NCBI GenBank assembly: GCA_018003015.1
Contig: JAGNEZ010000059.1
Coordinates: forward strand, 1 to 36,900
Source: Phycisphaerae bacterium
GTDB taxonomy: Bacteria > Planctomycetota > Phycisphaerae > UBA1845 > PWPN01
Length of the DNA: 36,900 nucleotides
Direction: 5' to 3'
Positions 1 to 36,900 of the stretch are shown piece after piece; within the stretch, counting starts at the first letter, position 1; each line of letters begins with the position of its first letter. The position numbers and the translations under genes were made by a program. The notes beneath the pieces are model-generated. The model did no database searches, was not told the origin of the DNA, and saw only the letters and a program-made list of their open reading frames with translations.

Positions 1-765
1 ATCGACGGCGACGGCCGGGCGGACGACGCCGCCGATGAACTGGACATCGATGGCGACGGCCGGGCGGACGACGCCGCCGGTGAGCTGGACATCGATGGCG
101 ACGGCCGGGCGGACGACGCCGCCGGTGAGCTGGACATCGATGGCGACGGCCGGGTAGATGACGCCGCCGATGAACTGGACATCGATGGCGACGGCCGGGC
201 GGATGACGCCGCCGATGAACTGGACATCGATGGCGACGGCCGGGCGGATGACGCCGCCGGTGAGCTGGACATCGATGGCGACGGCCTGGCGGACGACGCC
301 GCCGGTGAGCTGGACATCGATGGCGACGGCCTGGCGGACGACGCCGCCGGTGAGCTGGACATCGATGGCGACGGCCGGACGGACGACGCCGCCGGTGAGC
401 TGGACATTGATGGCGACGGCCTGGCGGACGACGCCGCCGGTGAGCTGGACATCGATGGCGACGGCCTGGTGGACGACGCCGCCGATGAACTGGACATCGA
501 TGGCGACGGCCTGGTGGACGACGACGCCGATGAACTGGACATTGATGGCGACGGTCTGGTGGATGACGCCGCCGATGAACTGGACATCGATGGCGACGGC
601 CTGGCGGACACTGATCCTAATGAACTAGACATCGATGGTGACGGCCTGACGGACATCGATCCTAATGAGCTCGACATCGATGGCGACGGCCTGGCGGACA
701 CTGATCCTAATGAACTAGACATCGATGGTGACGGCCTGACGGACATCGATCCTAATGAGCTCGAC
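1..765 (+). repeat. 45-bp tandem array, 17 units, in frame within the coding region
   Basis: Units start every 45 bases from position 1 (1, 46, 91 and so on to 721). Each encodes 15 residues. Two main variants alternate at the fourth and third residues before the unit end: GAT GAA (Asp-Glu) and GGT GAG (Gly-Glu). Units 14-17 form a distinct subtype with DPNELD. The 90-bp block 586-675 is identical to 676-765, which points to a recent two-unit duplication. Because 45 is a multiple of three, other frames also stay open and give spurious repetitive reading frames. Confidence 0.95.
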
Positions 766-1050
766 ATCGATGGCGATGGCGTGGCCAATGTGGACGATGA
801 CGACATGGATGGTGACGGAGTCATCAACACGAATGACACGGATTCGCCCGGCGGCTACGACAACGATCTGGACAACGACGGCGTGCTCAACGACGTGGAC
901 ACCGACGTAGACGGGGACGGGCTGTCGAACGGAGACGCCCTCGAGCTGGACATCGATGGCGACGGCCTGGAGGACACTGATCCTCTGGAGTTCGACATTG
1001 ATGGCGATGGGGTCCTAAATGGCGTTGACACAACACCGAACGGCGTGTGA
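1..1050 (+). CDS. Partial acidic protein made of thrombospondin-type-3-like calcium-binding repeats
   Basis: The frame is open from the first base of the window to a TGA at 1048-1050, so the start lies outside. The visible 349 residues are almost wholly a 15-residue repeat with core IDGDGxxDxxxxELD. Asp at positions 1, 3, 5 and 9 of each DxDGDGxxD loop matches the calcium-binding loop of thrombospondin type 3 and EF-hand-like repeats. Seventeen regular units fill residues 1-255. A looser set follows (about 256-349), including a linker with SPGGYDND. No signal peptide, anchor or enzyme domain is visible, because the N-terminus is missing. By family logic it is an extracellular or surface-associated calcium-binding spacer. 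That is inference. The next gene encodes a lipoprotein with the same type of repeat, so the two probably act at the same site or arose by domain sharing. Confidence 0.8.
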   Translation: MDGDGRADDAADELDIDGDGRADDAAGELDIDGDGRADDAAGELDIDGDGRVDDAADELDIDGDGRADDAADELDIDGDGRADDAAGELDIDGDGLADDAAGELDIDGDGLADDAAGELDIDGDGRTDDAAGELDIDGDGLADDAAGELDIDGDGLVDDAADELDIDGDGLVDDDADELDIDGDGLVDDAADELDIDGDGLADTDPNELDIDGDGLTDIDPNELDIDGDGLADTDPNELDIDGDGLTDIDPNELDIDGDGVANVDDDDMDGDGVINTNDTDSPGGYDNDLDNDGVLNDVDTDVDGDGLSNGDALELDIDGDGLEDTDPLEFDIDGDGVLNGVDTTPNGV

Positions 1051-1142
1051 TTCTGGGTCGACGTCACGGCTTCAGTAGCAGCGCCTCAGTGTCGCCGAGG
1101 CCTTGTGGCCAGACAGGAGTTCCAGCCAGTGGAGTGAGACGA

Positions 1143-2741
1143 ATGAAGCGATACGTTTTCTTGCTGGTGACGCTTATCAGCGGTAGCCTGCTGGCGGGCT
1201 GCGCCGCGGCGCCCGACCCGTTGTCTTCGGAAGCGTCTTCGCTGGACACGGCCGCAGCGGAAGCGATCATCGGTGAGGGCGAAGCCCCTGCGGCGCAGGA
1301 CGACTCGTCTGCGACTCCACAGACTACCGGCACATGCCCCTCGGACGCCGCCCAGCCTGTAAGCGACACATCGCCTGTGGACACTGCAGCCCCGCTCGAG
1401 GATGGATCGGCCGGTGACGATGCCGCCTTCGGTGCCTGCTGTCTCCTGGATGGGTGTACGGAGGACCTGCCGCAGATCGACTGCGAACGTCATGGCGGAC
1501 AGTTCCTCGGGCCGGGCACGAAGTGTACGGCCTGCGTGCCACCGGAGCAGATCGCCGCCACCCTCGACAACATGGACAGCGACCTCGACGGCTGCAGTGA
1601 CTTGAAGGAACTATTGCAGGGCACCAACCGGCTGGTCCCAGGTGACTGCCGGGACATCGATGGCGACGGGATCGACAACGACGAGGATCCCGACGTTGAC
1701 GGCGACGGCATCCCCAATGTCAAGGATGACGACATCGACGGCGACGGCATCCCCGACGAAGACGACCCCGACCCGGACGGTGACGGCAAGACTGGCCACG
1801 ACGACCCTGACGAGGACGGCGACGGGCTCAGCGATCGGTGGGATTTGGACGACGACGGCGACGGGGAACTCGACGCCACCGATGACGATGAGGAAGGGGA
1901 TGAAGAGGACGACGACGACGATGATGACGATGACGACGAGGAGGAGGAGGGGGAGAAGGATCAGCTCCTGGACCTGATGGAGCAGTTCCGGACCGGCAAG
2001 ATCAGCCAGGCCGACTGCAACGCCATCGCCAAAGAGATCGTCAACCACTTCGATGCCCGCGAGGACAAAGCCGACATCCAGTACATGCTGATGAAGGTCG
2101 TCGAACTGTCGAAAGTCGTTCAACGGGAGTGGGTCAAGTCGAATACCCCTCCGGGCATCGAGGCGATCGATGAAGTGTACGGTCAGTTGGACAAGGCTAT
2201 CCAGCTTGCCCGCGGAACCGAGGACCAGCTCGACAAGAAGAAGTTGCCGGAAGTCATGCAGGACTTCAAGGCCCGCACCTCGTCCATGGTCAACTTGGCC
2301 AAGACCTTCTCCACCCTCCGGTTCGACGAGCTGGGATTCATTGTGGACCGCATGCGCGGGACGTTCGAGCCGCAGAAACTGCAGGACATCTCGGAGCTGA
2401 TGGGGGATTTCATCGATCCTCACGCGTGGAATGACCACGAGAAGGAGGCCGCCGAACTGCTGGCTTTTGAGCATGGCTCTTCGTCACTGGGAAAGTCCTT
2501 CGGCAAGGCGGAGGCCCTGGACCTCCTCAACGCTACCGCCCGCTTGCGCCAGCGGGCCAACAGCCTGCAGGGCACGAAGGCAGAAAAGGACGAGAAATTC
2601 CAGTCGCTGCTGGACCGGATGAACGAGGTGTCTGAAGACAAGCCCAACATCACCGACGCGCTCGAGCAGGTGGAGAGCGAGGATGACCAGCAGAACGGCG
2701 ACGAAGATGATGAGGAGGGCGATGAGGACGCCTCGGGATGA
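1143..2741 (+). CDS. Lipoprotein with Cys-rich motif, calcium-binding repeats and helical C-terminus
   Basis: The ATG at 1143 has GGAG at 1131-1134, which suits it better than start codons further upstream. The 532-residue product begins with a lipoprotein signal (MKRYVFLLVTLISGSLLAGC), lipid-anchored Cys at residue 20. A low-complexity Ala/Asp/Thr stretch follows. A Cys-rich segment (about residues 97-132) carries GACC, a Gly-Gly and GTKC; I recall similar motifs in planctomycete secreted proteins. About five DxDGDG loops span roughly 175-250, followed by an almost unbroken Asp/Glu tract near 255-280. The remaining half (about 280-510) is rich in charged helix-forming residues and has no family I recognise. 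The protein ends in another acidic tail. It most likely sits at a membrane surface and binds calcium; the role of the helical domain is unknown. It lies 92 bases after the preceding repeat gene, so co-transcription is possible. Confidence 0.8.
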   Translation: MKRYVFLLVTLISGSLLAGCAAAPDPLSSEASSLDTAAAEAIIGEGEAPAAQDDSSATPQTTGTCPSDAAQPVSDTSPVDTAAPLEDGSAGDDAAFGACCLLDGCTEDLPQIDCERHGGQFLGPGTKCTACVPPEQIAATLDNMDSDLDGCSDLKELLQGTNRLVPGDCRDIDGDGIDNDEDPDVDGDGIPNVKDDDIDGDGIPDEDDPDPDGDGKTGHDDPDEDGDGLSDRWDLDDDGDGELDATDDDEEGDEEDDDDDDDDDDEEEEGEKDQLLDLMEQFRTGKISQADCNAIAKEIVNHFDAREDKADIQYMLMKVVELSKVVQREWVKSNTPPGIEAIDEVYGQLDKAIQLARGTEDQLDKKKLPEVMQDFKARTSSMVNLAKTFSTLRFDELGFIVDRMRGTFEPQKLQDISELMGDFIDPHAWNDHEKEAAELLAFEHGSSSLGKSFGKAEALDLLNATARLRQRANSLQGTKAEKDEKFQSLLDRMNEVSEDKPNITDALEQVESEDDQQNGDEDDEEGDEDASG

Positions 2742-2753
2742 CTCGACGAGCCG

Positions 2754-3215
2754 GTGACGGATAGAGATTCAAGCGGTCACTACGCCGGGCGAAGGCATCT
2801 TCCGTCACCTCGACTCGAGGTATTGCAGTTGGCCCTGGCTCACTTGTGCCGCAAGTACTGGTATCCGCTGTACGTATACGTTCGCAGGCGCGGCCATCAG
2901 CCCGAGGATACCGCCCACCTCACCCAGGCGTGCTTCGCGCGTTTCCTGGAGAACAAACACGTCTGCTTGGCCGACCGGGCCCGGGGGCGGTTCCGTTCGT
3001 TCCTGCTCTCGTCGCTGCAGCACTTTCTGGATGATGAGTGGGACCGGGCGGGGGCGGCAAAACGCGGCGGCGGACGTTTGCCGTTTTCATGGGACGCCGC
3101 GCAGGCCGAGGCCCGCTATGTCCGCGAGCCCAAGTACTCTCACGCCTCTCATTACATGGCTTCGATGACTTTAAGTCCCATCAGTGTGGCCAGGTCCGTC
3201 GTGCTCTGCAGATGA
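2754..3215 (+). pseudogene. Truncated sigma-70-like (ECF-type) RNA polymerase sigma factor
   Basis: The frame, opening at a GTG, encodes a stretch matching region 2 of planctomycete ECF-like sigma factors: LCRKYWYPLYVYVRRRG, then a region like 'DLTQ-FFARFLE' (here HLTQACFARFLEN), GRFRSFLLSSLQHFL, and KRGGG. After the conserved EARYVREP (about position 3128) the similarity stops, and the frame runs antisense into the end of the neighbouring minus-strand gene. Region 4, needed for -35 recognition, is absent. The usual N-terminal Thr-x-Trp-Ser segment is also missing or degraded. The start codon is 12 bases after the preceding stop, in the same frame. I infer a decayed gene, not a working factor; a short truncated regulator is the less likely alternative. 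Confidence 0.72.
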
Positions 3216-4594
3216 TCGCCGTAGAACACGACCCGGTGAAGCTGAGCAACCCAGCCGTCCACCAGGCCCGCACCCCATTCGTCGAGCATCTTGCCCGCGT
3301 CGGCCACCTCCGTGGTAATCTGCGTCCGGCAACCACGGTCATCAAAATCGGGCACCTCGATAATCTTGCCCCTGGAGACCAGGATGGTGTCCAGGTTCAC
3401 GAGCTTCGCGCACGTGATGATCTGACCCAGGCGCATCTCCACCTCCAGCGCGGCTCCGCGGTCATCATCACGGTGGGTGCGGATCGTGTACGGCGCGGGG
3501 GCCTTGGCGGGCCCGTCCATTCGCGTCGGAGCCGTGCAATGGGCGTGAATGACCGCGTTGCGCGAAAGGTCGAACAGCGGGTCGGTGATGAAGCCCGGCA
3601 CACCGAACGCATATTGGTACATGAGCATGGTGAGCGTGGAATCCATGTCGGCCTCGCAAGCCCCCACCAGCCCGGAATCCAGCAGCCGCACGAACCCCAG
3701 ACACGGGTAGCCGAGGATGTCGATTGGAATCCCGCCCAGGCAGCGAACCGTGATCGCCTGGGCCCTCTCGGCTTTCATCAGCTCGCGCATGGCCAAGTGC
3801 ATCCGCGAGGACTTGGTGATCTCATCGCGAGAGGGCTCCACAACCCTTTTGGCTCTGGCGATCCAGTCCTCCGCGTCGGCCTCAGCCGCCTTGGCGTCGA
3901 CGGCCTTGTGGGCCTCGACGAGCCTGGCCACAGTCACGGGCACGACTTCGACGCCGAGCCGCTCTTTGACCCGCTCAGGCGAGCGTGCCGACGGCGTGCC
4001 GTCCGGCTCTCCGATCACAACCACCCGCGATTGCCGCATCTGCCCGGGAACGCGCAGCAGGGCGGCCCCGCGTGCGAGCTCGCCCAGATCACGCGTGGGC
4101 TGCAGGACAACCCGCTTGCCCTCTTTCTGCCATTGGCGGACAAACATCCACTCGTGCCCACTGAAGGGCTGCGAGAACACGACCGTGGGCCGGCCGACAT
4201 CGACGATCTGCTGCAGCATGGGCAGCGTGCCGAGCGAAAGATGGATCAGCAGAACGCCGTCCGCATCTTTCAGCCCGCCGGCCAGCTTCCCCGCCTCTTC
4301 GGGTGTCTGCACCAGCTCCCCACCCAGGAACTTCACATTCCCGAGTTGCCGCTCAACCCGGCCGAGCTCTTCCTCGAACTTGCCGACCTCCGCGCGCGGG
4401 TCGAAGGTTGGCTTGGGCCAGGCCTGACCCGACTTGCCGACATAGACTTTGTGGATTCTGGCAGAAGGAAGACTCACTGCTGGTTCCGAGGGCCCGGTGG
4501 CCGCCCCTTGGCCTGGTTCAACGGCTAGATAAGCCGCGCCGGTTGCAGCCAGACTGGCCCCGATGAACTCTCGACGGCTCAACGCTGGATTCAC
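3152..4594 (-). CDS. Tat-exported FucI/AraA-fold sugar isomerase-like protein
   Basis: This 480-residue product starts at a GTG with an excellent GGAGG six bases upstream, lying inside the end of the preceding gene. The N-terminus has a twin-arginine signal (SRREFIGASLAATGAAYLAV). The central and C-terminal parts resemble the L-fucose/L-arabinose isomerase fold: ACEADMDSTLTML, then a segment with FDLSRNAVIHAHCTAPTRMDG, carrying Asp, Glu and His residues like the metal ligands of that fold. The C-terminal EVEMRLGQIITCAKL and later residues are typical of planctomycete homologues. A true isomerase reaction is not proven by sequence. It is the last gene of a three-gene operon after a ThuA-like protein and a Gfo/Idh/MocA oxidoreductase, which supports a role in sugar derivative turnover. 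The Tat signal suggests it folds with its cofactor or metal in the cytoplasm before export. Confidence 0.65.
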   Translation of the reverse strand: MNPALSRREFIGASLAATGAAYLAVEPGQGAATGPSEPAVSLPSARIHKVYVGKSGQAWPKPTFDPRAEVGKFEEELGRVERQLGNVKFLGGELVQTPEEAGKLAGGLKDADGVLLIHLSLGTLPMLQQIVDVGRPTVVFSQPFSGHEWMFVRQWQKEGKRVVLQPTRDLGELARGAALLRVPGQMRQSRVVVIGEPDGTPSARSPERVKERLGVEVVPVTVARLVEAHKAVDAKAAEADAEDWIARAKRVVEPSRDEITKSSRMHLAMRELMKAERAQAITVRCLGGIPIDILGYPCLGFVRLLDSGLVGACEADMDSTLTMLMYQYAFGVPGFITDPLFDLSRNAVIHAHCTAPTRMDGPAKAPAPYTIRTHRDDDRGAALEVEMRLGQIITCAKLVNLDTILVSRGKIIEVPDFDDRGCRTQITTEVADAGKMLDEWGAGLVDGWVAQLHRVVFYGDHLQSTTDLATLMGLKVIEAM

Positions 4595-4596
4595 GA

Positions 4597-5601
4597 TCAG
4601 CCTCCTCTTTCTGGTTTGCCCAGTTGGGCATTCTCATTCGATGAAGGACGGCTGCCGCCGGCCGGCCGCGGGGCTGTCGGCGCCTCCAGATCGCCACAAG
4701 CGAATTGGATTGCGTCCAGGTAGAAACGTAGAAGCGCGGGATGCCACCAGATTTCTGTGCGGTGCCCGAAGCCGGTGAAGAAGACCCGGCCGCTGCCGTG
4801 CGGCTTGACCCAGGCTTGGGCGAAATCGCCATCCTTGCGGGTGACCCATGGCACCTTCATGTTCGTCTTCTGCGTATCCAGCGACAGCAGCACTCGTAGA
4901 TTCTGACGCGAATACGGCTCACCGAACTCGTAGATCTCGTCCGCCAAGCGGAAGTCCTTTCCCCCGAACGCCGCCACGAGCGGATGGCGGGGTTCCTCCA
5001 CCTGGATTCCGACCTCCTCGTTCCAGGGATGGCCGATGAACTTGCCGCCCAGCAACTCACGGAACTGAGGCCATTGCGGATTGGCCCCAATGGCGTAGTG
5101 ATAGGCGACGATTCCACCCCCGTTGGCCACATAGTCGAGCAAGCTCTTACGCAGGGCCTTCTCCGCTGCATCTACGTCGTGGCCGTACGCCTTCAGCTTC
5201 TCCAGGTCCGCTTCTGCAGGGCGGATCCACGGCCCGGAGCTGTTGTTCATCACGATAGCGTCAAACCGCCGGATGTTCTCGGGCAGATACACGCTGATGT
5301 CGTCGCTGACCACCGGCTTGTAGGCGCCGGTCTTCTCGCCCAGGACCTTCATGGCCAACTCACCGTAGGGGATGCAGTAGCCCTTGTGCGGATCCTTGTC
5401 CATGAACGCGGGCGGCGTGTTCCAGATCAACACCGTCCGGGCTCTCTTCGGTGCTACGCGGGCCTTTGCCGGGGCCGCCTTGCGGATCAGGTCCGCCTGG
5501 TGCGACGGCACCTGGGCGCTCGCCGAAAACGGCGTGATGAAAGACACCAAGCAGGACACTGCCGCGGAGAGCCTGCAGCCATGCATGAAGAGCCCCTTCA
5601 C
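4597..5601 (-). CDS. ThuA-like domain protein, exported
   Basis: The 334-residue product has a Sec-type signal peptide (hydrophobic stretch ending near SASAQ). A ThuA-like, class I glutamine amidotransferase-fold domain follows: RTVLIWNTPPAF, then YDAIVMNN-like FDAIVMNNSSG, a Gly-rich VANGGGIVAYHYAIG turn, FIGHPWNEE, and a C-terminal GSGRVFFTGFGHRTEIWW. ThuA is linked in rhizobia to trehalose use through 3-keto intermediates; the activity here is inferred only. A GTG start at 5601 overlaps the TGA of the upstream gene by four bases (GTGA), a sign of translational coupling. An ATG at 5586 with AGGGG before it is an alternative that also leaves a good signal peptide. The stop is two bases before the next GTG start. 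Confidence 0.82.
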   Translation of the reverse strand: MKGLFMHGCRLSAAVSCLVSFITPFSASAQVPSHQADLIRKAAPAKARVAPKRARTVLIWNTPPAFMDKDPHKGYCIPYGELAMKVLGEKTGAYKPVVSDDISVYLPENIRRFDAIVMNNSSGPWIRPAEADLEKLKAYGHDVDAAEKALRKSLLDYVANGGGIVAYHYAIGANPQWPQFRELLGGKFIGHPWNEEVGIQVEEPRHPLVAAFGGKDFRLADEIYEFGEPYSRQNLRVLLSLDTQKTNMKVPWVTRKDGDFAQAWVKPHGSGRVFFTGFGHRTEIWWHPALLRFYLDAIQFACGDLEAPTAPRPAGGSRPSSNENAQLGKPERGG

Positions 5602-7034
5602 AAGGTCCAGCCTTTGCGATACTCCGAGCGCAGCAGGGCATCGGCCTCGCCATGGTTGGCGATCTTCATTCCAACCGGTTCGAAATCGAGCCTGCCCTCT
5701 ACCTGCGTAGACACGTTCCCGATCATGAGGAATTCGTTGAGCGCGTCGGCGTAATCAAAATTGGCCCACGCCGGTTTGCCGCCGCGGCAGGCCAGCAGCC
5801 AATCCATCTCGTGCCCGCGCGAGCTTTCGACCGTCTCCGGCCGGTCCCGCTGCACATCCTTGAACTGCTCTTCGGGCAGCAGCCGGAAGGTGGCGTTGTG
5901 GCCGGTCGCGTGGATGCGGCCTTTCGTGCCCACGATGTAGGCGCCGGAGAAGTCTATCCCCTGTCGATCCTTGTCGGCAGCTTCTCGCTTGAGTGAATCG
6001 ATCAGCTCGCTGGCCCCGGGCGCCTGGCCGTTGTACCAGGTAAACATGATCGGCGGGAACTCCGCGCGGGCGGGGATGTGCCACTGAATCAGCTCCCAGC
6101 GCGGGAATGACAGCCGGTTGAGGCTGGAAGACTTGGCCTCAACCCTGATCACCGGCCGGTTGACTCCGCTCGGCTCGCCCAGCCACAGCTCGTACACCTT
6201 AAGCGCCATGAAAGCCAGGTTGGCCGTGTGCGAACCCCAGTTGCCGAGCTGACACGTGCCGAACTCACGCCATTGATGCCACTGCAGCCATTCGTGGCGA
6301 TAGGGGCGGAATGCGGCCGGGCCGAGCCACAAGTCCCACTTCAGGTATTCCGGGACAGGCTCCGTTCCGCTGGGCGGCTCCTTGCGATCCGCACCGCCGC
6401 CGTCGTTCCATATGTGCACTTCCTTGATCTCGCCCAAGGCCCCGCCACGGATCAACTCCAGCGCCCGGCGAAATGGGCCGGCCGCCGTACCCTGGTTGCC
6501 CATGGACGTGGCCACCTTGTACCGGTGGGCCAGCTCGTGCAGAGCCCGCGACTCGTGGACCGTACGGCTCAAGGGCTTTTCACAGAGGACGTGCTTGCCG
6601 GCCCGGATGGCTGCGGCCGATATGACCGCATGGCTGTGGTCGGGCGTGGCCACAACGACCGCGTCGATGTCTTTCGTCGTGTCGAGCATCTCGCGGAAGT
6701 CGTGGAACGTCCGTGGCTTGCTCCTTAGAATCCGCGTGTAGATTTCCGCCGCCCCTCGCTCCCAGTCGTGCGGCGAGGTCGCCAGGGCCCTGGATTGTCG
6801 CGCCCATCGCTGAAACGCCGCGGCCAGCTTCTGGTCGTTCACGTCGCACAGCGCGACCACGTTCTCCATCTTTGGGATCGTGTCCACAAACCACTCGCCG
6901 CGGCCGCCCACGCCCACCAGCGCGACGTTGAGCTTCTCGTTGGCCCGGTAGCCGCGGGCTGATGAGTCGCCCTTCAGGAGCGAAACACCTGTGCCACCCA
7001 GGATCATCCGGCGGAGGAACGTCCGACGACGCAT
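5598..7034 (-). CDS. Tat-exported Gfo/Idh/MocA family oxidoreductase
   Basis: The ATG at 7034 has AGGAG seven bases upstream and gives 478 residues; a longer frame upstream lacks support. The product opens with a twin-arginine signal (MRRRTFLRRMILGGTG). The NAD(P)-binding Rossmann motif is NVALVGVGGRGEW (about 36-48). Family hallmarks follow: TPDHSHA (130-136) and the EKP motif in CEKPLS (151-156). The C-terminal substrate domain includes WHQWREFGTCQLGNWGSH, typical of the planctomycete subgroup. The family oxidises or reduces sugar hydroxyls using a nicotinamide cofactor. Export by Tat fits folding around the cofactor first. It leads the operon with the ThuA-like and isomerase-like genes. 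Confidence 0.9.
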   Translation of the reverse strand: MRRRTFLRRMILGGTGVSLLKGDSSARGYRANEKLNVALVGVGGRGEWFVDTIPKMENVVALCDVNDQKLAAAFQRWARQSRALATSPHDWERGAAEIYTRILRSKPRTFHDFREMLDTTKDIDAVVVATPDHSHAVISAAAIRAGKHVLCEKPLSRTVHESRALHELAHRYKVATSMGNQGTAAGPFRRALELIRGGALGEIKEVHIWNDGGGADRKEPPSGTEPVPEYLKWDLWLGPAAFRPYRHEWLQWHQWREFGTCQLGNWGSHTANLAFMALKVYELWLGEPSGVNRPVIRVEAKSSSLNRLSFPRWELIQWHIPARAEFPPIMFTWYNGQAPGASELIDSLKREAADKDRQGIDFSGAYIVGTKGRIHATGHNATFRLLPEEQFKDVQRDRPETVESSRGHEMDWLLACRGGKPAWANFDYADALNEFLMIGNVSTQVEGRLDFEPVGMKIANHGEADALLRSEYRKGWTL

Positions 7035-7335
7035 CTGTTGACTCCTGACCCACGGCCAGAACGTACAGGCATTCGTCGTTGCCGGCAAGCAAGCCGCCGA
7101 CACGACGACCGCGCACAGTCATCTGCTGGCGATGAGCCGTCTTCAGAGCAGTGCGGGCAGGCTCAGGGCCCTCACCTCCTTGCCAGCCCTCCCTGGAATG
7201 CCGCCAGCAACGACCCGCGGCAGACCAGTTCTCGCCAAGCGGGGCCGTTCACCTTCCGATCGAGTGGCCGCTCTGTTCCTGCGCACCGTTTTTGACTCAT
7301 CGCCATGCCCTGGAGGGCGGGCTCTGTAAGCCTTT

Positions 7336-7391
7336 CGCTTTTCTCGAGGTACCGCTCTGAGAAAAGCGGACCTGTCCCCGAGGTGCCGCTC
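7336..7391. repeat. Stem-loop with 10-bp perfect stem plus a 12-bp direct repeat
   Basis: CGCTTTTCTC at 7336-7345 pairs perfectly with GAGAAAAGCG at 7359-7368 around a 13-base loop. The loop sequence GAGGTACCGCTC (7346-7357) recurs with one change as GAGGTGCCGCTC at 7380-7391. Between them lies GGACCTGTCCCC. No T-tract follows, so a simple intrinsic terminator is not supported. It may be a scar or end of a small mobile repeat in this degraded area. Confidence 0.55.
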
Positions 7392-7651
7392 GGGCCAGGA
7401 AAGGCATATCGATCCCGCCCTCCTGTTCCGGGCATGATCAATCAAAAACCGACAACAGAACGACAGCTCCTGCTCTCCCTCAGGCAAAGCGTGAACAGCC
7501 AGGAAAAGCTTCTCAGGCCGGTCCGTCGGTCGCCGAGTTCTGTGCCCGGTTCTTCACGGATCGCCTCATTCGCCCAATCACGCCCGGCGACCTGAGCAGT
7601 CTGCGGTTGGCTATTCGCATCCTGGTGGACCACTACGGTCGCCAGCTAGCC
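7361..7651 (+). pseudogene. Unassigned coding remnant without a start codon
   Basis: In one plus-strand frame an open stretch from 7361 shows increasingly protein-like sequence near its end: VAEFCARFFTDRLIRPITPG followed by DLSSLRLAIRILVDHYGRQ. It has no ATG and no clear ribosome binding site. It runs into the antisense of the broken protease gene at about 7650, where it stops resembling normal protein. I do not recognise the family. The simplest reading is the tail of a larger gene joined by a rearrangement to the protease fragment. It may also be chance, since high-GC DNA keeps frames open. Confidence 0.3.
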
Positions 7652-8017
7652 GAGGCGGTTGGCGAAGAAGGACTCGTCGTCAACAGAGAGCACCGCCAGA
7701 TCGACGCCCTGAGCTGCGGCAAGGACTTTCGCAGCGATCTTATCCGCAGACTGGAAACCCTGGACGTATACCTCCGTGGTGTAACCCACGACATGGGCGT
7801 TGGTCAGGATCCGTTTGCCATCGATGACCAGTCCGGAGCCGGAGACCTGCCGGGGACTCTGTTTTGTCCACGGTCGGACCAGATCAGGCCCCCGGCGAGT
7901 AGCCAGTATCTTGACGACCGACGGGCGGTACTCTTCCTGAGCCGACGCTGCCGAGGCCATGTAACCGCAGTTGACGAGGACCGCCACCAACGAAGCAGAC
8001 AACGAGGCACTTCTCAT
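7646..8017 (-). pseudogene. Truncated Deg/HtrA-type trypsin-like serine protease
   Basis: The 123-residue frame starts at ATG 8017 with GGAG upstream and has a signal peptide ending near SAASA. It then matches the start of a planctomycete trypsin-like peptidase domain: SVVKILATRRGPD, SGSGLVIDGKRILTNAHVV with catalytic His75, and GVDLAVLSVDDESFF with catalytic Asp106. The frame ends five residues later (ANRLG). The second half of the protease domain, including the catalytic Ser in GNSGG, and any following domain are missing. Full-length relatives are several hundred residues long. The truncation point coincides with an unrelated coding remnant on the other strand, so a deletion or rearrangement is likely. 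Confidence 0.75.
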
Positions 8018-8465
8018 CGATCAGAACTCCATAAAGCCGCCATGGGACACCGCCCTCCTGTCACTCACCGGGGCACCCACCCCGTGTGCTGTGGCGCAAC
8101 GGATGCACATCCCCGCACGGGTATATCAGTCCTTATGACACCGCTCGACGACTCCATCCCCTGGACCTCTAAAAGCCTCCATGTTTCAGTGGCACGAGGT
8201 CAGGACTCCTGCTCAGAGTATACAGCTCCCGTCGATGAAAAGGGATATCCGCTTCGATACAAGGGGGACACCCAAGACCCTCAGAAAACGCGAGTCCGCA
8301 CACATACCGTCCTCCCTCAGACTACTGACTGCAGGGAGGCGAACCACCGGCTTCACGATCCGCAGCGAACGGGAGCGGCCATGGGCGCTCGGGGCGCATC
8401 AGTCTTCTCTTGATATGGCTTGCGTCTCGGCACCGGGGGGCCGTTTCGAATGGCCCTTGACCACC
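8018..8465. other. Intergenic stretch, nothing recognised
   Basis: This 448-base stretch lies upstream of the truncated protease and downstream of the AraC-type gene. Reading frames here are short and do not resemble known proteins. No strong hairpin or promoter pair stood out. Confidence 0.5.
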
Positions 8466-9401
8466 CTACCGGTTTGCCTCGGCATGCCCCCCGTGGGAGC
8501 GCCGCCTGAGCTTAAGGGGCGTAACCCCCTCACGCTGGGCAAAAGCGACCCGCATGCGCTGCTCGCTTGGGAATCCTGCCAGGTATGCGATCGCCTTCAC
8601 CGGCATGTCCGTCTCTTCGAGCAGACGTTTCGCCCGGTTCACCCGGCAGGCAATGATCTCCTCAACAACCGAATGGCCGACATATCGCTGGAACCGACGT
8701 TCCAGGGTTCGTTGGGTCACGCCGACTCCTTCGGCAAGCTGCTTGACGGAGATGGCCTGATGGCCGCGGGTCCATATTCGGGCCAGAGCCCCGGAGACCG
8801 CCGAGTCTGTGGGCAGATCAAGCTGAACCGAGGGCTCCAGGGCGCTGGGCAGTGTGATGCCGGCGACCGCCTCGATGACTGTACCCAGCAGGCCCAGCGC
8901 GTGCAGTGACAGCAGAATGGAATTGCGGGCCGGATTGACCAGGACCTTTTCGATCAGCTCGTCGAAGCACCTGACCAGCAGCCCCGAGCCGGTGATGCGA
9001 CGCACCGGGCACTCGCGTTGGAGGAGGGACATGTCCATCAGCCGGTGGGCCAGTTCACCGCTGAAACAGAGCCACCGCTCCGTCCAACCGACTTGGGGCG
9101 ACGGCCGATACCGGTGCCACACGCCCGGAAACAGAAAAATGACGCTCTGTGGCGGCACCGGCAGCGGCCCGGTGGTCTTCGACTCGAAAAGGCCGGTTCC
9201 CTTGTTGATCAGGAGCAGCGCGAACTCAGGGAGTTGACGTCCCTGTTCCCAGCGGAAGTGGTACAGGTGAGGATGGGCTTGCCGGGGGTAGACGGATCCC
9301 GGCGGAGTTGTCGCCCGTCCGATCCCCGTCAAGTAGATGCCCCAGCGCATGGCGTCATCGTTGACGGGCAGGTAGCAGTGTACGTCGCGTGCTGATCCCA
9401 T
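8466..9401 (-). CDS. AraC-family transcriptional regulator
   Basis: I place the start at the ATG at 9401 (311 residues), preferring it to a TTG four codons upstream. The N-terminal half is a cupin-like sensing domain (HPHLYHFRWEQGRQLPEFALL, then a Pro-rich PPQSVIFLFPGVWHRYRP), as in AraC proteins that bind sugars. The C-terminal 100 residues contain two helix-turn-helix motifs: ISVKQLAEGVGVTQRTLERRF and MPVKAIAYLAGFPSEQRMRVAF, with a modified final region. It is divergent from the large secreted protein gene starting at 9970. The shared 568-base interval makes that gene a natural target; this is inference from position. The inducer is unknown. Confidence 0.9.
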   Translation of the reverse strand: MGSARDVHCYLPVNDDAMRWGIYLTGIGRATTPPGSVYPRQAHPHLYHFRWEQGRQLPEFALLLINKGTGLFESKTTGPLPVPPQSVIFLFPGVWHRYRPSPQVGWTERWLCFSGELAHRLMDMSLLQRECPVRRITGSGLLVRCFDELIEKVLVNPARNSILLSLHALGLLGTVIEAVAGITLPSALEPSVQLDLPTDSAVSGALARIWTRGHQAISVKQLAEGVGVTQRTLERRFQRYVGHSVVEEIIACRVNRAKRLLEETDMPVKAIAYLAGFPSEQRMRVAFAQREGVTPLKLRRRSHGGHAEANR

Positions 9402-9969
9402 GACGATTCTCAACCCTTTGAGGTCGCCTCAACCATAGCATGAGCATACCAGACTGGCAACAGGCGTGTCGAGAAACACCTGTTGATTCCTCTTGCTCCG
9501 ATCGCCGAAAAGCCGTTAGCATACAAGAGGTTCTATCGGATTCCTGGAACGTGCGAACAGCAGGTTGCGTGTGTGTTTCAGGGCTTCGGCCGGGCCTCCG
9601 GCCTGGGCCATCCGCCCGGGTACTCTGTGGGGGGCTTAAACCCGGCCCCGCGACGCGGCCGGTTGGGCGCAACCTTGGCGTTGCCCAACGGGGCGCGGGC
9701 ACAACCGATCGTTTCCGGTGGCCACGGTCGCGGCGATGCGGGCCCGCCTGTGTTCGCAGAGAGAGGAAGGAGGCGAGATCCGCCAGTCACAACCGTACCG
9801 CGCTAATCGGCCACATGGCTAACGCGGGAGAACAACCAGGACTTTCTGAGGAGTTGCGGTCGCGGTTCGGTTGTTTCGCCGCCACGCTCACGTCCACCGG
9901 ACGAACGCCGCTGCTGATCCGCATGGCAGCACTGCCAGTTATCCGTTCTGTTAGAGGAGGACAAATCGT
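9402..9969. other. Divergent intergenic region between araC-type gene and secreted protein gene
   Basis: The region must hold promoters for both flanking genes. It contains GC-rich inverted repeats, a hairpin at 9662-9689, and at its right end a strong ribosome binding site AGGAGG (9955-9960), nine bases before the ATG at 9970. Short open frames here look like shadows. I could not identify a confident -35/-10 pair. Confidence 0.5.
9662..9689. promoter_or_regulatory. Imperfect inverted repeat, possible operator or leader hairpin
   Basis: GTTGGG plus GCAAC (9662-9673, with one unpaired C) faces GTTGC plus CCAAC on the right arm, giving a bulged stem of about ten pairs. It sits about 280 bases before the secreted protein start. 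It could be an RNA hairpin or a dyad bound by the neighbouring AraC-type protein. Confidence 0.3.
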
Positions 9970-12900
9970 ATGCGCACGAACCTGTACCTACGGTCCTGTA
10001 TCGCGGTACTGGCCTTGTTGGCCGCTGCACCCGCGTGGGGCCAGTTCAGCTATGTCAGCGACTTCAACTCGGTCGCGCCCGGCACGAAGCCTCCGGGCTG
10101 GGCGACCCGGAACTACTATGGCCCAGCTTACGACCCGGTCATCTTCAGCCAGGACCCGGCCGGCTGGAACGAGGCCTGTTCCTCGACGCTGTGGAGCATT
10201 CCAGGAGCCCAGGACTACGCGCTCTGCGGCAATCGCCTCACCCTGATCCACGCAGGCTTCGCCGACGTCGGCGCCGCCACCGCCTGGTACGCCGGCAACT
10301 CCGATCCCGGCTACCCGATGAACCTCCAACAGCAGAGCCTCAAGGCCGAATTCGACATGTTCCTGCGCGTCGGCCATACCTGGATCAATGTAGCGGGGGA
10401 TGGAGCCACCTTCGCCGTTCAACCGGTTGCAGACACGGTTGACGCCCAACAGGCGGTTGGCGCCTGCGGCGCGGGCGGCAGCATGTTCGGGTGGCAGGCC
10501 GGTGGTTTCGCCATTGAGTTTGACAACTGGCCCAGCGGTGGCAACGGCGAACCTGCAGTGTATTCGCAGGGGCTTGGAACGGACTGGGGTCCCGCCAGGA
10601 ACCACCTGGGGGTGGACCTCTACTCGTTCTGGGATCTCTACAGCGTGGGCTTCCCCAGTCTCCAGACCGACTTGGATGTGCTGGATCTCGTCAACGGCCC
10701 GTTCTACTGGCCTACCGGCGTGTCACCTGATGTCTTGCCCTACATGATGATGATTGGTACCTGCAACATCCCCATTCATATTACCGTCTATTACAATGAT
10801 CCGGATCACGGCGGGCTGGGACAGATTCAAGTGTACATGAGGATCCCCAATTCAACCGGTCTGCCCGGCGTCCTGCTCGACCTCCAGCCGGGCGGGTACG
10901 GCCTTGGCGAAGGTGATCCTCCGGAAGGCAAGAAGGTCCTCGACTACCAGGTCGGCCCTTGGCCTAGCACCGGTGCGGTTTTCGGCTTCAGTGCCGGCGG
11001 GGGTTCGGCGACGGGCACCATGCAGTTCGCCAACGTTCGAGTGAGTACCACGGGTGTCAGCGGCACAGCCCTGCCGTACTCCGGCAGTATTCCGCAGCTC
11101 GCCGCCGGCGATCCGGTGACCTTGACCGCTTCGCCGACCGCCGGTACGCCGAGCCAACCCGGCTGGGATGTAACCACGTACGCCTCCAAGGTCCAGCTTC
11201 CCAGTCTTGGCTTCCTCAAGAGAGACATCGCGACGGACCTGGCCTCGGGCGTCAATGCACATCTGTCGCTGCTTGCCAGCGTCACTGGAGAGCCGGCCGT
11301 CGACTACGTCGATACCGGCGATAACGGCAACCTGGGACGGGGCCGGTACTTCCCCGGCCTCACCGACGGGGCCGATCACGACAACTTCGCCATGACGGCC
11401 AAAGGGTGGATCCAGTTCCCGGCCGCCGGCGACTACTCCCTGGGCATTGGCGCTGACGACCAGGTCGAGGTCTCCATCGGAGGCCAAGTCGTACTCTCCG
11501 GTTTCACCGGCATGTACGTCGGTCAGAATGAGGACATCCGCTGCAACCTGCATGTCGACCCCGCCGGCATCTACCCCATCCAGATCACCTATGTTGCCGC
11601 CACGTCCGGCGACGGCGTCGAGTTCTATCGCCGTCTGACCAACATCACCAACCCACTGACCTTCCCGTATGCGGCCATCGGCAGCACCAACGCCGGCCTA
11701 GCCGACCAGCCGGTCGTCTACGGGCTGTTGGACGGCAAGGCAGCGCCTCTGGACTTGTCGGGCGGCGAACCGTGGACACTCACCCTTTCCAAGACCGAGC
11801 GCGTCAGCAACGGCACGACCGCCGGTGCTTCGGGATTCAAGGTCAAGACGACGCCCTCGCCGTGGATCTACTACCAACCCGGCTCGGGCTACAACCTGTT
11901 CTGGAAGCGCGACCGGGAATGTGAAGACTGGAACACCTCTGCGTTGATGTTCCTGGATTTCCTGGGCAATGATCCGGCCCACGCCAGCACCTCCGACACC
12001 ATCAACTTCGCCACTGGCGATACCACCGGGTGGCCTCGTGTGTTCACCGGCGGCACGCCGTTCCCCAACGCTCCCGGTGGCGCTCAGCTCTTCGCCATGC
12101 GAGCCGACGGTTTCGTCACCCTGAGCCCGGGCACCTACTTCCTCGGACTGGACGCCAACGACCAGGCCCGGCTCTTCATCGGCAATCAGGCCATCGACGT
12201 CGTCTACTACCAGCCGCACATCATGCTCTTTGAGCTGGTCGTGCCGCCGGATGCCGGCGGAACGTATCCCATCCGCGTCGAGTACACCCAGTACCTCGAC
12301 GTCGGATACGTCGATCTCTACCAGGTGGTCGATGGCACGGTGGTACCTGTCAACGGCCCGGGTTCCACCATCACCGTGCACCAATCCGTGACGCCGGGTG
12401 CTGCGTATCATGCCGTCAAGACGAACGGCTATGTCATTCCGGCCAGCGCCAAACGCGCCGAGACGGGCCAGGGCGGCACGCTCGGCTGGAACGCTACCTT
12501 CGCGCCCTGCGCAGCAGAGCAACCCTTCTTCGGCTACGCTGAGGCGGCCCTGCAATACGATCTCGCCGGCGGCCCGAACATCGTGATCGTCGCCCCGCCC
12601 GACACCAGCCAACACCCTAGCGTCGTCGCCTATGGAGCCGGCCAGGGGCTCGGCCGTTTCCCCGGTAGCCAGACCAACTGGATGACGGCCTTCCCATCCT
12701 GCCCGGCCGACTATGACAACTTCGCCGTGGCCGTCGAGGGCCTCATCGAGTTCCCCGGGCCGGGGGATTACGGTTTCAACACCTGCACCTCGGGTGCGTG
12801 CAAGATGTGGATCGGCGGGCAACTCGTCCAAAGCCATTCGGCCGCCTACGCCTGGCCTTATAACAACGGCGACCCTGCCCAGGACAACATCCCGGTCTCA

Positions 12901-13986
12901 GTGCACGTGGACGAGGCCGGCCTCTACGACATCCGCGTGGCATACATCCAGTCAACCGCCGTGACTCCCACGCCTCTGCTGGAGGTGTTCCAGTACCAGA
13001 CGGCCGACGCGAGCCCTGTGCTGCTCAACAGCCCCGGCGCTCTCAACGTGTTCCAGAACCTGGCCGACGGCGGCACTCCGCGCAATCCGGTCGTGCTTCC
13101 GACCAGCGCTAAGGTGGCTCCGTATGACGCCGGCATCACCCCGGGTCTGCATGCCGAGGTTGTCTCTTGGGCGGCGGCCAGCGGCGATACATATGGCCAG
13201 TCCGTTTACGGTGGCCTTGGCCACGATGCCTTCATCAATCTCCACCAGGCCAAGGATCTGCTCGACGCGGTGGTCTACGGCGACGCCGATGCGCTGCTTC
13301 GGCAGCAGGGTATGGTCGCGTTCAGCGGCATCGTCTACCAGGTCAGCTTCAAGACCGACAATTGGGCTCTTCCGCCCGGAGAACCGTTCCCGGGAGAGCT
13401 GGATAACTGGTTTGCCATGCGTCTCAGCGGCCGAATCGCTCTGAAGAAGGGCGGCACCGTCATGGGCGTCTTTGCCGATGACGCGGTGATCGTCAAGATT
13501 GGCGGAGTGGACGTGCATCGCGAAGGGGCTACCTACGATGCCAACGAATGGCCGATGATGTACGTGCATGCCCCGGAGGACGGCCTCTACCCCATCGAGA
13601 TCGATTACCTGGCTAAAAGTGGCAACACATTTCTCTGGCTGTTAACCACTGACCCGGCCTGGACGGTGTGGAACCCGATCAACTCGGATCCCAACTACTT
13701 CGGCGTGCATTTCTACGCCGACGTGGCCACTTGCGACCATCAGCCGTTCGCCGACGCGGACGGCGATGGCGACGTCGACCAGGTCGACTTCGGTACGTTC
13801 CAGACGTGCTTCACGGGATCAACGCCGCCGTCCGGGCCGCTTGGCTTGTGCAAGTGCTTCGATCGCGACAACTACGGCGTGGGCAATGGCGCCGTCGACG
13901 CCGCAGACTTGGCGGAGTTCGCCAAGTGCTATACGGGTGCGATGATTCCGTGGTCGTCGGCCCAGTCGCCGGACTGCAAACCCTAG
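9970..13986 (+). CDS. Giant secreted protein: lectin-like domain, four PA14-like modules, dockerin-like C-terminus
   Basis: The 1338-residue product has a Sec signal peptide (MRTNLYLRSCIAVLALLAAAPAWG) and the strong AGGAGG start signal. Residues about 25-240 look like an L-type lectin (concanavalin-like) fold: GDGATFAVQ, AIEFDNW and NHLGVDL echo its conserved strands. Four PA14-like carbohydrate-binding modules follow near 455-560, 685-760, 890-1000 and 1140-1220. Each has a 'DNFAM..G.I.F..AGDY' strand pair and an IGG turn. The end (1257-1330) holds two dockerin-like calcium loops, DADGDGDVDQVDFGTFQTCF and a second with AVDAADLAEFAKCYTG. No catalytic domain is visible, so I read it as a polysaccharide-binding or adhesive surface protein. 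The tail resembles domains recurrent in planctomycete secreted proteins. It is divergent from an AraC-type regulator. Confidence 0.8.
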   Translation: MRTNLYLRSCIAVLALLAAAPAWGQFSYVSDFNSVAPGTKPPGWATRNYYGPAYDPVIFSQDPAGWNEACSSTLWSIPGAQDYALCGNRLTLIHAGFADVGAATAWYAGNSDPGYPMNLQQQSLKAEFDMFLRVGHTWINVAGDGATFAVQPVADTVDAQQAVGACGAGGSMFGWQAGGFAIEFDNWPSGGNGEPAVYSQGLGTDWGPARNHLGVDLYSFWDLYSVGFPSLQTDLDVLDLVNGPFYWPTGVSPDVLPYMMMIGTCNIPIHITVYYNDPDHGGLGQIQVYMRIPNSTGLPGVLLDLQPGGYGLGEGDPPEGKKVLDYQVGPWPSTGAVFGFSAGGGSATGTMQFANVRVSTTGVSGTALPYSGSIPQLAAGDPVTLTASPTAGTPSQPGWDVTTYASKVQLPSLGFLKRDIATDLASGVNAHLSLLASVTGEPAVDYVDTGDNGNLGRGRYFPGLTDGADHDNFAMTAKGWIQFPAAGDYSLGIGADDQVEVSIGGQVVLSGFTGMYVGQNEDIRCNLHVDPAGIYPIQITYVAATSGDGVEFYRRLTNITNPLTFPYAAIGSTNAGLADQPVVYGLLDGKAAPLDLSGGEPWTLTLSKTERVSNGTTAGASGFKVKTTPSPWIYYQPGSGYNLFWKRDRECEDWNTSALMFLDFLGNDPAHASTSDTINFATGDTTGWPRVFTGGTPFPNAPGGAQLFAMRADGFVTLSPGTYFLGLDANDQARLFIGNQAIDVVYYQPHIMLFELVVPPDAGGTYPIRVEYTQYLDVGYVDLYQVVDGTVVPVNGPGSTITVHQSVTPGAAYHAVKTNGYVIPASAKRAETGQGGTLGWNATFAPCAAEQPFFGYAEAALQYDLAGGPNIVIVAPPDTSQHPSVVAYGAGQGLGRFPGSQTNWMTAFPSCPADYDNFAVAVEGLIEFPGPGDYGFNTCTSGACKMWIGGQLVQSHSAAYAWPYNNGDPAQDNIPVSVHVDEAGLYDIRVAYIQSTAVTPTPLLEVFQYQTADASPVLLNSPGALNVFQNLADGGTPRNPVVLPTSAKVAPYDAGITPGLHAEVVSWAAASGDTYGQSVYGGLGHDAFINLHQAKDLLDAVVYGDADALLRQQGMVAFSGIVYQVSFKTDNWALPPGEPFPGELDNWFAMRLSGRIALKKGGTVMGVFADDAVIVKIGGVDVHREGATYDANEWPMMYVHAPEDGLYPIEIDYLAKSGNTFLWLLTTDPAWTVWNPINSDPNYFGVHFYADVATCDHQPFADADGDGDVDQVDFGTFQTCFTGSTPPSGPLGLCKCFDRDNYGVGNGAVDAADLAEFAKCYTGAMIPWSSAQSPDCKP

Positions 13987-14168
13987 CACACCTGCCATGA
14001 GGTGAAGGTCAGTTGTCCTCCCGACGGCCATGGGCGAATTGACCCGCCCGTGGCCGTCCGCTTGAGGATCGCCAACTGCCGGCCGAGGTTCAGGTTCTCG
14101 ACGGTCAAAACCGTTTGGAGAACCAGGTGAGCCCGGAAGACGGTCGGGACCGCGCGCAAGCGGCCCAT
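13983..14168 (-). pseudogene. Remnant of an integrase-type (rve) transposase
   Basis: A 61-residue frame from the ATG at 14168 contains FRAHLVLQTVLTVENLNLGR followed by QLAILKRT. This matches the N-terminal signature of integrase-core transposases, usually 'LENLALRQQLAVLKR'. The similarity breaks off within about 20 residues, before any DDE catalytic residues, and the frame ends exactly at the stop of the large secreted protein gene. No terminal inverted repeats or target duplication were seen. It is a fragment of a once-mobile gene. Confidence 0.55.
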
Positions 14169-14478
14169 GTCCCCTTCCTCCTGCGCCTTGGGCAAGGCAG
14201 GCAGACGCCAAACGAGCCGGGGCAAGTCGAGTCGGCAGGTTCGGTCGGGCAGCGAGGCCGAGTTTGTCGAAAGGGACGGCCGCTGACAGACACCAGGAGA
14301 GCCATGTTTTCGGTTCGTTCTGTGCCTCGCGGGACCGGTTTCGAGCTCGTCTTGACCGCAGGGTCGAGCGGTTGGGCGAGACATCCTCAGGTACCCAGGC
14401 AGCCGCAGCTGCCCTGATCGAGGTTGCCTGCTTCTGATCAGGCCCGTGCCGGGGTTCGATCTCCCCAGCCCGGTCGGC
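14169..14478. other. Intergenic stretch with a hairpin downstream of hldE
   Basis: No gene is supported here, though the minus-strand frame continues upstream of the transposase fragment and may be more of its debris. CCTGATC (14413-14419) pairs with GATCAGG (14436-14442) across a 16-base loop, shortly past the hldE stop on that strand. It lacks a T-tract and is only a weak terminator candidate. Confidence 0.4.
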
Positions 14479-15960
14479 CTACGATCCGTGCCTGATTCGC
14501 TCGATGATGCCGCTCGTGCTCAGGCCCTTTTCCATGGGCACGAGGACCACCCGGCCGCCCGTGGCTTCGACATGTTCCCGTCCGACCACACCCTTGTTCG
14601 CCCAGTCCTCGCCCTTGACCAGGACGTTCGGGGACAGCTTCTCGATGACCTCCTTCGGGGTCGGGTCGTCGTAGATCACCACGTAGTCCACGCAGCCCAA
14701 GGCGGCCAGAACTTCCGCTCGTTGATCCTGGGGCACGATGGGTCGGCCGGGAGCCTTGCCCTGGGCACGCACCGAGACATCCGAGTTCAGGCCGACGACC
14801 AGGATCGCGCCCATCCTTCGGCACTGTTCCAGCAGCCGCACGTGTCCCACGTGCAGCAGATCGTAGCAGCCGTTCGTGAATACCACCGTCTCGCCCCGGC
14901 TCTTGCGAAGGGCCAGCTCGGCGGCCAGCTCCTTCAAGTCACGAACCTTACTGCCGGCCGAGCCCGACGAGATCCGCAGGTCGGCGATGACCTCGTCGCG
15001 GCGGATCGGCACGCAGCCGAACTTCTCGACTTCCAGGCCGCCGGCCACGTTGGTCAGATGAGCGGCCTGCTCCCAGGTCGCCCCGGCCACCCGAGCGGCC
15101 ACCAGCATGGCCAGCACGGCGTCGCCCGCGCCGGTATTGTCGTACACCGCTCGTGGCCGCGTCGGAACGTGCACCGGCTTCTGCCCGCGGACTGCCAGGA
15201 CCACCCCCTCGCGGTCCAGGGTGACCAGCAACCCCTCTAGGTCACATCGCTCGATCAGGGGGTTCACCTCGGCCAGCACGGTCGTCAAGCTCGTATCCGC
15301 GCAGCCACTGGCGATCTGGAACTCGTTTCGGTTCGGCGTCAGCATCGTTGCCCCGCGGTAACGGGCGTAGTCGCTGACCCGAGCCGGATCCACTAGGACC
15401 GGTTTGCCTGCTTCCCTTGCCGCCGCGATGATGCGTTGGCACAGAGCGTTGCTGAGAAGCCCCTTGCCGTAATCCTCCAGGCACACTGCGACCGCGTGGG
15501 AGGTGCATCGCCGCACCAACTCGGCCAGCCGATCCGCATCCCCGGGACCGAGTGGCCGGGTCACCTCCTCGTCGACGCGCATGAGTTGTTGCCGATGACG
15601 ATGCTGGGCCAGGCCGACGAACCGCGTCTTGGTGGTGGTGGGGCGGTCGCCGACGGCGAGTACGCCGCGTGTGCTGATCGCCTGGTTCTGCAACAGGGCT
15701 CGCAGCCGGCTGCCGGAATCGTCCAGACCGACCGCTCCGCAGCAGATGACGTCCAGGCCGAGCTCACGCAGGTTGGCGGCCACACTGCCGGCCCCGCCGA
15801 CCCGCTCTTCCTCCGATTTCTTGCACAGCACCGGCACCGGTGCCTCCGGGCTGATCCGCTCCGCGTCGCCGTAGACATACCGATCCAGGATCAGATCGCC
15901 GACCAGCAGCACCCGCTGGCCACCGAACGCCTCCACCAATCGAATCAGCTCTGGAATCAA
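14479..15960 (-). CDS. hldE: Bifunctional heptose 7-phosphate kinase / heptose 1-phosphate adenylyltransferase
   Basis: A TTG start at 15960 with AAAGGAG six bases upstream gives 493 residues, close to the 477 of E. coli HldE; further upstream the frame is not protein-like. The N-terminal PfkB/ribokinase domain shows VLLVGDLILDRYVYG, GGAGSVAANL and the ATP-binding DNTGAGDAVLAML (near residue 272). The C-terminal nucleotidyltransferase domain has TNGCYDLLHVGH (HxGH near 368) and KGEDW. The enzyme phosphorylates D-beta-D-heptose 7-phosphate and later adenylates the 1-phosphate, giving ADP-heptose for lipopolysaccharide core. Its presence supports a Gram-negative-type envelope. Other pathway genes (gmhA, gmhB, hldD) are not next to it, although an epimerase lies at 29967. 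Confidence 0.95.
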   Translation of the reverse strand: MIPELIRLVEAFGGQRVLLVGDLILDRYVYGDAERISPEAPVPVLCKKSEEERVGGAGSVAANLRELGLDVICCGAVGLDDSGSRLRALLQNQAISTRGVLAVGDRPTTTKTRFVGLAQHRHRQQLMRVDEEVTRPLGPGDADRLAELVRRCTSHAVAVCLEDYGKGLLSNALCQRIIAAAREAGKPVLVDPARVSDYARYRGATMLTPNRNEFQIASGCADTSLTTVLAEVNPLIERCDLEGLLVTLDREGVVLAVRGQKPVHVPTRPRAVYDNTGAGDAVLAMLVAARVAGATWEQAAHLTNVAGGLEVEKFGCVPIRRDEVIADLRISSGSAGSKVRDLKELAAELALRKSRGETVVFTNGCYDLLHVGHVRLLEQCRRMGAILVVGLNSDVSVRAQGKAPGRPIVPQDQRAEVLAALGCVDYVVIYDDPTPKEVIEKLSPNVLVKGEDWANKGVVGREHVEATGGRVVLVPMEKGLSTSGIIERIRHGS

Positions 15961-16263
15961 GGGCCACTCCTTTGCCCAGGTCGGGATGCTGCCGCCGTAA
16001 CAACCTGTCGGCCAAGTGTTTACACCATGTGACGGGCGCGGGATCGCGTGCCTCGCACCTCGGCGGCTCATGGTATTCAAGCCTTGCGGGAGCGTCAATT
16101 CCCCGGCGACGGCGGGCGGCCTTTCGCGGCCCTTGCATTGGGGCTTGGTTTGACTACACTACCTTCGAAATCGCGTGCGGCGCGGGGCGGGTCGGCTATG
16201 TCCCTTGCACGCCGCGTCATGATTGCTTCCTCACTTTACACACGGAGCACAGGGTTCACCACA
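15961..16263. other. Divergent intergenic region between hldE and the TPR/alpha-CTD gene
   Basis: The 303-base interval carries the hldE ribosome binding site at its left edge and must supply leaders for both genes. Frames running through it are extensions upstream of the real starts. No clear -35/-10 pair or dyad stood out. Confidence 0.45.
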
Positions 16264-17220
16264 ATGATTGATGTCGCCGCTTTGATCCGCGAGGGCAAGA
16301 TCCAACAAGCCGAGACCGAACTGAGCCAGAGCCAGGCGGAATCCGCTAACAATCCGCAATGGCATTTCGCCCGCGGGCGGCTTCTGGAAGCCAAGGGACA
16401 GGGGGGGGATGCCGTGGCCGCCTACGAGAAGGCGCTCAGCATGGACCCCAATCACCAGGAGGCGATGTTTGCCCTGGCCTTCTACCTCGACTTGCACGGT
16501 GCGGATGATGAAGCCGTCAAGTACTACGAGGCCCTGGCCGCCAAGACGCCTGTCCATGTGAACGCGCTGATCAATCTGGCGGTGATTTACGAGGATCGCG
16601 GGCGATATGAGGACGCCCTCCGCTGCATCGATCGCGTCTTGGCGGAGCACCCCAATCACCAGCGGGCCCGCATGTTCGCGAAGGACATCGAGAGCTCGAT
16701 GGACATGTACTATGACGAGAACCAGGAGCGCAGCCGCCAGAAGCGCAATGCGATCCTCGACACCCCGATCGCGGATTTCGAACTCAGCGTCCGCAGCCGT
16801 AACTGCCTCCGCAAGATGAACATCAACTCGCTTGGCGATCTGCTGCGCATTAGTGAGGCGGAACTGCTGGCCTACAAGAACTTCGGTGAGACCTCGCTCA
16901 ACGAGATCAAGGCCATGCTTGCCCAGAAGGGGCTGCGGCTGGGCCAGCTCAAGGAGGAGGCCATTCGCTCCACTCGCCCGGCCCCGCGTCGCCAGCTTCC
17001 GGAGGGTTCCCCGGATGTGCTCAACAAGTACCTGTCCGAGATCGAGTTCTCCAGCCGGTCGCGCAAGTGCCTCCAGCGGCTGAATCTGGTCACCCTGGGC
17101 GACCTGATCATGCGGACCGAGGCAGAGCTTCTGGCGACCAAGAATTTCGGCCAGACCTCCTTGAACGAAATCAAGGCCAAGTTGGCGGAGTTTGGCGTCA
17201 GCCTCCGCAAACCGGAGTAG
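16264..17220 (+). CDS. TPR protein with two RNA polymerase alpha-CTD modules
   Basis: The ATG at 16264 begins a 318-residue protein; earlier starts would add non-homologous sequence. Residues about 1-150 form tetratricopeptide repeats (for example DAVAAYEKALSMDPNHQEAM and DALRCIDRVLAEHPNHQRAR), which bind other proteins. Two modules like the C-terminal domain of RNA polymerase alpha follow. In the first (about 168-218), ELSVRSRNCL and NFGETSLNEIK keep residues equal to E. coli R265, N268, C269, G296, S299 and E302, which contact UP-element DNA; K297 and K298 are replaced. In the second (about 257-312), SRSRKCL keeps R265 and C269 but has Lys at N268. No polymerase assembly domain is present, so this is not rpoA. 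Likely a DNA-binding or transcription-linked adaptor. Similar proteins occur in planctomycetes, but I know of no assigned function. Confidence 0.88.
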   Translation: MIDVAALIREGKIQQAETELSQSQAESANNPQWHFARGRLLEAKGQGGDAVAAYEKALSMDPNHQEAMFALAFYLDLHGADDEAVKYYEALAAKTPVHVNALINLAVIYEDRGRYEDALRCIDRVLAEHPNHQRARMFAKDIESSMDMYYDENQERSRQKRNAILDTPIADFELSVRSRNCLRKMNINSLGDLLRISEAELLAYKNFGETSLNEIKAMLAQKGLRLGQLKEEAIRSTRPAPRRQLPEGSPDVLNKYLSEIEFSSRSRKCLQRLNLVTLGDLIMRTEAELLATKNFGQTSLNEIKAKLAEFGVSLRKPE

Positions 17221-17317
17221 ATTCACGACGATCGCTACCGGGCTGAGCAGTGGGCTGCCGGGCAGGTTGGCTGCCTGTCGAGTGACCACCCGGTCGTTGT
17301 GGTCCCATGATCACCGC

Positions 17318-18574
17318 ATGTGTTGTCTCGCCACACTGGGATTGTGGGTACTCCTCGGCGCGGGCTGTCATCAGACACCCGGGACGGCACCTGCCGGCGC
17401 GGCTTCACGTCCCGCGGAGGCGGTTCCCGAGCCTATCGACCGGCAGATCCGCGTCCTTTTGCTGGAGGGCACGCCCGCGTGTTCGGTCAGCTCGGACGAA
17501 GCGTTCGATCTGATTGACCCTGCCGCAGGTACCCATTTCGGCCAGGGCGAAGGGGGCAAGCCGCTCGGCGTCGTGTTTGAGGGTCAACGGATTCGCGTGC
17601 CATCACTGCAACTCGACTTGGCCGACGAAGTCGTTGATTTGGTGCCCCGCGGCCTGGAGCCCATCGGGATCCAGGTCAACGGCAAGGTCCAGTACTATCG
17701 CGGCTGGATCCGGTTCACGCGGACCGGCGACAACGCCGGTGCGGTCACCAATGTCGTTGACATCGAAGACTACCTCATCGCCGTCGTGGATGCCGAACTT
17801 CCGCGGCGATTCCATCAGGAGACGTTTCGAGCCCAGGCCATCGCGGCTCGGACGTACGCCTGGTATCACAAGCAGACCGCGGGTAAGAAGCGCTCGTGGG
17901 ACGTGAGGGCGACGGAGCGATCGCAGGTATACCGCGGGATCGGCCGGAGTCCACACGGGTCTCCTGCCGCGGAGGCGGTTTACGACACCCGTGGTCTGGT
18001 CTGTGCCTGGGATGCACCCGAGGGCGAGCGGATCTTCTGCACATACTACTCCTCCGCCTGTGGCGGGACGACCGCTTCGGCAGCCGCCATCAATGGGCGG
18101 GAAGACGCCCAGATCCCGCCCCTGGCCGGCAATGTGCAGTGCGATTTCTGCCGAAACGCGCCCGATCGTTCCTGGGGACCGGTTGCACTCGGCAAAACGG
18201 TGATCACCGAGTCGCTTCGCGGCCGATATCCCCGTTTTCGGGCCATCGGTCCCATCGAGCGCATCGAGGTGGCCGAGGCAACTCCCGCCGGGCGAGCCGC
18301 GAGGTACCGGTGCATCGACGGCCAGGATCGCGAGGTCGAGATCGAGGCCGAAAACCTGCGGCTGACCCTCGACCCCACCGGACGCGAGATCCGCAGCACC
18401 TGCTTCGTTCTCGCCAACAACGGCTCTGAGTGCGTGTTCCAGGAGGGACGCGGTTTGGGGCACGGCGTCGGCTTGTGTCAGTATGGCGCAGACGCCTTGG
18501 CTCGCCAGGGGATGAAAGCGAGCCAGATTCTGAAGCTGTATTATCCGTCTTCTCGGGTCAGAAGGGCGTACTGA
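17318..18574 (+). CDS. SpoIID/LytB-domain lipoprotein
   Basis: The ATG at 17318 gives 418 residues starting with a lipoprotein signal (LLGAGC, Cys at residue 17). The SpoIID/LytB domain is recognised by VVDIEDYLIAVVDAELP, FRAQAIAARTYAWYH (about 165-186), the Cys-Gly-Gly segment YYSSACGGTTAS, and the closing GRGLGHGVGLCQYGADALA (near 378-397). In Bacillus, SpoIID is a peptidoglycan lytic transglycosylase and LytB an amidase enhancer. In non-sporulating bacteria such proteins are thought to act on cell-wall glycan, so a role in wall turnover is inferred. It starts about 100 bases after the TPR/alpha-CTD gene, and the next gene starts 12 bases after its stop, suggesting a shared transcript. Confidence 0.87.
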   Translation: MCCLATLGLWVLLGAGCHQTPGTAPAGAASRPAEAVPEPIDRQIRVLLLEGTPACSVSSDEAFDLIDPAAGTHFGQGEGGKPLGVVFEGQRIRVPSLQLDLADEVVDLVPRGLEPIGIQVNGKVQYYRGWIRFTRTGDNAGAVTNVVDIEDYLIAVVDAELPRRFHQETFRAQAIAARTYAWYHKQTAGKKRSWDVRATERSQVYRGIGRSPHGSPAAEAVYDTRGLVCAWDAPEGERIFCTYYSSACGGTTASAAAINGREDAQIPPLAGNVQCDFCRNAPDRSWGPVALGKTVITESLRGRYPRFRAIGPIERIEVAEATPAGRAARYRCIDGQDREVEIEAENLRLTLDPTGREIRSTCFVLANNGSECVFQEGRGLGHGVGLCQYGADALARQGMKASQILKLYYPSSRVRRAY

Positions 18575-18586
18575 AGGTTCGCACGC

Positions 18587-19573
18587 ATGGAGGCTGAGTC
18601 CAGGTTGCGGCTGTCGGCAGTCCTACGCTATGCGGTCTGCGCCGCGGCCTTGGCGTGGCTCTATCACAAGACCGACTGGGGCCAGTTCAAGCAGGTTCTG
18701 GTCAGTGCAGATTGGCGGCTGGCCCTGCTGGCAATGCTGGTCTTCGGTCCCGCGGTGCTGCTCATCTCGGTTCGCCTGAAGGTGCTCCTGGCCGTCCAAC
18801 AGGTCCATCTGTCCGTGTGGCAAGCCGTGAAGGTCACCTTCGCCGGGAACTTCGTGATCAGCGCCTTGCCGGTGGGGACGCCCGGCGGCGATTCGGTCAA
18901 AGCCTACTACGTCGCTCGAGACACACCCCTGAAGCACGAGGCGGTCACGGCCGTCTTCTTCGATCGGGCGGTTGGGGTGCTCGGCCTGCTGCTCATGGCC
19001 GGCGTTATTGTCCTGGCCGACTGGGACAATCCGGCCTTCAGGGTGTGGGGGCGGGTCATCGGCTTCCTCCTGCTGGTCCTGGTGGTGAGCGTAGGTCTGT
19101 ATGCGTCGGCTTCCGTACGCCGCGCACTCCAACTGTGGCGAGTGGTCGCGATTCTGCCTCTCAGCCGACACATTCACCGCGTGGACAAGGCGATCATGGC
19201 TTTCCGCCAAGACCTGGGACGGGTGGCCGTCTCGATGTGCTTAACCTTCGTTCTCCAAACGATTTCCATTGCAGCGTACTTCCTGGGAGGCTGGGCCCTG
19301 GGCGTGGTGGGCACCGATCCCTGGACGGCGTTTCCGGTGTATCTTGCCTATACCCCGATCTGTCTGCTCACCGGAGCGTTGCCGATCGGCGTGATGGAAC
19401 TGACTTTCCAGGAGCTGTTCGCCGGGGCCGCAGGGCTGGGCAGTCCCGAGGCGGCGCTGTCCCTCTCATTCTTCGGGCGACTGATCCAGCTGATCTGGGC
19501 AGTCCCGGGAGGTCTGGTGGTGCTCCGCTCTCGGGCCGACCTGAAAAACGCCGGTCTGGACGCGGCCGAATAG
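18587..19573 (+). CDS. UPF0104 / lysylphosphatidylglycerol synthase-type membrane protein
   Basis: The 328-residue product has about seven or eight hydrophobic segments and the family signature ALPVGTPGGDSVKAYYVARD (about 100-120), which resembles the flippase part of MprF and the UPF0104 family. A FFDRAVGVLGLL segment and a C-terminal GLVVLRSRADLK complete the pattern. The aminoacyl-transferase domain of MprF is absent, so it is not a lysyl-PG synthase itself. Proteins of this type are suspected lipid or lipid-linked sugar transporters; the substrate is unknown. It starts 12 bases after the SpoIID-like gene, so envelope function is plausible. Confidence 0.85.
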   Translation: MEAESRLRLSAVLRYAVCAAALAWLYHKTDWGQFKQVLVSADWRLALLAMLVFGPAVLLISVRLKVLLAVQQVHLSVWQAVKVTFAGNFVISALPVGTPGGDSVKAYYVARDTPLKHEAVTAVFFDRAVGVLGLLLMAGVIVLADWDNPAFRVWGRVIGFLLLVLVVSVGLYASASVRRALQLWRVVAILPLSRHIHRVDKAIMAFRQDLGRVAVSMCLTFVLQTISIAAYFLGGWALGVVGTDPWTAFPVYLAYTPICLLTGALPIGVMELTFQELFAGAAGLGSPEAALSLSFFGRLIQLIWAVPGGLVVLRSRADLKNAGLDAAE

Positions 19574-19583
19574 GTCCAACCGC

Positions 19584-19626
19584 CCACCGCTCCTATACTC
19601 CGGTGGCGGCCGGTTTGCAGCGGCCG
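19584..19626 (+). terminator. Tandem short hairpins after the UPF0104 gene
   Basis: CCACCG (19584-19589) pairs with CGGTGG (19601-19606), and CGGCCG (19607-19612) pairs with CGGCCG (19621-19626) over an 8-base loop. Both lie within 55 bases of the upstream stop. No clear run of T follows directly, so termination is only a possibility. Confidence 0.35.
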
Positions 19627-19828
19627 GCTAATAAGTTATCCTAATGTTGGTTTTTGGTATTCGCATTGCGTGTGACCTTCAGATGGAATCCGTAGGGGAC
19701 GGCGCGGAAGTCCGCCGCGGGATACGTGGTCTCGTGAGCAGTCGCCCGCTGCCCTGCAGCAGACAAGGGAGGGCGCTTCGGCGACCACCGCGATCCCCCA
19801 CGCACCCGGTCGTCAGCGTCAGACAACC

Positions 19829-21700
19829 GTGACGAGACTGGACACCCAAATCGAGCAGGCCGCTGCGGCCAAGAACCTGGAAGACCTCAAGAGTGCGATC
19901 GTCCGCTTCGCCGGCGATTCCGGCGACGGCATGCAGGTGGTCGGAACCCAGTTCACCAACGCGACCGCATTGGTGGGCAACGATCTGGCCACCCTGCCGG
20001 ACTTTCCCGCCGAGATCCGTGCTCCGGCCGGGAGTCTCGCCGGGGTCTCCGGCTTCCAGATCAACTTCGCCAGCACCGAGATATTCACGCCCGGAGATAC
20101 CGTCCAGACCCTGGTGGCGATGAACCCGGCAGCCCTCAAAGTCAACCTCGGCGATCTCGAGCGGGGCGGCCATCTCATCGTCAACTCCGACGCGTTCACG
20201 CCCCAGACCATCAAACAGGCAGGTTACGAGAAAGACCCGCTTGAGGGCGACGAGTTGGCCGGCTACCACCTGCACAAGGTGCCCATGACCCGGCTGACGC
20301 TGGACTGCGTCAAGGACGTGGGGCTCAAGCACAAAGATGCGGAACGCTGCAAGAACATCTTCGCCCTGGGACTGACCTATTGGTTGTATGAGCGTCCCCT
20401 GGCCCCAACCCTCCGGTGGCTTCAGGAGAAGTTCGGCAAGGACGAGAAGCTTCGCCAGGCCAACGAGTTGGCTCTTCGGGCGGGCTTCAACTATGGCAAC
20501 ACCACCGAGCTCTTTCAGGTTCACTATCGAATTCCCCCCGCCAGGCAGGAACCAGGCGTCTACCGCAAGATCAGGGGAAACGACGCGACCGCCTACGGTC
20601 TGGTCGCCGCCGCGTGGCAGGCCGGCAAGCGGCTCTTCTACACCGGCTACCCGATTACTCCGGCCAGCGACATCCTCCACGAACTGGTCAAGCACAAGAA
20701 CTTCCAGGTGAAGGTGTTCCAGGCTGAGGACGAGATTGCCGCGATGTGTGCGGCGATCGGGGCGGCGTATGGGGGGGCCATGGCCGCCACCGGCACGAGC
20801 GGGCCGGGCATGGCCCTCAAAAGCGAGGCTCTTGGCCTCGCGGTCATGCTCGAGTTGCCGGTCGTGATCATCAATGTCCAGCGGGCCGGGCCGAGCACCG
20901 GTTTGCCCACCAAGACCGAGCAGGCCGACCTGCTCCAGGCTGTCGGCGGGCGCCACGGCGAGTGCCCGCTGCCCATTCTCGCCGCCCAGTCACCCTCGGA
21001 CTGCTTCTGGACAGCGTTTGAGGCGTTCCAGATCGCGGTCAGATACATGACTCCCGTGATCATGCTCAGCGATGGCTACCTGGCCAATGGATCGGAGCCG
21101 TGGCGTGTGCCCCGGGTCGAGGATCTGCCCAGGATTCCCGTGGTCCACGCCACCGATCCCGAGGGCTTCAATCCTTACTCGCGCAACGCGGAGCTCGCCC
21201 GTCCGTGGGCGCTGCCCGGGACCCGGGGGCTGGCCCATCGGGTCGGCGGATTGGAGAAGGAAGACCTCACCGGTCGTGTGTCCTACGACCCGGTGAATCA
21301 TGAGCGCATGTGCCGGTTCAGGGCGGCCAAGATCGCCAAGGTGGCCGAGAGCATTCCGGATCAGGCCATCTACGGCGACGATCACGGCGACCTCGTCCTG
21401 GTCAGCTGGGGCGGCACCTTTGGCTCGGTTCGGACCGCCGTCGAGCGGGCCAGAGAGGCCGGCCTGAGCGTCTCCCACATTCACGTCCGCCACCTGAACC
21501 CCATGCCCCGCAATCTCGGCACGCTTCTCCGGGGGTTCCGAAAGATCCTTGTTCCTGAGCTCAATATGGGCCAGTTGAACATGCTTCTTCGCGCCACCTA
21601 CCTGGTTGACGCCGTCGGGATCGACAAGATGCAGGGCCGGCCCTTTACCGTGGCCGAGCTGGTGCTCAGGATTCAGCAGACCCTCAAGGGGGATCATTGA
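19829..21700 (+). CDS. korA: 2-oxoacid:ferredoxin oxidoreductase alpha subunit (fused gamma-alpha), likely 2-oxoglutarate
   Basis: A GTG at 19829 is the best visible start (623 residues), though no good ribosome binding site precedes it. The N-terminal gamma-like domain shows [16 protein letters not shown] and ends before residue 200. The pyrimidine-binding alpha domain follows, with [15 protein letters not shown] (from about 271) and [21 protein letters not shown]-terminal transketolase-like domain contains [15 protein letters not shown]. With KorB it oxidatively decarboxylates 2-oxoglutarate (or a related 2-oxoacid) to the CoA thioester, reducing ferredoxin; it can run in reverse in anaerobes. 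The substrate is inferred from the fused arrangement and gene pair. The korB ATG follows one base after this stop. Confidence 0.93.
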
Positions 21701-21701
21701 C

Positions 21702-22742
21702 ATGTCCGATACCGCGACCTTGCCGGTGGTTAATCTGCAGCCCAAGGACTACGGAAGCAGCCAGGAAATCCGCTGGTGCCCAGGCTGTGGCGACTACTCC
21801 ATCCTGGCCCAGATCAAGAAGGCGTTCAGCAATCTGGGCAAGGACCCAGACAACGTGGTGTTCGTCTCCGGGATCGGCTGCTCCAGCCGGTTGCCGTACT
21901 ACATGAACACCTACGGGATCCACGGCATCCATGGACGGGCCCCGGCCCTGGCAACGGGTCTGCGGCTGGCCCGCCCGGATCTCGAGATCTGGGTGATCAC
22001 CGGTGACGGTGACGGCCTGTCCATCGGCGGCAATCATTTGCTCCACTCGATCCGCCGCAATCTCAACATCAAGATCCTCATGTTCAACAACCGAATCTAC
22101 GGCCTGACCAAGGGGCAGGTGTCGCCGACCTCGGAACGAAACAAGAGGACCGTGTCGACGCCGTTCGGCTCCGTCGGAGCCAGCATCAATCCCTGCTCCT
22201 TCGCCATCGGCGCGGAGGCCACCTTCGTCGCCCGCACCGTGGATATGTATCCCGCCCATCTCCAGTACACTCTCGAACGGGCGTCCAAGCACCACGGAAT
22301 GGCTTTTGTCGAGATCTATCAGAACTGCAACATCTTCAACAACGAGGCGTTCAATCACGCCACCGACCGCGAGACGCGCGACGACAACATCGTCGAGCTC
22401 GAGCACGGCAAGGCTCTGATCTTCGGGAAGAACAAGGACAAGGGCGTTCGCCTTCGCCGCGACTACCGGCCGGAAGTTGTCAAACTGGGCGATGACGGAG
22501 CCAGCATCTATGACCTCCTGATTCATGACGAGAAAGCTACCTCGCCGGCCCTGGCGTTCCTCCTCAGCCGCCTGCGCTACCCGGACTACCCCGAGCCCAT
22601 CGGAGTCTTCCGGGATATCGAGCAGGCGGTCTACAACGAGCTGATCGAGGAGCAGATCCAGCGGCTGACCAAGGAGAAGGGCGAGCCCGATCTCCAGAAG
22701 TTGCTCAACGGCCCGGAAACCTGGGAAATGAAAGCGAATTGA
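21702..22742 (+). CDS. korB: 2-oxoacid:ferredoxin oxidoreductase beta subunit
   Basis: The 346-residue product starts at the ATG at 21702, one base after korA, with AGGGGG about ten bases upstream. It carries RWCPGCGDYSIL and GIGCSS, whose cysteines bind an iron-sulfur cluster, and the thiamine diphosphate motif GDGDGLSIGGNHLLH followed by NNRIYGLTKGQ. A later Cys lies in YQNCNIFNNEAF. This subunit holds the thiamine cofactor and cluster that pass electrons to ferredoxin. No separate delta (ferredoxin-like) or gamma gene is nearby, matching the two-subunit KorAB form. Confidence 0.94.
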   Translation: MSDTATLPVVNLQPKDYGSSQEIRWCPGCGDYSILAQIKKAFSNLGKDPDNVVFVSGIGCSSRLPYYMNTYGIHGIHGRAPALATGLRLARPDLEIWVITGDGDGLSIGGNHLLHSIRRNLNIKILMFNNRIYGLTKGQVSPTSERNKRTVSTPFGSVGASINPCSFAIGAEATFVARTVDMYPAHLQYTLERASKHHGMAFVEIYQNCNIFNNEAFNHATDRETRDDNIVELEHGKALIFGKNKDKGVRLRRDYRPEVVKLGDDGASIYDLLIHDEKATSPALAFLLSRLRYPDYPEPIGVFRDIEQAVYNELIEEQIQRLTKEKGEPDLQKLLNGPETWEMKAN

Positions 22743-22840
22743 AGAGCCGGCCGGCCCCCGACTCCTCGCCGAGTACCTTTGTTTCCCTATGCTCCATTCC
22801 GGGCTCGGCATACAATCCCCCTTTTTCAGGGGATGCTGCG

Positions 22841-23947
22841 ATGAGAACGGTCCTCTTGCGGCGCGTGATCGCCTCGTGTCCTCTCTTGATCTGGATGCTG
22901 ATTCCCGTCACCAGCCATGCCGAGCCGCCCAGGACGCGCGTGCCCTACATCCACAGCACCGACTTGCTGCATCCGCACGAAGATCCGGACGATCATTTTG
23001 ACCTGGCCACAGCCTATGCCCTTGAGGAACTCGACATCAGGGCGATCCTGCTCGATCTGGGTGACCGGCAGAAACTGCGCTCCGGCCGCCTGCCTGTAGA
23101 GCAGCTCAACAAGCTCACCGGGCGCCGTGTGCCTTCTGCCGCCGGCCTGAGCGTTGCCCTCAAGTCCCCTGACGACAAGGGACTTGATCAGCCGAAAGAG
23201 GATCAGGGCGCCATCGAGTTGTTGCTCAAGGTGCTCCGCGAGTCGTCCGAGCCGGTCATCCTCAATACCCTCGGCAGCGAGCGCGACGTCTGCGCGGCGT
23301 TCAACCGCGAGCCGGAGCTGCTGCGCAAGAAGATCTCCCGCCTGTACGTGAACGCCGGCGGCCTCAAGGGAGATGAACGCGAGTGGAACGTGCGACTCGA
23401 CCCCCTCTCGTACGTCGGGTTGATGCGCTCCGGCCTGCCCATCTCCTGGTGTCCGTGTCAGCCGACGAACGTGAACCTGAGCACCCACTGGGTCTTCAAG
23501 CACAAGGATGTCCTGGAGAGCATGCCCGCCGGCCTGCTCAACTTCTTCATCTACGCCCTGCAACGTGTGCCGCCCGGCGAGATCGACCCGATGGCCGCGT
23601 TGGCCATGGATCTCCGCCCTTGGCGCCACATCCTGATGGAGCAGGACCGGAACATGTGGAGCACGGCCTCGATCCTGGACGCGGCCGGGCGCTCCATCTA
23701 CCGCGTCGGTGACCGGTGGGTGGCCGCCCGCTCGGCGCCGGCTGGCGGCCAGCTGGCGGAGGTCTTCAGGTTCATTCCCGTTCGCGTCGAAATCGACAAC
23801 CGGGCCGTGACCCGATGGAAGGAGGCCCCCGGCGACCCCACGATGCGAGTGTACCAGGTTGCCGATGCCAAGAACCATCAGGCGGCGATGGCGAGTTGCC
23901 TGCGGCAGGTCCTCGAAAACTTCCCCGTGGTGACCGGGCTTCAGTGA
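22841..23947 (+). CDS. Exported nucleoside-hydrolase-like protein
   Basis: The ATG at 22841 follows AGGGG at a good distance and gives 368 residues with a signal peptide (cleaved near SHAEP). The start of the mature part, STDLLHPHEDPDDHFDLATAYAL, contains an Asp cluster like the calcium-binding DxDxxxDD of inosine-uridine nucleoside hydrolases. The middle includes PVILNTLGSERDVCAAF, LYVNAGG and EWNVRLDP, which match the order of strands in that fold. The classic motif is altered, so the substrate may be another ribosyl or glycosyl compound. The signal peptide places it outside the cytoplasm, unusual for nucleoside hydrolases of central metabolism. Confidence 0.7.
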   Translation: MRTVLLRRVIASCPLLIWMLIPVTSHAEPPRTRVPYIHSTDLLHPHEDPDDHFDLATAYALEELDIRAILLDLGDRQKLRSGRLPVEQLNKLTGRRVPSAAGLSVALKSPDDKGLDQPKEDQGAIELLLKVLRESSEPVILNTLGSERDVCAAFNREPELLRKKISRLYVNAGGLKGDEREWNVRLDPLSYVGLMRSGLPISWCPCQPTNVNLSTHWVFKHKDVLESMPAGLLNFFIYALQRVPPGEIDPMAALAMDLRPWRHILMEQDRNMWSTASILDAAGRSIYRVGDRWVAARSAPAGGQLAEVFRFIPVRVEIDNRAVTRWKEAPGDPTMRVYQVADAKNHQAAMASCLRQVLENFPVVTGLQ

Positions 23948-23992
23948 CGTTATCATGGCGTTGCGGCAAGGGGAGCGTCAGGAGTCTGATAC

Positions 23993-24940
23993 ATGCGCGT
24001 GGTTTTCTTCGGGGCTGGTGACTTCGCCGTGCCAAGCCTGCGCTGGCTGGGCAACAGCCCGCACGAGGTCGTGCTGGTCGTGACTCAGCCTGACCGGCCG
24101 GCCGGTCGGGGTAAGCAGCTCCTCCCTACACCTGTGGCCGCACGGGCGGCCCAGGACGGCATGCATCTCGTCCGTTGTGAGGACGTCAACACGACCGAGT
24201 GCGTCGAGAGCCTCCGCCGTCTCAGACCCGATCTCGGCGTCGTGATCGACTTCGGCCAGAAACTCCGGGCCGAGGTCCGCTCCGTTTTTCCGAGCGCGTG
24301 CATCAATCTGCATGGGTCACTGTTGCCCAAGTACCGCGGGGCGGCCCCGGTGGCGCACGCCATCCTGTCCGGTGAGCGGAAGACGGGGGTCAGTGTTTTC
24401 CGCCTGGTCGATCGAATGGATGCCGGACCAGTCCTGGTGCAGCGGGAGACGGCCATCGGTCCCTACGAGACTCAGGAGGAGTTGCACGGGCGGTTGGCGG
24501 CCATAGGTTGCGACGCGATGGACGCCGCGTTCAAGCTGTTCTCCGGCGATCGTCTGCCGGAGGGCAAGCCGCAGGACGAAGCCCAGGCGACCCGGGCCCC
24601 GAAGCTCTCGAAGGCCGACGGTTTGCTGCGGTTCCATGAGCCCGCCGAGTCGATCGCTCGCCGTTGCCGGGCATTGTGGCCCTGGCCCGGGGCTCGCTGC
24701 CAGTACGTCGGCTCGGAGGGGCGGCCGGTCGAGGTGACCCTGATCTCCGCGACGGCGACGCCGGTGCCCGTCGATGCTCCCCCGGGGACGGTCACGCCCA
24801 TTCTGACCGTGGCTACCGGCTCCGGGACGCTCGAGATTCACAGTCTCCAGCCGGCCGGCAAACGCCCCATGGGCTGGCAGGATTTCGTCAACGGCCGCCA
24901 CGTTCAAGCCGGTTGCCGGTTCGTCTCGCTGGGGGCCTAA
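23993..24940 (+). CDS. fmt: Methionyl-tRNA formyltransferase
   Basis: The 315-residue length equals the E. coli enzyme. The N-terminal formyl-transferase domain has MRVVFFGAGDFAVPSL and the hallmark NLHGSLLPKYRGAAPV, with catalytic Asn and His, followed by the catalytic Asp in VDRMDAGPVL. The C-terminal domain begins near SKADGLLRF. The enzyme formylates Met-tRNA for translation initiation. AGGAG lies before the ATG. The stop overlaps the next start by one base (TAATG), so the M48 protease gene is probably coupled to it. No def (peptide deformylase) gene is adjacent, which is often its neighbour. Confidence 0.95.
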   Translation: MRVVFFGAGDFAVPSLRWLGNSPHEVVLVVTQPDRPAGRGKQLLPTPVAARAAQDGMHLVRCEDVNTTECVESLRRLRPDLGVVIDFGQKLRAEVRSVFPSACINLHGSLLPKYRGAAPVAHAILSGERKTGVSVFRLVDRMDAGPVLVQRETAIGPYETQEELHGRLAAIGCDAMDAAFKLFSGDRLPEGKPQDEAQATRAPKLSKADGLLRFHEPAESIARRCRALWPWPGARCQYVGSEGRPVEVTLISATATPVPVDAPPGTVTPILTVATGSGTLEIHSLQPAGKRPMGWQDFVNGRHVQAGCRFVSLGA

Positions 24941-26451
24941 TGCAGATCATCGTCTTTGTCGCCTTCGCCATCGCCCTGAGCGTTCCACTGAATGGACCTC
25001 CGTGGCAGACGGTAGCCAGGCCGGAAGTGATCTGGGCGACAGTCGCAGCGCAGGTGCTTCTTCCAGCCCTGGTCGCCTGGCTCTACGTCCGGCTGGTCCT
25101 CCACCGCCTGGAGGTAAACCCTGCCTGGCTGCCCGACGCCCAGGAACGTCTGTCGCAGGGCGGAACGGCAATTCGCGGCGTTCTGGTCGCGGAGCTGTGT
25201 TTCCTGCTCTATGGTACCGGCTGGGGGCCGCTGGTTCGTAGCTGGCCGGTGGTCGGATCGCTCTACGGGCTCGACGAGCTTGTTCTGCTGGCCCCGTTCT
25301 TCCTGGGTGTTGTCCTGTCGTGGTTTGTCCTCTACCCGGCCGATCGGGCGGTGCGCGAAGTGGCCATGGATCGGCGCCTCCTGGCGTCGGTGCCCATGCG
25401 ACCGGTGTGGAATCGACGAGCATTCCTTTCCTTCATGATCCGGCAGAACGTGCTGATCATCCTCATCCCGATGCTGCCGATCCTGATCGCGAACGATTTT
25501 GTCGCTGAACGTGCGGATTGGGTTCGGCGGTTCACCCGCGTGGCCTGGGGTGACCAGGCGCTGCTCGTGCTGATTGCCGGGGTTGTGTTTCTGTTCGCTC
25601 CCGTCGCTCTCCGCCATATCTGGCACACCCGGCCGTTGCCCGCTGGCGACCTGCGAGAACGGCTCGAGGCGATGTCGCTCCGGGCCGGATTTCGCTCTCG
25701 CGAGATCCTGATTTGGGAGAGCGACGGCATGGTGGTTAACGCGGCAGTGATGGGAATTGTCCGCCCGCTCCGGTACGTCCTGCTTTCCGACGGTCTGATC
25801 GAGATGATGGAGGACCGCAAGATCGAGGCGGTGTTCGGCCATGAGGTCGGTCACGTCAGGCATCACCACATGCTGTTCTACCTGCTTTTCACCATGGCGA
25901 GCATGCTGGCCGTCGGCGGGGTGATCCATCTTGCCGTGCAGATCTGGCCCCAGCTGCTCCATAACCGGTCAGGATTGCAGGACTACTTCCAGGTGGTCGC
26001 CATGGCGATGATCATCCTGATCTGGGTCCTGGGCTTCGGTATCGTCTCTCGACGTTTCGAGTGGCAGTCCGACTTGTTCGGCGCACGCAGCATCACGCCG
26101 CCGGCCGAGGAGTGCGATCAACCGTGCCTGTTCCACGGCACGGCCATACGCAGCGGTCCCGATCCTGATCCGCCGGCGTTGACTGCCCTGGCCGTCTGTG
26201 CCACCGGTGTTGAGGTGTTCGCCAAGACCCTCGAGAGCATCGCCAATCTCAACGGGATCCCGGTTGACGCCCGCAGTTGGCGACACTCGAGCATCAGCAA
26301 CCGTGTCAGCCGCCTGCGCTCCTACGCGAACGACCCGACGCAGGTGAGACGGCTGAACCGGAATGTCCTGGCGATCAAGATCCTGCTCTTCTTCGGCACC
26401 CTGATCGGACTGGCGATCGGCGTCTACCTCTACTGGCTACAGGCTCGCTGA
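24940..26451 (+). CDS. M48-family (Ste24/HtpX-like) membrane zinc metalloprotease
   Basis: The ATG at 24940 shares a base with the fmt stop and gives 503 residues. About five hydrophobic segments span the first 230 residues. The zinc-binding HEVGH sits at 301-305, with the third ligand probably Glu374 in FEWQSDLFGA. Two further membrane segments lie between them and one closes the protein. This order fits M48 proteases that clip membrane or misfolded proteins. The N-terminal membrane domain is longer than in HtpX. The last 22 bases overlap the tatD stop region on the other strand. Confidence 0.88.
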   Translation: MQIIVFVAFAIALSVPLNGPPWQTVARPEVIWATVAAQVLLPALVAWLYVRLVLHRLEVNPAWLPDAQERLSQGGTAIRGVLVAELCFLLYGTGWGPLVRSWPVVGSLYGLDELVLLAPFFLGVVLSWFVLYPADRAVREVAMDRRLLASVPMRPVWNRRAFLSFMIRQNVLIILIPMLPILIANDFVAERADWVRRFTRVAWGDQALLVLIAGVVFLFAPVALRHIWHTRPLPAGDLRERLEAMSLRAGFRSREILIWESDGMVVNAAVMGIVRPLRYVLLSDGLIEMMEDRKIEAVFGHEVGHVRHHHMLFYLLFTMASMLAVGGVIHLAVQIWPQLLHNRSGLQDYFQVVAMAMIILIWVLGFGIVSRRFEWQSDLFGARSITPPAEECDQPCLFHGTAIRSGPDPDPPALTALAVCATGVEVFAKTLESIANLNGIPVDARSWRHSSISNRVSRLRSYANDPTQVRRLNRNVLAIKILLFFGTLIGLAIGVYLYWLQAR

Positions 26452-27224
26452 TCCAGGCCAAAGAACCTCTCCGCGTTCGCCGTACTTGCCGCGGCCAGGT
26501 CGTCGAGTTCCATGCCCATGAGTTCGGCCGCGAATCGGACGGTGTGAAGCAGGTTCCTGGGCTCGTTGGGCTTCATGCCGCGCACCGGCTCGGGGGACAG
26601 GTAGGGCGAGTCGGTCTCGAACATGAGCTGATCGACGGGCGTCTCAACGCAGACCCGGCGCGAGACGTCGGCCTTCTTGAAGGTGATGACGCCGGTGAAG
26701 GACGTCCACCATCCGTGCGATCGGAGCTCGACGGCCTGTTCCGGCGTGCCGCTAAAGCAGTGGAACACGACCCGCCGGCCGGCATATCCCTGGTCCAGCA
26801 GGATGCGTACCACATCGCCGTGAGCCTCGCGGGAGTGAATGATGATGGGGAGTCCGGTGGTTCGGGCCAGCTCGAGCTGCCGCATGAAGACCGACCGCTG
26901 CACATCGCACGGGCTGAAGCCGTAGTGGTAGTCCAAGCCGATCTCGCCGGCCGCCACGATCTCGGGACGCTCCTTCCACAGGGCCGCAAGCCGGGCGAGC
27001 TCCTCCCAATCGGCCTTGGCGGCCTCGTGGGGGTGAATTCCGGCGGCCACCCAGAGATGGGTGTGCTTCTGGTGAAGCCCGATCGCCGTGCAGGCCTCCT
27101 GCGATCCGCCCGCCACCGTGATGAAACGGGTGACACCGGCTGCGATGGCACGAGCGACGACCTCCCCGGTTCGGGCGGCCAGGTCGGCGAAGGTCAGGTG
27201 GCAGTGGGTGTCAAAAAGCTCCAT
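26430..27224 (-). CDS. tatD: TatD-family metal-dependent hydrolase (DNase)
   Basis: The ATG at 27224 gives 264 residues, the usual length. It shows the family metal ligands in order: DTHCHL (7 and 9), AAGIHPHEA, GEIGLDYHYG, IIHSREAHGD, VFHCFSGT and ETDSPYLSPEP. TatD-type enzymes have 3'-5' exonuclease or endonuclease activity and help in DNA repair or turnover. It closes the rpsP-trmD-rplS-yraN run, starting seven bases after the yraN stop. Its 3' end overlaps the convergent M48 gene. Confidence 0.94.
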   Translation of the reverse strand: MELFDTHCHLTFADLAARTGEVVARAIAAGVTRFITVAGGSQEACTAIGLHQKHTHLWVAAGIHPHEAAKADWEELARLAALWKERPEIVAAGEIGLDYHYGFSPCDVQRSVFMRQLELARTTGLPIIIHSREAHGDVVRILLDQGYAGRRVVFHCFSGTPEQAVELRSHGWWTSFTGVITFKKADVSRRVCVETPVDQLMFETDSPYLSPEPVRGMKPNEPRNLLHTVRFAAELMGMELDDLAAASTANAERFFGLDQRACSQ

Positions 27225-27231
27225 ATAGATC

Positions 27232-27600
27232 TCACGTCTGGACCACAAACGCGCTCTTGAAGTGCTTGACCGACATCCGGCCGGCATCGTCGAGCGTGAT
27301 GGCCACCACGTCGAACCGGCACGGGCGGCCGCTGGAGCGGGTCTGGCGAATGAAGAACCGGGCACTGCGGCTCAGTCTGCGCTGCTTCTCGAGCGTCACC
27401 GCGTCCTCCGGGGCCGCGAACTCGTCACTGGTGCGGGTCTTGACCTCGACGAACACGATGATGTGCCGGTCCAGGACGACCAGGTCGATCTCGCCCAGCG
27501 GGCAACGATAGTTGCGGGCGACCAGCCGGTAGCCCAGTTGGCGCAGAAAGCGGGCCGCGCGTCTCTCGCCGGCTTGGCCCAGTTCGGCTCGGTCGTCCAT
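27232..27600 (-). CDS. yraN: YraN/UPF0102 family putative endonuclease
   Basis: The 122-residue product is the normal length. It has GQAGERRAARFL, the nuclease-like GEIDLVVLD followed by IIVFVEVKTR, and RFDVVAI. These Glu, Asp and Lys residues resemble a restriction-endonuclease-like (Holliday junction resolvase) active site. Function is not firmly established for the family. It follows rplS as in many bacteria, but the rnhB gene often found between them is absent here. Confidence 0.92.
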   Translation of the reverse strand: MDDRAELGQAGERRAARFLRQLGYRLVARNYRCPLGEIDLVVLDRHIIVFVEVKTRTSDEFAAPEDAVTLEKQRRLSRSARFFIRQTRSSGRPCRFDVVAITLDDAGRMSVKHFKSAFVVQT

Positions 27601-27643
27601 GGCGGGCCATGATGATCGATCGCGGGCCGTTGCTCAACAGGAA

Positions 27644-27673
27644 GAGCACACCGGCTTCGGTCAGGGTGTGCTC
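27644..27673 (-). other. Hairpin between rplS and yraN
   Basis: GAGCACACC (27644-27652) pairs perfectly with GGTGTGCTC (27665-27673) over a 12-base loop with a nested CCG/CGG. It lies between rplS and yraN on the minus strand. No T-tract follows, so it may be a processing or attenuating hairpin, not a full terminator. Confidence 0.45.
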
Positions 27674-27712
27674 CGGGATGGTTCGCCGGACGGTGACGAC
27701 GGCGCTGGCGGG

Positions 27713-28114
27713 TCAGCTCTGAGTGCCCACCGCCTCGGTCGTCCCTTCGCTCTTGCCCGCGGCGGTCCGCTTGCGGTCCTTCACGCGACGGGCCTTGCCG
27801 ACGCGGTCGCGCAGGTAGTAGAGCTTCGCCCTGCGGACATGACCGGAGCGAACTAGCTCGACCTTGGCGATCTTGGGCGAATGAAGCGGGAAGATACGCT
27901 CGACACCCTCGTTATTCACGATGCGCCGCACGGTGAACGACTCGCCCATGCCTTTGCCGCGACGGGCGATGACATCACCCTCGTATGGCTGGATACGGTG
28001 CTTGTCGCCCTCGACGATGCGTACGTGAACCTTGACCCGGTCGCCGATGTCAAACGACGGCGGCTTCGGCTGGCGGGCCTTGTCCTCAACGGCCTTGATT
28101 AACGGATGCAGCAT
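27713..28114 (-). CDS. rplS: 50S ribosomal protein L19
   Basis: The 133-residue product starts at ATG 28114 with GGAGG nine bases upstream. It matches L19 throughout: [51 protein letters not shown] and [20 protein letters not shown] Lys/Gly/Thr-rich tail extends it beyond the roughly 115 residues of E. coli. L19 sits at the 30S-50S interface. It is third in the rpsP-trmD-rplS order, without an intervening gene after trmD. Confidence 0.97.
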
Positions 28115-28158
28115 GATGTCGTTCCTCCGCGGACAGATGGCCGGCGAGGGCCTTGTTC

Positions 28159-28863
28159 TCAGTCCGTGTCCTGGGTCTGACCTTTCTCTTCCAGCAAGTC
28201 CGGGCGGCGCTCGCGGGTCCGGCGAGCCGATTCACTTCTCCGCCATTCCTCGATCCGGGCATGGTCACCGCTGATCAGAACCTCCGGCACTTCCATGCCC
28301 CTGAACGTCCGCGGCCGGGTGTACTGCGGATACTCCAGCAGGCCGTGAGAGAACGACTCGTCTTCGATCGACTCCTCGTCGCCCACCGCTCCGGGCAGCA
28401 ACCGAACCACCGCGTCCACCAATACCATGGCGGCTGCTTCACCACCGCTCAGTACATAATCCCCTATCGAAATCTCCCTGGGAGCCAAGCCCAGGCGAAT
28501 CCTCTCGTCGAATCCCTCGTAATGCCCGCAGATGATCAGGAGCCTGGGCCGACGAGCCAGTTCCCGGGCTACCCGCTGCGTCAGTCGTTCTCCTTGGGGC
28601 GTCAGCAGGATTCGCGTCGCCGGGACCGGATCCTCACTCTCCACTTTCGCCACCGCCTCAAAAACCGGCGAGCACATCATCACCATGCCGGGACCGCCAC
28701 CGAACGGCCGATCATCAACCTTCTGGTGCCGGTTCCCCGCGAAACAGCGTATGTCCGTGCAGTGAATGCGGGCAATCCCACTCTGCCGAGCTCGCCCAAT
28801 GATGCTGGCCTCGAAAAACGGCTCCAGCGCTTCCGGGAACAGGCTCAGCACGTCGATCCGCAC
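28159..28863 (-). CDS. trmD: tRNA (guanine37-N1)-methyltransferase
   Basis: The 234-residue product begins at a GTG ten bases after the rpsP stop. It carries the SPOUT-fold TrmD hallmarks [37 protein letters not shown] and the knot sequence [20 protein letters not shown], with Arg/Asp residues following. The enzyme methylates G37 of tRNAs reading CNN codons using S-adenosylmethionine and prevents frameshifting. The rimM gene, which usually sits between rpsP and trmD, is absent here. Confidence 0.97.
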
Positions 28864-28873
28864 GGCGTACGCC

Positions 28874-29134
28874 TTATGCCTTGGCGGGCTCCGCCGGGGT
28901 CGTCTTCTGCAACAGATTCCTCACCGTCTCGCTCGGCTGGGCGCCCACGCTCAGCCAGTATCGGATTCGATCCATCTTCAGGTTGCACCGCCACTCCTCC
29001 CGGCGGTGAGCGGGGTTGTAGAACCCCAGTTCCTCAATGACCCGGCCGTCACGCGACCTGCGGACATCGACGGCCGTCACCCGGAACGATAGTTTGTGAG
29101 CGCGACCCGTGCGTTTCAGCCGAATGCGTACCAT
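28874..29134 (-). CDS. rpsP: 30S ribosomal protein S16
   Basis: The ATG at 29134 has AAGGGAG seven bases upstream; the longer open frame is not protein-like. The 86-residue product shows [28 protein letters not shown] and [17 protein letters not shown], all characteristic of S16. It leads the translation operon that continues with trmD, rplS, yraN and tatD. Confidence 0.97.
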
Positions 29135-29747
29135 GCACTGCTCCCTTGTGCCAGCGATCCTTCCGCACACCCCGCCGCCCGACCACTTCGTCAGGCCTGT
29201 CTCAATCTCCCAGGTCGGACCGACGCACCAATAGTACGCCCGGCCCCGGCCGGGCCGGGGTGCGAGAACCTCGTAGGATACCAGATTCTGTCTCGGGGGG
29301 CAAATCGCCACCGCCGACGTTCACCCCAGTGGGCCCACGCCCAATCGATGCGAGGATGAATATGACCGTAAAACTAACTACCTAATGAGGTTATGGTGAA
29401 TCCGGCTCTCGGCCGCCAACTGCCCCGCACAACAGCCCGGCAAAGCTCATCACCAAGCAGGCCCGCCCGTTCGTGCAACCCACGAAACAGGATCCGGCTG
29501 CCGCCTAGGCCGGTCCTCATCATGGCATCCGTCGCCATCGATCTCCTTTCCGGCCTCGTGCAGGGGCCTTCCTCTCACCCGCGGGGGGCTCCTGGCGAGC
29601 GAGTCCCCCCTGTCATCATACCCTTGTTCTGCCGGGACTCAGCGGTTCTGCCGGAGACACCGTACAATGGCCGAACGCGATCCGGCCGCGCACCGGGATC
29701 TGGCTCAAACCGGTCACTCCGCCGAAGGGAAGCGAGGCAGACGCGTC
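29135..29747. other. Leader and intergenic region upstream of rpsP
   Basis: No gene is supported in this stretch of about 600 bases. It must contain the rpsP operon promoter and, on the other strand, possibly that of a small frame at 29748. A GC-only hairpin lies at 29239-29259. AT-rich sequence near 29355-29395 is the most promoter-like part, but I cannot assign exact boxes. Confidence 0.45.
29239..29259 (-). promoter_or_regulatory. Strong GC hairpin in the probable rpsP leader
   Basis: CCCGGCC (29239-29245) pairs with GGCCGGG (29253-29259) around a seven-base loop, about 105-125 bases before the rpsP ATG. In the leader RNA it would be very stable. Autoregulatory or attenuator function is only a guess, and no T-tract is visible. 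Confidence 0.35.
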
Positions 29748-29897
29748 ATGGAGGCACTCAAGCCCATACCCCTTCTAGTATCCCTAATGATCTTGCTGCT
29801 GGCTGACCCGACGTTCACATCGGCTCAGCCGGTCGCGGCCTCCGTCGAGATCTCCCGGGCCGCCGTGCTCTCCAAGAGAAACGCGGATGCGGCCTGA
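29748..29897 (+). CDS. Small exported-type peptide, possible gene remnant
   Basis: A 49-residue frame starts at ATG 29748. It opens with a plausible signal peptide (MEALKPIPLLVSLMILLLAD) and a likely cleavage site near TSAQP, followed by only about 20 residues. It resembles no family I know. It might be a broken secreted protein or a small peptide gene. It lies 69 bases upstream of the epimerase gene on the same strand. Confidence 0.3.
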   Translation: MEALKPIPLLVSLMILLLADPTFTSAQPVAASVEISRAAVLSKRNADAA

Positions 29898-29966
29898 ATT
29901 CGCTCCCCGTCCCCATGCTGGTTATACTCTCGCCCTGTATCTCCAGACGAGGAAGGTGGCAACCGC

Positions 29967-30890
29967 ATGCGTGTGCTTATCACCGGATCGAGCGGACAGA
30001 TTGGCACCAATCTGGCCCTGGCCCTCATGGAACGTGGCGACAAGGTGGTCGGGATCGACCGGAGGCCCAATGCCTGGACCGACCGCATCGCCGCCTGTCA
30101 GTTGGATCTCCTGACTGCCAAGGTCGCTGACCTGCCAAAGGGGCCATTCGACGTTGTTGTTCATCTGGCGGCCCACGCCAAGGTCTTTGAACTCGTTCAG
30201 AGCCCTTCGCGAGCCCTCGAAAACGTGACCATGAACTTCGCCATCCTCGACTATGCCCGCCAGAACAGAATCCCGTTCATCTTCGGCAGTTCTCGCGAGG
30301 TGTACGGCGACATCCATCGTCACGTGACCGAGGAGGCGGCGGCCGATTTCGTCGTCGCCGAGAGCCCCTACTCGGCCAGCAAGATCGCCGGCGAGGCCTT
30401 CATCTACTCCTATGCCGAATGCTACAAGCTGCCCTATCTCGTCTTCCGGTTCAGCAACGTCTATGGACGCTACGACAACGATATCGAACGGATGGAACGG
30501 GTGCTGCCGCTCTTCATGCGGAAGATCTCCCGCGGAGAACTGATCGTCGTCTATGGCAAAGACAAGGTGCTGGACTTCACCTACGTGGACGACTGCATCG
30601 CCGGAATCACACGGGGCATTGACGTCCTGGTAGGCCGCAAGGTCACGAATCAGACCATCAACGTCGCATACGGACAGGGTAGTACGCTGGTGGACGCGGT
30701 GAATATCATCGCTCTGGCCCTGGGCAAGAAACCCGATGTGCGCTACGAGCCGGCCCGGTCGGGCGAAGTAACCCGCTATGTGGCCGACATCTCCAAGGCC
30801 CGCCAACTGCTCGGCTATGAGCCTCAGACCCCGCTGACCGCGGGAATCCCCAAAGCGATCGAATGGGCTCGTCAGCGGGGCGACTTGTAG
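29967..30890 (+). CDS. NAD-dependent sugar epimerase/dehydratase (extended SDR)
   Basis: The 307-residue product has the nucleotide-binding MRVLITGSSGQIGTNLA, VVHLAAHAKV, FGSSREVYG and the catalytic YxxxK in SPYSASKIAGE. RFSNVYGRYDN and LDFTYVDDCIAGI are typical of nucleotide-sugar epimerases such as UDP-glucose 4-epimerase. The exact sugar cannot be read from sequence. AGGAAGG lies near the ATG. Its last 19 bases overlap the convergent Clp_N gene. A supply of nucleotide sugars for surface polysaccharide or LPS (compare hldE) is likely. Confidence 0.9.
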   Translation: MRVLITGSSGQIGTNLALALMERGDKVVGIDRRPNAWTDRIAACQLDLLTAKVADLPKGPFDVVVHLAAHAKVFELVQSPSRALENVTMNFAILDYARQNRIPFIFGSSREVYGDIHRHVTEEAAADFVVAESPYSASKIAGEAFIYSYAECYKLPYLVFRFSNVYGRYDNDIERMERVLPLFMRKISRGELIVVYGKDKVLDFTYVDDCIAGITRGIDVLVGRKVTNQTINVAYGQGSTLVDAVNIIALALGKKPDVRYEPARSGEVTRYVADISKARQLLGYEPQTPLTAGIPKAIEWARQRGDL

Positions 30891-31339
30891 GAATCCCCCG
30901 GGCAAGCAGGGACGCCCCGGACCATCATCTTGCGAATATCGTCGGTCGTGATCTCCATGGCCCGGAGGACGTTGTGCCCCGTGCAGCCTTTCTCGCCGAG
31001 CAAGGCCAGCAACAGGTGTAGCGAGCCGATCTGCCAGTTGCCCAGGCCGCGGGCTTCCTCCTGGGCTCGGGCCAGAATGTCCTTGAAGTGCGGGATGCCC
31101 GGGAGTCGGCCCATAACCCAAGTCTCATGGAGGCGCTCCTTGATGAGCCGATCCACCTCCTGTCGCGCCCGCTCCTCGGTCAGCCCGCGCGCCGCCAGCA
31201 TCTTCGCCGCCTCGCCGCTACCTTCCCGCAGCAGGGCGAGGAGAACGTGCTCGGTTCCGACGTACTTCTGCTGGTATTCCTGAGCGATATCCTTGGCGAT
31301 CTTGAGGACCTGATCCGCCCGCTTGGTCAATACGTACAT
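30872..31339 (-). CDS. Stand-alone double Clp_N domain protein
   Basis: The 155-residue product contains two Clp amino-terminal repeats. The first (about 1-70) has YVGTEHVLLALLREGSGEAA; the second (about 80-140) has IGSLHLLLALLGEKGCTGHNVL. These are the substrate- and adaptor-binding modules of ClpA/ClpC/ClpB. The ATPase domains are absent, and no continuation lies nearby, so this is a free-standing module. It may modulate a Clp machine or bind substrates; such proteins exist, but their roles are mostly unknown. The 3' end overlaps the epimerase gene by 19 bases. Confidence 0.88.
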   Translation of the reverse strand: MYVLTKRADQVLKIAKDIAQEYQQKYVGTEHVLLALLREGSGEAAKMLAARGLTEERARQEVDRLIKERLHETWVMGRLPGIPHFKDILARAQEEARGLGNWQIGSLHLLLALLGEKGCTGHNVLRAMEITTDDIRKMMVRGVPACPGDSYKSPR

Positions 31340-31500
31340 GGCCTGCTTACCCTCTGCCTAGGGGAGTGACACCCCTTGGCTCCACATCACGCGGACCGTG
31401 GGCGTAGATTCCCCGGTCATCGCTCCTCATCGGATGATTTCGGTCTGCACTTGAGTTAGCAGGTCGTCGCCTCGAGGGCCGGGGACGACTGCTGGACGGC

Positions 31501-32265
31501 CTACTTGGCTTGGCTCGTGTTCTCCGTCTGGCCGTCCAGGCGGCCCGACCAGGCCGTGCCCCGCTGCAGGAGCTGCACGAACTGAGGCAGACGGCAGGCC
31601 TTGGCGTCATGTCCCAGGACGATGTTGAAGACCCGCCCCTGGCCGTAGTCCAAGGTCCAGGCGATGGGTTCGGTCTTCTTGCTCCATTCGGAGTAGGCTT
31701 CGACCAGCACGTTGATGGGGGTGTCGCCGATCAGCTTGGCATACAGCTCATCGTCGGCCTCGAAATCGGTCAGCCCCTGGGTGATGTAGTGATCCGCATT
31801 GGCGACTTTCACCTTGAACGTGCCCCGGGGACCATGACCGGAGCCGTCGACCCAGATCCGCCCGATCAGTTTCCGGTACTCCGCCCATTTGCCCCAAGCC
31901 CGGACCGAGAAGTGGAAGGACACCAAGCCCTTCCCGCTCTTGACGAATTTCAGCAGGTTCTCCTTGGCCTGGTCGGTGATTTCCGGGCGTTCCCAGTTGT
32001 AGTAGTTGAGCAGGATGACGTCATAACTGGCCAGTACCGAAGACTCCAGGACGGCGGGCTCCTCGCTGACCAGGACCTCGAACTGTCCGGTCTTCTCCAG
32101 GGCTTCGCGAAGAGCCGGAGTCGTCTCCCGCCAAGGGTGAGCGGGAACGTCACGTCCGGTAACCACTAGGATGCGGCTCAGTCTCTTGGCTTGTGGTTTG
32201 TCTGCGGCGACGGCAGTCGTGGCGAATGTGGCGGTCAGGCAGGCGATCCATAGCGTCCATTTCAT
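31501..32265 (-). CDS. ThuA-like domain protein, exported (second copy)
   Basis: The ATG at 32265 with AGGGAG upstream gives 254 residues, the first 21 a signal peptide ending AVAAD. The ThuA-like fold shows RILVVTGRDVPAHPWRETTP, YDVILLNYYNWERP, VKSGKGLVSFHFSVRAWGKW and the closing GQGRVFNIVLGHDAKA. It differs clearly from the ThuA-like protein at 4597 and is not a recent duplicate. It probably acts on a sugar compound in the periplasm, again with unknown substrate. It stands alone, divergent from the RRM gene. Confidence 0.85.
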   Translation of the reverse strand: MKWTLWIACLTATFATTAVAADKPQAKRLSRILVVTGRDVPAHPWRETTPALREALEKTGQFEVLVSEEPAVLESSVLASYDVILLNYYNWERPEITDQAKENLLKFVKSGKGLVSFHFSVRAWGKWAEYRKLIGRIWVDGSGHGPRGTFKVKVANADHYITQGLTDFEADDELYAKLIGDTPINVLVEAYSEWSKKTEPIAWTLDYGQGRVFNIVLGHDAKACRLPQFVQLLQRGTAWSGRLDGQTENTSQAK

Positions 32266-32405
32266 ATCCGGTCTCCCTGATAAGCGGGTGTGGTGGTTGC
32301 CCTGGCGTCCCGGTCGCGGGTCGCCGAAGGCAGGAGAAATTATATCTGTGGCCGGCCCGACCCCCAAGAGCTCAAGCTCGGGGTGCGATTTTTCCGTAAA
32401 TAGAC

Positions 32406-32438
32406 TGTACACATCCAGCCGGGGGGGTATAATACCCC
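32406..32438 (+). promoter_or_regulatory. Candidate promoter of the RRM gene with overlapping palindrome
   Basis: TGTACA (32406-32411) and a perfect TATAAT (32428-32433) are 16 bases apart, a usable sigma-70 layout though the -35 box matches only 4 of 6. The -10 box is embedded in a perfect hyphenated palindrome, GGGGTAT-a-ATACCCC (32424-32438). A start near 32440 would give a leader of about 170 bases before the ATG at 32609. The palindrome could be an operator. Confidence 0.5.
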
Positions 32439-32608
32439 TACGGTTGGTACGTCGATGTGAGTCGGGTACGAGACGTGGAAAGAACAAGTCCGGATCGTGT
32501 TCTCAGTCGCCTTCCTACCAGTATTGGGCCGAGACGGCGGCCCCTTTCATATCAGACCCGGAAAGCAAAAAGCGGGTCCAGAGAAGCCCTCGGACAGGAG
32601 ATCTCACG

Positions 32609-32977
32609 ATGGGCACGAAGTTGTATGTTGGTAACTTGCCTTACAGTGTCAGCAGCTCCGATCTGGAGCACCTTTTCGCTCCGCACGGCACCGTGCAGAG
32701 CGCGGAGGTGATCAGCGATCGCATGACTGGCAGGAGCAAGGGTTTTGGCTTCGTCGAGATGGGCTCTGATGAGGAAGCCCAGGCGGCGATCACAGCCCTC
32801 AATGGTCAGGACCACAATGGTCGGCCTCTGACCGTCAACGAAGCGAAGCCGCGAGAGAGTCGCGGTCCTGGTGGCGGCGGCCGCGGTGGCTACGGGGGTG
32901 GCCGCGGCGGCGGCGGAGGCGGCGGAGGCGGCGGAGGCGGCCGTGGCGGCTACGGCGGTGGTCGCGGCATGCGCTGA
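32609..32977 (+). CDS. Glycine-rich RNA-binding protein with one RRM
   Basis: The ATG at 32609 has AGGAG (32596-32600) eight bases upstream. The 122-residue protein is one RNA recognition motif: RNP2 is KLYVGNLPY (4-12) and RNP1 is SKGFGFVEM (near 44-52). A tail of Gly with Arg and Tyr (RGGYGGGRGG type) follows from about residue 85. Such small RRM-Gly proteins act as cold- or stress-induced RNA chaperones in cyanobacteria and other bacteria. The long predicted leader would fit post-transcriptional control. A strong terminator follows the gene. Confidence 0.93.
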   Translation: MGTKLYVGNLPYSVSSSDLEHLFAPHGTVQSAEVISDRMTGRSKGFGFVEMGSDEEAQAAITALNGQDHNGRPLTVNEAKPRESRGPGGGGRGGYGGGRGGGGGGGGGGGGRGGYGGGRGMR

Positions 32978-33005
32978 TTCCTTCTCTCTCATCCATGAAC
33001 ACGAA

Positions 33006-33033
33006 AAGGCCACGCATCTCGATGCGTGGCCTT
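33006..33033. terminator. Intrinsic terminator, probably bidirectional
   Basis: AAGGCCACGCAT (33006-33017) pairs perfectly with ATGCGTGGCCTT (33022-33033) around a CTCG loop. A T-rich CTCTTT follows on the plus strand and TTTTCGTGTT on the minus strand. It sits 29 bases after the RRM gene and also beyond the end of the convergent GHL10 gene. Confidence 0.9.
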
Positions 33034-33089
33034 CTCTTTGGCTCTCGGTTCCCCGATTCCGGGCGACTCTTGCCCCTCGGTCGATCCAC

Positions 33090-34370
33090 TCAGCGAGCGG
33101 GCACACCCCTCAAGATCCGGCGAATGGCATCCCGGCACTGCCGGCTATGGGCATTGTCGGCGAACAGCACCGTCGACGAGAAGACACAGAAACCCCGGCC
33201 CCACGCCTGGGCTTGCCGGACCTGATCGGCCACCGCCTTGGCCGTCTTGCGATCCGGCACCGAAAGGCTGATTCCAGGGGCGATCCACGCCCCACCCGTG
33301 GCTTGCAGCCACTCGCTTTGGCGACGCTGGAAAGCCGGCAGGTTGTCGGTGTAGTTCATCACGAACACCAGGTCCACCAGGCTCTGCATCAGCCAGGCAG
33401 GAGCATCTTGAAAGAAGTCCTGACGGGCACGCTCCATATCCGGAAGGCAGGCGGCGGTGAGGCGCACGCCCGGACGCGTGTGGTTCATCGCGATGCGAAG
33501 CTGCCAGACGAGCTGGGTGACCTGCTGGGTGCGCCAGCGATTCCATGACGCCCGGTCCTGTTCCGGACGTTTGCCGGTCGCTTGGGCGTACAGACCGAGC
33601 GTACGCCGGTCGCGAGGGTAATCGCTACCCCTCGGGGCCTCGTCCAACGGTATCCGGATGTAGTCGAGATGCAGGCCGTCCACCGGATAACGCCGCACGA
33701 TGTCGGTGAACACCTTGACCAGGTACTCGCGCACCTCGGGCAGACACGGGTTCAGACTGAGGTAGAATCGTCCGCTCAACGGTTGGCGCCGTCCCTGCTC
33801 ATCTTGCAGAAACCACTCCGGATGCGTGTTGTAGAGTTGACGGGCGTCGGCCGGAGGCGCATCACCGTGCCATGCGGGCATCACGTTCACCCAGGCGTGC
33901 AGAGCCATGCCCCGGCGGTGAGCCTCCGTGCAGGCCACCGCCAGGGGGTCGAACGGCGGAGGCTTGCCCCGGTATTCCTCGTCCCACGGTTCGTAGGGCG
34001 ATTCATAGTACGCGGTCGCGTTGCCGCGAACCTGGAAGAGAACCGTATTGAAGCCCGCCTCCTGGCATTGCTGCATCACCGAGGTAATGTCAGCGGGTGA
34101 CTGCCACGCCCGACGCACCAACCAAAGGGCCTGGGGCGGCCAGACCTTCAAGGGATCGGGCGGAGCTACCACGTCCTCTACCTGGTGCTGCCCTGGCGGT
34201 TGTGGCCGCGGCGCTTGCCGGACGGCCGCTCTTCTCGGTCGGGCGGTTCGCGTGTCCTCACAGCCGGTGGCCGCAAACATGCCTGCCAGCGCGACCCCAA
34301 GCAGCGACGCTCTTGCCCACGAGGGCCACCGACCGCTCAATCTCGCCATCATCTCCACCGCCATCTGCAA
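33090..34370 (-). CDS. GHL10/YddW-type glycoside-hydrolase-like lipoprotein
   Basis: The 426-residue product has a lipoprotein signal ending in AATGC (Cys37 from the first ATG; nearby internal Met codons are alternatives). After a Pro-rich linker the catalytic-type TIM barrel of the GHL10 family (YddW-like) shows ALWLVRRAWQSPADI, GFNTVLFQVRGNATAYYES, HAWVNVMPAW, DGLHLDYIRIP and FVMNYTDNL. These match the family's order and acidic residues. YddW-type proteins are suspected to act on cell-wall or other glycans, but enzyme activity is uncertain. It ends beside the RRM terminator. Confidence 0.88.
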   Translation of the reverse strand: MQMAVEMMARLSGRWPSWARASLLGVALAGMFAATGCEDTRTARPRRAAVRQAPRPQPPGQHQVEDVVAPPDPLKVWPPQALWLVRRAWQSPADITSVMQQCQEAGFNTVLFQVRGNATAYYESPYEPWDEEYRGKPPPFDPLAVACTEAHRRGMALHAWVNVMPAWHGDAPPADARQLYNTHPEWFLQDEQGRRQPLSGRFYLSLNPCLPEVREYLVKVFTDIVRRYPVDGLHLDYIRIPLDEAPRGSDYPRDRRTLGLYAQATGKRPEQDRASWNRWRTQQVTQLVWQLRIAMNHTRPGVRLTAACLPDMERARQDFFQDAPAWLMQSLVDLVFVMNYTDNLPAFQRRQSEWLQATGGAWIAPGISLSVPDRKTAKAVADQVRQAQAWGRGFCVFSSTVLFADNAHSRQCRDAIRRILRGVPAR

Positions 34371-34526
34371 GTACGCCGGATGGAAATTTCAACGCATGCC
34401 ATACCCGGAATCATGGACGGTAACGCCTCGTACCGCAAGGGGCGGGCGCGTCGAAGAGCCCCGCGGCCCCGGCTTGTTCTCGCCAGGTCAGGATCCGTGG
34501 CCGCGTGCCGGTTCGGGGGATGCAGC

Positions 34527-35375
34527 TTACTTGCCGCCGGGTTGATCGTATTCGCCTAGCTTGCGGATCCAGATGTTCCGGAACCGCACCGGATTGGCGT
34601 GATCCTGCAATTCGATGAAGACCTCGGGGGCATGTGGCTTGCCATAATACCCCAGCGATGGGTGGGGCATGCCGTTGATGCCGTCGGTGGCGCCGAAGTA
34701 CTCATGCCGATGGTGCAGCACGGCACCGTTGTGGATGACCGTGACGTTGGCCTTCTTGACCAGCTTCGCATCGCCATCCCATCGCGGCGACTCGAAGACG
34801 ATGTCGTAGGTCTGCCATTCCCCTGGAGGCTTGCTGGCGTTGACCAGGGGAGGTGCCTGGCCATACATCGCCCCACACTGGCCGTCGGGATAGGTCGGGT
34901 TCTTGAAGCAGTCCAGCACCTGGACCTCGTACATCCCGTTGATCAACACGCCGCTGTTGCCGCGGCTCTGACCGTCGCCGCTGGCCCGCTGGGGCGTGGC
35001 GAACTCCAGGTGCAGTTGAAAGTCGGACCACTTCTCCCGGGTGCGGATGTTGCCCTTGCCGCTGGCCATGCAGCCGTTCTCGACCGTCCACCGGGCGGGC
35101 TGGTGGTCGCCACCCTGCCACTTGGAAAAATCCTTGCCGTCGAAGAGGATGACCGCGTCCGACGGCGCGGGGGCGTTGTGGCTGAACGTGGTTCCAGGCG
35201 TCACCACCCGCGGCTGTGGTCGCTCGCCGTCGTGCACACACCAGGGCGTCCCGGGAATGATCGGTGTTCCCTTGTAGCCCAGCCCCTGGAAGGTGGCCGC
35301 CGCATAAACGGCCGCCACCGCACTCAGGCCACCCAAGCCCAAGCCGACGAGTCTGAGGAATGGTGAGGTTCTCAT
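34527..35375 (-). CDS. DUF1080 protein (3-keto-disaccharide hydrolase family), exported
   Basis: The 282-residue product begins with a hydrophobic signal or anchor (VGLGLGGLSAVAAVYAAATF). The concanavalin-like DUF1080 domain shows VILFDGKDFSKWQGGD, ENGCMASGKGNIRT, FQLHLEFATP, RGNSGVLINGMYEVQVLDC and FRNIWIRKLG. Members of this family have been shown to hydrolyse 3-keto-glycosides. That activity fits the Gfo/Idh/MocA oxidoreductase and ThuA-like proteins also coded in this window. A downstream minus-strand stop precedes the GHL10 gene. Confidence 0.9.
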   Translation of the reverse strand: MRTSPFLRLVGLGLGGLSAVAAVYAAATFQGLGYKGTPIIPGTPWCVHDGERPQPRVVTPGTTFSHNAPAPSDAVILFDGKDFSKWQGGDHQPARWTVENGCMASGKGNIRTREKWSDFQLHLEFATPQRASGDGQSRGNSGVLINGMYEVQVLDCFKNPTYPDGQCGAMYGQAPPLVNASKPPGEWQTYDIVFESPRWDGDAKLVKKANVTVIHNGAVLHHRHEYFGATDGINGMPHPSLGYYGKPHAPEVFIELQDHANPVRFRNIWIRKLGEYDQPGGK

Positions 35376-35696
35376 GGTCTGTCCGCTCCGGTCTGATCCA
35401 GTGTGAGGCCAAATGACCTCGAGGACAGGTCCCTTGCCGTTGCGCCCGACGCCGACCTGTTCGCCACATCCTACCGCGAACCTTCCCGGTCCGTCGAGAG
35501 CATCGCCAGAGGCCGGCAGGAGAAGGGACTCCAGCGAGAGATTTTGCCTCCGTTCATGTCAGCGGCACTCCACGATCCGGTCCCGCACCGCGAAAGGCAT
35601 TCCTGGGCAGGACGCACCCGGGAAGGCCCCACAGCTCTGACTGGGTCTGGTCACCGGCTCGGCACGATCGTCCCCCATGCCGCCGTGCGGCAGCGA
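35376..35696. other. Intergenic stretch between esterase-like and DUF1080 genes
   Basis: No gene is supported in these 321 bases. CCTCGAGGACAGGTCCC at 35417-35433, about 45 bases upstream of the DUF1080 start, nearly matches (15 of 17) the reverse complement of 7367-7383 in the debris upstream of the Gfo/Idh operon. Nothing else stood out. Confidence 0.4.
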
Positions 35697-36900
35697 TCAC
35701 TGTTGACTCGTGCGGAACGGTTCCACCGGGACACGCTCGCCTCTCACCAGCGCCTTGTTCCACGCGTCGAAACGGGTGTAGTAGGGGCGGTGCGAGCCGT
35801 GCGTCTCACCGTGTTCGGCCAAGGGGAGCACGACGACCTCGGTCGGTCCCTGCAGAGCGTTGCACGTGGCAAAGATGCCGGGCGGCGGGCAGGTGGTGTC
35901 AATGAGCCCGATACCGGCCAGCACCGGGCACTTCACCCGCGAAGCGAAATGCACCACGTCATAGTAGCGGGCGGCATCGCGGACCTTGGCCTCGTTCTTG
36001 TCCTTCGTCTTCCAGTACCACATCGGCCAGCCCGGAAGGCGTTCCGCTTCCGGACCGTTCAGGTCGCAACCGGCCGGAACACACGCGAGCACGGCCGTGA
36101 CCTTCGGATGCAGGGCGGCCGTCACGATCGACTGCAGACCGCCTTGGCTGCCGCCAGTGACGACCAGGGTTTTCCCGTCCCAATCGGGCCGTTCGGTCAG
36201 GTACTGGGCCGCCCGGAAGCAGGAGAGGTACATCCGCAGGAAATAGCTGGTTTCGCGATCGTCATTTCCGATCGCGGGATAGTCCTTGAGCGGCCCCGTG
36301 CCCTGGTCCTTGTAGAATGGCTCCGGCTCATCGATGGGCAGATCGTGAGCGTTGATATTGAGAACCAGCCAGCCTTCCGCCGCCCGGCCGGTGACCCACT
36401 CCTTCTGCAGCGGGTACACGCCTGCCCACTGGACGATGAGCATGGCCGGAAGCTTCTCTCCCTGCCTCGGCCGGGCGAGCTGGCCGTGGATATGCGAGCC
36501 GCGAATGTGGTCCATGGTGATCTTGTGATACTCGAGGTCCGCCTTGCCGCTGTCCCCGGTGGTGAGCTGCGGATTGGCGGGAACGCCGGCCAGGTCCTTG
36601 AGCTTGCTCTCCCAGAAGGCGTCGAAATCGTCCGGGCGCCTGGAGGCGGGTCGCAGCTTCTCCGGCGAAACCAAGGCGCCGCCCAGAGCCTTGACCCGCC
36701 GCTTGCCATCGACCGGGGGAAGCGTCACCTCGGCCAGCAGCCAGCCGGGTTCGTCGAGCCTGGCTTCGATTCGACCCTTGCCCTGGGAGAGGCTGACCCG
36801 GCCTCTGCTGACTTCGGTCACTCCGCCCTTCTTGACCACGAAGAATACCTCGGAGGCGGAGGAGTCCTTGACCTCCACGGTCCATCGTATGACCTCGCCC
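35697..36900 (-). CDS. Partial acetylxylan-esterase-like alpha/beta hydrolase
   Basis: The frame is open to the window edge, so the N-terminus is missing; a GTG at 36878 is a possible but unlikely start. About 400 residues are visible. An N-terminal Ig-like or beta-sandwich part leads to an acetylxylan esterase (AXE1) domain: RPDDFDAFWESKLKDL, a nucleophile elbow GGSQGGLQ, the Asp in GLIDTTCPPPG, and the His in AEHGETHGSH. These give a complete Ser-Asp-His triad. Such esterases remove acetyl groups from polysaccharides or antibiotics. Substrate unknown. Confidence 0.85.
   Translation of the reverse strand, partial: GEVIRWTVEVKDSSASEVFFVVKKGGVTEVSRGRVSLSQGKGRIEARLDEPGWLLAEVTLPPVDGKRRVKALGGALVSPEKLRPASRRPDDFDAFWESKLKDLAGVPANPQLTTGDSGKADLEYHKITMDHIRGSHIHGQLARPRQGEKLPAMLIVQWAGVYPLQKEWVTGRAAEGWLVLNINAHDLPIDEPEPFYKDQGTGPLKDYPAIGNDDRETSYFLRMYLSCFRAAQYLTERPDWDGKTLVVTGGSQGGLQSIVTAALHPKVTAVLACVPAGCDLNGPEAERLPGWPMWYWKTKDKNEAKVRDAARYYDVVHFASRVKCPVLAGIGLIDTTCPPPGIFATCNALQGPTEVVVLPLAEHGETHGSHRPYYTRFDAWNKALVRGERVPVEPFRTSQQ

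Follow-up and report, generated by a model that had tools for sequence, protein, structure and literature searches.

The array and its gene

The DNA analysed here (the window) is one entire contig, C59 (36,900 bp), of a 6.86-Mb genome in 144 contigs. Its left end is occupied by a tandem array, which Tandem Repeats Finder reports as a 45-bp period over positions 1–785 (17.4 copies, 91% matches). As the preliminary description had it, positions 1–765 comprise seventeen in-frame units; every one is exactly 45 bp, and all fall in a single forward-strand open frame (1–1050, 349 aa, stop codon at 1048–1050) with an open 5' end; its orthologue is complete in a sister genome. We attribute an open frame on the reverse strand, at 3–839, to the repetition itself.

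The core units 1–13 (1–585, forward strand) encode 15 residues each, written (I)DGDG[LR][AVT]DD[AD]A[DG]ELD. They fall into the GATGAA and GGTGAG subtypes already described: codon 12 GAT occurs with codon 13 GAA in 6/6 units and GGT with GAG in 7/7, a complete linkage with a chance probability of ~6e-4. The 45-bp array closes, also as described, with DPNELD units; these are units 14–17 (586–765, forward strand), a TDPNELD/IDPNELD pair that is present twice. The reported identity of 586–675 with 676–765 is exact and stretches further, so that 583–686 equals 673–776 on the same strand, a duplication of 104 bp at an offset of 90. Beyond it, 766–1050 encodes degenerate TSP3-like units of other lengths and then the C-terminus, in a position that is kept in the sister (261/285 bases). 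The product of the neighbouring gene, P0002 (1143–2741, forward strand), is also a predicted lipoprotein (LLAGC), 532 aa long. It contains TSP3-like units of 13 residues and an acidic run, its C-terminal part is free of repeats, and it is 90% identical in the sister.

An intact orthologue in a sister species

Since base 1 is the end of the contig, the array is cut and seventeen units are only a minimum. A scan of genome contigs in the named collection found one locus, that of the sister genome, Planctomycetota bacterium RA.bin145 (JAKLEZ010000010.1), a metagenome-assembled genome of the same genus that holds the intact orthologue (L059 4231–11634). The genus sample consists of two genomes, one per species. 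The sister gene encodes a predicted lipoprotein of 2467 aa, counted from an ATG of our choosing, and sits on a 214,645-bp contig that reads through a 19-unit array without a break. From the N-terminus the protein has a lipobox-like start, Ig-like and bacterial TSP3-type segments, and a 592-aa tail. Its body resembles Big_5, TSP3_bac and the Ca-binding domain of binary toxin B/anthrax PA, all below cut-offs. The tail has 19 units of the 45-bp type, one of them being 42 bp, and in its upstream part most units are of 13 residues. Immediately 5' of the sister gene start (L059 4038–4205) lie two 84-bp copies, 96% matching.

The start of the window's own gene lies in an open frame of 582 aa at one end of another contig, C108, and the DNA upstream of it is 84–91% identical to that of the sister. 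The sister's middle part gives only short matches in the window's own genome assembly; because the gene middle is absent there at recognisable identity, C108 and C59 are linked by synteny with the sister and not by sequence. Location of the rest of the array on another contig of the same genome was considered and rejected: a 30-base unit pattern, allowing up to 3 mismatches, was found across that genome in 13 places, all on C59. A lipobox-like signal, LVLAC, was read by eye both in the sister and at the gene start on C108, and through it the suggestion that the array belongs to a surface protein gains inferential support. As judged from sequence, the array makes up the tail at the C-terminus of a large predicted lipoprotein, and the contig edge truncates it.

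Nature of the tail

The 349-aa tail contains 24 DxDxDG loops, 22 of them extended as DxDxDGxx[DN]. Tandem DxDxDG loops with a further Asp or Asn two residues past the G are what we take to be the criterion of the TSP3 family, and the tail has this form. The DxDGDGxxD spacing, together with the hydrophobic residues I1 and L14, is kept in 17/17 units. DxDxDG has the spacing of known Ca2+-binding loops, and Dx[DN]xDG occurs in the homologous binuclear Ca2+ motifs of thrombospondin and anthrax protective antigen (PMC3123361).

Tandem DxDxDG loops are common to the window and to PF02412 and PF18884. In the 3' part of the tail, searched as a fragment, PF02412 (TSP_3) picks out three stretches at 22.4 bits against a cut-off of 25, and PF18884 matches nine stretches in the sister's body at 16 bits against a cut-off of 25. 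A profile search with P0001 gave no match at E 0.1, and no Pfam or NCBIfam family matched the tail at its curated cut-off. The window unit differs from thrombospondin type 3 repeats in having 15 residues rather than the 13 usual in the upstream part of the sister tail, in being cysteine-free, and in being nearly identical from copy to copy at the DNA level.

The nearest named relatives are myxobacterial. The NCBIfam models CglD and MtsD match the sister's body at 91.9 and 30.6 bits, far from their cut-offs of 400 and 800, and MtsC matches the sister's tail at 16.7 bits, far from its cut-off of 350; nothing exceeds the CglD cut-off in 41 genomes, the window's own included. A literature search found no paper in which MtsC, MtsD and Myxococcus appear together. 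TraB of Myxococcus, an outer-membrane protein active in cell–cell adhesion (PMC6372800), is alike in having TSP3 repeats; its beta-barrel and OmpA domain are not seen in the window protein. A passage of PMC12057145 names TSP3 only in a figure key. Because these relatives are motility and cohesion proteins matched below cut-off, a role in adhesion or cohesion is a guess by analogy.

Searches against solved-structure sequences gave matches to Bam M (E 0.0041) and guanylyl cyclase-activating proteins (E 1.3), and for the sister tail to a serine protease (E 0.023); all were weak and were set aside. An AlphaFold model of the tail (window 541–1047, with the sister as sole other row) has a pLDDT of 43.6, too low to lend support to any structure.

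Most likely the tail is a stalk that Ca2+ would stiffen, of the thrombospondin type 3 kind; the strictness of the repeat and a net charge of −134 in the 349 residues fit such a predicted structure. A tail that is an unstructured polyanion, such as a sponge for cations or minerals, would also fit this charge, the lack of any domain above cut-off and the low confidence of the model. We nevertheless regard an unordered tail as unlikely, since a polyanion would not need the loop spacing and the I1 and L14 residues that all seventeen units keep.

Distribution of the tail

We searched 61 genomes and found matches to the neighbour P0002 in 27, to the tail in 23 and to the sister's body in 26, the last counted at E 1e-10; many of the matches among these genomes are short TSP3-like stretches. 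Ten loci, from eight of the genomes matching the sister's body, were examined. In all ten the big gene has no tail, and its last segment, at the C-terminus, can be aligned loosely to the position immediately ahead of the sister's tail; this was read from an alignment for nine loci and separately for the one in genome G036. A TSP3-rich gene adjoins the big gene in nine of the loci, and at the tenth the contig ends there. The 15-residue core array occurs in 2/397 genomes of the class, both of the same genus, and a search of plasmid records found no relatives. A modest sample thus supports the tail as a genus-level addition. It is possible, if doubtful, that in this genus a large envelope lipoprotein, tail-less in its relatives, gained its Ca2+-loop stalk, perhaps by copying from the array of the lipoprotein gene that adjoins it in the related loci, the new 15-residue unit then expanding; if this is true, stalk length would be tunable by single 45-bp units.

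We note some peculiarities of these loci: (i) Genome G030 has the big gene in triplicate, on the short contigs L090, L092 and L093, where a contig end cuts each copy; at least two of the copies adjoin a TSP3-rich gene. (ii) In G051 the TSP3-rich neighbour gene (L087 1865–3055) has a short repeat array of its own (LSDAFEWLFGSDPNDEDSDDDD), with a unit unlike that of the window.

Unit turnover

The two arrays differ in unit content. The sister's 19 units divide into 17 of the core type and a single end pair (DPNELD/DPSELD). In the window there are at least 13 core units, followed by two end pairs, whose units each match their sister counterparts at 43/45 bases. An exact triple, units 11–13, is private to the sister and missing from the window. 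The 3' edge of the array is colinear between the two. For the order of the core units colinearity was not detected (p 0.46, 2000 permutations), and the 3'-anchored offset was not the best among the 21 offsets tried, in a test whose power is low because the units are so alike. The R/L choice at codon 6 and the D/G choice at codon 12 occur in all four combinations in both species, which fits reshuffling of, or recurrent change in, a common pool.

Neighbouring units resemble each other. In the window core, adjacent units are more similar than when their order is shuffled (0.948 vs 0.920, p 0.0013), and similarity correlates with distance (p 0.009); in the sister core, neighbours are likewise more alike than when shuffled (p 0.018), and the correlation with distance has p 0.13. 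Had the same 30 residues been encoded twice independently, the exact 90 bp of identical DNA would arise with a probability of ~10^-10, estimated from codon usage in nine ORFs of the window selected by us.

The preliminary description spoke of homogenised DNA. This holds locally, in the exact duplications, and fails for the array as a whole: mean identity of core units is 92.0% within the window, 90.6% within the sister and 90.4% between them, and for synonymous codons at conserved residues the corresponding values are 0.877, 0.843 and 0.847. Flanking orthologous DNA has 261/285 and 1461/1593 aligned bases identical (91.6–91.7%). With core identity within species about equal to that between them, we favour local duplication and find array-wide homogenisation unsupported; with the within-species values, codons included, barely above those between species, turnover is not fast. 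The sequences indicate that the local duplications are recent, whereas the unit pool dates back roughly to the species split.

The contig breaks off inside the array and a fragmented assembly lacks the gene's middle, circumstances in which the 90-bp duplication, or the window's entire unit pattern, might have arisen through misassembly of repetitive DNA; assembly errors of this sort, caused by tandem repeats, are reviewed in PMC6868369. We consider this distinctly unlikely, given that the sister contig crosses a comparable 19-unit array unbroken and that the expected 3' edge comes after the duplicated pair. It also counts against an artefact that assemblers collapse exact copies more often than they create them.

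Very improbable is an old and stable array, duplicated before the split and diverging in place, with purifying selection and codon bias keeping the DNA alike: unit identity between species (90.4%) does approach that within species and in the flanks (91.6–91.7%), and the R/L and D/G unit types are common to both species, but the core has no detectable positional orthology, the number of end pairs differs, exact multiplets are private to each species, and codon usage alone would yield the exact 90 bp at only ~10^-10.

Gain or loss of units since the species split is therefore well supported, by the one end pair against two, the private triple of the sister and a core without detectable colinearity. 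Unit gain and loss, as first proposed, is supported at the level of species by these same three differences. With end-pair number differing between the genomes, the array is a variable-number intragenic tandem repeat at the species level. Such repeats of variable number are described in Legionella pneumophila (PMC2639597), where in-frame tandem units likewise vary in number among genomes; here the comparison is between two species.

Our preferred explanation, which we hold to be probable, is that a TSP3-like Ca2+ stalk was added within the genus as the tail of a lipoprotein, and that its core has been remodelled by duplication and loss of 45-bp units. The array would form the C-terminus of a predicted lipid-anchored envelope protein of ~2500 residues, with one DxDxDG loop in each 15-residue unit; the stacked loops would bind Ca2+ and give a stiff, acidic stalk like that of thrombospondin type 3 repeats. 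After the tail was added in the window's genus, the core may have changed by one or two units at a time, duplicated in tandem or lost; slippage or unequal recombination would achieve this with the frame kept and the stalk length changed.

The genus-restricted, remodelled TSP3-like repeat tail is real, and is a fairly ordinary case of a length-variable repeat protein. It offers a two-species case in which a repeat tail has been gained and remodelled next to coding sequence that is ~92% identical, and an example of length change in a probable Ca2+-dependent stalk on an envelope protein of Planctomycetota. It also carries a warning that fragmented assemblies cut such genes, the present one lying on two contigs with its middle missing.

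The downstream region

Synteny with the sister stretch used for comparison ends at 2728 and resumes, inverted, at 8331–19211, with an unmatched stretch between; this break and inverted return point to a rearrangement just downstream of the gene pair. A short open frame (2754–3215) that ends near this rearrangement has no Pfam match; on visual inspection it looks like the beginning of an ECF-type sigma factor. Farther along the window are a 1338-aa open frame with two PA14 stretches (9970–13986) and a short tandem array of 9-bp GGCGGCGGA units (32900–32958).

Follow-up and report, generated by a model that had tools for sequence, protein, structure and literature searches.

The window analysed here, a stretch of 36,900 nucleotides from a Phycisphaerae bacterium, encodes a TPR protein with two copies of the C-terminal domain of the RNA polymerase α subunit (αCTD). 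It probably acts as a transcription factor, so far unstudied, throughout the phylum Planctomycetota. On balance we lean towards the view that it is a soluble cytoplasmic protein that would read AT-rich promoter DNA with two heads and hold a partner in an acidic groove of its TPR domain; both the DNA binding and the partner are inferences. The gene is present in single copy in essentially all genomes sampled across the phylum, and its αCTDs are at least as strictly conserved as those of the polymerase itself, copy 1 more so. The initial annotation stated that no characterised function was known, and this agrees with the open-access literature, in which we found no description of the protein; it may have been described in a subscription journal. 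The passages found in the main text of a study of essential genes in Planctopirus limnophila (PMC10632474) do not mention the gene.

Domain composition and predicted structure

The coordinates proposed in the initial annotation coincide exactly with a coding sequence (Table 1). The open frame extends upstream to 16048; the ATG at 16264 was chosen as the start because its position is conserved in close relatives, and the sequence preceding it is unrelated among near relatives. The Pfam analysis identified RNA_pol_A_CTD (PF03118) twice (whole-protein E-value 2.5e-42) and several TPR models in the N-terminal part (E-values up to 2.3e-16), which bears out the original reading of the domains. That reading also held in respect of the missing α N-terminal domain (αNTD): Pfam models detect none, the NCBIfam rpoA models match essentially via the C-terminal domain and far under their cut-offs (TIGR02027: 135.9 vs 227.8 bits), and a normal, separate rpoA is found on another contig (C18) of the same genome. 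The protein therefore shares with RpoA the αCTD, in two copies, and not the αNTD, and since the latter is missing it cannot be assembled into the polymerase as α. A chance or misread frame is ruled out by the E-values, the conserved start and the phylum-wide orthologs. Neither a signal peptide nor a membrane segment is present (maximal 19-residue Kyte-Doolittle mean 1.35).

Table 1. Coordinates of the TPR/double-αCTD gene, its parts and the next gene in the window
Feature	Coordinates	Strand	Basis
TPR/double-αCTD protein (318 aa, complete coding sequence)	16264..17220	+	Pfam, conserved start codon
TPR domain, residues 1–148	16264..16707	+	AlphaFold2 model, conservation, match to 4r7s
Connector with conserved M-Y-Y-D-E motif, residues 148–157	16705..16734	+	M148 100%, D151 89%, E152 86%
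αCTD copy 1, residues 158–227	16735..16944	+	Pfam, alignment of 101 sequences
Variable, predicted disordered linker, residues 228–250	16945..17013	+	pLDDT <50 at 237–242; column entropy
αCTD copy 2, residues 251–315	17014..17208	+	Pfam, alignment of 101 sequences
SpoIID-like protein, next gene (ORF as listed)	17192..18574	+	PF08486, E-value 3.4e-20

Most members of the family are about 450 aa long and carry additional TPR-like sequence in front, the family of the window being the short form. The longer forms (L084, L107, L112 and other Isosphaeraceae loci) begin with a conserved segment, M.T.DVRA.MDR.PFD...VADLRE.L.RDPSRYRTLR, which precedes the TPRs and is missing from the short form.

The AlphaFold2 model of the protein, based on 56 orthologs, has a mean pLDDT of 91.9 and arranges the chain as TPR helices up to residue 148, the first αCTD, a disordered linker at about residues 237–242 and the second αCTD; the pTM is only 0.56, and the model does not fix how the domains sit relative to one another. 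Of the four helix pairs in the TPR domain, three are canonical and one is degenerate, and a capping helix completes the fold; VIA-align superimposes the domain on the TPR protein 4r7s (Z 18.1, 2.7 Å over 148 residues), so that Pfam, the model and this match agree on at least three 34-residue helical repeats that make a groove. Residues F69, D76, N104, E110 and D111 are fixed at 96–100%, and because the TPR motif numbering puts them in the groove, they suggest an acidic peptide-binding surface. The αCTD copies match known αCTDs with Z 12–13 at about 1–1.6 Å over 65–68 residues. For a second model, restricted to residues 149–318, the best structural matches are αCTDs on AT-rich DNA: chain D of 9zum (αCTD on AT-rich DNA; 0.7 Å over 64 columns) and chain C of 3n97 (αCTD with σ region 4 on UP/-35 DNA; 0.8 Å over 64).

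Phyletic distribution and genomic neighborhood

The initial annotation proposed a survey of such fusions across Planctomycetota, and exactly one ortholog was found in 113 of 119 evenly sampled species of the phylum (E-value <1e-30), including 70 of the 71 high-quality genomes (at least 90% complete) in this draw. Absence of the gene from the 71st (G071) is not supported, as a piece of copy 2 sits there at a contig end (positions 6562–6750 of 6757). A first set of relatives gave matches in 41 of 41 genomes, 40 of them long and one (G030) a fragment of residues 188–316, and the best 80 loci from a collection of 84,980 species all bear planctomycete titles, save one labelled only 'bacterium'. Short matches in about ten divergent genomes had suggested a loss of copy 2; this was mostly wrong, copy 2 being present behind a longer linker in 8 of the 10 checked, while at one locus (L168) a contig end truncates the gene; the only ortholog that lacks copy 2 is that of L163, from the one-contig genome G128, and it ends in a Lys-rich tail. 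Plasmid records contain no full-length match to the protein, and the matches in a phage collection (to αCTD copy 1) and on viral contigs are αCTD-only. The gene is universal and single-copy in the phylum and is not a mobile-element or phage gene. What the initial annotation got right is the domain reading and the lack of a characterised function; the gene is a core gene of the phylum and no local curiosity.

The downstream genes are partly conserved. Of the nearer relatives, 74 have sufficient sequence beyond the gene; SpoIID, Tgt or RuvA lies directly downstream in 66 of them, and the region encodes SpoIID in 46, Tgt in 42, and YajC and SecD in 35 each. The linkage to spoIID/tgt/yajC/secD seen in these relatives is not general: spoIID is nearby in only 5 of 40 divergent genomes, and ruvA is the neighbor in that set (weak SpoIID matches inside the anchor gene itself, with E-values of 1e-6 to 1e-10, were discarded here, as the query ORFs overlap it). 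The simplest reading is an ancestral operon [TPR-αCTD]-ruvA-ruvB-spoIID-tgt-yajC-secD, differently eroded in each lineage. The window retains only SpoIID of this cluster (the true start of the listed ORF probably lies after 17220), tgt being on contig C29 and ruvC-ruvA on contig C68. Where the upstream genes are conserved (we take them to be Ffh, rpsP and MurA), they point away, as does an HldE-type bifunctional protein with PfkB and cytidylyltransferase domains in the window (14479–16098, minus strand); the TPR-αCTD gene is therefore usually the first in its operon. Most close relatives have no AT-rich stretch upstream of the gene, and autoregulation through an UP element is thus unsupported.

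Elsewhere in the window, SpoIID is followed by a membrane protein of the lysylphosphatidylglycerol synthase TM-region type (18587–19573, plus strand) and, beyond it, a 2-oxoacid:ferredoxin oxidoreductase pair (19829–22742). A 1338-aa protein with three PA14 stretches is encoded at 9970–13986 (plus strand), with shadow ORFs on both strands, and there are two ThuA-domain proteins, at 4597–5601 and 31501–32487 (both on the minus strand), of which the former adjoins a Gfo/Idh/MocA oxidoreductase (5598–7103).

Owing to this gene order, the main rival to a role in transcription is that of an accessory to recombination or DNA structure, in which the αCTD/HhH modules would bind DNA or junctions for RuvAB, the TPR domain would hold a Ruv protein, and the likeness to the polymerase would be a matter of ancestry only. 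Such a role remains a candidate because the order ties the gene to the ruvA-ruvB-spoIID-tgt-yajC-secD cluster: ruvA lies directly 3' in 14 of 29 genomes of one phylum-level set, and linkage to it is seen in 22 of 40 of another, the order ruvA-ruvB-spoIID is kept downstream in 5 genomes, with tgt next in 4 of them, and the neighbor is a genuine RuvA (RuvA_N and HhH domains), which likewise binds DNA through an HhH fold. However, this linkage is frequently lost, as in the genome of the window, where ruvC and ruvA stand together on another contig, and since RuvCAB-tgt-yajC-secDF form a housekeeping cluster in many bacteria, co-transcription need not imply a shared function. The RuvAB role also leaves the σ-contacting acidic residues discussed below without a reason to persist, and we consider it unlikely. 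Replacement of ruvC by the TPR-αCTD gene is ruled out, ruvC being found elsewhere in 36 of 39 genomes.

Contact residues and the predicted function

In the alignment of 101 sequences, residues R177, N180, C181, N206, G208, S211 and E214 of copy 1, which correspond to R265, N268, C269, N294, G296, S299 and E302 of E. coli α, are conserved at 100%, and Thr at position 298 at 99%. The numbering of copy 2 happens to coincide with that of E. coli α; the protein of the window has R265, K268, C269, G296 and S299 there, and across the family R265 and T298 are conserved at 100%, N294, G296, S299 and E302 at 98% and C269 at 80%, while position 268 is invariably basic (K 83%, R 16%). The residues of an UP-element binder are thus all in place, save for positions 268 and 269 in copy 2. 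The contacts first listed (R265, C269, G296 and S299 in both copies, N268 in the first and Lys in the second) are therefore confirmed by the alignment; that list had overlooked N294, E302 and D259/E261, which are also kept, and the replacement of K298 by Thr in both copies. This replacement does not amount to a loss of DNA contact, because Thr298 is likewise fixed in the RpoA of Planctomycetota. Position 267 is Arg in 100% of copy 1 and 88% of copy 2, and Ser, Asn or Gly in RpoA.

Altogether, 8 of 8 DNA-contact positions are conserved at 99–100% in copy 1 and 6 of 8 at 98% or more in copy 2. Their mean column entropy is 0.01 against 0.75 for the whole domain in copy 1 (permutation P-value 2e-5) and 0.22 against 1.34 in copy 2 (P-value 3e-5), where the test compares contact positions with random positions of the same domain and takes no account of how deeply residues are buried in the fold; the excess persists in both copies when only polar, Gly and Cys positions are compared. 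The linker region (residues 225–251) has a mean entropy of 2.69. Among 14 genomes with both genes, copy 1 has the highest mean pairwise identity (76.9%), ahead of the RpoA CTD (70.9%), the RpoA NTD (68.3%), copy 2 (63.7%) and the TPR part (48.9%). In the phylogenetic tree, copy 1, copy 2 and the RpoA CTDs form three separate groups (supports 0.97, 0.78 and 0.59), hence the duplication predates the sampled lineages.

Phylum-wide fixation of the contact positions, far above the domain average, supports the earlier idea that the αCTDs may still contact DNA, and the conservation is in part due to the HhH fold itself and to common descent from RpoA. Could the modules instead work off DNA, as mere helix-hairpin-helix contacts to protein or RNA (e.g. 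NusA or the ribosome)? The E. coli αCTD also contacts proteins, and HhH folds are widely used; the minor-groove side chains R265, N294 and S299, on the other hand, rank with the best-conserved residues of both αCTDs, and we give this explanation little credence. A nucleoid-associated protein, whose two linked minor-groove binders would coat or bridge AT-rich regions throughout the genome, with oligomerisation through the TPR domain, would account for the flexibly joined pair of DNA modules and for one copy in essentially all genomes, and TPR domains can self-associate. Yet neither αCTD is strongly basic (net charges +1 and +2, pI 8.2 and 9.0), the whole protein is acidic (pI 6.2), and the acids that contact σ are conserved, which makes a nucleoid role quite improbable.

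In E. coli, D259 and E261 of the αCTD contact R603 of σ70 (PMC5511352). The equivalent D171 and E173 of copy 1 are conserved at 94% and 98% in the 101 sequences, more than the same sites in the phylum's RpoA, and copy 2 keeps them in part (E/D 90% at 259, E 55% at 261). The main σ factor (σA) of the same genome ends in ...HPVRSRKLEGFLD and retains the Arg equivalent to R603 (...HPVRSRKL), and both sides of an αCTD-type contact with σ region 4 are thus present for copy 1. The conservation of this acidic pair, together with that of position 286 (96%), would also suit a decoy, in which the αCTDs, free of the polymerase, capture activators or σ region 4 in competition with those of the polymerase and make little DNA contact themselves. 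A pure decoy has no need of the full DNA-contact set in both copies, nor of the Arg and Lys gained around the contacts, and we judge it improbable.

Under the promoter-reading interpretation, the two αCTDs on their flexible linker would insert R265-type arginines into narrow minor grooves, much like the αCTD pair of the polymerase α dimer, the D259/E261 patch of copy 1 would touch σ region 4 beside the -35 element, and the conserved acidic TPR groove would hold a partner, presumably a basic peptide. In this way, partner and transcription initiation could either meet at such promoters or be held off them. We infer the DNA binding, the σ contact and the partner, as well as activation or competition with the polymerase's αCTDs, from the domains, the predicted fold, the single copy phylum-wide, the fixation of contact residues and the retained σ Arg. 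Against promoter reading stand the change at position 268 in copy 2, the lack of copy 2 in G128 and the neighbors, which are recombination, tRNA-modification and secretion genes and not transcription genes. Or perhaps the protein could provide a second αCTD pair in trans, docking, as a TPR protein encoded by a core gene, on the polymerase or σ and reading the upstream DNA of promoters as a phylum-specific general initiation factor? This is conceivable, if rather doubtful; were it true, up to four αCTDs, not two, would read planctomycete promoters. The promoter logic of Planctomycetota has been little studied, and if the protein does read promoters, it would rank as a general transcription factor that is either peculiar to the phylum or characteristic of it. 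Planctopirus limnophila, which is genetically tractable, offers a way to test it directly.

Relationship to known αCTD proteins

The closest known counterpart is the αCTD of RpoA (PF03118; 1LB2 and 3N97 from E. coli, 9ZUM from Caulobacter), with the same fold, DNA-contact residues, σ-contact acids and flexible tether. In contrast to RpoA, the TPR-αCTD protein lacks the αNTD and carries both copies in one chain behind a TPR domain, and R267 and K/R268 are particular to it. The αCTD is also used outside RpoA by the BREX protein PglW (NF033442), by the short NF005841/PRK07758 family (NF033442 and NF005841 being among the NCBIfam matches of the TPR-αCTD protein) and by phage σ4-αCTD fusions. The latter are 207-aa proteins encoded on IMG/VR viral contigs (L176:2581-3201 and L177:2581-3201; Sigma-70 region 4 PF04545, E-value 3.9e-14; αCTD PF03118, E-value 3.7e-16), and because of them the αCTD is seen to occur beside σ-type domains without an αNTD. 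Two further IMG/VR loci (L175:2485-3213 and L174:2878-3225) encode αCTDs without an αNTD, of which one lies behind an HTH-like region and the other belongs to a small protein no longer than 116 aa. The partner of the αCTD differs, being a kinase in PglW, none in NF005841/PRK07758 and σ region 4 in the viral fusions, and none of these proteins combines TPRs with two αCTDs or is known to us as a core gene product of a phylum.

AfsR/SARP-type regulators, too, are transcription factors with a TPR domain that work at the promoter and the αCTD, as proposed here; AfsR is equipped with SARP DNA-binding and NOD domains and touches the αCTD of the polymerase (PMC10936776), whereas the TPR-αCTD protein carries the αCTDs itself. 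The combination of TPRs with tandem αCTDs is thus not matched by any of the αCTD proteins compared.
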